64,000 nt of DNA from Marvania coccoides (Eukaryota > Chlorophyta > Trebouxiophyceae > Chlorellales > Chlorellaceae), in the NCBI GenBank assembly GCA_963854735.1, contig OY978099.1:744001-808000 (forward strand), read 5' to 3'. The number at the start of each line of letters is the position of its first letter. The first letter of the stretch is position 1. Below are positions 1 to 64,000 of the stretch, one piece after another. Made by a program: the position numbers and the translations under genes. The notes beneath the pieces were generated by a model that had not been told where the DNA came from, did not search any database, and saw only the letters and a list, made by a program, of their open reading frames with translations.

Positions 1-27
1 TAAAAATTCGTTTGTTCATTTAGTGCT

Positions 28-1740
28 TTATTTTAAGCTGCCGGCAGCCTCGGAGGGAGGAGCAGGAGGAGGGTCTTGAACTCTGTCTCCTTCCCCCACC
101 TCCGTTACCGGTGCCGTTCTTTCTTCCCCATCGCTGTCCGCTTCGCTCTCCAGCGCCTCGCTACCCGCGTAGCTCTCAAACTCATCCTCGCTGCAATCTT
201 CCTCCTCCACGCTGCTCCCTTCCTCACCATCTGTGCTGTGAAGTTCTGGCAACGTTTCGTCACCGCCATCACCAGCAGGAGCGCCCTCCTCTGCGCTTCC
301 TTCTCCCTCACTGCATTCCTCCTCTTCAGTGCCTTCCTCCTCTTCGCTGTCTTCTTCTCCTTCAATTTCTTCATCTTCATCATCTTCCCCCACACCTCCA
401 GCTGCCCCCCCGCCACCTCCGGTGTCCCCCGGTGGCAGCTGCGGCAGCGGAATGCCGCTCAGCAGCAGCTGACAGGCGTCTTCCAGCCGATTCCCCGCAT
501 AAACCAACGCTCGGGTGGCTTGCCCCCGGTCAAACCCCATCTCTACCATGGAAGCCAACGAAGCAGCGTCGGGCCCCGCCGTCGCGGCCCGCAGCAGCCG
601 CGGAGCGGGCGCACGGCCATACGCAGCCGCTAGGACCTCTTCTGACAGCGGCTGCTGCGCTGCAGAGTCGTCGACGTGGTTGAGAGCCCAGTCCACTGCG
701 TGCTGCATGCGGTTGCGGTGCAGCTGCAGGGCATTGCGGGAGAGCTGCTCCGGGAAGCCCATGTTGGTCATTTCCAGCAGCAGCGCCTCTTCGGGATCTG
801 GGTAAGATGCTGCTGCTGCTGCACCGCCGCCGCCGCCGCCGTGCTCGCCGCCCTCTTCCTCCTCTGCGAGCAAATTAACGAGGGGGGGAGGGGATAAATT
901 TCATTCGAGTTTGTATACCCCAAAAATATAGAAATGCGATAAATTATTGGAAAGATGTTTACTTGAGAACAACTGTCGAAGGAAAAAAGAGTGTACACAC
1001 ACCTTCTTCCTCGTCTCCTTCCTCGTCGTCCTCTTCATCCTCCCCTTCTCCGTCGTCGTCTTCTTCTCCATACTCCTCGTCCTCGTCCTCGTCACCCTCG
1101 TCCATTTCCATAACAAAATCTCCAGGCACCGCCTGCCTCGCCATCGCCTCCTGCAGCTGCTCTAAATACTCGCGGAGCTGCTCGAAATTGCCCTCCACCA
1201 GCGCTCGAATGGAGCTGTCCACCACGTCTTGAGCAGCAGCAGCAGTGGCCGCTGCCTGTTGGGGCCCTGCTGCGGGTTCCTCGGGTGGAGGGGGCTCCTC
1301 TCCCTCTGCAGCCGCGCGCTCCAGCTCGTCTTTAATCGCTGCGTTGATTTGCGACATGGAGACCGCCGGAGCGGTGCGGCGGGGCAGGAGAGGCGCTGCT
1401 GGTTGCTCTCGCCGGGGGATGACCACGAGGTCGTCCCCAGCGGTGCACAGCGAGCCGATGGTGTCCTGGGCGTTGTTCATCTCCCGGAAGTTGCGGGTCA
1501 CGCAGATCTGGAGGGCGAACAAGACAAGGGTGAAAAAAAATGAAAAAAAAACACAAAAAAAACGTTCAGATCACTTTTAAAAAGTGGGATGTCGAAGGTT
1601 CTTACCAGACGCTGCTTGTCTGGGATTGGGATGTCTCTAAGCTGGTCATGGAGCTCTTGTTTCACCCTTTCGACGGTCCAGGAAGGGTCAAGAGAGCAAG
1701 AGGCAGCTCCGCCGCGACAGGAGACGTTCACCTCTATCAT
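28..1740 (-). CDS. UBL-UBA-UBA ubiquitin-receptor-like protein (491 aa)
   Basis: Three exons: 1740-1606, 1507-1003 and 863-28, with GT-AG introns and a stop at 30-28. The first ~78 residues form a ubiquitin-like fold (start MIEVNVSCRGG). A Pro/Ala linker and a very acidic Glu/Asp tract follow. The last exon carries two UBA domains, each with the MGF signature: EMTNMGFPEQLSRNAL at about residues 240-280 and SMVEMGFDRGQATRAL at about 313-350. The tail is again Glu/Asp rich. A UBL plus UBA arrangement is typical of shuttle factors that bind the proteasome through UBL and ubiquitin chains through UBA. The UBL + two UBA order resembles UBAC1/KPC2 more than RAD23 (no XPC-binding domain seen) or DSK2 (one UBA). 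The ATG at 1740 is chosen because the UBL begins there. The domain calls are firm; the exact orthology is an inference. Confidence 0.8.
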
Positions 1741-2077
1741 TGTGGATAGATATTGCGCGGTGGTTTTAATAACAGAATTTAAAACCTCGCAATGCTGCAG
1801 AATTAAAAAATCCTCTCTATGCTTTGAATTGGCGAGCTTTTGTCCAATAATAAAGAAATTTTCAAACTCGTCGAGAGTCTTCTTTTGCCGCGTTCGGCAG
1901 TCATCAACTCATGCTGTGATATAAATTTACAAGATTTAAAGAACCACGTTGAAAAATCTACCCCAGCCTGTTTGGGGTTGAGCTTCTGGAGAGCCATCAT
2001 TTTGAGAGGACCCACTTCAGCTCTTGGCCCGTTATCGGCCTGTGGCATCACATTTTGGAACCTCGGCGTACCCCGCA

Positions 2078-3172
2078 ATGCGGCCCTCTTTGCGCAGGCT
2101 CGTCATCCTGGCCATCGCCGCTTCCATAACAACCACCGTTATTGCCAACGCCGTCAATGCTAACGACACGGGACAGCCCGCTGGCGATGACGAAGAGGTG
2201 GACCTTTTGAAATGGGCGTTGAAGCACAGCGATCCCGACGCTCTGCGCGACCAGGCAGAGGAAAACCAAAAGGCCGACGATCCCGACGCTGCAGAAAGAA
2301 TTGCGCGCGCAGCAGCCTTCCTGCAGGCCGCCAGCGGGCCCAGCGAGGCGCAGCTCATGGAGGAGGCCTTGGCAGTGCTGGCCAACGCCAGCGCAGCTGC
2401 CATCGACGAGCGCCTGGCGGCTTTGCAGGCGCTTGAAGTTTTGGTCGAGCCAATAGACAACGCAGACCACCTGCTGAAGATTCAAGGCGGCGTGGCGGTA
2501 CTGGTGGAGCTGCTGGGTACCGCACCAGCCCTGGAAGCCGCTTCAGCGCGCGTCCTGGCGGTTGCTGCTTCCAACAACGCTCCCTTTCAATCGAGGGTGT
2601 TAACCGACCGCCCTGACGTGGTGCTGCGGCTGGTGCAGCTGCTGGGCGCGGCAGCGGAAGACACGATGACGTCGGCGCTGCATGCCGCTGGGCAGCTGGT
2701 CAGAAACACGCCCCAGGGGCGGCTGTTGTGGGCGGAAGCTGGAGGTGGTGATGTCCTCGTGTTAGTGGTGCAGGGCGGGAAGCAGGCCAGCGTGCGCGCC
2801 AGAATCAAGGCGCTGGCGCTGGCAACGGACCTGCTGGCGCATGCGGAGGGTTCGGAAGGTGCGGAGAAGTTGGCGGTGGCGGTGGCCAGTGTTTTGAGAG
2901 AGCAGGCGGCTGCGCCAGGGCAGGGGGCGAAATTGGAGTTGATGATGGTGGAAAAGGCGGTGTTGGCGGCGGAAGCGGTGCAGTCGTGCGTGGGTGGGGG
3001 TCAGGCGTTGCGGCAGGCGGATGGGGCAGCAGCAGTCGAAAGAATCATGGCGGCATTAAAGAAAGAGCCGCAGAGCGAATACGTGGCTGACATAATGGCG
3101 CTGGGGGTGGGTTTGTTGAGAAAAATCGACGGGGTGGAAGGGCAGGGTGGTGATAGAAGAGACGAGCTCTGA
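2078..3172 (+). CDS. SIL1: ER-lumenal Hsp70 nucleotide-exchange factor, SIL1/FES1 family (364 aa)
   Basis: Single-exon gene. The ATG at 2078 is chosen because it opens a signal peptide (MRPSLRRLVILAIAAS and following); the open frame extends further upstream without an ATG. After the signal comes the FES1/HspBP1 motif LLKWALKHSDPDALR, then armadillo-type helical repeats rich in Ala and Leu (for example GGVAVLVELLGTAPALEAAS). The C-terminus is GGDRRDEL, an RDEL-type ER retrieval signal. Known family role: releases ADP from the Hsp70 of its compartment; the signal peptide and RDEL point to the ER Hsp70 BiP, hence SIL1 rather than cytosolic Fes1. An AATAAA lies at 3217. The gene converges on the selenoprotein gene downstream. 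Confidence 0.82.
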   Translation: MRPSLRRLVILAIAASITTTVIANAVNANDTGQPAGDDEEVDLLKWALKHSDPDALRDQAEENQKADDPDAAERIARAAAFLQAASGPSEAQLMEEALAVLANASAAAIDERLAALQALEVLVEPIDNADHLLKIQGGVAVLVELLGTAPALEAASARVLAVAASNNAPFQSRVLTDRPDVVLRLVQLLGAAAEDTMTSALHAAGQLVRNTPQGRLLWAEAGGGDVLVLVVQGGKQASVRARIKALALATDLLAHAEGSEGAEKLAVAVASVLREQAAAPGQGAKLELMMVEKAVLAAEAVQSCVGGGQALRQADGAAAVERIMAALKKEPQSEYVADIMALGVGLLRKIDGVEGQGGDRRDEL

Positions 3173-3216
3173 AATCAGCTGGTATTTGTTCTCGCGTAGT
3201 AGCGTATTACTTCATT

Positions 3217-3222
3217 AATAAA
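3217..3222 (+). terminator. Probable poly(A) signal (AATAAA) of the SIL1-like gene
   Basis: AATAAA about 45 bases after the stop codon, in an AT-rich stretch. Similar hexamers follow several other genes here, which suggests this alga uses AATAAA-like signals. Confidence 0.5.
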
Positions 3223-3384
3223 AAATGAGAGACAGCTCATTAATCGAGCAAACAGGTAGGTTTAAACGAAGAAAAGAAATGCAATGAAGGAAATAAACGG
3301 TAAAAGGAAAATTGGTTCATTTTTAGGGTAGACGAGAATGCCCCGCCTTTCTGTTGTTTCATAGCTTATATAAAATGAAAGCTG

Positions 3385-3469
3385 GGCCATGAGGTGCGTG
3401 GCTCTGGCAAGGAGACTCTGCTGCCGCAGATTTCACCTCCTTGCCGTCATAAAGCATCCCCATGAAGCC
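3385..3469 (-). promoter_or_regulatory. SECIS element (selenocysteine insertion sequence), form II type
   Basis: Read on the minus strand, 24 bases after the stop codon of the UGA-containing gene. Helix I: GGC, CATGGGG and TGC (3469-3454) pair with GCACCTCATGGCC (3397-3385), with a TT and an A bulged. Then comes the quartet: ATGAC on the 5' side (3450-3446) faces AGAG on the 3' side (3405-3402), giving the tandem G-A/A-G pairs. Helix II: GGCAAGGAG pairs perfectly with CTCCTTGCC, extended by two G-U pairs. Above it is an unpaired GAAA, then a mini-stem TCTGC/GCAGA capped by GGCA. This fits the known eukaryotic SECIS plan: AUGA/GA core, 11-13 bases to the unpaired AA, extra apical helix. The fold was done by eye. 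Confidence 0.85.
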
Positions 3470-3492
3470 TAGCTGCGTGTATGTCATCACAG

Positions 3493-3876
3493 TTAATGGT
3501 TCATTTGTTGTGGTGGCAGCGGCGGTGCCGTAATGCCTTCCAAGGCAACAGCAGGCTCGCCTGGCTCCCTTGAAATCGCCACTCGCACCACGCTGTGCAC
3601 CTCCTTCTTCGGCTCCAGAGAAAACTTCCCCATGAGCTGCACAAAAGAGAGAGGGCTAAAGGGTCAGCTGTCGGTGAGAAAAATGAAGAGGACCGAAGAA
3701 ATTTGGCACCGTTAAGCCTGTCCCACCTGCTTGAAGGAGTTCTTTAATCATTTCTTGTGCTCCTCCGGCGTGGCCTCCACGAATTCCTTCGAGACGAACG
3801 GAACATGAGATTTCAGCTTTTGAAATGCCGTAGTGGGGTGCTCAGCGTCACCCTCCTTGTGGCTGTCGCAACTCAT
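3493..3876 (-). CDS. Small selenoprotein of unknown family (127 aa, one in-frame UGA)
   Basis: Two exons: 3876-3727 and 3636-3493, with a GT-AG intron that joins in phase 0. Exon 1 opens with MSCDSHKEGDAEHP and reads on to PEEHKK, then TGA (3750-3748), then LKNSFKQ. Exon 2 starts LMGKFSLEPKKEVHSVVR and ends at TAA. One frame runs through both exons apart from this TGA. A complete SECIS-like element lies in the 3' UTR, so the TGA is read as selenocysteine (residue 43), not as a stop. The product is soluble, charged and probably helical. It lacks the CxxU motif of thioredoxin-fold selenoproteins, and I do not recognise the family. Alternatives are a truncated 42-aa product or a gene with a base error, but the SECIS argues against both. 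An in-frame stop precedes the chosen ATG. Confidence 0.72.
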
Positions 3877-4196
3877 GGATGGTTGATGCAGTGCTCACAC
3901 AAAATATCAACTTTATACCGCGTGTGGAAGCGGAAATTCTCGTTTTTCGTTTGTTTTCGTCTCTTGATCTAGAAGAAAGCAATATTGGTGGCTTTTTTTA
4001 GGCTGCAATTTGTTTTTTATACCTTATTTTGGAGGGCTCAAACACCGCACCAGGGAGCAGAGCTGGCTCCCCTTCACGCACGTTTATATATATATATATA
4101 TATATATTGTTATTATCAACTCTATTTTTCGCCTTCGCTGGCGTTGCTCTCCCGCTGATCCTACCAGAACATTACCCGCTTCAAGACGCCGAAGAG
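3877..4196. other. Intergenic region with a (TA)n tract
   Basis: AT-rich stretch upstream of the selenoprotein gene (-) and of a possible gene on the + strand. It holds a TA dinucleotide run at 4085-4107. It may act as a shared promoter; no coding signal seen. Confidence 0.4.
4085..4107. repeat. (TA)n microsatellite
   Basis: About 11 uninterrupted TA units. Confidence 0.9.
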
Positions 4197-4575
4197 ATGG
4201 GCCAGCCAATCCCTTTCAGCTGTGCCTCGCCAAACTGCACAGCCGTCCACTCTGGGGGTGGCTTCTTTTTCCACCCACAGCAGGTATTTACAAAGCCACT
4301 CGGCCGGATCCCAGAGGTCAGTGCCGCACAAGCTTTGCCCCATTTGTCATCACCATTTGGCAAAACGGCAGCCAAGTATCAACATTTTTTTTTTTTTTGA
4401 AATACTACAAAATGAATTTTAAGCATAATTTCGCTGCAGTAAACTCGCATTGCTTTATGTTGCTCTGCAGATGTGGGCCTGCTGTGTGGAGCACAAGCGA
4501 GAAGCGTTGCATGAAATTTTGAGAGACTTGCCATTCCGACACTCCAAGCGCGGTGGCGGAAGCTCGTCGCAATGA
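4197..4575 (+). CDS. Possible small Cys/His-rich protein, structure uncertain
   Basis: A GC-rich island at about 4130-4380 and another at 4471-4575 stand out from AT-rich surroundings. One model joins 4197-4283 to 4471-4575: MGQPIPFSCASPNC, then HSGGGFFFHPQQ, then WACCVEHKREALHEIL. That Cys/His spacing (CxxxxC, HP, WxCC, H) faintly recalls a shortened CHORD zinc domain. A second model uses a donor after 4375 and ends at about 4522 in another frame. The opposite strand is also open over part of the first island. I cannot decide between these; treat this as a candidate exon pair, not a firm gene. Confidence 0.3.
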
Positions 4576-5210
4576 AAGAAATTTTGCTAGAATGACACGC
4601 AGTTCTTAATTTGCGAACAACCTATCATCTTCAGAATGAAAACACACCCCTCTTACTTTTCCCCCTCTGCCAATAATTGACCGAGAGCAAAGATATTTTA
4701 ATTATTCCCCCAGAGCTTATAGTCTGACTACTATATTTCTTTAGGCTCTCCCCATTTTTTCTCGATTTTTCATTTTTATTTGCCTGTGTGCTATGTTTGT
4801 GTCTTTTTTTCCTTCGAAATTACTTCTATCTCTTTTTCCTTCCCCCTGTTTTTCACGGCAATATTTGAGAGATATTTTTTTACTTGCCGTCGCTATAGTG
4901 GTAATAATTGTTTAGTTTTTTTAACAGTGTAATTGTGTAGTGATACAGCGAGAAAAGCGGGCCTGATAGAAGAATTTCTGGGTGTGAAGGTATTGGGACA
5001 TGAACGCTAGCGCTCATCGCATTTCGCTGAATAAGGTGGCATAAAACAATGTGAGCACATTCTGCCTTCCCCTGGATAGTTGGCCTTGCGTGAGAGCCAG
5101 GGTGGAGCCTGGCAGGGGTGTTTCACCTGTCCTTCAGGAATTTGAATTTTCGTTGCAGAAAAGTGGCGAAACTAGCACTCGATTCATTTGAGAATAAAAA
5201 CATTGCAAAA
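4576..5210. other. AT-rich intergenic region upstream of DCAF15
   Basis: Low-GC DNA with T-rich runs and no coding pattern on either strand. It includes the 5' flank of the DCAF15 gene. Confidence 0.5.
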
Positions 5211-7205
5211 ATGAAGCGCTTATTTGACGCCTCAGACCACAGCCTGCCGCACAAACTCCGAAAAATTGAAATTACTGGAAAATCTCCATGTCCAGAGCAC
5301 TTTTTCAGTCCAGACCAGCTTCCGCAAGGCAGCTATCACAATGTAGAAGACGTTGTAGATGCAGCTGGCCACCTCAGAAGTATGTATTTCCCCCAAAATG
5401 TATACTTAAATATTTTATCGCTCCACCACCCGCCGGGATTTTAGTCTTGCCGTTCTTTTGTTCACGCAGACGTTGTCATTCTTGGGTTCTCTCGCTCCGG
5501 CTCCCACCTTGTTTCTTACACTGACCATGCCTGTCCAGCATCCAACGGAAGGGGCGGTTTCAGCCTGCAGCTGTGGACGTTTGCCCCTGGGCAGCAGTGC
5601 TCCAAGCTGTGGACGGTGCCCCTCTTTGACGGAATGGAAAGCGACAGGCGGGGCAGAGGTGAGCTTGCTGCCGTTTTGCCGGGTTTACTTTGAGAGAAAA
5701 ATATTGAAATGCCTGGGGTGTTATTGAGGTAAACATTCAAACAGTTATTAACTGAAGCTGCACGCTGCTTTGGGATTGGACCAACAGGGGGAGAGTGGGC
5801 ATGGATGGAGGACACCAGCAGCGGCGAGTTCTTCAGCTTTGAGGTTTTCGAGACGACGGACAGCAGTCTGTTTGTGGCGCACGCGTACCAGCGGGCAGAC
5901 ATGGAGGCACCCAACGGCCACAACCCTCGCAACCACGCCCAAGAAATTGAATCAGAAGAAGAAGACGTGATGCATTTCCTCACCGTCCTGCCGGGCCCCG
6001 CCGCTTTGCCCGACCGACCTGCCTCGCTGGCGAACTTCCACACCACTCTGGCTTCCGCCTCGCCGGAGCGCCACGCCGCCGCCGTCTCGCTCTTCGAAAT
6101 GCCGCGAGAGGAGCAGCGTTCGAGGGGCCGTTTGGAAAAGTCAACCGCGAGAGAGAATTGGAGCGGGGTGCCGCTGGCGGTAGGAGTTTTCATGAACGAC
6201 AAAGTGGCGTTCTTCCACTTTTGCGCGGGAACTCCAGCCGGGAGGGGGTGGATAGACGCCTGGGGAGGCAGAGACTGCACCCAACCTGCGTCTCGAGCTT
6301 TCCCCTTTCCAGGCGTCTTGCAGAGGGTGGAAGCGGCGGTGGGGCCGCGCGCGTGCTGGAGCAGCGTGGGCGACCCTTTGCAGCCGGATTTTGCCGCCAG
6401 GGCGTGGGTTCCTCGCGCGGAACTGGAGCTGCTGGGCGTGAAATTTTCGGGTGTGAGGAGGGGGGCGCCCAGCGGCGGGCAGCGGCAGGGTGTGCACGGC
6501 GTGGCGCTGCGGGCGCCTTCCAGCTGCTTAGAGGTGGAAACTGCTCTGGGAGGCTTCATTTCGCAGCATGGATTGCGGGCGAGGGACGTCCTGGATTTTG
6601 ACGCCGTGCCGTTAAAAGAAGGCGGCGTTTTCACTGTTGAAGCGGACACCAACAGCAGCTTCTTGCGGCACCTCCCTGGGGCGGCGCCTGAAGGGCCTTC
6701 CTGGTCCCCGGATTTACGCTGCTCGGGCCTTTTAGTTCTGGTGGTGGTGCTGCTGGACGCCTCCAGCGAGCGGGTGCAGGTTACGGGGCTGGGCGCTGAT
6801 GTGGCAATCGTACTGCACGTACCGCTGTCTACTGGATTAGCCCACATTTTGTACAGTTTTCCACATCCCCACATCTTCAAGCACGTGCACCCCCGGCAGC
6901 GGCTGCAGGCCTGCGCCGCGGACCGCGTGGCGGCGGTGCTGGAGGCAGAAGCTGCGCCCCGAGCCCCTCGGCTGCCGCGCCTGGTGCCGACGTCGCTGAC
7001 AAACGCGTCGTTGCTGCGCAGCGGGGAATCTGTGGCGTTTTTGAAGCACTCCTTTCTTCCTCAGGTGCTGCTGGGGTACGGGGTGGATGCGGAAGATGTG
7101 CGGTGCAGGTTGGGCAGCCGCCAGGGTGCAGCAGGGGACAGTAGCGACGGTGGCAGCAGCGGTAGCGTCAGCTGTGACGGCCAGGTTGAATCTGGTTCTG
7201 ACTGA
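5211..7205 (+). CDS. DCAF15: DCAF15-like substrate receptor of CUL4-DDB1 ubiquitin ligase (591 aa)
   Basis: Three exons: 5211-5379, 5470-5658 and 5788-7205. The N-terminus matches the DCAF15 N-terminal domain in order and spacing: RKIEITGKSP (KISG in human), the helix before GHL, then VVILGFSRSGSHLVSYT, which mirrors the human stretch FLGFSKCGRYVLSYT. The total of 591 aa is close to human DCAF15 (about 600). The middle is Pro/Arg/Ser rich and poorly conserved, as in animals. The C-terminal part from about residue 440 has beta-rich segments (for example SGLLVLVVVLLDA). Known role: recruits substrates to DDB1-CUL4; in humans it binds RBM39 in the presence of aryl sulfonamides. The N-terminal assignment is solid; the C-terminal match is weaker. 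Confidence 0.75.
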
Positions 7206-7546
7206 TTAAATTAACAGTAGTAGATTGAGTTATTTCTATGAAGTTGTGCGGTGCGCCTGAATAGAAAATTGGCCCAGAGAGGACAAGGCAGAGGGCCAAA
7301 AGAACGGGAAAGGGGCGATAGAGATAGCGTATTAATAACTCGGCATTGCCAAGGACATAAATGCAAAAGTACGGTGATAATACGAAGAGGGTTTTTTTGT
7401 CAACCGCAGTAATAATGGAATAGTAGTCGGCGGGGGAATGGTTTGTGTGTGTGTGGGGGGGGGGGTCGCATCAAACAAATGACAAGAAAGGCTATACAGC
7501 AAAAACACTGCGGAGGCGTTTTGCTGGCCATGCATTTCTTTCCTCA
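7206..7546. other. Intergenic region with GT/G-rich run
   Basis: Between the convergent DCAF15 and kinase-like genes. It contains (GT)n followed by a poly-G run near 7443-7466. No gene seen. Confidence 0.5.
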
Positions 7547-10015
7547 TTATACCGACTTGACGAATTGGGCTGGCCTGAAGGGGAAGGCCGCCTCCACGCA
7601 CACCGGCAGCTCCGCATGCGGCGCAGATTGGAACCCGAAAAACGGCGACACCAACGCCTCGCCCGCCAGCAGCCCCGAGTTGAACGGCTTCAGGTGTGCG
7701 CCCATCATAATCCGCGTTCGCCGCCACCACGTAAAGCACCGCACCCGCGCTCCGTAGAGAGCCTCCCCCCTGCTGCTGGCGTCGCCGATCATTTCGCCCT
7801 TGCGCTCGCGGCGATTGGTCTTGCCCATCACCTTGATGCGTTTGGGGTCGTCCTTGGAGGCGAAGAACGCCCGCAGCTTGGCGCCGGTGACGTGGTGCAC
7901 CAGCGAGGCAAACAGCTGCACGTCGCGCTCGTCCTCTTTCTGCAAAAACATAATTGTGGGCGGAAAAAGGGGTGATAAACATGCAAGGTAAAATCATGAC
8001 TAGTACAGCAAGACGCAGTTAAATAATCGTTGCATTTCTATCTGAAAAGAGGTGTAATAAAAAAATGCTGAACAACATGAAAGCAACTCACCGGCCAGAC
8101 GCGGTCGTCCAGGGCCACAGCCAGCGCCAGCAGCAGGTGGAACACGTCGCCCTTGCGCTCCCAGAAGTGGCGATACATGCGCTCCACTGGGCCGCGAGAA
8201 GATGTCGCCTTCATCGCGCTCGCCGTCCGCTTCAGCTCAGGCGTCGCCATGAACCGGTTGCCCGAGTTCCCAAACGGGCTCAGCTTCCACTGCTGCAACT
8301 TGCACCGCTTCGGCTCGGGTGACCCGTTCACCATATCGATTATTTGCCGCTTGCTCTCGGCGCCCAGCGGGATTCCTTTGGCCGCAAACACGTCCTGGAT
8401 CTGCTTCAGCGTCGCCTCGGGCTCGTGTCCCCCCGCCGCCTGTGCCAACACCCTGAAGAAAGAGGAGATCAAGTAAGATGCCATTATTCAGGCAAGACTT
8501 ATCTTCTTTTAAGTAATAATTGTGTCTTTTAAACTCACTCGTTGAACTCCCCAACGCCCTGACAAAAGAAAGAAAGAAAGAAAGAAAGAAGATAAAGTGA
8601 GATGCCATTATTATTATTGGCAAGAATTATCTTCTTTTAATTAAAACTTGTGACTTTTCAACTCACGTAGTCTATGATCTTAAACTCCACGTGCGGGCCC
8701 AGCGGCAGCAGCTTCCCGTCGGCATCGCAAGAGAAGCCGGAAATTGGCGGGGGTGCGGAGCAGCCGGTGCCTACGCTGCTGCGCCGCCACTGCATGCTGC
8801 GCCCCGGCATCAGCTCCCCGGGCTTGGAACAGGGGCCACAGGCGGAGCAGATTTTGAGCGCCTCGGCGTTGGCCTCCTTGTCCTGCTGCTGCACGTCCGG
8901 GAACAGCGTGGGATAGTGCTCCATGACGTTGTTCAGCCCCAAGTCGGCGTGGTTGAAGCCCAGGGCGCGCTGTCCCCGGTCCAGGGCTGACAGAACCTGC
9001 ATTGCAACGATGGCAGCAATTTTAATTTTAAGCAATTTTATTTATATTACAAACCGCCAGTTTTTTTCTTCTTCACTTCGCTCTATTTCCATGGCCGTGT
9101 CCCTCGCTCTCACCTGGAACAGCATTTCCCTGATGTAGTGGATGTTGTGGAAGGAGGGGTCGGTGATGCGCTTCGAGATGGGCCACCCGTTGAGCTTTTC
9201 CATGATCATCCCCTGGAAAGTGGCGCTGGAGTGTTTGTCGTCCTTCATCACCACCATGCAGTCGCAGGTGCGGGTGAAGCCAGGCAGGGATCCGTCGGGC
9301 TGCTCAAGCGCGGCCTTAAGCTGCATGCCCTGCAAAAAAAACGCAGTCCAAAAATATTCAACGCTGAAAAACCCAGATTTCTCAACAGGAATGTTAAATG
9401 CAGTATAATTTCGAATAAAACAAAAAAGGCGCGGGTTCTTCGTGAGACGTACCAGCTCCCACTCGTGCTGCAGGTCCAGCATGGAACTGGCGAACTGGTT
9501 GTAGAGCAGTTTGTGCGAGAGGTCGGAGTGGCCGATCTTCAGCACTTTGCCGATGGAGGAGCCGTCAGCGCGGACCAGCTCGAAGACCTTGGCCTGCATC
9601 CCCGCGCCGAGCTCGCGGCCCAGGAAGATGCCGTCGAAAACCTGAGAGGGAGAGCCAGGAAAAAACGTTCACTCTGTGATGGCGAGGATGATTTTGAGAG
9701 AAATGGGGGCAAAGGCAGCTGTGAATTGGGACCATGGAGATTAAATGGCGGGTCGCGGCGGTAAACGAGGCATTAACTGGGAATGAGAGCATGCTTGGGA
9801 AAAAGATCTATTTCATTGTAGCCCATTTTTCTGCAATTTCCCGTCGCGCTTACCTCTACACCAGATTTCGCTTGGAAGGAGGGGGGCATGACCCTCGCGC
9901 AGGCTTGAGGAGAGTAGCTCGAAACGCTCTCTGTGTCTACAGACTCTGGAATCTTCAAAACTGAGTTGGGAGGGGCGGGCCCCTCCGCGCATGCGATGCA
10001 GTCCGTACCTTCCAT
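7547..10015 (-). CDS. Divergent protein-kinase-like protein with Cys-rich insert (556 aa)
   Basis: Seven exons: 10015-9854, 9641-9453, 9329-9114, 8996-8667, 8558-8539 (20 nt), 8452-8092 and 7939-7547; every junction keeps the frame. Kinase-fold landmarks: glycine-rich LGRELGAGMQAKVF at about residues 61-74, a VLKI lysine near 89, catalytic loop FNHADLGLNNV (Asp207, Asn212), and a DFG-equivalent FKIIDYG (Asp298). Between the catalytic loop and IIDY lies an insert of about 85 residues with KICSACGPC, a possible metal site. The last ~250 residues (for example ERMYRHFWERKGDVFHLLLAL) match no domain I know. I read it as an atypical kinase-like enzyme of unknown substrate. Exons 4 and 6 flank a 20-nt exon set between near-duplicate introns. 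Confidence 0.7.
8453..8666 (-). repeat. Near-duplicate introns on both sides of a 20-nt exon
   Basis: The intron at 8559-8666 and the intron at 8453-8538 share about 65 bases around gatgccattatt, cttatcttctttta and gtgtcttttaaactcac (minor differences in each). The exon between them (8539-8558) encodes GVGEFN. The upstream copy also carries an AAAG repeat (8565-8591). Confidence 0.8.
8565..8591. repeat. (AAAG)n microsatellite inside an intron
   Basis: About six AAAG/GAAA units within the intron of the kinase-like gene. Confidence 0.85.
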
Positions 10016-10367
10016 ATCGAAAATAATTTCACATAAAGTTGCCGGATTTCGGTGCCCACAGATATGTTCATAAATGATGTCAGCATGTGCCAAGCAGCTG
10101 ACCTGGCAGTCACCTTTCGCCAAAGCCCTCGATGGCCCATTTTGGGGGCACAAATGTCGGCATTCGAACCAAAAAATATATTCAATCCTCACCCAGGGTT
10201 GGGCGCTCCAGGAGTAAATAATTTTGCCGCAAGAGTTTTCAAATTTGTTTGCCATATTAATTCTTTTCCCAATATTTTGGAGGTTAATGAAGAATCTATA
10301 ACCCCCTTCGCTGGCGGTTGATTTCTGTCACACGTGTGGGTAGCGTGCCAAACAATCAAACTGCCCC
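10016..10367. other. Head-to-head promoter region, kinase-like / PAP2 genes
   Basis: Lies between two divergent start codons. No further coding signal; probably a bidirectional promoter. Confidence 0.45.
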
Positions 10368-11936
10368 ATGGAAGCGCCAAACTCGCTGGATTATAACATC
10401 ACAATTGACGCCAAAGAAGAGGGCCAGTGGCGGTGGAAGGCCATCCGCTGGAAGCTTGTTTTTCGCAGACAAGACCACGCCAACCTCATCCTGACGGCGC
10501 TGCTCGCCATCGCTGTGGCTCTGGTCTCGTTCGTGGTTCCGCCTGAAGAGAGGGTTTACTACATCTACGACGGTGAGGAAGATGCAATAGAAGACGAAAA
10601 AACACAACTACCGCCATAAATGCGCGTGCAAGAAGGGGATTTTTTTTCATTTCTTTGCATGCTGTGAATGGCAACCTCCTTACGACAAAACGCTTGTAGG
10701 GTCGCTGCGCATATACAGAGAGAAACCATTTTTCTTTATTCCCCCTTGGTGTTTTAATATGTTGTTATATAAAATTCTTCAACGCAGCGACCATCAGCGA
10801 CCCCATTGGCTCCAAGCGCGACGACTTCACGCCCACCGTGCCCAACTGGGTGGCCATCATCGTCCCCCTGCTCATGTTCCTTACCACCATCATCGTCGGC
10901 GAGCTCTTCTACTCCAAGAAGCAGCACCACTCCATGACGGACGCCGTTGCCGTCCTGCTGTACTTTTTGCTCGACGCTTTCCAGGTGTGAGACAAAGAAG
11001 GAACCACACACACGAATTGTGTGGATGGGACAATATGTACCATTAATGTATCGGCAGCAGACTAAACGAGCAACTCAGCCACCCTTTCCCTCCTTAATTA
11101 ACGCACTTTCTTAATCACTTTGAGCTGCAGTCCCTGCTGTGCGCGCTGGTGGTCGTCCAGGCGTCAAAGGTCCGGGTGGGAATCCTGCGACCTGACTTCC
11201 TCATGCGCTGCCAGCCAGCCATCTCTGATCCCAACTCCTTCACCATCGCATATGGCCAAGACACCACCGGCCTGTACCCTTGCACCAACCCTGATACTGC
11301 CACCATCGAAGACGGACGCAAGTCCTTCCCCTCCGGCCACTCAGCGTTCTCCTTTAACCTGGCTACCTACGCCTCTGGCTACCTCATCTGGTGCTTTCAC
11401 ATGCGGAGGGTGTGGGGGCCGCGATGCCTGGGCCCGATGGCGGAGTTTCTATCGGACCTGTTTAACGTGGTTGCCAAGCTCTGGACGCTCCTCATGCTGG
11501 GGCTGGCCTGGTAAGGATAATGAAGGGAAATCAAGGAATAAAAAAACAATTAAATATTTCTACTTGCACTTCGGTGCCAGTCTGTCACGGGGCCTTCATT
11601 GCCCTTTCTGCGGACTTTAAACCCTGGAATGTATGTGCGCGTAATGAGTTTCTCCACTGACATTCCCTTTTCTCGTTTTTCTACCTTGTATTGCTCAGGG
11701 GCATCAGCATGAGTCGCATCATCGATTCGCAGCATTCGACGAGCGACGTGCTGGGGGGCATGCTGGTTGGAACCATGATTGCAGTTATCTACATCCTTCG
11801 AGCTGTTCCCCGTTACACTAGGATGCTCACATCCCCTTGCCAACCGTGCGAAAAGGTCATGGAGGCCAGGCATGAGGCCCAGAACCCCGCAGAGCGCAGC
11901 GACAACGGCAACCAAGTGAACAGCACTGCAGCATGA
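10368..11936 (+). CDS. PAP2-family lipid phosphate phosphatase (339 aa)
   Basis: Four exons: 10368-10572, 10788-10984, 11131-11510 and 11699-11936. All three signature motifs of the phosphatidic-acid phosphatase type 2 superfamily are present: KVRVGILRP (K-x6-RP), KSFPSGHSAF (PSGH), and SRIIDSQHSTSD (SR-x5-H-x3-D, with the nucleophile His). Five to six hydrophobic helices flank them, for example LILTALLAIAVALVSFVV near the N-terminus and WVAIIVPLLMFLTTIIVG. Family role: Mg-independent dephosphorylation of phosphatidic acid or related lipid phosphates at a membrane, giving diacylglycerol. The C-tail is hydrophilic. An AATAAA follows at 12026. Confidence 0.92.
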
Positions 11937-12483
11937 CGGGGCAGGGCATCGATAAATGGGGCGACGTTTTAATGAAATTGAACGTTAACAGTAGTGCTGT
12001 TTTCTGCTTTGTGTTTTGTGCCATAAATAAATGGTGGACTGCCTCGTAAGGAGTGTTCCCAATCGAGCGTCGCAATAGCGCCTGCTGACTGATTTACAGA
12101 AATTATAACAATCTAATCATTAGATTGTGTGATATGATATAAATGAAACTATCTGAAGAAGAAAAAACAATCTGCAAATACAATTTTACAAAGGACGAGC
12201 TTAATTATCCTCGGAGTATTGAAAAGTGTTTTGACTCCGCACAGAGACGACAACAAAGGCCTCACAGCAGAGGGGCAAACCTGATCCTAACAATAAAGTC
12301 AGGAGCCTACCGCCGCACATGGAGGTTACAGGTTTCCAACGCTTTGCTGCTTTTTAAATGCAATATGCTGCATTGAGTGAAGCAAGAACGTTTCCTTTTT
12401 TAAGTAAAAGGGTTGTAAAGTTAAATCACGTTGAAATTATTGTATGATTTATTTCCTGTGGCACAACTGACACCCGTCTTTCC
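11937..12483. other. Intergenic region
   Basis: Holds the 3' end of the PAP2 gene with AATAAA at 12026-12031. An open frame at 12143-12376 has low GC, unlike the genes here, and no recognisable domain, so I do not call it. Confidence 0.5.
12026..12031 (+). terminator. Probable poly(A) signal (AATAAA) of the PAP2 gene
   Basis: AATAAA about 90 bases after the stop, followed by a second overlapping copy. Confidence 0.5.
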
Positions 12484-13157
12484 TCAAAGCCCGCTGCCTG
12501 GCGGAGCCGCCAGGATGTGGGAGTGCTTTCGTCCCGTGCGTCTTGCGAGCTCCGCGGTGTCCAGCTCGTAGCTGCCTCGCCCGTCCACCTCAATCGATGG
12601 AGGAACTGGCGCAGCGGTGGATGGCTGAGGCTGGAGCTCCACCCCTTGAGAGAACCCGTTCTCCCCGTTCTGCAGTAGAAAGAAAAGAAAAATGGTTTAA
12701 CCGTGGTCGTCAGCAACATCTTCTATTTATTATTAAAAACATTGCGCAACCGACCTCAGCAAATTCGCCCCTTCTCTTCATTCTGAAGTACGTTCGAAAC
12801 CCGCGCCACGCAAAGTAGCTAGCCACAATCATAAACGCCGACGCGATGGCTATTGCCAGCCAGAACTGCCATCGGTGGACGATCTGTAGGAAGAAAGACG
12901 TCGAGCAGAGGAATTTTGATATTGAAATATTTCATATAGCATCGCAGATGGATACATGCTGTAAATGCATCACCCACCGACTCCTCAGGCTCACCAATTC
13001 CGGGAATTGATGGATTGATGTTAACACCCTGGGCCCTGCAGAAACAAACAAATTTTAGGCGTTGGGCAAAAAAAATGTTTTTCAAGCGCGTGCATCAGAC
13101 TCGCCTTGTGTAGTCCACAATGGTCACCAGCAAAGCAATTGTTAGCAGATATTCCAT
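12484..13157 (-). CDS. Small membrane protein of unknown function (141 aa)
   Basis: Four exons: 13157-13105, 13035-12978, 12883-12755 and 12669-12484. The first intron needs a GC donor (AAG|GCGAGT). The protein starts with a hydrophobic stretch (MEYLLTIALLVTIVDYTR) that could be a signal peptide or anchor. A short loop follows (GVNINPSIPGIGEPEES), then a clear transmembrane helix (FWLAIAIASAFMIVASYFAW) next to basic RGFRTYFRMKRR, which by the positive-inside rule faces the cytosol. The polar tail is Pro/Ser rich. I do not recognise the family. The four junctions all keep frame, which supports a real gene. Confidence 0.6.
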
Positions 13158-14054
13158 CTTTGCGCCATTTTCAAGCGAGTGCGAAACAATTTATAATTTA
13201 TTTTCTTGAATTGTGTTCGGTTTCGCGTGCACAAGAAATCGTGCTGTAGGAATGCTGAAACTAATTATCTAATGGATAATAATTGTATTAAAATGCGCGT
13301 ATGAAACATGAAAAATTTGCAACTTCGACTTGAGGCAGACCTGCTTGAGGATTCAAATTATGTTGAATTCAGATTATTGAAACATTTTGCAGTTTGCAAT
13401 TTACTATTCAGAAAGATTCCCACCTCCCAGTTGCACCTTGATAAGCTGCAGAACGATCTAGGGAGAGCATGGGAAGTACCAGTACGAGTAGCACGGCGGT
13501 GGCGACGGGATAAGTCAACAGCAAAGCTTATATGTGCGTGGATGTAACAATATACGAATTTAACCAATTTGTTATTACCAACCACACAATTGTCGTTGCT
13601 TTACCAGAGCAGCAAAACAATAAGAATATTAAAAAAGAATGTGGGGGGCGTTATGAGCAAGTAGAAAGAGCGTGCCTTCAAGCCCATTTTATCCGTTAGA
13701 AATCCCAAAATCTAAGATGATTATCCTTGATGTTTTACGTGAAAAAAGAAAAAGAAACCACATGGTCAATATGGGCTGGCCGGAACTCAGTCGACAGAAA
13801 AAACCGAGGGCTATTACAATGAATGGTGAAAGTATTAGTGGGAAAAAAAATGAAAATTAAAACTGAAACCGCAATCCGAAAATTTGCAAAAACCAATGTC
13901 AAAAGTCGATAGGCACAGTCATCAGTCAGGCTCTTGTTTGGATTCACTAAAGGAGAGAGAAAAATTAATGTAGTAAATAAAGCAACAGACGGCACAAGTA
14001 AGTACCATGTAAAATACACGTGGGGTCGGACATCTCCAAAACGCCGCATTGGGA
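13158..14054. other. AT-rich intergenic region
   Basis: About 900 bases of low-GC DNA between two minus-strand membrane-protein genes. I see no gene, repeat or RNA structure here. Confidence 0.5.
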
Positions 14055-15042
14055 CTAGAATTCCGTGGAGTGCGCCACAATTATTGCAGTGGTGATGATC
14101 ATCGACAGCCCCAGCCACAAATACAACAAAACAACTCTTTGGCCATCCTCTCTGCTGCTGCACGCGCTCCACTTGGGTAGAAGGACGGTGAACATGGGGA
14201 CCAGCACCCCCAGAAACAAGTGCAAAAAGGTGAGGGAAAACGAACACTCGGCGCCTTTGCCTGCGACGATGCCGACGAGGAGCGATGGTGCCAGTTGGCT
14301 GAAGACGTTGACTCTGAAAGCTGTGAGGGGATCTTTCATGAGTTGCTCTTGGCACAAGCTGGGATTGGCGCGGATCATGGCGGTGCTGTAGAGCTGAATC
14401 ACCAGCTGCAGCCAGGGGGACAGCGGGAAGCCGATGCCGCAGATCAGCACCAGGAAGAGGCGGCTCCCTGAGCGATGGGTGGTGTGGAAGGAGATTAGAT
14501 AAGAAAGGAATAACAGCAGTACGAGTAACTTGATTCAAATTATTATCGCTCACCCCACGCCATTTTTATGACGTCCAGCGCAGCCCCAAACACGCCGGGG
14601 GTGGCTGGGGCGTTCATCACCCTCTGGATGCCGCGCGGTTTGCGCAGCAGCGGAAAAGAGAAGAACACCAGCTTGAATGCTGACAGAAATACGTCATGCC
14701 AGCGAATGTAGGACGACGGAAAGAAGGCTGGAAATATGTAACTGTGGATTGAAGACATTGGAGGTGAAATTGAGAGTGAATTCGGTTTGGCAGTAGGGGA
14801 GGCGGCAGAAATTCTATTAAACAGGACAGGCATGCGAGCACCCGCCAATCGCCAGTGACTCACACGACTGAACCAACAAGAATGGAGAGAAGGCGTTGCC
14901 ATGCTTCGTTCCAGGGGCATCCAGCGAGGCTCTGAGTTTGAGCAGCGGAGTGCAAAAACAGCCCGACAAACGCCACCTTGGTTTCGAGCGAAACCACTCG
15001 TGCTTGAGCCTCTGTGAGACTGGCTGCACGACGTCCGGGCAT
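14055..15042 (-). CDS. Multi-pass membrane protein, unknown family (259 aa)
   Basis: Three exons: 15042-14864, 14741-14554 and 14467-14055. After a soluble N-terminus (MPGRRAASLTEAQARVVSLE) there are about six hydrophobic segments, including LLSILVGSVVYIFPAFF, FKLVFFSFPLL, LFLVLICGIGFPLSPWLQL, LAPSLLVGIVAG, LHLFLGVLVPMFTVLLP and LYLWLGLSMIITTAIIVAH. Loops contain single Cys and His residues. I cannot place it in a family; unicellular green algae have many lineage-specific polytopic proteins of this kind. The ATG at 15042 is the first in frame after an AT-rich leader. Confidence 0.65.
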
Positions 15043-15880
15043 TAATCACCGATAGTTTGTAAAAAAGTGGATGTCATGAATGGAGGGCAACACGTTATCC
15101 CTCAAAGCAAGCTGCAACGCTTGTGACACGACCTTAGCAGCACTATTTAGTGCTGAAACGCGAAAACAAAATTAAACTCGCTTAATTTGGAGGCGAAAAA
15201 GATGGGACACGTGCCATGAGGGATATACGGGACCTCCTGTATATAGGGACTTCCCGTATATCCCCTCATGGCACGTGTCCTCACCATATGCGAAGGAAAA
15301 ACAATAGTAAATCTAAAGGAATTGTTCTCAAGTAAAGTAGAGAGGTTTTAAAATCTTAAAATCTTTGTTATTGTTGTAGGTGGTGTGCTTGAGGTTTTAA
15401 ATAGTTGCCCTGGCCGGGCCTGATATAAGTATTATCTCCCTCTAGTAAATATTAATTGATTAAATCAACCAGTCACGCGAGACGGCATGGCGAGACGGGC
15501 AACCGACAAACAAAATCAAAACCAGGCATCTCAGTTTTGTGGGCGATACATTTTTGTTTTTATAGAAATCTGTTAAAAAACAAAAAAACAAATAAAAAGG
15601 TGACGCAAAGGTTAAAAAATTGAATCGTAAGCTCTTAACGCAACAAACCATATTTGTCGTCGCAATAATTTGGGCTGTTTCGTCGATATATCCGAATTCA
15701 ATATTAAAACTTTAAATTGTTTAACCTAAGTCATGATGAGACGCGACGCCAAGAAGGAATTGCGCAGTCTGTTTTTTTGAATTCATGTGATCACAATTTG
15801 CACAATTCTTCTCAATCTCTCAATCCGATCTTATTTTTGGTTAATTTGTGTGTTTTTGATCACATAAATCCACCTCTTCA
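15043..15880. other. Intergenic region carrying a hairpin-forming inverted repeat
   Basis: Low-GC DNA between divergent genes. The only structure seen is the inverted repeat at 15205-15280, listed separately. Confidence 0.5.
15205..15280. repeat. Near-perfect 27/28-bp inverted repeat with 21-bp spacer
   Basis: Left arm 15205-15231 (starts ggacacgtgccatgagg), right arm 15253-15280 (ends cctcatggcacgtgtcc). The arms are reverse complements except for one extra G/C. Each arm contains the palindrome CACGTG. The spacer itself holds a further inverted copy of the TATA/GGGA part, so the element is nested. It could be a small foldback (MITE-like) element, a G-box regulatory hairpin or a small-RNA source. 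It sits between divergent promoters. Confidence 0.85.
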
Positions 15881-17696
15881 ATGTGTTCCAACTTTTTCAA
15901 CACCGCGGTGGACGCAGTCCTCTGCCGAGGCAACCCAGGCACCACCTGGACCTCGTTTTGGACGTGGAGCCCTGGGGAGGAGCTCCGTTCGCACTACCCC
16001 CCGCGCCACTCCGATTTTCGCGACTCCACGCCGCCACAGCTCGCCGACGTCCCGCCGCAGTACTCGCAATACATTCGCCAGGGGCGGTGGACCTTTGGGC
16101 TGTTTGACATGTGGTGCCCCAGGGAGAAGTACGTCAAGCACGCCACCCATGTGAGTTTCACAAGGATGGGCTTTTCCTGAGGGAAGACCGGACGCTTCCG
16201 TTGTGCTTCTCGTTTGTGTTCGTCTTTCTTGCTCCTTTGCGCAGAAAAAATCTCGTAACAATCCTAAAGGTGTCAAAATTTACGCTCTGTGCTCTTTCAA
16301 TGACAATGAACAGATACCTGACTGATACTGCTCCCACTCTTTTCCCTCCTCCTTTCTTCGCAGATCCCTTGCTGGGATTCCTTTCGGTGGCTGCCATGGC
16401 GGTGGCGGGGCATCGTGCTGGGGCGCTCGCCGCAAGCTTGTTATTGGTTCGGGTTAAGGCAGACGCGCTGGGCAAGTTTTCTGGTTCTTTCTCGCTTCAG
16501 CTTTTGAAATAAGCAAGATTAAAGGCCCCCTTGTTCTTCATCTCGCAGGCTCGCATGGTCTACGCCGCCAACCTGGGGCGGGAGTACATCATGCCTGTGA
16601 GAGGGGTGGGGCGCCACGGCTACAAGAGCGAGATAAAAGCCCTGTGCTGGCTGTACTTCCTAATGGGGTTTGTGTTCTCGTGCGGTATCGGGCAGATATT
16701 TTCGCTGTGCGGCAACGTGATGTTCAACTGCTCTGCTTGGTACTCGTGCCATGCCCGAGAGAAGATCAGGCGGCGCTACGGCCTGCCGCCGTCGGTGGGC
16801 TGCCCCTCGGGCGTGGACGACTTCCTGGTGCACTTTTTCTGCTTCTACTGCGCAGGTAGTACGCACTTCTTTTTATTTATTATTATTTTATTTATTCTCC
16901 AATTTGTTATTTACCGAAGTTCCTCTCCCTTGGGATGCATGCATGGGTTTGTTAACAATAAACTATAGATTGCACACGTATATTTATTTGTTTAGGTGCC
17001 GACTACTAGATATAAGATATCCAAAATAATGGAATATTTCATGATTATTTTTGGCATTAATTTCCCCCCGCTGTGTGCAGTGTACCAAGAGACGCGTGAG
17101 CTGGCCATTCGAGGGGTGGACGGCCCTGGCATGCACCCCTTCGACCTTCTCCCGGATTCGTACGCACACGCACCGGGCGCGGCGGAGGCCATAGCAGCCA
17201 GGAAGGCCGTGGTGGATCGCATGCTGGCAGCCCCGCCCAGGATGTTCAGATCGCGGAGGCCCCAGCGCGATACGCTGACGATGGAGGACGCGCAGGAAGT
17301 AAGCGGAATACAGCCATTGTTTTTCTCTAATAATTTATTCCATTTCTAAAGAGATTGAATTTTTAATTTTTCTGCTGCAAAGAGGTTTATTTTTTATTTT
17401 TTTATTCTATGCCGCAGGGTGCAGCTCTCACACTACACCACGTGAAGACGGCGCTGGGGTTCAGCGACACCGCCAGCATGGATGGCTCAGAAACGAGCTC
17501 CATAGCCCCGTTCGGGTGGGGCGAATACTCACCCCCGCAGCAGCAAGAGATGATGCGGGGCGCTTCGGTGGCGGCGCCAGTGGGCCTCACGCGCTCCCAG
17601 TCGCTGCCCTACATCCGCATTGAAGCTGAGGGGGACATGGCATATGAGGAGCCGGGGAATCACAAGCTGACGCGCTCATGGAGCATTGTATATTAG
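15881..17696 (+). CDS. PLAC8-domain membrane protein (395 aa)
   Basis: Six exons: 15881-16150, 16245-16269 (25 nt), 16364-16452, 16549-16855, 17081-17298 and 17418-17696. The 25-nt exon (KKSRNNPK) is required to keep the frame into DPLLGFLSVAAMAVAG. The PLAC8 (DUF614) core is clear: a hydrophobic LCWLYFLMGFVFSCGIG, then CHAREKIRRRYGLPPS, DDFLVHFFCFYCAVYQ and ETRELAIRG, matching the R-x-RY-xLP ... C-x2-CAL-x-QE-REL pattern. Other members include plant cadmium-resistance and fruit-weight regulators and animal PLAC8. The function is usually membrane-linked and poorly defined. The long C-terminal tail is polar, Ser/Pro rich, and unique to this protein as far as I can see. Confidence 0.85.
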
Positions 17697-18096
17697 GAAG
17701 AAAATATACGTTCGAGAATTAGTAGTAGTGTTTGTTGTACTCTCCTTAACTGTTTATTTGGTTTGACTTAGTGTAACTAAAAAAATCGTGCCAGTCGTTG
17801 TGGTGTGCATTTGATTCGGAGCATAGAAGTGGAGTGCCAAATGGTTGATAGTGCCGCCGTCGCCTCCGCCACCGCTCCTCATGCCATGTCCGCCGACCTG
17901 ACCCTCTGACGCCAACCTTTCATGGTTATATGCGCAATGCTTTTCTTGACACGGGCTGCATGGCAAATTTCGGTTGGGTTGGGGTGTCCCAGGGGTGTCC
18001 ATGAAAAAATTGAAGGACCGATGGAAAAATATTCTCTCTGTTATTTGTTATATTATTTTGTTTTGAAATCGTGCGACAGAGCATATTTGCAGCAAA
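17697..18096. other. Intergenic region
   Basis: 3' flank of the PLAC8 gene and promoter of the ALADIN gene. No other signal seen. Confidence 0.5.
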
Positions 18097-19802
18097 ATGG
18101 AGCCACCGAGCACGGCCCAAAGGACGCTCAGTGAAGTTAATTGCAGACGTGAGATCAATTATTGTTGTTTTCCGCTCGCTTCGTTCGCTTCCACTGTGTG
18201 ATCACGCACCGTAATTCATTTTCCTGCAGTGTGCCATCTCGACGGCAGCAATGAGCGCTCGGTAAGAGCCGAACTTGAAAATTGGAACAGGAAGTGACAT
18301 TCATTCGCAAAAAACAAAAGGAATTTACTCCTAGTTCTATATTTACCTCTTTACAGAGCGTCCCAGCATGTCCCGACATCTTCCTGCGCCCCAGCGAGGC
18401 CCCTGGCCACGACGCAGCGGAAGCGGCGTTCGTTCGCTACGGCCCGCCGGGCTACGGAGCAGAGGAAGGCGGTAGCAGCAGCGGGGGTGTCATGCCCCGC
18501 CTCAGCTTTGGGAACATCGCGACTCAAGCCTTGAGCCACATCAAGTCGCTGGCGTCCACCACAACTTCTTCTGCCAAATCAACCGCCGCCACTCCTGCCG
18601 CTGCGCCCGCTCTGCCGCTGGCCTGGCACCCGCAGCGGCCGCTTCTCGCCGCAGCCGACGCCTCCGACACCGTCTACCTCTTCGACTTCACCGGGCGCGT
18701 GCCGCTGCTGGGCCAGCCCTCTCCAGCCGTTCCGCCGCCACTGCCGCCCTCCCAAGCCCTTCGCCACCCACTGCAGGCCGGCGCAGGCGCCGGGGCCGTC
18801 GCCTGGCGACCCACCCGCGGCCTCGTCCTCGCTGTCGGCTGCTCTGGCGGCGTCTGCCTGTGGCATCTCAGCGGGCCGCCCTCCGCCACAAAAACGCCCT
18901 CTTTAACCTGGCTGCAGAGCCCTACGACCACAAACAGTGGGGGCATCACCATGCAGGCGCTGGCATGGCACCCCCAGGGCCATTTACTGGCCGCTGCGTC
19001 GCTCTCAAGCCCTGGATTTGTCGTTTGGGATGCAGCGACCGGGGCTGCCGTTCGCGTGCGTGCAGGGCTAGAACCTTGCACTGTGCTGGGCTGGTCGCCT
19101 TGTGGGGCTTACCTCCTGGCTGGGGGCGGCCCTTCAGGCGCATTCCGCGTGTGGGAGACGGCAAAGTGGCAATCGGCGCGGTGGACTGTGGGTGGTGGCG
19201 CTAGCAGCTCCGCTCTTAAGGCCGCGGGCGCGCTGGTGGGCGCAGAGTGGTCGCCAGACAGCCGCACACTGCTGGTGGCGCACGCTCGGCAGCTGTCCAC
19301 GCTGCATTGGACCGCAGACGCTCCTGCGCTGACCGCTCAAGTGCTGCCGGTGCCGCTGGCGGAGCTGGGGCCTTCTAAAGGGGCCTCTGGCTCTTGTGGG
19401 GGCGCTGGTGTGGTAGAGGGGGTGGCGTGGGACCCTCGAGGGCAGCGGCTGGCGGTTTTGCTGGCAGCGAGCAGGGGCCACCCAGCGGCGGGATGCGTTG
19501 CGGTGTACGACACCCGCTGCGATCCCATTATGACGGCGAGGCTCGTGGGGTATGCGCGCGTGGAGGCGCGGGGGGGGCGTGGGGCTGCTCCACCTGCAGC
19601 TGCTGCAGCAGAGGAATGGGAGATCGTGGAGGCGCCAGAGGAGGAAATTCAGGAAGAAAGCGCGTCGACGAGGGCGGCGGGGGAGAACGTGAGCAGTGGA
19701 AAGGGCGCTGCTTTGGCGTTTATGAAGTTTGAGCAAGGCTCAGTGCTGGCGGTGCGCAAAGGAGACTTTGTCGGGTGCGTGCCTATGTACTTTTCGCTAT
19801 AG
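18097..19802 (+). CDS. AAAS: Nucleoporin ALADIN (AAAS), WD40 protein (509 aa)
   Basis: Three exons: 18097-18148, 18230-18261 and 18357-19802. After a short N-terminus (MEPPSTAQRTLSEVN) come WD40 repeats with ALADIN-specific wording: LAWHPQRPLLAAADASDTV, VAWRPTRGLVLAVGCSGGVC, LAWHPQGHLLAAAS, VLGWSPCGAYLLAGG, FRVWETAKWQSARWT (human: FRVWEAQMWTCERWP), VEWSPD-like repeats, VAWDPRGQRLAVLL, and the ending CVPMYFSL (human: HIPLYF). The length fits (human 546). Role: peripheral nuclear-pore scaffold component that anchors ferritin-heavy-chain and other cargo transport in animals; in algae it is known only as a pore subunit. The first two small exons are inferred from frame and splice sites. Confidence 0.85.
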
Positions 19803-20100
19803 AAGGCGTCGCTTATGTAAATTGTAAGATAGCAAAATAGCTTGGCTCAGATTGTAGGGAGCACCTTGGTCTGTGAAGGGGCCAAAAAGAAAAACGGCGG
19901 TGGAACAAGTAGTTGGGAGCGGCAATTATTATTACTATTAAATAATATTAATGTGTATATTAAGGCTGTGAGAAGAAATTCGGGATCGTGTACACGGCAG
20001 GAATCCTTCAACTTTTTCAAAAGGATTATAATTATTTAAAATTTAGATTATGTTTCAAGCCTTTCACCCATCATCGATAAAGCAATACACCTAATTTTAA

Positions 20101-20829
20101 ATGAACCCAATGAAATTGTCAGCACAGCTGACCGAAACTTTGGGGCCAGAGACCCGCAGACGTTCGACATTTCGACAAGCAGCTTGGCGGCGTGCGCTCC
20201 CTGCACGGCCTCCTCGGCGACGAAGCCTGGCAGCTGGTGCGTACAAGCGCCCGACATCGGTCAATGAGGTAGCGCGCTTGGATGCCGGCGTGGATGACAA
20301 GCTGTCGAACCGGCCGCTCACTCTTGATGGTGCTGGCTATTTCCTAGTCAAGCTGGACCGCGAGGCCAACGAAATCGTGGCAGAACATTTCACCAACACA
20401 ATAAACAAAAGCGGTGCGCTTACAATGCGGTTTAGAGTTCCTAAGAGCTGAAACGCTCGGGCGTTCGCTAGTTTATCATTTATTTACTTGGGCGCATATC
20501 TGCAGGCCTGGCATGCGATCCAGACACAGGGGAGGTCATTCCATGCACCCCAGGCTACACCAGGCCTCCCAGCAACGTGTTTAGGTATTTGCCGTCCTTT
20601 CTTCTAGACCGCCTATTTCATGAACCCCGCTTTATTTCATCATTATTTGTTTTTCATTCATCACGCTGTGTGCAGGGGGCGCACCGCCAAGGAGATCAGC
20701 GTGAAGATCTTGGAGCAGCACGATGGCAAGCCTGTGTGCAGCCGCCTCGAGCACGCCAACTACTTGGGTCGGGAGTTTCAGAGGGCAGAGATGGCGTTGG
20801 CAGCGCAGCAGGACTACATCCAGGACTAA
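20101..20829 (+). CDS. DUF4346-type protein, probably plastid (181 aa)
   Basis: Three exons: 20101-20413, 20506-20584 and 20676-20829. The C-terminal ~125 residues resemble DUF4346, a cyanobacterial/plastid-lineage domain of unknown function: LDGAGYFLVKLDREANEIV, then GLACDPDTGEVIPC, ISVKILEQ, and the hallmark end HANYLGREFQRAEMALAAQQ plus YIQD. Cyanobacterial members also end in YLGRELQ..AE..L....YVQD. The first ~55 residues are Arg/Ser/Ala rich without acidic residues in long stretches, consistent with a transit peptide, though another frame is also open there, so the true N-terminus is uncertain. Stop and AATAAA overlap at 20827-20834. Confidence 0.65.
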
Positions 20830-20834
20830 ATAAA
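20829..20834 (+). terminator. Probable poly(A) signal (AATAAA) overlapping the stop region
   Basis: The hexamer begins inside the stop codon of the DUF4346 gene. Confidence 0.35.
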
Positions 20835-21110
20835 TACTGCTGGGTTTCTTCCTCTTCATCTTTTGCCCTCCAAAGTGAATAGCCCTCCAAAGTGAAAACA
20901 TTTTCTCAAAGCCTCCAAAGTTTTTCCGATGGCACGGCAGCAAGTTTTGAAATGTTGTGTTGTGTATGCAAGAACCGCTCGTTTTAGAAGCGAAAAACAA
21001 ACAAACATATGTAATCATAGATGTGTAAAACAACAATTCGAACTCCACACAAAACCAAACCAGGCAGCAGCAGGTCTTCTCTCCTGCAGGCATAAAGCCG
21101 CTGCTCCTCC

Positions 21111-23310
21111 TCAGAATTTGGTCGACTTTGTGACCCGGGATTTGATTCCCGTGGCCTCTCCGCCATAAGCCCCAGCCGCGCCCGCCCGCACCTCCTGCAC
21201 CTGGCCCCTGCGCCGCACATTGGCCTCGGCAAACTTGATGCGGTGCTTTTTCCGGGGGTTCTTAAGCTCCTTGGAGCGGTGGGGGGTGAGCCCGCGGTTC
21301 TTCTCGATGGCCGAGTTGATGCGCCGCGCGCCCGTGGTGCGGGGGTCCTCAGACGGCGGCAGCAGCTCCGAGTAAGCATACGAATCCTTGCGCCGCTGCT
21401 TCTTCGCCACCGCTGCTGACTTCGCCTCGGTGTAAAATTCGTCCTCCTCTCCCCGGGCCCCACGCTGCGTGCCCGCGTCATACTCGTCCTCGTCCAGATC
21501 CGCGGCCGCGCGTTTTGCGCGCGCCCCGTCCATTTTGGCCCGACGCTCCGTGAGCGATGATCGGGTGGGGAGGTCGGCATCGCCCGACCGAGGGGCGCGG
21601 CCAGCGGCCTGCGCCGCGAGGTCCGCCCCAAATTTCTGGCTGGCGCGGTGTTTGGAGAAGGAGGGGTCGACGGAGGCGCCCTCAACCAGATCGGCAACGT
21701 CGTCGGCGAAATCGTCCAAAAGAGCCTTGCCAGACAGCCCCGCGCGGCGCGCGGCCTTGAGCTGCTTGCGCTCGTCGCGGCTCAGCGGCACGCGCATCAT
21801 GAGGTCCTCTTCCTCGCGGTCGCGAGCCTCTAGGCGCTGCCGAGCCCGCAGCGCTGCCACAGTGTCCATCCCCAGCGGCGCGCCGCTGCGCAGCTCCGCG
21901 GGCGCCTCCGCCAACTCCGCCGCGAGCTCCTGCACCAGCGTACTGCGCGCGGCGCGGCGCGCCGCCGCCGTCTCCCGCCGCCGCGCTTTCTTCTCCGCCC
22001 CCGCAGCTTTGTCCTCGTCCATGTCCATCGAAACGGGGTTCAAACGCGGCGGGCGGTATACCCCGTCAATGCCCTTGCCACCGCCGTCCTCCTCGTCCAC
22101 CCCCATGCCCACCAGCAGCGCCTCGGGGCGAGGCCCAAACCTCGCCGCTGCACCATCGCCACCGGTCGCTCCTGCGGCAGCAGCAGCCGCGTCGGCATCG
22201 TCGCCCTGCGAGCGCGCAGCTGCTGCCAGCAGCTTGTCGATCTGGTACTGCAGCCGCTTGTCGATGGGCCTCACTTTTTCCAAGTACGATCGAGCTTCCA
22301 CCAGGCGTTTGATCACAGGGTGGTCGCGAACCGGGCGGCCCTCCGCCTTCAGCAGCAGGTAAAACACGATGGAGGCAGCGTAGTGCACCAGCAGGGTGTG
22401 CTTTGCCTCCAGGTAGCTCACGCCTTCAGCAGTCGCAAGGTCGCCGCCGCGGACTTCACGCAGAAGCGGCCCCAGCCGCCCTCGCACCTCCCCCAAGGTG
22501 GCCCGCAGCTCAGACACCAGAGAGGTCAATTCCAGCGCGTCTTGGCGCACCGCAGCGGCCCTGGCGTCGTCGTCGTCGCCGCCTTCCCGCGGAATTGCTT
22601 CGATCTCGGCACCCCCCGCCGCCCGAGCCCCCAAAGTGGCCTCCGCGCCCTCCTCGTCCTCCTCTGAGTCCTCCTCGTCACTGCTGGAGCCGTCATCCTC
22701 CAGCCCAAAGTCACCCGCGGCCAGCGCGCCCGCTGCCTCGCGCTGCAAACGCAGCGCCTCTGCCTCCTCGTCGGCCAGCGCCTCCTCCTCGTCTGAGCCC
22801 TCCAAATCCGCCACGTCGGCGTCGTAGTAGGCGCGCTTGCCCGCGCCCCACTCCCCTCCTGGCCGCCGCTCCTTGTCCTCGCCCTCTTCCTCCTCCTCTT
22901 CCCCCTCTTCCGCCTCGCCGGCTTGAATGCGGAGTTTTGCCTCCAAGGCCCTGGCCTGGCGGGCGACTGCACATGGAGTTAAATAAGAGAAGAAATGGCG
23001 AGCTTAACATCTAATTTTAGGCATGCCATAGTCGATTGAGAGTTGACTTACGCCTGCCCAGGCGAGTGTCCTTTTCAATCTCGTCGTCGGTGTCCAGCTC
23101 CTCATCCTCATCGCCGTCGCTCTCGCTGTCCGAAACGTCCATCACCGCCTCATCATCGTCGCTGTCCGACAGCTCGGCGTCATCCTCCACGCGCAGGCTC
23201 AGCTTCTCGCGCTGCCTGTGAAATCGATCGACCTCATCTTCCAGGTCGGACGGCAGCGGGCTGTCGGGAGTCTTTTGTTTCTTGCCCCCTGCTTTTGATT
23301 TTTTTGCCAT
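21111..23310 (-). CDS. UTP3: SAS10/UTP3, small-subunit processome protein (704 aa)
   Basis: Two exons: 23310-23052 and 22966-21111. Lys-rich start (MAKKSKAGGKKQK), then long acidic Asp/Glu/Ser tracts typical of nucleolar factors. The Sas10/Utp3/C1D helical domain follows at about residues 235-340 (LTSLVSELRATLGEVRGRL, VSYLEAKHTLLVHYAASIVF, PVIKRLVEARSYLEKVRPID). The C-terminal Sas10 domain is clear: GARRINSAIEKNRGLTPHR, KNPRKKHRIKFAEANVRRRG, and the end YGGEATGIKSRVTKSTKF. Known role: part of the U3 snoRNP processome that makes 18S rRNA, in the nucleolus. Length and domain order are as in plants and yeast. Confidence 0.9.
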
Positions 23311-23962
23311 CTTGGCTCGCGAATTTGTGAAAACGCAACAAAAACTGGCCGGAAATGTATTAAATCAAATGCGGCTGAGAGATTCGTAAATGTTCTCCGG
23401 GAAGGAGGTGCACGGTTTTAAAGACGACCCCAATATACAACCAATGAAATTAAAATTTAATATGTAGCATATTGCTTTTCAAGCTCTGGGGGCGATGGCG
23501 GCTTGGAAGAAAAATATTGCATGAATTAATGATGATGATGATGGGCAGGTGGCCAGGACAGAAGGCAATATGGTCAAGATCCAGTAAGGGGCGAGATAGT
23601 GAATGCATCGTGTTATTTAAAGATGACATTAGACTTCAAGGCGGCACAGGCAGCGGCGTAATGGCTGCCCTGAATGCCACCTTTCAGAGCTTTTTGCTTG
23701 CTTGTAGATGTATTCTGTAAACTAAAACCAGCAGTTAAGTGACAGTGAGACCAAAACTTTATAAGTTTTTGATAGCAACAGAAAAGAAAGGGGGAAGGAA
23801 GCTGGTCTGCATCTGGCCAAACTTCTTCGGGCCTTCATTATTTTTTTATTTTTTTAATAATGTTTAATTCATGTATTTGATTTTATATTACTACAGCTTC
23901 TCCGCCTTGGATCAGTTTTCCCGAGAGAAAACAAATATTAAAAATAATAAAATATAAAAAAG
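23311..23962. other. Intergenic region
   Basis: Head-to-head between SAS10/UTP3 (-) and the MFS gene (+). An ATGATG run lies near 23529. No gene seen. Confidence 0.5.
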
Positions 23963-26733
23963 ATGCGGAAAACGCGGTTTGCGGACGAGGAGGCGCGCGG
24001 TTTGGAAGAAGAAAACCCCGTGACGGAGCCCCTGCTGCAGTCCAGCGACAGCGTGCAGGTCCCAGCATCGCCCTTCCAAGCCCCCGGCGTTCAGCCTCTT
24101 CGCGCAGCCGGCGGTGTGCTGCGAGACAAGTACGGCCGGTATCGCACGCTCACCGACCAGCGCGCCCGGACCACCGTGCTCGTCAACCTCGCTGGCATTT
24201 TGGAGAGAAGGTAATCGACGAAACGGATTTATTTTCTCCCTGTCTCCGCCGCATTTGAGAGCATGTAAAGAATGAACGCATTTTATCTCTCCTTCTCTCT
24301 ATAAAAAGACTCTCAGAACCATAAAATGCCAGTTTATATCTATGGATATATTCCCAAATTCCCCCCCCCCCCCAAAAGCACTCTTCTGCCGTGCAGCAAC
24401 GAGCAGACGCTGCCTGCGCTGTATAAGTACGTCGGCCGCTCCTTCGACGCCACTCCCCGCCAGCTGGGCTTCATCACGCTGGCCTGCGCGCTGATGCAGG
24501 CCGTGTTCTCCCCCATCGGCGGCCTGCTGGGGCACTACTTTAATCGCATCACCGTCCTCTCCGTAGGCTGCTTCATCTGGGCGGTCATGGCAGCCGCCTT
24601 CGCCGCCTGCTCCTCCGTCTCCACCGGCGCCTTCTTCTGGGCGTTCAATGGCGTGGGGCTGGCGCTGCTCATCCCCAACGCCCAGTCCCTAATCGCTGAT
24701 TACTTCAAGCCCACCAGCCGAGGAGCGGCATTTGGTGCTCTGTACCTCACTGGTGCTCTCGGTGGCATGGCGGGCGCCATTTACAGCACTAATATGGGGC
24801 ACCTGGCGGTTGTCGGGTTGGAGGGGTGGCGCGTGGCCTTTCTTTGTGTGGCTGCTTTGTCTGCTGGGGTAGGGGCGCTGAATCTCATTTACTCGGTGGA
24901 TCCGCGGTACAAGGTGGAGGAGGCGCAGTACGCGCAGGAGCCAGACGTGTTGAAGCAGCGCCCCATCACCGCCTCTCGCATGCTGGCGGACGTGGTGTCG
25001 GTGCTGGCGGTGCCGTCTTTTGCGCTGATCGTTGTGCAAGGCATCATCGGGTGAGCTAACTGGCAATTCAATACAATTTGAAATCGTATGAACGCAAAAC
25101 TTAAAGTTTGAAGAAAAAACAACTTTTTCCCCTCTTTTCCTGTCATAAAGCTTGCCTCTCTGCTGCGGGGGCCTTTGTTGCCTTCTATGTGCGGAGTCTA
25201 AACTCTCAATACGTGTATTTGTTTTATGCTGTTTTCATCGAGCAGCTCTGCCCCATGGAACGCTCTGGTTTGGAACACCCTTTACTTCCAGCTCCTGGGC
25301 TTCTCCGACTTCCAAGCTTCCCTCATTGCCTCCCTATTTCTGCTGGGCACCGCCGTGGGGGCTGCAGTGGGCGGCGTGCTGGGCGACTGGGCTGCCCGGC
25401 GCTCCCCAAACCACGGCAGAATTCTGGTGGCTCAAATCTCAGTGGGAATGGGGGTGCCGCTCTCCGCACTGGTCTACAAGGTGATTTCTTTGAACTATGG
25501 CGCGCATGCGTGAATTTCGTGCTGAAATTCAATATATGTAAAACCTTCCGCCGCAGCTGCTGCCCTCATTCGCGAGCCCTGGGGTCTATGGCCTGTCTCT
25601 CTTCGCTTTTGGCTTCCTCATTTGCTGGGCGGGGCCCGGCTGCAACGGCCCCATGTTTGGGGAGATTGTGCCAGCCCAGCAGCGCAGCATTGCGTACAGC
25701 TTTGACAGAGCCTTTGAAGGTGGGAATTTCAACAAAAATGCAACAAACACCTCTTTGAAAATGATTCTTCAACGTGATCCATTTGATAGTGAAATTTGAT
25801 CAGGAGTTATTCTCGTCTTTGTTTCCGTTTGAGGAGATGTGTCTTTATAGAGTTTTTTGTTTGCCGTCCCTTGTGCTCTGAGAGAAATGAAAAGGCAGCA
25901 GCTGCAGCGGGCTATATAATTATATAACTATCGATGCCAATATCGAATGCAATGTTTTAATTTGCCTTGCGCAGCTCCTCCCCCTGTCTGCCGGCCCAGG
26001 GATGGTCTGGCTGTACGGGGGAGTGCTGGCGGCCTGGGGTGTGGTGATTAACTGGTCTGCTCCTGCATGCACCAGCCCTGTGTTTGGAGAAATTGTGCCA
26101 GCGCAACAGCGTGCTACCGTATACAGTTTTGACAGAGCCTTTGAAGGCCGGTGTTTTTATTTATTTGTTTCCGCAAACGAAATTTTTCTTTTCATCTAGG
26201 ATATCTGAAGCAGCTTGATTCCTTTAAAAGTTTGCAGGAGCCGTCGCTTCTATGGGCGCCCCCGTTGTGGGCTGGCTGGCCGAGCGCATGGGCTTCTCTG
26301 TAGGTTTTTCAAGCCGATCATTCCCTCAACCGCCGCACCATTCATTTCACCCTCTCGCATGCGCGTCCTGCTCCCAATTTTACCGCAGACCAAGGGATCT
26401 GAACCCGACCCATCGAATTCAGCCGCCCTGGGAGACGCACTCATGCTCTGTACCGCCATTCCTTGGGCAATTTGCGCACTGTTGTATTCAGGCCTTCACA
26501 TCACGTACCGCAAGGATCGTACTGCCGCCCAGGTTTACCAGCGCGCCAGGTCTGGATTCATTTCTGTGACCTCACTGCCGGCGATCGATGAGGAGGCGGA
26601 AGAGGAAGAGGCGGAGCGGGCAGCGGCGCTCGCCGCGGTCGGCAGCCGCAAAATGCCGTTGCTGCCGAAGATGCAGAGCTCGCTGGGCACCAGGATCTCT
26701 CGCCTAGGGCGCGGCTTTTCGATGAGCGCTTGA
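23963..26733 (+). CDS. MFS transporter, UNE2-like, with a duplicated exon (568 or 571 aa)
   Basis: Constant exons: 23963-24210, 24397-25050, 25246-25480, 26238-26299 and 26389-26733. Either 25557-25719 (4a) or 25975-26146 (4b) fits between them. Twelve hydrophobic segments of the major facilitator fold are seen, for example LGFITLACALMQAVFSP and LIPNAQSLIADYFKPTSRGAAF (conserved loop). The plant UNE2-like signature appears as NGPMFGEIVPAQQRSIAY, then SFDRAFEG and VASMGAPVVGWLAERMG (plants: PIFAEIVPEKARTSIYALDRSFE). Exons 4a and 4b encode alternative versions of one membrane helix plus this loop. Including both would break the frame, so a transcript can use only one. 4b needs a GC donor. Substrate unknown. 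The N-terminus is polar and acidic; the C-tail has an acidic Glu cluster. Confidence 0.85.
24361..24373. repeat. Poly-C run in an intron
   Basis: Thirteen consecutive C just before the acceptor of MFS exon 2. Confidence 0.9.
25557..26146 (+). repeat. Tandemly duplicated exon pair 4a/4b in the MFS gene
   Basis: 4a is 25557-25719 (163 nt) and 4b is 25975-26146 (172 nt). Both start with LLP in phase 0 and end in phase 1. The 3' halves share FGEIVPAQQR and YSFDRAFEG; the 5' halves, which encode the membrane helix, differ strongly (GLSLFAFGFLICWAGPGCNG against YGGVLAAWGVVINWSAPACT). The donors differ: GTGGGA after 4a, GCCGGT after 4b. Confidence 0.85.
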
Positions 26734-27460
26734 TTCAGATGATTTTGTTTTGGGGGGATGACAAGCGGCTGTTAAGTTTGCATCGTGTGTTATGAATTCA
26801 AATCGATAGTGCTTTTGCTTTAAAATAACCATGCAAATATATATACGTAACAAAGACAGCAAAATCAAGCTCTCCATATCGAGACGCTGTCCTTGTTGTG
26901 CCAAGGAAAAGAAGAGAAGGTCGTTCAGTACATCGCACCTGGGCGCAGCGCTCGTGGTTATCCGAGAATGGGCCTCTACAGCAGCCATGCACACTTCCAG
27001 CGCATCGTTTTTTGCGTCGTTTGTCATGGTGCATCTGGACAACCAGCGGCTCGCGAGCCATCTTTCCGAGTGGGGACTCTTGCTGATCCACCTTGGCGGC
27101 GGTGGAGCAAGTTGATGTGATGCGTAGCCAGCCCGAGAAGCCTTGAAACTGAGCTGAGTTTTTTTGAAATATAGCTGGATGGTCAAACGTTTCTTCCCCG
27201 AAAAAAAATTGAGGGGCAAGTTTAAATTTTCGCATCTATTTTGAAATTTAGCTTGCACTTACGCTCTCTAAATCACATACAGGGGCGCAGGGACGGCCTG
27301 GTATTTTGCAGTGAACGCGGCTGCCTGATCTTAATTTGGTTTTCGCCCCCTCAATAAAAAAAATCGGCTCGCCTGTGCACAGCAAACATCGTTCAGTGGC
27401 TTGAAATTCACACCGCAGAAGCAGTGCGCGGCATTCTCTCACCCGAAAGAAAACAGCAGA
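26734..27460. other. Intergenic region with a weak open frame
   Basis: Mostly AT-rich. A slightly GC-richer patch at 26900-27120 is open in several frames on both strands, without a domain or splice pattern I trust. No gene called. Confidence 0.4.
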
Positions 27461-29222
27461 ATGGCAGGACGGGTCTACACCTCGATTGCCTACGCCGTCG
27501 TCAGGCTGGCAATCTGGCTGCTCCTGCTGATTGGCGCAGGCATTGACGGGCTGCGACACCGGCAAATCCGATCCCGTGGCTGGCAGCTCTACCTCCTCCT
27601 AGTGATTTCCACGGGCCTCTTTGTAAGTCTCAATTCTATCGACGCCAATTTTTCGTATCAAAATATGCTCATTCTGACGAGTTTTCGCGTGAAAACAGGT
27701 CGTCCGCAACCTCGCCTTCCTGGCGATCTGCATTTCTGGGGAGGTGCACGATGGGTGGGCCACCAGGGGCGCCTACGGCTCCTACATTTTCTTCTCCGAC
27801 ATCGCCGAAGCCTTTTGGATCTTTCTGCTGCTGTCCATCTCCGCTGGGCTGTGCATCACCCGCACCAACCTGGGCCCGCACAAGACAGTGTGCATCGTCA
27901 TCCCCTCCATCTTCCTCCTCACCTCATTCGTAGTGGATTACGTGTTGTTTGCTCAGGCGGGGCTGGCAGCGTTTGACTACAAAACGGCCTACGCGTCATC
28001 CGTGCCCCCTGAGGAGTTTGACCCTGAGACGTACGACCCTGCCACAGACCCGCTGTCCAGCGTGGAGCCCTCCATTGGCTTCGTGTTCGTGTTTTGCACG
28101 CTGGCCAATTTCATGGCGTTCTTCATGGTGAGACATGAGAAGGGAAAACAGCCCTAAAGGGAATTACAGGGTTCTAGGGAGGATACCAAACTCAGCCTTT
28201 CATTCATTGAATGCGTCACTCCACGTTTTTCATATGGACTGCCATTCAATATTATTATTATTTCCGAAGCGGGTTTTTTCCCCTCCCGCTCCCTCACAGA
28301 TGTATACCCATTTGTTTGCTGAGTTTTCTTCCCCTTTTAAACCCCGCACCTGCAGTCGTGGTTCTACATGTACGACACCGCCCGCGCAGAGTGGCAGTCC
28401 CTGCAAAACGCCGATGCCGACATCACGGGCGCCGCCGCCGAGGCCGCCACCGCCGCGGGTCTCCCCGTGTCAGGCCCCAACCCGGGGGTGGGACACGCCG
28501 CCGTGCCCACCAACGCCGCGCTCCTGGAGACCGGCGAGAATGCCAGCCACCTGTACGGCGACATTTTGGGCGATGACCTGGACGCACCGAAAGACGTCCA
28601 GGACCGCATCGCCGACCGCGACAAGATCCGCCTCATGAAGCACTTTTTCTTCGCGGTGTCCATCTACATCGTCATGGCCATGGTGGTGTTCTTCGTCCCG
28701 GTGTTTGTGCCGCAGGCGGTGGACGCTGCGCTGCTGGTGGTGTACGACGCACTGCTGTGGGTGTTTGTGGCGGGGCTGCTGGTGGTGTTCCGCATGCGGG
28801 AGTCCAACCAGTTCCTGCTGCTGTCAGAGGAGGGGGCCGGCGGTCCTGAAACTACCACAGAACTAGGTGGGATACGTTTTTCGTGTTTAAGCATTGTATT
28901 TAACGATATTCAGGCTTCTTAATGTCGCTCATCTATATATCACCTTCACGTGGTAGAGAAAACAGCCTATAATAAAGTAGGGTCCATCGATGACTAATAT
29001 TTTTGGTTCGTTTTTCTTCATTTAGGTGTGATGTACCGGGACAACGACGAAGAGCAGCAGTTCTCTCAGGGGAGGCCTAGCGGAGCGCCCTCAGGGCGGG
29101 TGATGCCCAAGTATACGCTGGGAGACGATGAAGAGTACGGTGGAAACGGCAGCAGCGCCAACATCAACGCATCGGCGGCGGCGCACGGCGTGGTGATACA
29201 GCCCCTGCCGTCCACCAGCTAA
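27461..29222 (+). CDS. Seven-transmembrane-like protein, unknown family (432 aa)
   Basis: Four exons: 27461-27622, 27699-28127, 28356-28866 and 29026-29222. Hydrophobic segments include SIAYAVVRLAIWLLLLIGAG, LYLLLVISTGLFVV, DIAEAFWIFLLLSISAGLC, CIVIPSIFLLTSFVVDYVLF, IGFVFVFCTLANFMAFFM, FFFAVSIYIVMAMVVFFVPV and LLVVYDALLWVFVAGLLVVF: seven in all. A soluble Ala/Asp-rich loop (about residues 200-280) separates helices 5 and 6, and the tail is polar (YRDNDEEQQFSQGRPSG). The layout loosely resembles eukaryotic 7-TM proteins, but no receptor motif is visible and I do not assign a function. Confidence 0.7.
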
Positions 29223-30015
29223 TTTAGGTTTTGAATAGAAACTGTTTATGATGGCCATTTTTTATTCTTCTCTCTGGGAGTCCCTTGCATAAATTTGTTC
29301 CACAGCAGCATGCTTGAACAGAATGCCGTGGAAATTGTGTGTAACATAGCTTAATATCTAAGAATTCAAGGGGGGGGCGGGGTGGGGGGGTGGGGGGGGG
29401 CAAGAGGTGAAGAGAACGAAGCAATGGTAGATCGGTGCGTCAGCGTTAGCTTGCCATTGATTGCATCAGAGGAGGAGGAGCCCTTGACCCTCTGTGAGCT
29501 CTAGAGAGGCGCTGACAGCTGACAACAAAGAAGTTGAAGCTGGCATCGATGTCCCATTCCTGTGAAATGGCATAGTCACTCTAAAAAATTCCCTGAGACA
29601 CCGTGAGCGTTGTCAACTAGTAGCATCAGTGCGAGAGCTGTTTTTTTTTTTTTTAATACTGATTCCAATTCACAACAATCAGTTTCAAAAGAGAGAACGA
29701 CCAGGAAAAGAAGAAAATTTACAAAAAGATGTACTGCAGTTGACCGGAAACATAACAGAGACAAAAAATATAATCATGGCATGATTGCCGGGATGAATGA
29801 GAATGGTTAAGCCTCTGGTAGCAAAGACGAAAAATATCTCTGGTAGCAACAAGAAATATAAAATAAAAATGTTGTTAAGTATGATAGCACGGTGAAGAAA
29901 AAATGTCGTAGAAAAATAAGAAAAATAAGCGTCTTTTCAAAAATTGGGGGGCTGGGTGCGGGAAAAAAGCATCGGTAAGAAAAAACAGATTGTAATTTTA
30001 GAATTCCACGCCTAA
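29223..30015. other. Intergenic region with G-rich and T-rich runs
   Basis: Between convergent genes. It contains a long G-rich run (29370-29400) and a poly-T run (29641-29654). A short stretch near 29470-29580 reads on the minus strand as EWDIDASFNFFVVSCQRL without a start or partner exon, possibly a gene relic. Confidence 0.4.
29370..29400. repeat. G-rich tract, possible quadruplex former
   Basis: Runs of 8, 4, 7 and 10 G separated by single bases on the + strand. Confidence 0.7.
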
Positions 30016-31078
30016 TTACAACGCCTTACGCTCCATGTTTCGAACGTCTGCCTTTGCCGCAGTCTCCCTCCGTGTCGCCACCGCTGCGCCGCCCACTTCT
30101 GCCTTGCTTCCCGCCGACATAATAATATCGTAAGACTCCTTCGCAAACTCAAACGAAAACGCCTGGGACACCAACGTGATGCCCACCGACGCCGCAATCC
30201 ACAGGCAGCGGTGCGGCAGGGGGACGTCCATCACAGCCACCTTGCCGCACCACCAAAACATCATCGGGGGACCTAGCCCCGTCCGCACCGCCAAAAAGAC
30301 TGCGGTAAAAACCGGCGCCCAGTACCTGTAGGCGGTGTTGACGGTGGGGTGCCATTCTCTAAGCCCTTTGAGGACGTTGTAGGCGTGGAAGAAAGGGTTT
30401 GTGGCTTCGCCGACGAAAAGGCCGAGCACGCAGGCGGTGCCGCCGCGCTGGATGTGCAGGCTGGCGAGGAGGAACAGCGCGGTGCCGAGGTGGTGGACGA
30501 CGTAGACGGCGGTGTTTTCGGGGGCGAAAGGGAGGAGGTACATAAAGGTATCCTGTGGAAAAAAGGAAAGGGAGGAGAAGTAAGAATAAGAAGTGGGAGG
30601 GCGTTGGTTGCAGAATAGTTTGGGGGGTGCGGAAATAGGAGGGGGTGTTGAAGCTCGGCCAGAGCCCTCAGAATTTGATATACTCACCGCCAAGAAGTAG
30701 CCCAGGCTCAGGCACAGCGCGAAGTTCTCTCCAGGCGTGTTTGGCAGCTCGAACGCTCCTTCGTTGAAAAAGTGCCAGCCCGAGAGCAGGCGTACTCCCA
30801 AGGTGCATGTAGCTACGCCGTGAACTGCACATAACAATGGTGTTTTCATAAGCTGAATGAACAAACGAATTTTGAAAAAACATTGAAAGCTTTGAGATTA
30901 TTTCTTTTTCCTGGCTGCTCCTACCTGCAGCCATGCTGAACGAACTGAAATCCGCGGGCAATCCCTTTTCCGTAAACACACTCTTTCGCTGGGCAAAGAA
31001 CTTCTCCCACGCCCGCAGAGTTATTGCAAACATGAGAGCGAACAAAGCCGTGAAGAAGCCCGCGACCCAGTGGTGCAT
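30016..31078 (-). CDS. TLC-domain membrane protein (275 aa)
   Basis: Three exons: 31078-30925, 30824-30688 and 30552-30016. The N-terminus is a membrane helix (FFTALFALMFAITLRAW). The TLC (TRAM-LAG1-CLN8) core shows the double-His region and following helices: LCLSLGYFLA, DTFMYLLP, AVYVVHHLGTALFLLASLHI, GTACVLGLFVGEATNPFFHA and YNVLKGL. This is the TMEM56/TLCD-like version, not ceramide synthase, because the longer LAG1 motif is absent. TLCD proteins are thought to handle or sense membrane lipids; no reaction is proven for this branch. The tail carries basic and Ala-rich residues. An in-frame stop precedes the ATG. Confidence 0.8.
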
Positions 31079-31369
31079 TTTGGCTCTCCTGTTCAGCCCT
31101 CTTTACAAAAATTAATGAATGAAAATACGAAAATAAGCGAGAAACTTGCTGACAAAGTTGGTCGGTCTCCTCTTTTCTTCCACTCAGTGACTCATGGGGT
31201 GGATAGTCCCACTCGTCCTCTTGGTACACAGTCATAAACACAGCCGCACACAGCTGCTCTCCTCGGGTCCCTCCGCCGCCGCATGCCAAGCACTGCAGTG
31301 GCTATTCGACAATTTCCGCCAACCGATAAATTATTTACTTGCATGAAGCAGGGGCATGTCAACACCTCG

Positions 31370-32904
31370 TCACGCGGCACTCAGCTGATCATATCGCGTA
31401 ATGCTGCCGTCCTCGTGTAATGCCACGACGGTACTGCCATCATATGACACCGCCGTCAACCGAACGCAGTACTTTTTCGTCATCCCCTCGCTCTTTCCGC
31501 CCGCCCGCTTGGGCTGCAGCCGCGCCACCGGCTTGGTGTGAGGCTCCATCATGTCGTAGATGAGCACGCGTCCCTGGTGCGTGCCCTGTGCCAACACCGA
31601 ACAATTAAAATCCAATGAAAACCGCATCCACCACATATCTCTCGTCCCCGACAGCTTCAGCTCGTGAATGAACCGCACGGGATCTTCATCCAGCCTGCTC
31701 GCGTATTCCCGCCTCCCGCTCGCGCCAGCCCCAGCTGCAATGACAGCAATCGCGTCGGTCTCTGGTTGCCAACAAACGATTGTATCGTCCACAGATTTAG
31801 AGAGCAGCGCCTCCCCAAACCACCGGACACAGTCCACGTAGTTGCCGTGCACGTGCTTCGTGCTAAAGTCCGGCATGGTGACGTGACGCGGCTGGAAAAT
31901 GGTATCGCTGTTTACATCCCATGCGTCGCTTTCTTCCAGGAAACTTTCCAGCGAGGAGATGTCCCAGATTTTGACCCGGTCATCCATGCCGCCAGACACC
32001 AGCGTCAGGCTCCCGCCGGGCTTCCAGTCCACGGAGAGCACTTCGTTGCGATGGCCGCCATCGCCCTGAAACATGTGGGGGGGGGGGGGTTGAATAGTTA
32101 GCGAATGTGAAATTGCCAAATTTCATTTCAATTCTTCATAGATTAATACACACTGACGCAGTCAGTTGAGCACTTAACAAGCTCCATGAAATGCATCTAG
32201 CTTAAATAAAAGGCACCCTTCTCTAGGCGAAAGACCTGTTCACCTGGAAAATGAGGGCGCACACGCGGCTCTTGAGGTTCCACAGCCGCAGGGAGTTGTC
32301 CTTGGAGGCTGTTACTACGTAGTGAGGGCGGGTGGGGTGCACTGCAATGTCATTGATGGGCTGGCCGTGGCCCTCAAAGCTGACGAGCAGCAGGCCCTGG
32401 TTGCAATCGATAACGTGCAACAGAGAATTCTTTCCAGCTAGCAGCAGCAGCGGCGCGCCAGTGGCAACTTCCACAGACCAGCGGCACGCGAAGTAGTCCT
32501 CCGCGTCCCCAGCCGCGTCTTCAAAAACCTGCAAAGTTTCGATGGCGCCGCCAGGGAGGCAACGATGGATAGCAGCCTGCATTTGAAGGGGTGGGAGAGG
32601 AGAAATGCAATATTGAGATGCTGGGAGGTGTAGGGGGTGCATTGGTTGTTTGAGGGGGGTTAAAGCATGAATAAAAACTTGCCCTGTTTTGGCCGGCGGT
32701 GGCAAACAAGTCGTGGTGCTCCCTGCTGCAGAAATTAAAAGAGACGCCGTACAAGGGGGATCCGTGGTCCTCTTTCAGCCTGCAGCAACGGGCGGCCGGT
32801 TGAATGTGTGGGCTCACGGAGCTAGGCGGGGTGGTCTTTGATCATTTTTTATAATTGCAATCTTACCAGCCAGTTTCACGCCAGCCTTGGTTGTTTCGTG
32901 CCAT
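31370..32904 (-). CDS. EED: EED/FIE/ESC Polycomb WD40 protein (387 aa)
   Basis: Four exons: 32904-32867, 32779-32683, 32576-32244 and 32065-31370. The second intron uses a GC donor (AGG|GCAAGT). The sequence follows plant FIE closely: DHGSPLYGVSFNF, FATAGQNR, SFEGHGQPINDIAVHPTRP, VVTASKDNSLRLWNL, GGHRNEVLSVDWKPGGS, SGGMDDRVKIWDI, NYVDCVRWFGEALLSKSVDD, DMWWMRFSLDFNCSVLAQGT, and AVSYDGSTVVALHEDGSI. The length of 387 aa is close to FIE (369). Known role: core subunit of Polycomb repressive complex 2; it binds trimethylated histone tails and stimulates H3K27 methylation. Its presence implies PRC2 in this alga. Confidence 0.93.
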
Positions 32905-33479
32905 CGGCACAATTCAAATTATCGTATTTTTATGGGCATTGAGAAGACCACAAAGACGTCAGGCAGCACATTGAGCACACCAAGCTGCTAGCTGGCGCCT
33001 TTGCTGCACTGCGGCATTTTCTCGTAAAAAATCTGCCGACTGGGACTCGGGATGCATTGAATACATTTTTTTTTAATCAACATCGACGCGAATAAATCGT
33101 CCATTTTGCATTTTATTTGGAAAAAACATTTTCCGAGACATCCAACCACAGAGAATGGCTTTCGCCATGGTTGGGACAGATACCTGATGCTCATTGCGGG
33201 ACTAAGATTAATGAGATCCTCCTTTTGTCAGTCCTCCTTTTGCTTAGCGCGAGGACACGCACTTTTGAGCCCAAGGTGAGGAGAGGAAGCCGCGTCGGAG
33301 CCTGCCTAGAACGGCACTGCGCATTGAAAATCACTGATGCATCAGCGCACCTTGACGTGCTCCTGCTCCCACCCCTCCACAGGCCATCTTTTGCATTTTT
33401 TTCACATCTCCCGTCCCGACCAGCCTCCCTGCTGCGGTCCCCCTTTCCTTGCCGCGCCACCGCTGAGCCACGCACCAAA
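32905..33479. other. Head-to-head region between EED and the GH36 gene
   Basis: Divergent promoters. An open stretch at 33117-33479 runs in frame into the GH36 start codon, but its GC content and residues look like leader, so the ATG at 33480 is kept. No other gene seen. Confidence 0.45.
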
Positions 33480-36400
33480 ATGGGCCGCTTGAAATCCTCC
33501 GTCACCTTCCCCCGCAAACCGCCGCACCGCGAGAGCGCATCGGCCCCCCCGCCGTCCCTTCCACCGCCCCAGTTCCAGCCGCTTCATCTTGACAACGGGC
33601 GCGTTTGCACACCCAGCGGGCTGCCCATTCTGGAGGGCGTCACCCCCCAAGCGTGGGTCACCAGCGAACCGGGGTCAAACTTTCTAGTTCTGGGCATGGA
33701 GGCCGCAGGAGGCGCCGCTGCAAGCATGGCAGATTTTCCGCTGGGCCTGCTGCGCTGCCGCCGCTGGCTGGCTTGCGCACGCAACAAGCTCTGGTGGATG
33801 ACGCCGGAGTGGGGCGAGAACGCGGCCCAGCTGCCCCCTGAGACCCAGTTCCTGCTGCTGGAGCTGCCAGACGATGGCGGCTATGCCATCCTGCTGCCGC
33901 TCATCAACGAAGAGACGTTCAGAGGCACCCTGCGCCCGCCCAAGTAAGTATTAATTTTGCATTTGTGTCATGGGGGACTGCGTGGAAATGGTCAAGGAAT
34001 TGAGAGCATTTCTGAGACCTGTCCGGTTCCATTGTTTTTTGGAAAAAAAAATAAAAAATGTCGTTTTCCTTTAGTTTTTTCTTTCGCGCATCTCGTTCTT
34101 GGCCCGTCGCTTTTTCACATACACATATTTTACAATTATCGTGGCAATGCTATTATTATTTGTACTTTTGTTTCCCACCGCCGTTTTCCCCTACGCCTGG
34201 GTGTTTTGCTGGAAGTTCTCCATGGTCAGGTTGGCCGTCAACGCCGGGATCGAGCGGTACCGCGTCACAAACGTCTCTACCTCCCTTGCCAACCTCCGCT
34301 GTGAGTACTCAGTGGGCACCAGCACTATGCGGCCATCCCGCAGCATGCGGAACGCCAGCTCCGCGCCCGCCTGATCCGCGTGCTGTGGGCGCAGCACAAA
34401 CTGCGCCTTGTAGTCCTTTGCAGCGGGGTCTGACGTCATTTCCACTGCGTACCCAAACAGCCCCTTCATGGCGTCACGGAAGGTGGCAATCTGCTTGGTG
34501 AACACCTGCTGCAGCCGGTCCGACGACTTTTGAACCTCCGCCACCCGTCGCCGCAGCAGATTGGCCTCCCCTTCCAGCTGCGCGATCCGCAGAGCTGACC
34601 CATCGCCGCCGCCGCCAGAACCGCCTTCCTGGTCGCCTCCCCCGGCCACCGCGCCCGCTGCCTCCAGCCGCTGGATATTTTGCCGCAGGGCGTCGTTGAC
34701 GGCCTCCAGCTCCGCAATGCGAGAGTCTTTGGCCGCTCGCTGGAGCTCAGCCTCAGGGTTGTTTCGCAAGTGAAGGACCTTCGTGGTCTCAGGGTTGTAC
34801 TCCCCACGCCCCACGCGCTCCAGCAGCAGCGCCACCTGCTTGGCCAGGTTCTCCGCTTCGGATTCGGCCGCCACGGCACGAGACTCGGCGACTGCCGCGC
34901 GCGCGGCCGCCTCCGCCACGGCGTCGGCGGTGCCAGCGGCAGCGGCAGACCCGGCACCCAGCTCGCCCTCCAGCGCCGCCACATGTGCGTGCAAGGCCTC
35001 CACCGTGGCCTCCAGCTCCGCGATGCGGCGCTGCACCGCAGAAATTTCGCCGTCCCCTTCGCCGCCGCCGCCTTGTACGTCTTTCGACAGGTATTCCTCG
35101 TCGTAGGACGCCAGCACCGACTTCAAGCTGTCACGCTCGCGAGACAGGAGCGCCGCACGGCGGTCCATGCGCGCCAGTGCCGTCTCAGCGGTTTCTGACC
35201 TGGCAATGGCCGCCTCTGCTCGCGCCTCTGCGTCCCGAGCGGCAGCAGCAGCGGCCTCAGCGTCAGCGCGCACAGCGGCGAGGTCTTCGCCCTGTTTTCC
35301 AGCGACTGCGGTGGCGGCTACCATGCTCTCTTGCAACCGGCATACCAGCCGCAAGACGTCTTCGGGGCAGTTGCAGTCGCCCACGCCCGAGAGAATGGCC
35401 GTCCAGCGCTGCAGCTGGCCGTCTTTGGCAGCGAGCTCCGCGTGCGCGGAGGTCTCGGAGTCGAGGAGCTGTTCGGCGCGGCGGGCACGGCTCTCGGCAG
35501 CGTCGAGCTTCGTCCGCAGGGCGGCAGCCGCCGCCGCCTGCTCCCGCAGCCGTCCCGCGTCCGCGGCGGCGGCCTCCGCCGTCTTCAGCTGCTCCCGCAG
35601 CGACCGAATGATCACCGAGTCGCTCTCGCTGGAGCCACGGCCGGCAGAGGAGGCCTGCGCCTGCATCGCCGCCGCCTCTACCGCCGCCGTGGCTGCCTCC
35701 GCTTCCCTGCGGGCGGCCGCGTCCACCACAGACTGCGCTTCCGCCGCCTCCACGCGGCGCAGCAACGCCGCAGCGGCGACGGCCTCGCCCTGCCGCCGCA
35801 GCCGCTCTTCCGCGAGTTCCGCATCAATGCGGCGAACGCGGGCCGCGCCATCGTCCACGGCCGCCGCCAGCTGGCGTTCCAGCTCCATTGACCGCACCCT
35901 CAGCTGCCGCAGCTCCTCTGCGTCCGCAGCTGCGCTCCCTGCGCTGGCACTGGCACCTGGAGAGGCTGCAATGGCCCCGACTGCTTTGGCCTTCTGCAGC
36001 TGGACTTGCAGCGCAGCGGCGCGTTCCACCTCCCGTCGCACCCTCCCCTCCGCCTGCTCCACCTGCAGCTGCAGCTGGGCTTCCCTGCCTTCTTGGCGAG
36101 CGGCAGCAGAGGCAGCCTCGGTCTGCAGCCGGCTCAGCTGCAGGTCAGCGTCCTTCAGGCGGCGCTCCAGCCCGCTCTCTCGCTGTTTCAGGCGGTCGAC
36201 CTCCTTCTGCAGCTCCTGCTGGCGACCGGCTCGCTGGGCAAAGTAGTCGAACATGTCCACCCGCGGGACAGCCTCCTCTTCTTCGGCTGCGCCATCCTGT
36301 GCTGGCGCCGCTGACCCCGGCAGTCGTGGTTTTTTCGATGAATCATGTGGTTGCCCCGTTTCGAGCGTTCCCTGCGCGGTATTTTTTTTTCGATTTTCAA

Positions 36401-39400
36401 TTTTTTTGATCGTTTGTTTTTCGGATTCCGCGCATCGTGTTCTATTTTTACCTGTTGGATCGGTGTCGGCGCTCGTCGTTTAGCCCCCACCGCTGCGTCG
36501 CTGAGCTCACCCTCCAGCTGCCTCGGCTGCAGTGGCGATGCGTCCATTCTCTCTTTTCTTGATCTTCTTCACTCTTTACCTCTTCACCATCATTTTCAAT
36601 TTCAAATTGTTCAGCTTTCTCTTCTGAGAATTCCCCTGTTTTCTTTCATTCTGCTGGGCCCTGCTGTGCTGCTGTTGCAACCAATTTGGTCAGGGGAGGG
36701 CTTTTTCCCCCTCTCTCGCACCTGTTTCTCACCCTCTACTCCCTCCGCTGCTTTTCGCTTCAACAGGAACAGCGGCACCAACGGCTCCAGCGGCAACGGC
36801 CGCTGTGAGGTGCTGTACCTTCGCATGGAGAGCGGCGATGAAACTGTGATGGGTAAGCGCTGGCCCCACGCGCTGCTCATGGCTTCTGGCGACGACCCCT
36901 ACGCCCTCATCGAGGCCGCCGTCCCCGAAGCCGCCGCCCTCAGCGGCGGCGCCAAGCCCCTGCGCGAAAAGAAGCTCCCTGCCTCAATTGACGTCTTTGG
37001 ATGGTGTTCGTGGGACGCCTTCTACTCGTCAGTGTCGGCGCAGGGGCTGGTGGACGCGGTGGCCAGCCTGAACGCGGGCGGGGTGCCCCCCAAGCTGGTC
37101 ATCATTGACGATGGCTGGCAGTCCACTGACCTGGATAGGAAATTCAAAGGCAAGTTGGTGACGCTTACTTTTTTTTCCTCCTTTTTATAGTGCTTTTTGT
37201 GGGCATTGCTAGTGTTTTGGAAGGGGGTATACTGTTAATGCCATAAAGTAGAATGGGGTGGTTCAGCACTATGTGTAACTGCAATTTATTATCCAATTTT
37301 GTCTCGTTCGGACATATCTTGTGGAAACGATGTAGTGAATAATGCGGAATCAATTGACAAAATCTCTGAATTGCAAATTTTTTTTCGTGGTGTATTTTTG
37401 CAGGGTGGCAAGACCCCGGCACCGCCCTCCTGGCGTCAGCCAAGGAGCGGCTGGGCACTATGGGGGGCAGCTTTGACAGCGGCGAAGGCTCTGCCGGCGC
37501 CGACGCGGCGGCGGCGGCAGCGATGCGGGAGAAGCCAGGGCGGGAGTGCTACATCGAGGGCGAGAGCGAGGCGATCTCAGCGGTGCTGCGAGACATTCCT
37601 GCGGGCACAGCCACCGGCGCCCTGCTGCAGGAAGTGAAGGCTGCAGAGGACGACACCTTCGACAACGTGGACTACTACACCATCGCACAGCAGCACGATG
37701 CGACGACGGAGGGTGGGGCGACGGCGCGGCAGGCGGCAATGCGCGGCAAGCGCCACGCCACGGTGCTGACCCGAGCCTCGTCTGCGGTGATTCAGTACGT
37801 GGTGGGGCTGGTAGCAGGCGTGTTCCAGGCCCTGATCTTAGTGTTTTATCAGAAAATTGTGGACCCTGCGGAGGACGGAACCTGGTGAGCGAATAAATTA
37901 TAATTAATTCACTCGAATTTCCACTGTTTTATCTCCAATGCAACCTTATACAGAGCTATAATATGTTTCAACTATTTTCCCTGCCAATATCGCTGCAATT
38001 TACACCTAAATTTTGCTACATACTCGAACTTTTGAAAAGCACAGTGAAAAAAAAATAAAAATTAATTGAACCACCCCTTCCTTGCAGGCCTGTGCGGTTC
38101 TTCGAGTACCTCACTAGCGGTCCGCTGCGCGACTCCATGCTGCAGTTCTACGCCGACCAGACCAACTTCACCCGCCGCCTGGTGGACGTCAAAGCCAACT
38201 CAAAGTTCCACTCCCACGACGCCACCCCCGAAGCGGTGCACTCAGGCAAGCCCGAGAACCTGGCAGCCGTGGTGTCGCACCTTCGGGAGCACCACTCAGT
38301 GCAGTACATCTACTGCTGGCACGGGCTGTCCGCCTACTGGTCGGGGGTGGCCCCAGATGCGCCGGCGATGCAGCGCTATCGCCCGAGCATCGTGCACGCG
38401 ACCCCGCCGCCCAGCTTGCGCGAAATCGAGCCCTCCCTGCTGTAAGTAGTCACCCTTTCCTTTCTTCTCCTTTGCTAATGGAGTGTTTTATTCTCGCTAT
38501 TATGGGAGTTTCCCACTGATTCTTGTTGGGGTGATTGTAAAGCCAATATTCCACCAAAATATGTAAGAATTGATGCAAATTTCCGCCTGTTTTAACTTTT
38601 ATAGGTGGAATCCCAGCGTGTTGGCTGGTTTGGGCGTGGTTTTGGACCCCGATGGTCTTTTCCGGGACATGCATTCTTACCTTGCGGGCGCAGGGGTCAC
38701 TGGAGTGAAAGTGGACTGCCAGGCTGGGGTGGGCATGATGGGGTCGGTCACAGGAGGGGGCCCCGCGGTGGCAGCGCGCTACCACGCCGCGTTGGAGGAC
38801 TCGGTCGCCGATAATTTCCCTGGTAAGACAATCTTTACTTTTCTCGCAAAAAATATTTCCTCTTCATTGCATTATCAATCGAGTAGTAAGCTAAATGTTC
38901 CATCTTCCTACTTTTGTATTGAGTTCGTACCTTCCCAATTCAACATTTTTTCCTGAAATCAAATGCCTTGAATTTTTCTTTTTCCGCTGCAGGCAACGAC
39001 GTCATCAACTGCATGTGCCACTCCACAGAAAACATTTACCGCTGGCGCGGCACCGCCGTGGCACGCGCCTCCGACGATTTCTACCCCTCAGACACCGCCT
39101 CCCACACCCCGCACATCGCAGCATGCGCTTTCAACGGCCTGTTTTTATCGGCGCTCGCCCAGCCCGATTTCGACATGTTTCACTCCAAGCACGTGGTCGC
39201 AGGGCTGCACGCCGCCGCGCGCGCCGTCTCCGGGGGCCCTGTGTACGTTTCCGACGCCCCAGGGCACCACGGGTTCGATATTTTGCGGCAGTTGGTGCTC
39301 CCCGACGGTTCCGTGCTTCGGGCGCTACTCCCGGGCCGTCCCACCCGCGACTGCCTCTTCCTGGACCCCCTCCGCGACGCCAAGTCGCTGCTAAAGATCT

Positions 39401-40374
39401 GGAATGCGAATGAAGCTACGGGCGTGGTAGGGGTGTTCAATTTGCAGGGCGCTTCATGGGACCGCTCTCGTCGCCGCTTTGCCTTCCATTCCACCGCGCC
39501 CCCGCGCCTCACAACCACCGTGCGGGTGGTCGACGTGGAGACCATGCGGGTGGCACCCTCCACCGCGGCAGCAGAAGCAGCGGCGGCCACCAGCAGCCAG
39601 CAGAGGCAGCGGTCGCTATCGCCGACAGGGACGCTGGAAGAAAACGCGAACGGGCGCGCCAGCAGCAGGTCACCGACGCCGAGCGAATTCACTGGAATGC
39701 TGGAGACCCATCTGGAGGGGGGAGACACCAGCGCAGGGTACGACAGCGACGTGAGCAGCGGCGAGGAGGGAAACACGCGTGGCGGGTTAGCGGCTGCCGC
39801 CGCCCCCCGCCGGCGCTGCGTCCCCGCCGTGCCCGCGCCTTGCGGCGACGTGGCGGCGTTTGTGAACACCACGGGCGCGCTGCTGCGGCTGCCAGCGGAC
39901 GGAGAGGTGCAGGTGGAGCTGGAGAGTGCCAAAGCAGCGGTGGTCACTTTCGCTAAAATTTGCTCGCACCACGGCGTGGATTTCGCGCCTCTGGGGCTGA
40001 AAAACATGCTGAATGGCGGCGGGGCCGTCACCTTTGTCGAGGTGGAGGCTGACCGCGGTCAGGTGGACCTGCTGGCAGCACAAGCGCTGTCAGACACAGG
40101 CAATGACACCGAGAACTACGCAGATTTAGTGGCGGGGGAGCTGAACGCGGGCTTTGCGGACGAAGACGCGGTGCCTGCCGTGCTGCCGCGGTTCCACGTG
40201 GGCGTGAAGGGCCGAGGCACGCTGCTGGCGCTATGCTCTCGTGAGCCGGTGCTGTGCAGCGTAGATGGGTACGAGGTGCGCCACAGCTGGAAGGCGGAGG
40301 AGCAGCGGCTGGAGGTGGAGGTGCCGCAGGTGGGGAAGCACACGAAGCAGCACCTGGTGGTGCAGTTTCGGTGA
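33480..40374 (+). CDS. Raffinose-synthase / alkaline alpha-galactosidase-like GH36 protein (1093 aa)
   Basis: Six exons: 33480-33943, 36767-37149, 37404-37884, 38088-38441, 38605-38822 and 38993-40374. Intron 1 (2.8 kb) holds the MAD1 gene; intron 2 has a GC donor. GH36/SIP1 landmarks: [13 protein letters not shown] (residues 229-241), VIIDDGWQS (266-274), [20 protein letters not shown] with nucleophile Asp598, and ARASDDFYP with the acid/base Asp near 661-662. These enzymes cleave or transfer alpha-galactosyl groups (stachyose/raffinose metabolism). Oddities: an insert at about residues 300-445 with a hydrophobic stretch ([20 protein letters not shown], 411-430), and a Ser/Ala-rich linker near 790-890. 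The C-terminal beta domain is typical. Synthase versus hydrolase cannot be told from sequence. Confidence 0.88.
34191..36547 (-). CDS. MAD1: MAD1 spindle-checkpoint coiled-coil protein (733 aa), nested gene
   Basis: Two exons: 36547-36452 and 36296-34191. Almost the whole protein is an Ala/Glu/Arg-rich coiled coil (for example [20 protein letters not shown]). The C-terminus carries the MAD1 globular domain: [29 protein letters not shown] (human: LFGYRVDMT), then a beta-hairpin FVLRPQ and the end region with [18 protein letters not shown]. The length is close to human MAD1 (718). Known role: docks MAD2 at unattached kinetochores, in complex with BUB1. The gene lies wholly inside intron 1 of the GH36 gene on the opposite strand. 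The C-terminal match carries the assignment; the first exon is inferred. Confidence 0.82.
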
Positions 40375-40994
40375 GGACGGGGATGAGGAAAATTATTTGA
40401 GTTATTTTGTTGAAAGAGAGAGAAGGAAAGACGTGCGCTCGGGGTGCCAGGAAGACGCATTTTCGTTTTTTTCATTGCACGATTTGCACAGTTTTCCTGT
40501 TTATTGCTTGTGTTGTGAGGGAAAGGGAGATGGCGGTATTTTTTTCAATCTCCTGCAATTTTTAATACATGTGAGTCCTCCCACCCCCTCTGAAAGCAGC
40601 AGCAAGTAAAAGCCAGCGTTTTAGCAGCAAGATTTGCGGCGTGTGTTGCTTTCTTCTGATTGCATGCGTCCATCACATTTTCGGCGCGCCTTGAATTTTC
40701 CCTGGTTCTGCCCTTTATCTAACAAAATGTCACAGCCAGCTTACACCAAACTATGTGAAGTTCAAAGGGAGACGTATACTATTTTAAAAGTGTTGATCAA
40801 TTTATTTTGAATCGCATTGGCGGTTGACGTAAAAAAAGAAAGGATGCAAAAAGCATTGTATTTGGGAATAAATATGGTAAAAACAAAAGAAGGCAAGACA
40901 TAGATTGAAATGTTAAGAAAAGAAATACCCATCTGTTATTAATGGCTGGCCGTTTTCAACTCGAACTATACTCGTTGAGCACCCGCGGCAAAAT
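40375..40994. other. Intergenic region between convergent genes
   Basis: 3' ends of the GH36 gene and the tetraspan-like gene. AT-rich; no gene or repeat seen. Confidence 0.5.
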
Positions 40995-42729
40995 TTAGTC
41001 TCCTTTGGTCGGCAGGCGGAAACTAAGAGAAAGCGAGGTGTAGGCCGACGCCAGCTGCAGGAGGATCATCAGCACGCCCACAGCCACCACCACCCGCTCT
41101 CCGGTGGTCTCCTTGATGCAGTGCTCGGGCAGGTCGGCGGCGTAGTCCTTGCCTCCCGCTTGGCGAGCCTATCGGGAAGGAAAGAACAATGAAGAAAAAC
41201 GTTGAAGAAACCAGTTTGGATAAAGTAAAAAATATCAGCCAGTTATAACGAAACAACAAATAAAATAAGAGGTGCTCGCCTCCAGTTTGGTTTTGAACGC
41301 CTGCTCCCACTTCTCGCGCTTTGCACGACGCGCCTCGTGCTGGCGCTGCACCTCTGCGCCCGCGGAGCCCACCATCAGGGAGTGGTACGCGTCCGCCTTC
41401 TGCCGCTGCAGCGCCGCCTGCATGTTGGGCAGCTCCCGCAGCGCCTGCTGCAGCTCCGGGTGAGTCGCCTTGTCGGGGACAACGCCGATGTCAGTGAGGG
41501 CCGCCAAAATGTCGCGGTACTCCTCGTATGCGATAAAGTCACCAGTGGAGCCGCTGTGGGCCTTGGCGATGCGCTCAATGACGCGGTCCGCGGTGTCCAG
41601 GCGGCGGCGCAGCAGCGCCTTCTCTTCCTCGCTCATGCGGGAGATGGTCTCGGCGTTGATAGTCTCGTTCTTCAGCACCGACGCCAGGACCTGGCCAGTT
41701 GAATTGAATATGATTTATGTTGAGTTTATGAGGCATATTTTCACTTGGAAGAATAAATGATGTTTCACAAAAAAAACATGGCAACCAAGGCTCACCTCCT
41801 CGGCGTGGCGTTTGATCATCTCCACTTTGGCGCGAACGTAGCTGAGGTCGGTGAACCTGAGCGCCTGCTGCTCCTTGCGCAAAGTTTCAGCGGCCGCGTT
41901 TCCACCCGTGACGCCCCCATGTTGCACCATTGTCAGCGTATCTTCCAGCTCATTCAGGCGGTCAAAAACCGCATGCATGGCCTCGGCGTGGCGAGAAGCC
42001 TCCGAGGCACTTTCAATGATGACTTGCCTGTGGTGCAGCTCCGCTAGAGCGCAGTCAACCTGGAAAATTTCCCCACATTTCATAGATTAATAAATAAAAA
42101 TCATATTTTTCGTTAATTGACAGCTTTAAAACTGCCATGCAGATTCAGGGGCATGTTGAGAAGCCAGCAGATACAACAATGTTCATATTTATTTATTTTC
42201 CTCACCTGTGCGTCCCTCACGACTTCTCCCACAAACTGGAAAGCTAGGAGGATTCCCACGATGGAAACCACCAGTTGCAGGTTGATGAGATTGGCGGAGC
42301 GCCGCGCGCCGCCCACGTAGCCCACTATCCCGCTGCCGATGAGCAGCGCCCCCAGAAAGAGGCCCGTCGTCTCTGTAAATTGGTATAGGTAGCGGGAGGA
42401 CAGCGCCAGGACAACCACCCCGATGAACACGTGGCCCAGCGCCAGGTACTTCTCCGCCAGAGCCCATTTGAGGGAAGCTGAAATAACAAGAGAAAACATT
42501 TTAATTTGAGGAGCAATCAGGCGCAAATATGGAGCTGCTTCGCACATTTCCTGGAGGTGAAGGAGTCGCCCATCAGCATGCCGGCTGGACTAGCTGGACT
42601 CGCTGTGAAGGACGTGCGGTTAGGGCTCGAGTTGCCAGCTGTTGCCCCAGAAAATAGGTGGCCTATCGATGCCATTGGGGGAGGGCTAGGAGGAGGGCTG
42701 CGCGTGGGCAGGGCTTTGACGGAAGCCAT
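40995..42729 (-). CDS. Tetraspan-like protein with large helical loop (434 aa)
   Basis: Five exons: 42729-42546, 42477-42206, 42059-41796, 41690-41280 and 41168-40995. The fourth intron has a GC donor (GAG|GCGAGC). The N-terminus is Ser/Pro rich and may be a transit peptide. Three hydrophobic helices follow: LGHVFIGVVVLALSSRYLY, LFLGALLIGSGIVGYVGG and LQLVVSIVGILLAFQFVG. A long helical region (about residues 150-375) is rich in Glu, Arg, Lys and Ala, and a last helix VVVAVGVLMILLQLASAY sits near the C-terminus. The four-helix plan recalls tetraspanins, but the CCG loop motif is missing and the big loop is coiled-coil-like, so this is only a topology match. Confidence 0.65.
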
Positions 42730-43176
42730 GTTTGATTACTCCAGAAGTGAACAAGGCCGCCTGGTTCGCACCAACAAGGGCGCTACACTTTTTTCCGGGG
42801 GGAGTCAATCCCGACCAAATGCTGGCCTTGTGCGGCTCGCTGGCGGATGATCTGGGATGTATAATGATGGATCAAAGTGTAGTTATATTCAAAAGCGAAG
42901 CATATCGCTTGAAAATCGGCAGCGAAGGTGGTCAACTTTGAATACGAGCGCTCTTTTTCACCCATAATTCTGCAGGTAAAGATGCAGGTCTTTAATCAAT
43001 TATTATTCAGTTAATTGCACAAGTTATCCTGCGATCGCGCACCCGGCCCCTTGCTCACAGACAAACACGTAATTTATTTATTACAACTTTAAATCAATTT
43101 CGCCGCTTTTCCTGTCTCTTTGCTGAACTACAGTGTCAACGAAAGGCGTGAAATCTATTGCAACTCAACCCGAACC
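42730..43176. other. Head-to-head promoter region
   Basis: Between the tetraspan-like (-) and ataxin-3 (+) genes. An open stretch at 42732-42941 starts with ATG but leads to no splice partner; not called. Confidence 0.4.
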
Positions 43177-44842
43177 ATGTCAGAGCCTGGCCCGAGCAGC
43201 AACGACATCGGCAGCGGTGACACTGCCGCAGTTTTACCTACAGTGCCATCAGACTATATGCTCTACCACGAGCCGCAGCAGGCCGCCCTCTGCGGCGTGC
43301 ACGCGCTCAACACACTCCTCCAGGGCCCCGTTTTCAGCGCCATGGACTTGGGCGAAATTGCCCAACAACTGGACGCCGAGGAGCACGCCCTGATGGCGGC
43401 ACAAGGCCTGGAGAGCGCGGACTTCCTGCGCTTCGTCGCGGAGGACAGCAGCAACGTGGACGCCAGCGGCATGTTCTCCATCCAAGTCCTGTCAAAAGCG
43501 CTGGAGGTGTGGGGCCTGGCGGCGGTTCCAATTACTCATCCCGACGCCAGCACCGCCAAGACCGCACCCCAGAACTTCGACGCGTTTCTGTGCAACCTGC
43601 AAGAGCACTGGTTCACGCTGAGAAAAGTTTCGGGGGAGTGGTGGAACCTGAATTCACTTTTTGCTCATCCCGAGCCGCTGTCGCAGTTCTACCTGGCGGC
43701 CTTCCTGGCCAGCCTGATGGAGCAGGGGTGAGTTATTATTGTCGCATATGCTTTGAATCAAATTTTTGTTATACATATTACTTTTGCAAGCATTATGTAC
43801 TCCCCTTTTAATTATGTTTGTATTTACTGCCAAACCAACCACCGTATTGTTCAATGAACCAGGTACACTATCTTTTTCATCCGGGGAAGCCTTCCCCCGC
43901 CAGACCCCTCCAGGGGCGGCAACGCCGGCGCAGAGGTGGGGCACTGGATGACCTCCACCGCCGCCCGAGAGGCCGCCAAAGCAACGGCACAGCTCAAGCA
44001 GTCGGGCTTCGTCAAAGCCGCCGCCAAGGGGCTGCAGAGCATGGCCTCCGCGGCTGGGACGCGCATGCTGCTGCGCCGCCGCGACCGCTCGCCGCTGCCC
44101 GGTGCTGCGGGGCATCGCAGCGGTGGCGGGGCAGCAGGATTCGACGACGACGACGATGCGGAGCTGCAGAGGGCGCTGGCTGCCAGCAGGGAAGAAGCGG
44201 GGGGCATGGGAGGGGAAACGGGTGGTGCCAGTGGCGGCAGTGGTAGTGGATTTGGCAGCTATGGTTCAGAAGATGATCCGGAGCTAGCAGCGGCCATTGC
44301 CGCGAGCATGGCGGACGCCACGTCCCCGCCGGCCACGCAGGAGGGTGTGGGGGGGGGCCCTGAGGCGACGACGGTAGAAAAAGAGGTGGGAGAGAGCCTG
44401 GATGGCCCTGGCTCGGCTGTTGCAGCTGCTGAGGCTTCTGGTGCAGCGCCTGCCGTGGCGGCAGGAGGGGTTCCGCAGCTGGAGGAGGAGCCTGTGGTGG
44501 ATGCAGAGGGCGCAGTGGAGGTGGGGGTGAAGCTGCCTGGTGGGAAGAGGGTTTCTAGAAGGTAAGAGAGGAGCGTTTTGAGTAAATTAGCTAATGACGA
44601 TGACGATTTTACGACAATATGATGGTTTTCTTTTTTATGTGTATGCAAAATGTGTGTTCTACAGGTTCGCAGCTGGGGCAGCCGTGGGGCAGGTGGTGGC
44701 ATTTGCTGCAAAGTGCGGCGTGGATATGAGCAAGCACAGGCTGGCGACGTCATTTCCTAGGAAGGTTCTGGCTGACTGGGAGCAGAGCATGGCCGATGCG
44801 GGGGTGGGCAGCAAAGATATGGTGTTCTGCGAGCCTTTTTGA
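43177..44842 (+). CDS. ATXN3: Ataxin-3-type deubiquitinase: Josephin-UIM-UIM-UBX (475 aa)
   Basis: Three exons: 43177-43727, 43863-44561 and 44665-44842. Josephin domain from residue ~28: YHEPQQAALCGVHALNTLL with catalytic Cys39, QEHWFTLRKV with the catalytic His, and WWNLNSLF with the Asn. Two ubiquitin-interacting motifs: DAELQRALAASREE and DPELAAAIAASMADA. The C-terminus has a UBX-like fold (KLPGGKRVSRRFAAGAAVGQ, then VVAFAAKCGV), as in plant and algal homologues, which can bind Cdc48/p97. Known role: trims ubiquitin chains, often with p97. There is no polyQ tract. AATAAA at 44865. Confidence 0.92.
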
Positions 44843-45149
44843 GGCGCAAGTGCGCTACAAAATGAATAAACATGTAAAGAGATGTTTGAATCCTCAACCA
44901 ATTTTCTGCAAGAATTGCTGCTGCCAGCTCCTTCTTCTTAGCGCAAAAGACATTTATACGGGCCTTCAAAGAACGGTAGAATAACTAAGAGTAAGTAGAG
45001 TTCAAGCATTTATCGAGGAGCGCTCTGCTAACCACCTTTCCCCTTGAAATTGGCTCCATCCTGTGCCGTCAAAAAAAAAAAAAACGCACACACATTTTAA
45101 AACTTTTTTTCAATCTTGAGTCCCACAAATCTCTGCGGGGCTTCGCAGC
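44843..45149. other. Intergenic region
   Basis: Contains the AATAAA of the ataxin-3 gene (44865-44870), a poly-A run at 45071-45084, and the promoter of the TMEM41-like gene. Confidence 0.5.
44865..44870 (+). terminator. Probable poly(A) signal (AATAAA) of ataxin-3
   Basis: About 25 bases after the stop. Confidence 0.45.
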
Positions 45150-46119
45150 ATGGGAGCGGGAGCAGAAATGAAACGATTTAAATTTGTGGGCCTTGTCGTA
45201 CTTGCAGCCGCTTTATATGGAATACATAACCTGGTTCTCCGAAAAGGCATAATCTCGCTGGACGTGAGCTCGAATACGTGTCGGTCATATCCACCTCATT
45301 TTTCAAATTTACGGGGTTGGTGTATCGTTGCATTTCAAGCTTCAAACTGACAAAACCCCCCCATTTTTGCAGCCTCAGGAGTGGGACACACTGCGGGACT
45401 TCCCTCCTCGCTCCGTCTACCAGTTGCTCAACCAGCGCAACGTCTCTTTAAAGATCGCCGCCCGCCACCCGGCAGGCGTGCTTCTCATCTGGGCCGCTGC
45501 CTACGTCGGAATGCAGACTTTCGCCATCCCTGGGACGATCTCTCTATCACTTTTGGGAGGCGCTTTGTGGGGTGTCCACCGGGCCGCCATCCTGGTGGCG
45601 GTGGTGAGCACGCTGGGCTCCTGCAGCTGCTACATGCTCTCGCGGCTGATCGGCAGACCTCTGGCGGCTGCCCTGTGGCCTGGAAAGCTTCAATCGTACG
45701 GCGAAGAGGTGGCGAAGCGGCAGGCGCAGATGTTGAACTACATTATTTTTTTGAGAGTCACGCCGCTGCTGCCCAACACTTTTGTCAACGTGGCCTCGCC
45801 CATTGTGGGCGTCCCGCTGGCGCCCTTTGCATTAGGTACGGATGCGCAGCTTTTATTCGAATTTCGAAAGAAAATAATATACTACCGCCATTTTTCATTA
45901 ATTATGTGACTGAATATTTGTTGTCTTTCAGGGACGCTGTTGGGCTGCCTTCCGAACAATCTCTTTGCGGTGAACTGCGGTAGCCGGCTGGCTGAGCTGC
46001 AGTCGATGTCTGATTTAGTGGACGGCCGAATGCTGGCGCTTGGCTTATGCGTGGGAGTCTTAGCGCTAGCTCCGGTGTACTTACAAGCCAGGCAAGGAAG
46101 CGCGAAAAAGACTGTATGA
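45150..46119 (+). CDS. TMEM41-type VTT/DedA membrane protein (254 aa)
   Basis: Three exons: 45150-45263, 45373-45835 and 45932-46119. The VTT (DedA/SNARE-associated) core matches TMEM41 closely: QTFAIPGTISLSLLGGALWG, then GSCSCYMLSRLIGRPL, LNYIIFLRVTPLLPNTFVNV and ASPIVGVPLAPFALGTLLG, continuing to LAPVYLQAR (human: NYIIFLRITPFLPNWFINITSP). The N-terminus has a signal-anchor helix (FVGLVVLAAALYGIHNLVL). TMEM41B is an ER lipid scramblase needed for autophagosome and lipoprotein formation; the algal role is inferred from that. The ending is basic (GSAKKTV). Confidence 0.88.
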
Positions 46120-46745
46120 TATTATGCCGTATAGTCCCTTTAAAAATCAACTTTCCATTACGAAAACCCAGATTTTTTACTTTTATACTTTTGTATTTTT
46201 TTTCCTTCTTATTTTGCTTTTATATGCCCGTTTTTGGAGCTCCTTGGCGGCCTTCTTACTTTTGTGATTCAGTAGTAAGCTTAGATATAAATTTATCTAG
46301 TGTAATTTTTCTATGTATTTTTCAAATGACCAATACGCACCGAGGATCGTGTGAATTATTGTCGGTGGACGATTAAGAGAAAGCTGCGCAGTGGCATGCA
46401 GCCAGATATCGAGCTACACTCTAATGTATGGCCTTTGGGTGCAGAATGGCGGCCCTTGCATGGCGAGGCTGCCTGAAGCTTTGCTGCCGACAAAAAAATG
46501 CTGCAACTCTGCAACACAGGGGTGGCAACCGAAACCCTGAGGGTAATAAACAACAGACACCACATGCAGCATGCACAACTGCGCTGCTTCCTAGTGGTGT
46601 GCCTGCTTTGCAAGGCGCCAACACTCCCTTGGTACCGCCGGCAATCTAAAAAAGAAAATGAAATGGTACTTTTTTAAACCCACAGCCACGACGGAATTTT
46701 CTGGAGATTTATTATTTGTATTTCTGTTTCCCACGTCTGCCCGAC
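46120..46745. other. Intergenic region
   Basis: T-rich 3' flank followed by a GC-richer patch at 46380-46640 without coherent coding signal. No gene called. Confidence 0.45.
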
Positions 46746-48379
46746 ATGAAGATGCATTTCGCAGTGGTCTTCATTTTACTTTTTCCGTTAATTCGAGCTC
46801 AGAACGACACCCAATGCAATTCCGATCTCTACGCAGCAGCCATCGAGGAGGACGGCAAGCTGGTTGTCAAGGGTGATGCCGTGCAGTACAATGGGGTAAG
46901 AGTTCACCTTATATATCTACTGTCCACATTTATTAAGCAACCGACGGCAATTGTACTGCCGCCAGCTGTACCCCCCCGTGTCATGCACGAATATCGGCAG
47001 TTAAATTCTTTTAAAATGAATCAAGGTTTTAAATTGTTTATCTTTGATGTGCGTCTGCAGGGAACGCTGACTACGTACCTGGTTTTAGAAGAAGGTGACG
47101 GCTGCGGCGCTCCGCTTGCCGTCGGACTCGAAATGCGCTTGAACCTCACGGCGCTGCCCAATGAGGATGAAGTAGCCATGCAACCCCCACCTCAGTGCAA
47201 AGCGTGAGTCTGGTTTCTTTGTTAATTAGAGCCGGAAATTATTATAGATATTAACAGATCTGTTGGGGACTTCGTCGAGCTTAATAATCTTCGGGGTACA
47301 CTGAGCACGTAAATATACCTTTTAAAAACTTCGGATTTGTTTTATCTTCTTTTTTCAGAGATCCCTACGCTGCTGGGTGCCCTCCTCCTCTGGATGACGT
47401 CCCCATTTCTTTCCCCGGCACCAACACCTCGTTTTCCCCCTTCAAGTGGATGGGATTCAATTGGAACCCCGTAGGGCACCCACCTCTGGACGTCTACTCC
47501 CTCCCCCACTTCGACCTGCACTTCTGGGTGCAAGAAGAGAAGGTAAAGTCCGAAATTACGCCGGGAACACCGCCCGACGTCTGCGGAGAAGGCCTCTCTC
47601 CCGAAGCCTTCGCCAGGGCGCACGAACCCATCCCATCGGCGTGCTTCCCAGAAGGGTACGCCAACCTCAACGCGGTAGCGCCGTTCATGGGCAACCACTA
47701 CATCGACCTGGCAGAACCGGTGATCAAAGCTGGCATGTCAGGAGCGCCCGACCCCTCAAAGTGGACGGAGCCCAGCTGGATCATTGGCGGGTTTGACGGC
47801 AGCATTGTATTTTTCGAGCCCATGATTCGCCTGTCGTATCTCCAGGGGCTCAACGGCACTCGCAAGTGCTTCGAGCCAGTCATGCCTGTAGAATATAGCG
47901 TTGCCAGCTTCTACCCCACGGAGTTTTGCGTGGATGGCACCACGCCAGGCGTCATTACCGTGGAGATGACCAACTTCGTGCAGTAAGTCGACATTTGAAG
48001 CTTTAGCAGCCACTTGCCAAAACTGGATAAACTTGAATAGGTGTTGTAATTTTCTGTTTTGTCTGCCCATACTCTGCTTTATAGGAAGCCCGCCGGCTGC
48101 AATGGCACAGACATGGCGATATCGTCGTACATCACTGCCGTCACGCCTCCCCCTGGCTCCCCGCCGCTGCCGGATGTCTGCAAGGCCCCTCTTCCCAAAA
48201 CACCCTGTGCGTCGCCCACCTCATTGGGCTGTTCTGCACCTGCGCCGTCCGCCTCCAGCCCTGCTCCGTCTCCTTCTTCGTCTCCTCCCACCCCGGCTCC
48301 GACCCCTAGCTCTAGCTCTTCAATCGGGCTCAGCATGACCGCTGCCGTTCTGGTTGGCTTGGCTGGATTTATTGTCTAG
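46746..48379 (+). CDS. Secreted, probably GPI-anchored protein (403 aa)
   Basis: Four exons: 46746-46895, 47061-47203, 47359-47982 and 48085-48379. Signal peptide MKMHFAVVFILLFPLIRAQ. The middle domain has several Cys and the stretches FNWNPVGHPP, YSLPHFDLHFWVQEEK, CFPEGYANL and MGNHYIDL. This resembles the bacterial TTHB210/DUF5602 type of secreted domain (a WNP...P...DLHF pattern), by memory only. A Ser/Pro/Ala-rich stalk follows (SAPAPSASSPAPSPSSSPPT), then a hydrophobic end IGLSMTAAVLVGLAGFIV, the usual form of a GPI attachment signal. Likely at the cell surface; activity unknown. Confidence 0.75.
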
Positions 48380-48850
48380 ACTCATTTTTGTTTTTTTAAC
48401 TCGACAGAGGCATGTTGACAACTTTTTAAACCCCTTCATATCTCGGTTTTAATGCCGGTTTTATAGCCCCCTTTATTTTCAATGGTCGAATCCTCCATGA
48501 TAACGACAACGAACTGGACGTACACTTTGATGTTTGACCTGCCCTCGGGGAGGTGCCCCTGGGAGGTCGAGCGGCGATGGGGCGGTGACGAGAAATCTCG
48601 ATCCATCAAAAGATAAAAGTAAAACCTAAGCCTCTTCCTCTTCTCAATGGCGACTCCCACCCTTTTTTTTTCTTCCGTTTTTACCAACTAGTGATACTGT
48701 TCAGAATTTCAATTTTCCTCCCTGGCTAGCCAAGCAATTTTGAGAGTTTTTCGTTGTTGCGCCACGCTTTTGTTTTTTTTTAAGTACTGTAAAATCTTGC
48801 CAAAAAATATTGCAAAAAAAACCCACAAGAAGACAAACAGGGTAGCATAT
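48380..48850. other. Intergenic region with a short PX-like open frame
   Basis: Between convergent genes. Apart from the short frame at 48482-48616 I see nothing. Confidence 0.4.
48482..48616 (+). CDS. Short ORF resembling the start of a PX domain (44 aa)
   Basis: ATG to TAA, with biased protein-like content: NWTYTLMFDLPSG then PWEVERRWGGDEKSR. PX domains contain a similar strand pattern ending in W.V.RRY. It could be an orphan exon or relic of a PX-domain gene, or a chance frame. No flanking exon was found before the GRC3 gene. Confidence 0.2.
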   Translation: MVESSMITTTNWTYTLMFDLPSGRCPWEVERRWGGDEKSRSIKR

Positions 48851-50784
48851 TTAATCTTCTTCTCCACGCCCCTGCCCCTGAGACGCCGCCCGCTGCATGT
48901 TATTTCTAGATTTTATCGTCCCTGCCCCCGTGCCAGCGGTGCTCAGCGAATGCATCGCCAAATACGGAGACATGAAGCTCCCCGTCTGCAGCAGCGCCGG
49001 GGGGAGCTCCAGCCGCCCTACCTCCAGCACCGCCACACGCTGCAGCGCCTCAGGCAGTACAGGAGTCAAAATAAAAGCGGTACACGTCGCAGCATCCACA
49101 GCACGCACCAGGCCTAGTCCCAAGCATCGCGCGGGCGAGTTAGAGGACTCCGGGCGGGTGCAAAGACCTACTATGGCGCCGTTGAGGGCGTAGGCCAGCT
49201 GAGAGGGCGGCAGCGAGCCGAAGAGCGGCCGAACGGCGACGGCTGCAAAAGAGACCTCGTAAGGAGGCGCTGCCGCTAAGAAATCCCCCACAGCCGCCGG
49301 TGGCTCCAGTGCCTGACTCTGAGACCCCTTTTCCGCTGCTGCGCTCCCTCCGTTTTGCAGCTGCGCTTTTTCATCTTTGCGGCAGCCGTCGGCGCCTCCA
49401 GCAGCAGCTTCTGCGGCAGCCTGGACGCAGCTCCGCGCGAAGGCCGTCCACATGAGCGCCCGCTGCTCCACCGCAGCCCTGGGGGCCGCTTGCGCTCCCC
49501 CGGGGCTGAAAGCCGCCTCGCCGCTGGCCTGTCTTCCTGGCGTTCCTCCGGTCACTGCCGCTCCCGCTGCATTTCCCTCGTGCACGTGGGAGGCCCCAGG
49601 CAGCTCCCACATCACCGGGGGCGCCACCGCGGCCATCCCCTCCGCGCTTTCCAGCCAGAAAGCGCCCTGCGGCAGGTTTCTTCGTCGGTTGGGCGACGCC
49701 ATATTAAGAAAGTGCGTGACAGGCAGCATGCGCAGCATGTCCGTCATGATGTCCAGCCCGAAGCCTTTGACCCAGCCGTGGGTGTTGACCACCAGCGGCG
49801 GCGTCGCCTTTGTCGCCTTCCCTGCTGCTGCTGTTGCGCTGTCGGTGAGATTTCGGTGGTACCAGCTGTGCAAGCTTGCCACGCAAAGCAGGTAGCGCTC
49901 GGGGTCTGCTGAGGGGGAGACGTCCCCTATGAAGTGCGCGGCGGCGGAGGGGCGGAGGTGGAGGTGCGGGGGCCCGACGATTGGAGACTTGACGAGGGTG
50001 ATAGAAACGAGGCCTGGCGAGCTGAACTCTGGCTGCCCACAATCTGCAGAAATACATAATACGAAATTGAGTTTTGAATGCTCCCTTCATACAGCGTACA
50101 AATTTTGTGATCTAAAGGTATATTTCAATGCGGAAATGGGCTAGTACAGCTTCCTAGAAAGTTGTCTTTGTTCTTTCCTCCCTCACCGGTGTCAAAAAAC
50201 GCTACAGACTCGTAAGAATTGAGCAAAACGTTGGTGAGGTAGCGCGCCACCGTAGACTTTCCAACCTTCTTGGGTCCGGCCACCAGGATGACCGCGGGCG
50301 GCGCCCCTGCGGCCTGCCCTGCAGCCACCGATGCGGCAACTTGGGCAGCCGCTTGCCGCCATGCTGCCGGGACTTCAGAGGCGTAGGGGGCCTCGGAGTC
50401 GCCATCTAACCACGCGGTGAACCCTTCCTGAGGCTGAGCCACCCCAGCCAAGCTAAAAGCAGCGCCGCCAGAGCCTGCCAGAGGCACCCGAGCTTCCACT
50501 GCGGCAACGGAGATTAAAAGTGGGCTTTCTGCGTCGGTTGTGAGCTGCAAAGGGGCCGCACCGGCGGTCAGAAGCGTGCCCGCGATGTCCACCTCGCCGC
50601 TGTGCACCGTAAGCGTGGCAGCGCCTTGGAAAATGAGGCGCTGGTCGGACGGGAGGAGGACTTGAAGGCCGACGGGGGTCCAGGCGAACGGGGATGACGC
50701 CAGCTCGGCGCCAAAGGATGGACACCGTCGCTTGGAGAGCAAGCTGCCCTCTTGGGCGTTTTGAACTCGCTTTTTTGAGCTCAT
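48851..50784 (-). CDS. GRC3: GRC3/NOL9-type polynucleotide 5'-kinase (596 aa)
   Basis: Two exons: 50784-50187 and 50043-48851. Walker A GPKKVGKSTVARYLTN at about residues 166-181, preceded by AVILVA. After the intron comes DCGQPEFSSPGLVSITLV, matching the GRC3/CLP1 pattern (D.GQPEF..PG.VS). Then LVVNTHGWVKGFGLDIMTDM, the conserved NT.GW..G.G motif of this kinase family. The N-terminal beta domain (LLPSDQRLIFQGAATLTVHS) fits too. Known role: phosphorylates the 5' end of pre-rRNA after ITS2 cleavage, in the nucleolus. The ATG at 50784 follows an in-frame leader that lacks its own ATG. Confidence 0.88.
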
Positions 50785-50987
50785 TTCGACAACATTGTAA
50801 AATTGAAAAAAAAATGCAAGCAAGGAAGGGTGCGCCGCCTTCGCAATGCCAAATTAACCAATTATAGCATTTAATGAAAAATCAAAATAGGTAATAGCGT
50901 GTCGGAATTTCATCATTCCGGTTTCAGAAAAGAAGTGATCATGCTCCCAAAACGGGCGAGTTCGTTCATTTTGATTCCAAAGATATA

Positions 50988-52155
50988 ATGAAACTCGACG
51001 TGGCCAAGCAGCTGCGTGCTCCGGGCGCCAATAACCGTCCAGCGAGCTCGAGAACCAGGCATGCTATAGTCATGGCTACTCCTGGCTTTCGCCCCTGCAT
51101 TGACATCCACAAGGTGAGCCCGTCACCACACACATTGCATGAACAGTGATCAACCCGATCCAGCGCCCCAACCCCTTTGATTCTCGCAACTTGCAGGGCA
51201 AAGTGAAGCAGATTGTCGGGTCGACGCTTTCAGATCTCAAGGAGGGCGGGGAGGGGGAGCTGCGCACCAACTTCGAGTCTCACAAGCCGTCGGCGTACTA
51301 CGCCGAGCTGTACGCCAAAGACAGCCTCCCCGGGGGCCACGTCATCATGCTGGGAGCCGATGCGGCGTCAAAGGCCGCTGCGCTGTCCGCGCTGCGCACC
51401 TACCCTGGCGGACTGCAGCTGGGGGGCGGCGTGACCACCGATAACGCTGCGCAGTACCTGGAGGCGGGCGCCAGCCACGTCATCGTTACGTCATACGTGT
51501 TCCGCGAGGGGCGGCTGGAGGAGGATCGCCTCGCAGCGCTGGTGGCGGCGGTGGGGAAGCAGAGGCTGGTGCTGGACCTGAGCTGCAGGCGGAAAGAGGA
51601 TGGGGTGTACTATGTGGTCACAGACAGGTGGCAAAAGTGGTCGGAGCTGGCACTCAGGTACCACTTGAAAAAGCAATTGGTTCTTCTCAAATGCTTCATT
51701 TCTGGCCCAATTGTCACGCATTTTCACACAATTTTTCAGCCAATTTACCCAATACCCGTGTGCCATTAATTTGCAATTGCAGTGAGGAGTCGCTGGCGAA
51801 GTTAGCGGCCAGCTGCGATGAATTTTTGGTGCACGGCGTTGACGTGGAAGGCAAGCAGCTGGGCATCGACGACGACCTCGTGGAGCTGCTGGGGCGGTGG
51901 TCCCCGGTGCCTGTAACCTACGCGGGTGGCGCACGCACCCTAGAAGACCTGGATCGAGTGGCAAAGGCTGGTCAAGGCCGAGTAGATATTACCGTGGGCA
52001 GTGCTCTTGACATTTTTGGAGGGGAGCTGCCGTACGAGGATGTGGTGGCCTGGCACAAGCGGCAGCAACATGGAGAAGGAGAGCCTGAGCTGCAGAAAAT
52101 GGCAGGCGGCGGAGTTCTGCAAGCCGACGGCACAATTTTATATCGCTTTGATTAG
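50988..52155 (+). CDS. HISN3: HisA, BBM-II (ProFAR) isomerase of histidine synthesis (319 aa)
   Basis: Three exons: 50988-51113, 51197-51657 and 51783-52155. The TIM-barrel enzyme opens [17 protein letters not shown] with the catalytic Asp39, and has [45 protein letters not shown] and [13 protein letters not shown], with an ending DILYRF-like ILYRFD. This is the eukaryotic HIS6/HISN3 form (LSCR, not the bacterial version). Reaction: ring-opening isomerisation of ProFAR to PRFAR, the fourth step of histidine synthesis, in the plastid in plants. The first ~28 residues are Arg/Ser/Ala rich, consistent with a transit peptide; Met29 (51072) is the other possible start. Confidence 0.93.
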
Positions 52156-52558
52156 ATTTTAATACTACTAATAATTTTTACTGTTTTATGTTTGTTTATT
52201 TCCCCAGTTTTCCCTTCTGTCAGTTCCAGCTCATTAGTCGTTTCGTTTTCTCGAGTGATCGTAATAATTTATATGTTTTGTGAGCACTTTGTTACAGCGG
52301 CCACGGAGGGTTTTTCTAATAAGGAGTCAAATGGCTGCGCAGAAGGCGCAGGCATGTCTAAAAGTGCTAGTCTTATTTCAAAGAAAGAAAGAGACTGCAG
52401 TCAAGAATCGAGACAAAGGCAGGGAAGGGTATTGGATTTAAGTAAGACGCAGAAAAACAGAAAAAGCGCAACACCGAAAAAAGAATTGCGATTTTATTGA
52501 TTTATATCTCTCAAAGCCGAATCATCGCCACCGCCAGCGCACCGAGCGCGTTCTACGC
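52156..52558. other. Intergenic region between convergent HisA and tubulin genes
   Basis: AT-rich 3' flanks. The tubulin poly(A) signal lies at 52493-52498 on the minus strand. No gene seen. Confidence 0.5.
52493..52498 (-). terminator. Probable poly(A) signal (AATAAA) of alpha-tubulin
   Basis: TTTATT on the + strand, about 60 bases past the tubulin stop. Confidence 0.4.
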
Positions 52559-54757
<2,199 letters not shown>

Positions 54758-55150
54758 AGTGTCAGAAAAGGAGATTTACAGAGCCACGGGCTTATAAACC
54801 TACTTTTTAGAATGCGGGGAACGGCGTGGGGCCGAGCCTTTTGTTTAAAATTGAAGAGGAAAGCGAGTTAGCGAAGACCCGAAGCAGAGCAGGGGCGTTG
54901 ACGTTTTGGTCAACGGGGAAGAGAGAAGAGGTGGCTTTCCCATTTCCAGCGGCTGGGGAGTGAGGCACAGCAAGTTGTGACGAGTTCCTGAGGGGTCCAT
55001 CTCAACGGCAAAACTTCGCCATTTCACATACCCAGCAATCAAAGCACAGTCGTTAAACATGTACATTCAACCCTGCCATCAACCCTGAATGGACAGAGCA
55101 AAGCCCAGCGTCCACTTTCAAACTTTTCAAATATCCGTCGCCTCTGCCAC
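54758..55150. other. Tubulin promoter region
   Basis: 5' flank of the tubulin gene and 3' flank of the next minus-strand gene. No further coding signal. Confidence 0.45.
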
Positions 55151-56245
55151 TTATGTTTTCTCGCCTCCAGAGCCAGGCTCATCATGCACGCCCCCAGCCA
55201 CCGCCGCCTCCGCTCTCTCGCCGCCATGCTTGGGGTGCACGCCCCCAATCACAGGCCCAGGGGCGTCAGAATCGCTCGTGTAACCCCCCGCCACCTCCAG
55301 CACCCCTTTCATCCCCCCTGTGCCTTCTGCTTTCTCCTCCTCTTCCTCCCCCTCTTGAATCACCTCCCCAGCCATCTCCTGCCCGGGATCTAGCGCGCTC
55401 ATGATCCCTTCCACGGCCTTGCCGGCTGCCGTCACAGCGTTGCCGGCCGCCGTCACAGCGTTGCCGGCCGCCTCCTCCGCGCCGGGGTGCCTGCCTTCTT
55501 GGCTCGCGAACGAGTCGGGAGGATTCATCAGAGGGTCAGCAGGCGTCGCCGCGGGCGGAGGCTTGCGGAAGACTTCGCACGCCATGCCGCTTTCGCCTGA
55601 TCGCAATCGAACAAAGAGAAATAGCTGTTAAATAAATGCGAAAGAGAAAACAAAATTAAAAATGATTGTCTACATGCCCAGTGCACCCTGAGGGATAATA
55701 AGTACCTGAGGGCAAATTGAGATATTTTTTGCGATGTCGTACCTCTAAGAGAGCAGGCCAGCAGACTGGCCAGCACCGCCACAGTGCCGCTCATCATCAG
55801 CATTGGTCCCAGCTCCTTGACGGAGGCAGGCGCGGACGCCCACACGGCTTTGGAAGACAGCAGGCAGCCTACGGCAGCGAGAATTGCAAGGGCAGGGTTG
55901 GCGGCAGCCCAGCTGAAGGCCGCTCTCAGGCCAGCAAGGCGCACCTGGCCGCGGCGAGGCACCACCAGTTCTTCCTGGTTTCCAGGGGAAGGAGAAAAGT
56001 CAAACATGTGAAAACCAGCTGTCAAAGTAAAAAAGTTGAGAGGGGGCCCCCAAAAGAACTATTAATTTTTTGCAATAGCATGCTGCAGGGCCATGTTCGT
56101 AATTCATATTTCACCCTTCATAAAACCTAACTGGGACTTGAATGTTCTTTGGCATCGTCGCATCGTGAAATTTAAGCGGTCCAAGGGGAGTTGAGACGCC
56201 CTCCAGAGCCTCTATTCCTTCTCGTACTTCGCCTTTTGCAGCCAT
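55151..56245 (-). CDS. Orphan two-helix membrane protein (263 aa)
   Basis: Three exons: 56245-56132, 55974-55743 and 55596-55151. A soluble start (MAAKGEVREGIEALEGVSTP) leads into two hydrophobic segments: NPALAILAAVGCLLSS and LGPMLMMSGTVAVLASLLAC, likely a hairpin in a membrane. The C-terminal half is polar and low in complexity, with a repeated NAVTAAG unit and a Glu-rich block (GEEEEEKAEG). I know no family for it. The short hairpin is reminiscent of reticulon or PGAM-like plastid membrane proteins, without real similarity. Confidence 0.55.
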
Positions 56246-56556
56246 TATTCTTTAAAGGAAATTGAACTTGACTTGAATGCTATTGGAGAGAAAATGACTC
56301 GAAATGATCGAAACGAAACTGAAAGGAAGCTGCCTGTGTGTTTGGAAGAAAGGTTGGACTTTTCTTGAACTTTTGATTCAACACAGCGGCTGATAAGCTG
56401 GGACGTAGTATGACCACTGAGTACTTCCTCCCCACGCAGGAGTGAATTCCACGAGAGCCAGTCGGCATGTGAAATTTTACACTCGCAGGCATTCCTATTT
56501 AGACACATGTTGAGAAGCAAGCAAGCAGGTTGAATCGAATAGCGTTTCCACCTTGT
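56246..56556. other. Intergenic region
   Basis: AT-rich; promoter of the orphan membrane gene. No gene seen. Confidence 0.45.
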
Positions 56557-57042
56557 CTAAACTGAGCAGTTAAACACTAAACTTGCATTTTTTTTTCTTC
56601 TTATTTCCTTCACGCCAGCAGCACCGCCTCTGTATTCTCGCATGCGGAGCTCGGCTTCCAGCGCCGGTGCATCGCGCAGCATGCAAAGCAACGTGATGCG
56701 CATCTGATTCTTGGTGACCTCCTTCATCTTGGCAATCACGAGAGGGTGATCCTCTGGGCGGTGGCGCCATACCGGCAGCAGAGCCCCCTCCAGGCCGGGG
56801 TACTCCGAGGAGAGCTGGTCCCACTTGCGGAAGACCGCAGCAACCAGGGTGGGGCACATGCGCTTAGAGACTAGGTGTGATTAGGCCCAACTTGACTCCA
56901 ACGTTTACAACTTGGCTCCAACGTTCTCCCAAACCTCTGCAGCCTCCGTGTGGCCGCAACAGGCACCGAAAATGAGCGGGCTGGTGCCATCTCTGCCGCA
57001 GATCACATTCGTTTCTGAGTCGTGCTCCAGGAGGTTGGACAT
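56557..57042 (-). CDS. Small ankyrin-repeat-like protein (137 aa)
   Basis: Two exons: 57042-56935 and 56862-56557, joined in phase 0. Exon 1 reads like one ankyrin repeat (GRDGTSPLIFGACCGHTEA) after LLEHDSETNVIC. Exon 2 (MCPTLVAAVFRKWDQLS, then WRHRPEDHPLVIAKMKEVTK) is helical and not clearly an ankyrin. The acceptor used (AAG) is weak, so the junction is unsure. It may be a short functional protein or the end of a reduced gene. Confidence 0.45.
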
Positions 57043-57923
57043 TACGGCGGCGGGGGCGGCGCTCGTGGCGCCACTTCATCGAGCCTGATCCTCCCTCCCC
57101 TTTGCAAAATATGAAATTGACGAATTGAAATGTGATTGTATCTATAGATATTTTTGATGGATGGGTGTGTGTGTTTGGAAAAATAAAATAACCACTTTCT
57201 CAGAAAGTTTCTGCCCCCAGGTAAATTCTAAAACAAGTGCATTCGGGACGGAGGGAGAGAGAGACAATACTTGTATCAGGCCCGGGCAGGGCACTCTTAC
57301 AATTAAAAACCACACGCACACAACCTTCAAACACACATTTTAGCACAATTTTATGATTTTCAGACCTCTACGTTCGTACAACAATTCCTTTAGAAAATAA
57401 CAAATGATTGAAGTGATTTTTTTCTTCTTCTCATCCTCTCGAGAGCTGACTACTAGTAGGGACCTCAGGCACGCTTTCCAGTGGGCCGCCCACTCGCCAG
57501 GCGACCCTCCAGCGATTATTTTGACTAGGCCTTTTAAATCGGTACAACATGGTCGGATCGGACGCTCGCGTGTCATTTTAAGCGTCGTTGATTAATTATA
57601 CAAGATTGTCTGAAAAGAGACAAGAACAATCGATTTTTCAAATATCAAAATTCAATCATCGTGCGAAACATTCGCGATCGTATAGATAGTACCGGGTACC
57701 GGGCACCTATACTTGGCGATAAATTGAAATGATGCAGTTGATTTCATCCATTCTATTGTGCTTAACACTGAATTGTTACACGCGCGTGGTACTTGAAAAA
57801 AATTGTCGTGTAAATTTTCTTCTCAGCAGCTGGCGCGGTACCTTTTCCCCAAATTCAAGAAATAAGGCAACAAAATCCGTGTAAAGAGGAACCCACTTCA
57901 TTCTATATAATATTCGAAGTGCG
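57043..57923. other. Intergenic region
   Basis: About 880 bases without a gene I can support. A GC-richer patch at 57440-57580 is open on the minus strand but has no start context or partner. Confidence 0.4.
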
Positions 57924-60900
57924 ATGAGGGTGCTGGGGCCTCCAGCCCTCCTGGCTGTGCTGGCCCTGTGTTGGAGTCAAGGCAAGAGATCAATCAATGA
58001 AATCCGCAATTCTATGCCACAAATAGATCAGTCTCGACAGATGATTGACATGATCACTCAGTAGGTTCGGATCGCTCACATGCACCACCCTCCCGCGCCC
58101 TTCCCCCCTCTTTCTTTTTCTCCGCCAGCCAATGCAGCTGTGCAGGTGCAAGGGCGCCTCCTCAAGCAAACTGCAGCCACGCGAGTCTGCGGCCAAGAAC
58201 CCTACTTCGACCCCGTCAACGCACCACAGTTTGGGGATGTAGAAGCCCCAGCTGAGCTGGGCGGCGAAGGGCCCCCCGAAGTATTTGATGCCGAAGTGTC
58301 TGCTTTGGTCCCGGTGTGGGAGTTTGGCTTGCTCTATGGACTCTCCGTCGAAGCTCTGGTAAGCGACGTGTTTAGAGCAATATTTGCTTTGAACTGATAA
58401 TGCAGTCATGTTGTGTGTGCGGCTCAGAAGGGGGAAAAACACTAACAAACGCCGGCCTTTTTTCCTTCATCTCTTGCAGTACATCCTAGGCGCAGACACC
58501 GTGGGCGCCGTTGGAGGGCCCGACGGTCGCATCAGGGCCATTTACAACCTGGGAAATTACGACGCACCCGCCACGGCCACTGCACGCGCTGGGCTGGATC
58601 CCGAGACCGCCTGGCCGTGGACGGTGCAAGTTTACACCGGCGGCATTGGTGATTTCCACAAGAATGATCCTGAAAAGGGGCTGACCGGCGACTTCTGGAT
58701 GCCGCCCAGGAACATTTCCAACTACCCCGACCCGCTGCCCGGCGAGGAATACGACTGCGTGCCCGGAAACGAGCGCAGCACCATCGTCACGTACGTCTGC
58801 GGCGCTTCCGTGTTCGACCCAGAGGCTGGCCACTATGTTTTCACGGTGGACATGGTGGAGAAGACGCCGTGCAACTTTGAGCTGACAATAGAGTTGGAAG
58901 AAGCATGCCTGTGCCCTTCCACTCTTTGCGAGGCGACGCAAACGCTCTGCCCTTCATCCCCCCCCCCTCCTCCGCTCGACAGCCCACCGCCGCCCGTTGA
59001 CAGTCCCCCACCACCCATTGAGAGTCCCCCGCCCCCTGACAACTCTCCCCCACCGCCGGAGGAGCCCTTGGCTTCGCCGCCACCACCAGAGGAGGCGTCT
59101 CCGCCACCGCCCCTGGAGGCTGATTCTCCTCCTCCGCCCCTTGATTTCAGTCCACCCCCACCCGTTGAGGACTCGCCTCCTCCGCCATATGTAGAGAGGC
59201 AAGTCAGAATAAGATTCAACTGACGTCTTTACGGGAAAAACTATCTGATTCCACCGATAATTCTGTTTTGCAGCCCTCCCCCACCCGTGGAGGACTCGCC
59301 TCCTCCGCCCGTGGAGGACTCGCCTCCTCCGCCCGCTGAGGACTCGCCTCCTCCGCCCGTTGAGGACTCGCCTCCTCCGCCGTATGTAGAGAGGTAAGTC
59401 AGGATAAGATTCAGCCGACGTTTACACGAAACAACTGACTGATTCCACCGATAATGTCTGTTTTGCAGCCCTCCCCCACCCGTGGAGGACTCGCCTCCTC
59501 CGCCCGTGGAGGACTCGCCTCCTCCGCCCGCTGAGGACTCGCCTCCTCCGCCCGTTGAGGACTCGCCTCCTCCGCCCGTGGAAGACTCGCCTCCTCCGCC
59601 GTATGTAGAGAGGTAAGTCAGAATAAGATTCAGCCGACGTTTACACGAAACAACTGACTGATTCCACCGATAATGTCTGTTTTGCAGCCCTCCCCCACCC
59701 GTCGAGGACTCGCCTCCTCCGCCCGCTGAGGACTCGCCTCCTCCGCCCGTTGAGGACTCGCCTCCTCCGCCCGTTAAGGACTCGCCTCCTCCGCCCGTGG
59801 AGGACTCGCCTCCTCCGCCGTATGTAGAGAGGTAAGTCAGGATAAGATTCAGCCGACGTTTGCACGAAACAACTGACTGATTCCACCGATAATGTCTGTT
59901 TTGCAGCCCTCCCCCACCCGTCGAGGACTCGCCTCCTCCGCCCGTGGAGGACTCGCCTCCTCCGCCGTATGTAGAGAGGTAAGTCAGGATAAGATTCATC
60001 CGACGTTTGCACGAAACAACTGACTGATTCCACCGATAATGTCTGTTTTGCAGCCCTCCCCCACCCGTGGAGGACTCGCCTCCTCCGCCGTATGTAGAGA
60101 GGTAAGAATAAGGAATTTTAGTGAAGGGGAGCATGTGCAGAAGACCGCTTTGTATGTTGCAACATTCTCCTCCTTGATTTTCGTCCAAACATGAATTTTA
60201 ACTAAACATGAATTGCACTGCTTGCTCATAATATTGGAATGATCATCAAGGAATCGATATTTTACTTTTTTCATATTATATAGCATTGATATTAGTATTT
60301 ATGCAAAGTTGACGTAGTACTAGTACGAACGGAAAAGATCTGACTGACTCCGTGAATTTAATTTTTGCAGCCCTCCCCCACCCGTTGAGGACTCGCCTCC
60401 GCCGCCAGTTGAGGAGAAATCGCCTCCCCCACCCGTGGAGGACTCGCCTCCTCCGCCCTATGTAGAAAGGTGAGCTAGAAAGACTGGCGTCTTTCATGCG
60501 AAGCAACAGACTGGTTTTACCTTACTAACTTGCAGCCCTCCCCCACTCACCAAATCCAGTCCACCCCCTCCCGAGGAGGACTCTCCTCCTCCACCAAAAG
60601 AGCCCGAAGCCTCGCCGCCGCCGCCAGTGAAGCCCATTGAGTCTCCGCCACCACCCATCAACGAGGATAGGTAAGAATCAAAGGATTGTAGGGTTATTTT
60701 GCCTAATTTTTTTATCAGCGTTCTGTTTCTTCTACTATCTCTTGAGCGATTATAGTAGCAAATTTTTAAATCTTCCATTTTGGTTTCTTTCAGCCCTCCC
60801 CCGCCGACGGTTTCCAGTCCACCGCCCCCCTCCCCGGTCGAGAGCAGCCCGCCGCCGCCCTCGTTAGGCGGCGCTACAGTAAGCTCTCCTCCCCCTCCTA

Positions 60901-61319
60901 AGTCCCTGCCTACCTCCTCCCCGCCTCCTCCCGCCATCGTCGTCGACAAGTGCGTGAAGACGACCGGCATCAAGGTGGTCCTTGTGGTGGGCGCCAAGCG
61001 GTGCTCCTCTGTCATCATGAACGCCGCCGCAAAGACCGCGTTAAAGTACTCTTACTCACGCTCAATGAAGAAATGTGGCGTGACCACCACCGCCGGCTGC
61101 AAATACCTCCGCAAGAACGTCGTGCAGGTGTCAGTGCGGCTGAAGTTCATCGCCGACCGGTATAAAGCCAGGAAGGCCGTGAACATAGCGCTGGCCAAGT
61201 ATAAGTTCCAAGACTACATGAACGCCCTGCTTCTTTCAAGCGGCCGCAAAGTGGCGCTGCGGAGTCACAGCGTGTGTATCCTCGGCAAGAAGGATCGCTA
61301 CGGCAAAATGTGCAATTGA
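57924..61319 (+). CDS. Ser-Pro4 hydroxyproline-rich extracellular glycoprotein (764 aa)
   Basis: Eleven exons: 57924-57981, 58129-58358, 58480-59198, 59274-59393, 59469-59612, 59688-59831, 59907-59978, 60054-60101, 60371-60469, 60536-60670 and 60794-61319. Introns 1 and 3 have GC donors (GCAAGA, GCAAGT). Signal peptide MRVLGPPALLAVLALCWSQG. A globular domain (about residues 22-335) includes YILGADTVGAVGGPDGRIRA and ERSTIVTYVCGASVFD, then VEKTPCNFELTIELEEACLC, which resembles an MRH lectin fold. A long SPPPP array follows (units like SPPPPVEDSPPPP, YVE at exon ends). The last 130 residues are basic with six or more Cys (KCVKTTGIKVVLVVGAKRCS). Likely a cell-wall or matrix protein, like pherophorins in design but without the usual pherophorin domain sequence. 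Confidence 0.82.
59199..60101 (+). repeat. Tandem array of exon plus 75-nt intron units
   Basis: Five introns, at 59199-59273, 59394-59468, 59613-59687, 59832-59906 and 59979-60053, are each exactly 75 nt and almost identical (starting gtaagtcaggataagattca, ending ctgttttgcag). The first has a GC donor and several base changes. The exons between them (120, 144, 144, 72 and 48 nt) are all multiples of 24 nt, built of SPPPPVED-type units. Each begins CCCTCCCCCACCCGT and ends TATGTAGAGAG. Confidence 0.92.
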
Positions 61320-62334
61320 TGCTCTTCCGCAGTGATTTTTCTTTTCCAGCCCCGTAATAGCGATATGCGTAACATTCTTCTGAAACTCTCTTTTGGGAAG
61401 CGTATTATCCTTCTTCTATCTGGCTTTTTTTAACTCGACGTCTTCCAGAGGAAGTTCCTCTGCCGCCGCACTTTCCTGTTCGAATCAACAAATTACCTTG
61501 CCTCTCTACATTTACTACATAACCTCTTAGAATAAAATAAATGCCTTGTTCAGCTGTAGCAGCATGCCGTCGCTCATTCATGTCCCTCTGTCTCTATCTA
61601 CTAGAGAATCCGAGAATCCCTCAAGCTTGGAATTAATTGACATTATGTCATTAGCTCGTTTTCCCACCCAATAAGCAGCGAAACCCTCGTTTGTTTTCAT
61701 TCGCGCATACTGCATATGTTTGTCTCTTGTTTTTTTTCATTCTTCACGTTCTTTCTTCCGCTGCCACGAATTTGCACATCGTCAATATTTTCCTTCTCGC
61801 GGCCGAGGTTATTCCACAAGACCAATTAAAAGCATATACATTAACGGGGAGAAGAATTGTAAAATCAGATCTACACGTTATCAACCGTGCAATAGCCCTC
61901 TCCTGTAGTAATGCCAGAGGTGCCACCATGCGCTCCGAACGATGAAAAGCTATAAGCTTGCAGGACATAAAAATGCATGTCCTCATGAGTATCAGAGCCC
62001 TCATTCTTTGGCATGCGACCTCTACAAATGATATGAAAAAATTGAGCGACGAAAACGGCAAGAACATAAGCGAGCTGCCAATCAACTGCAAAAAGTGCCA
62101 ACTTGGCTTAGGTGTCGGGAAAGAGACGGCTCTCAATTTACAGAATAATTTTAAATCACATTTTAATTTAGAAGTAAAAGAGGACACTGCCGTCATTTAG
62201 ACCTCGCAGCCTATTTATTTCGCGAGATCTTTTTCATTTTTCAAACCGCGAATTGTTTTTTCTTGGCCTCTATGGCGCCCCTGCCACATTGAAGGCTTCT
62301 GCAACACACCCAGTGCACTCCAGCAGCAGCGCAA
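61320..62334. other. Intergenic region with low-GC open frames
   Basis: 3' flank of the glycoprotein gene with AATAAA at 61531, then AT-rich DNA. A frame at 61958-62200 reads as a plausible hydrophilic protein (KKLSDENGKNISELPINCKK) but its GC content is unlike every other gene here, and I found no exon partner. Confidence 0.4.
61531..61536 (+). terminator. Probable poly(A) signal (AATAAA) of the glycoprotein gene
   Basis: AATAAAATAAATG about 210 bases past the stop. Confidence 0.4.
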
Positions 62335-64000
62335 ATGCTGAAAAGCCTGGCCCAGTGGGTCACAGGGGCGGCAGATGACGACCCGAACGTCCCAGTGGCG
62401 CTCAAGGAGGAGAAAGATACCAAAGGTCTCATCGACCTGCAGTGCGGCCGCACCGTCTTCAACGACGTCCCCTCCAGGATGCGCTCTGAGCTGTGGCTGT
62501 CCCAGCTGTTCTCCGGCCCCGCTGCTGCTGCCGTCGCCTGCTACCCCACCCTCGCCGCCGCCGACCTCGATCCAGAGGTGCTGTCTGAGATCGAAAAAGA
62601 CTGTCACCGCACTTTTCCCGGGCACCACCTGCTGAGCAAGCCGGCGGGGCAGCGTGCCATGCTGCTCGTGCTACGTGCTTACGCTTCGTTTGACCCTGAA
62701 GTGGGATATACCCAGGGCATGGGATTTCTAGCGGGAGTCATGCTGACGTACCTCCAGGAGGCCCAGGCGTTTGGCGCGCTGACGCTGGTGATGAGGGAGC
62801 GGGGCTTGCGGGACGCCTACCTGCCAGATAACGGCATGGCATTGCTGCAGGTCAGCACCACGCTTCAGGCACCCCCCTACACCCATTAAACCAAAGCCTC
62901 CGCTAGTTTTGCTTAAGAAAGCCATATGTTTCGCAATATTCTATCTCCTTTGTCTTGATTCATATTTTCTTGATTGATTGCATTGTCACTGGTTTTTTAT
63001 TCAGGTGCGGCTGTGGCAGCTGGGCCGCCTCATTCCGCCCAAACTAGCGGCGCACCTGGAGGGCTTGGGCGCGCTGCCCGTGCTGTACGCCTCCTCCTGG
63101 TTTCTCACCTGCTTTGCCGCAGACTTTCCGATGCATTTTGCCGCCCGAGTGATGGACCTGGTGGTCACCGACGCCGTGGTGACCACCCCGCTGATGAAGG
63201 TGGCGGTGGCAGTACTGGAGCGGTGCGAGGAGGCGCTGCTGGCGATGCACGACCTGGAAGAGGTGGTGGAGTTGTTGAGGAAGAAAGTTCCGGCGTGGCC
63301 AAAGGCGAGGCTGCAGGACCTGCTCACGGAGGCGCTGTGCCGCGGGTGGGCGCCGTGGCAGGCGGACGTCCTTCGAGAAATGAATGTAAGTGTGAACGCG
63401 ATTTTTTCTGTGTGAGTTTTATTATTATTCATATATTGGGTTTCATGTTCCGCTCACTTATCTTCTACTGTACTTTGATTTCAGGGAGCTGAGACGGTGG
63501 CTGAAGCTGTGGCCAGGGTCAACGCCAATGCCGCCGCTGCTGCAGCAGCAGCGGCAGCCAGCACTTCAGCAGAGAGAATCGCCGGAAAAAGCGACGCTCA
63601 GTCTCCGAAAAGCATCAACGCGGCAGCAAGACCTAGCAGCAGTCCTCGGGAAGTGAAACCGCCGCCGTCATCGCCCCTTTCTTTCTCTTCTTCTCAGCAG
63701 CAGCAGCAGCAGCAACAACCGTCGACACCTCCCTCAGCGGTTAAGCTGGCGCCCTTCCCCCCGCCTCCCACACACCGCAAAGACCACGTGAAGTGGGGTA
63801 CGCAGCACAGCGCATCACCAGGAGCAGCAAGGCCGCCGATGTGGCGCCCAGATACGCCGATGCTGACAGCGGTGGCGCCCAATAAACTTCGAATAGACCC
63901 CGAGCTGCAGGAAATGGCGCTAGACCCCACCCTCAGCCGGCATTTATCGACCTATCTGACCTCGCACGGCAGGCACAACGAGCACGCCCAAGCGGCGGCG
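62335..64000 (+). CDS. TBC-domain Rab GTPase-activating protein, 3' end cut by window
   Basis: Exons 62335-62850, 63005-63385 and 63485 to beyond 64000 (no stop reached). TBC motifs: IEKDCHRTFPGHH supplies the arginine finger (I-x-x-D-x-x-R), and VGYTQGMGFLAGVML supplies the glutamine finger (Y-x-Q). Later helices SWFLTCFAADFP (the W.LT.F....P motif) complete the domain by about residue 260. Known role: speeds GTP hydrolysis on Rab proteins, switching off vesicle traffic steps. After the domain, the third exon is Ala/Ser/Pro rich and holds a Gln run (63695-63718). The start ATG at 62335 follows an AT-rich leader. Confidence 0.85.
63695..63718 (+). repeat. CAG/CAA repeat encoding eight glutamines
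   Basis: Six CAG then two CAA codons within the low-complexity tail of the TBC protein. Confidence 0.9.

Follow-up and report, generated by a model that had tools for sequence, protein, structure and literature searches.

The short gene on the minus strand at 3876-3493 of the window, the 64,000-nt stretch of Marvania coccoides contig OY978099.1 analyzed here (744,001-808,000 of the forward strand; all positions are window coordinates), raises the question of whether the TGA within its reading frame is a stop codon or is read as selenocysteine (Sec) and, in the latter case, whether the product belongs to a selenoprotein family that has already been described. Our results suggested, with a probability of roughly 0.92, that the locus is a genuine nuclear selenoprotein gene, the host being an alga whose plastid is of the green type. 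The features of the locus are listed in Table 1.

Table 1. Features of the candidate selenoprotein gene and its 3' hairpin
Feature	Position	Strand	Evidence and remarks
Exon 1, selenoprotein CDS	3727..3876	minus	150 nt; ATG 3876-3874; codons 1-50; codon usage
In-frame TGA, read as Sec43	3748..3750	minus	TGA implied by first two residues (M-I) of P0001 and P0002
Intron	3637..3726	minus	90 nt, GTGGGA...GTGCAG; in-frame TAA inside; implied introns of relatives 92 and 89 nt
Exon 2	3493..3636	minus	Codons 51-97 plus TAA 3495-3493; codon usage; identity in P0001/P0002
Type II SECIS with 13-pair lower helix	3385..3469	minus	Fold, Rfam, pattern scan, genome-wide comparison
SECIS core, 5' side, ATGAC	3446..3450	minus	Rfam alignment, pattern scan
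Unpaired apical AAA	3431..3433	minus	Fold, Rfam alignment
Apical mini-stem TCTGC/GCAGA	3417..3430	minus	Minimum-energy fold
SECIS core, 3' side, AGAG, tandem G-A pairs with ATGA	3402..3405	minus	Rfam alignment, pattern scan

Direct checking of the sequence confirmed the two-exon gene with a lone in-frame TGA, at codon 43, that had been proposed in a preliminary description of this DNA. The coding sequence contained 98 codons including the stop, which after splicing gives a product of 97 residues with Sec at position 43, MSCDSHKEGDAEHPTTAFQKLKSHVPFVSKEFVEATPEEHKK-U-LKNSFKQ/LMGKFSLEPKKEVHSVVRVAISREPGEPAVALEGITAPPLPPQQMNH (the slash, as in the translation, stands between the exons). The 127-codon product of the preliminary description was wrong; a product of 127 residues was ruled out, the figure being an unspliced count that included the 30 codons (90 nt) of the intron. 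Upstream of the ATG at 3876, in-frame stops were found at 7, 11, and 13 codons. Codon usage was scored after training on 2759 codons from five long reading frames of this genome, four of which came, uncurated, from the window. Exon 1 before the TGA scored 3.4 in the proposed frame, with the other five frames at -6.4 or lower, and exon 2 scored 5.9 versus -6.3 or lower elsewhere. The seven codons from the TGA to the intron scored -0.9 versus 0.3 for the best other frame, which are too few codons to tell. The modest size of this signal and its absence from the seven codons after the TGA favor a true stop, in which case the locus would encode a 42-residue peptide or be a decaying gene, and the hairpin beyond it would be a chance structure or a relic. 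As to the continuation of the coding frame beyond the TGA, it was seen in the sequence itself, in the codon usage of exon 2, and in the relatives.

The gene is convergent with a plus-strand gene at 2078-3172 that carries a Fes1 nucleotide-exchange-factor domain (PF08609, 54.4 bits) and a C-terminal RDEL, and because of this ending its product is probably an ER (Sil1-like) factor. Elsewhere in the window, at about 58393-61319, long reading frames that are rich in SPPPP and carry tandem repeats, which read as GGGGESSTGGGG repeats on the other strand, resembled an algal hydroxyproline-rich cell-wall protein, and an acidic reading frame at 28-900 on the minus strand had two stretches each of the UBA domains PF22562 and PF00627.

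Among 5.8 billion proteins searched, only two matched, P0001 (732-nt contig) and P0002 (629-nt contig), both from ENA, and a profile search with these relatives (147 candidates) found the same two proteins. Both are close relatives known as proteins from short contigs, and the comparison with them covered the region from the TGA onward at the protein level. In each of them, the start codon overlaps the TGA one frame over, and the reading crosses the intron, open in that frame, into exon 2. The M-I with which they start corresponds to xTG-AT(T/C/A), which holds a TGA with any start codon (ATG, GTG, or TTG), so that TGA is implied in both relatives. The first eight residues of P0002 were those of the window DNA read in the overlapping frame. 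The introns implied for P0001 and P0002 were 92 and 89 nt long, against 90 nt in the window, and with these lengths the joint frame of both exons would be kept only if the transcripts are spliced; the donor and acceptor codons were compatible with GT...AG. Exon 2 was identical to that of the window at 39 of 43 residues in P0001 and at 27 of 31 in P0002. When the two relatives were compared with each other, 29 of the 31 residues of exon 2 were identical, and the intron read as protein was identical in 17 of 31 columns (one hand-placed gap). Between the TGA and the intron, P0002 required zero changes, while the fewest changes implied for P0001 were TTA to TTG and AAG to AAA, both silent in the Sec frame, plus AAG to CAG, which replaces Lys by Gln; all three would change the amino acid in the other frame.

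These comparisons imply that the TGA and the frame beyond it are conserved in the two close relatives. The check that had been proposed earlier, for homologues with UGA or Cys at residue 43, gave an implied TGA in two of two relatives, and no Cys homologue was found in the protein searches (5.8 billion proteins, the query before the TGA, and the profile). Residues 1-42 used alone as the query gave no match, and homologues were found neither in viral contigs nor in prokaryote genome contigs. Conservation of exon 2 beside introns of varying length, together with the TGA implied in both relatives, argues against a true stop. The same M-I starts bear on a sequencing error at codon 43, by which a sense codon of an ordinary small gene would have been misread. 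A single wrong base would suffice for this, but both relatives imply the TGA and a SECIS is present downstream, and such an error appears extremely improbable.

The hairpin lies in the 3' UTR on the strand of the gene, and all the parts attributed to it earlier (ATGAC, AGAG, helix, AAA, and mini-stem) were present in the fold and the alignment. It was assigned to type II because of its apical mini-stem TCTGC/GCAGA. The SECIS helix, GGCAAGGAG/CTCCTTGCC, continued into a G-U and a U-G pair, giving 10 pairs in the minimum-energy fold and 11 consecutive pairs when the U-G pair was counted by hand. The lower helix did have the 13 pairs of the preliminary description (3469-3385), broken on its 5' side by unpaired bases; it begins 23 nt past the stop codon, with four outer pairs that begin 18 nt past it. 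The Sec codon and the SECIS were separated by 207 spliced nucleotides. The folding z score of the hairpin was -3.59, and one of 200 shuffles folded as well. The Rfam SECIS_1 model matched over its full length at 3458-3393 on the minus strand with 32.4 bits (E = 3e-4 in a 1.2-kb stretch), under the cut-off of 35, and the whole window gave no match at the Rfam gathering cut-off. This score below the cut-off weighs on the side of a true stop.

The specificity of the hairpin was assessed with our own SECIS pattern scan for ATGA or GTGA cores, which was written with the window element already in view. On both strands of the 64 kb, two matches scored at least 18, the window element with 26 and another with 18. 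When the window was dinucleotide-shuffled 300 times (38.4 Mb of strand) and scanned for ATGA cores alone, five matches of at least 26 were found, corresponding to about 0.017 per 64-kb window on both strands, a somewhat favorable figure because the scan was written after the element had been seen. Such a rate, for a hairpin that lies on the right strand and so close behind the stop codon, is hard to reconcile with a true stop at codon 43, which we consider improbable. Of the genome's five control elements, three scored at least 20 (locus L003 and two glutathione peroxidase elements, GPXa and GPXb); the SelT hairpin scored 14 and was found only with a lowered threshold, and the SelW hairpin, whose apical site is CC and not AA, was missed by the scan and located by eye.

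Throughout the genome, the pattern ATGACGGC, 28-42 bases, GCCNGA occurred 25 times, and 7 times when read backwards. Counted inward, the consecutive pairs of the 25 matches numbered 11 in the window element, 10 in the GPX element at C4:707k, 7 in the GPX element at C4:231k, and at most 5 in the other 22. With one mismatch allowed, the window element and the GPX element at C4:707k both reached 11, and the GPX element at C4:231k (7) was tied by two unrelated matches. According to these pair counts, the window element came first on unbroken helix length, beside the two GPX elements. Its folding energy of -23.5 kcal/mol was not the lowest among the 25, an unrelated match reaching -24.5. It is the unbroken helix length, the feature that defines a SECIS, that sets the window element apart; energy alone would not. 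In a genome-wide search with RF00031, in which 133 of 268 candidates were scored, L003 alone matched; the absence of the window element from the list counts against it, though the hairpins behind the SelT, SelW, and two GPX genes were missing as well. Of 14 prokaryote control genomes, 4 also had matches to RF00031 below the cut-off. When Rfam was run on the control loci at E values up to 10, one of the five control elements was listed, L003 being the sole SECIS match. A MAFFT alignment of the five control SECIS elements left their 3' strands unaligned and was therefore not used for a covariance model.

The element at L003 (L003:1501-1570, contig C11:317707-317776 of the genome, plus strand) is a second SECIS, with 33.1 bits for SECIS_1 against the cut-off of 35. 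It lies 3' of an apparent small spliced gene, the last exon of which (L003:1162-1404) had no Pfam match. A Sec codon was sought in this gene and could not be placed; the gene is possibly another unlisted selenoprotein.

The genome searched comprised 22.46 Mb in 15 contigs. The rbcL gene on contig C15 had as its best PDB matches 8q04 and 1gk8, which we take to be green-algal rbcL structures. The host would then be an alga whose plastid is of the green type, in the simplest case a green alga. Components of the selenium machinery were sought as tRNA-Sec, SepSecS, selenophosphate synthetase (selD), and eEFSec, and all four were found. The tRNA-Sec scored 74.1 bits (cut-off 47; one of four matches above the cut-off) and carried the anticodon TCA as judged by eye, and SepSecS and selD scored 409.9 and 271.8 bits, respectively. 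The eEFSec was assigned by its best PDB match, 5izk (286.6 bits; locus L050), since none of the 26 matches of the selB model in the genome was above the model cut-off. The other matches of that model presumably include a protein like organellar EF-Tu (L047), one like EF-1-alpha (L048), and one like IF2 (L049).

In addition to this machinery, the genome had a SelT-like gene with CTSU (L009), a SelW-like gene with CGGU (L010), and four GPX loci, two of them with Sec (NVASLUGK, NIASKUGLT; L013, L015), the names and motifs being our assignments in addition to the Pfam matches. Each of these four Sec-containing genes was followed by an ATGAC-type hairpin, and they served as controls; the Sep15/SelM family was not found in the genome. 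Because the machinery and conventional selenoproteins with ATGAC hairpins are both present in the genome, the host should be able to make selenoproteins. The idea that TGA is generally read as sense here found no support and is contradicted by the tRNA-Sec and eEFSec and by the neighboring Fes1-domain gene, in which TGA is an ordinary stop (3170-3172); its likelihood appears vanishingly small.

In the product of the candidate selenoprotein gene, Sec stands in the context HKKULKN with no Cys nearby and no CxxU, the latter as first described, and Cys3 is the only cysteine. No Pfam family was above the cut-off, the sole listing being PF25746 with an E value of 0.2; the PDB had no match to the protein, and the genome had no second copy at E values up to 0.001. 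The combination of CxxU and an Rdx domain (PF10262) that would mark SelW, SelT, or SelH was absent, as was the GSHPx domain with its Sec motif of the glutathione peroxidases (PF00255). There is one TGA only, in place of the two Sec residues given for MSP, a membrane selenoprotein, in PMC2375036. The earlier statement that the product fits no known family was upheld in part, its scope being Pfam families above the cut-off, the PDB, and the protein searches, which gave no relatives beyond the two.

AlphaFold predicted exon 1 alone, with C at position 43, at a low to moderate mean pLDDT of 67.6, with helices at 14-24, 30-33, and 37-48 and pLDDT values of 81 for residues 31-40 and 73 for residues 41-50. 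Since residue 43 falls in the predicted helix 37-48, Sec43 would lie inside a helix. Exon 2, predicted with the two relatives, had a mean pLDDT of 68.9, which is of low confidence, and showed no secondary structure. The product may be a small soluble redox protein. In the proposed mechanism, the mRNA would be transcribed and spliced and then translated from the ATG at 3876, the 3'-UTR SECIS would recruit eEFSec and tRNA-Sec, and with these the UGA at codon 43 would be decoded as selenocysteine, yielding the 97-residue protein. The selenol of Sec43 might then react with an oxidant or a thiol, and the oxidized Sec43 might conceivably be resolved by Cys3 or glutathione.

Whether the family is new is a separate matter. 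According to PMC7539508, a survey of 137 algal species gave 42 families, including PDI_e, AhpC_b, and SymSEP as the three new ones, and a "Hypo" family whose members contain Sec in 80% of cases; new eukaryotic selenoprotein families are uncommon by this measure. Three hypothetical selenoproteins without assigned function have been described in Ostreococcus (PMC2375036), and PMC11092101 reports 11 selenoproteins in Picochlorum, found by match to known families. The window gene could accordingly belong to a family already in print, such as these hypothetical proteins of Ostreococcus or other algae or the "Hypo" family, which would touch its novelty only. Against this, 5.8 billion proteins gave only two near relatives, although such a negative is weak evidence on novelty since Sec proteins are probably cut at UGA in these data. 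The literature search found no paper recognizable as describing the window gene. We regard membership in a published family as a real but minor possibility. On balance, we lean toward a selenoprotein gene of an undescribed family. To a similar degree, we favor a new eukaryotic family within a narrow algal group, in which a lone helix Sec with no CxxU, Trx-type signature, or known Cys form makes selenium-dependent chemistry possible.

Selenoprotein searches rely on conserved Cys homologues, as stated in PMC7539508. Since neither a Cys homologue nor a CxxU was found, this gene would probably escape searches by homology as well as ordinary gene finders. If confirmed, it would be a selenoprotein for which no known redox fold hints at the function. 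It also suggests that searching small algal genomes for SECIS elements first can still yield new finds.

Compared with known systems, the window gene shares with the GPX, SelT-like, and SelW-like genes of the same genome an in-frame TGA and an ATGAC hairpin in the 3' UTR, and the layout of the GPX element at C4:707k, with a 10-pair helix and a 5-bp mini-stem, is nearly identical to that of the window element. The protein differs from theirs in that it has no detected homology to them, no CxxU or GPX motif, and no Pfam family above the cut-off. By description, it resembles the Ostreococcus hypothetical selenoproteins 1-3 and "Hypo" in having an algal host and no assigned function (PMC2375036 and PMC7539508). 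The SECIS elements of O. tauri have a G before the core in all but one case (PMC2375036), whereas the six elements examined here have an A, a count from searches that leaned towards ATGA. Among the new algal families of PMC7539508, PDI_e has a GUGUU motif and AhpC_b a UxxC motif, both missing from the window protein. SymSEP is likewise a recently described algal family, with a Sec form confined to one group; it has Cys homologues with CxxC and a detected Trx-like domain, whereas the window protein has no CxxC motif.
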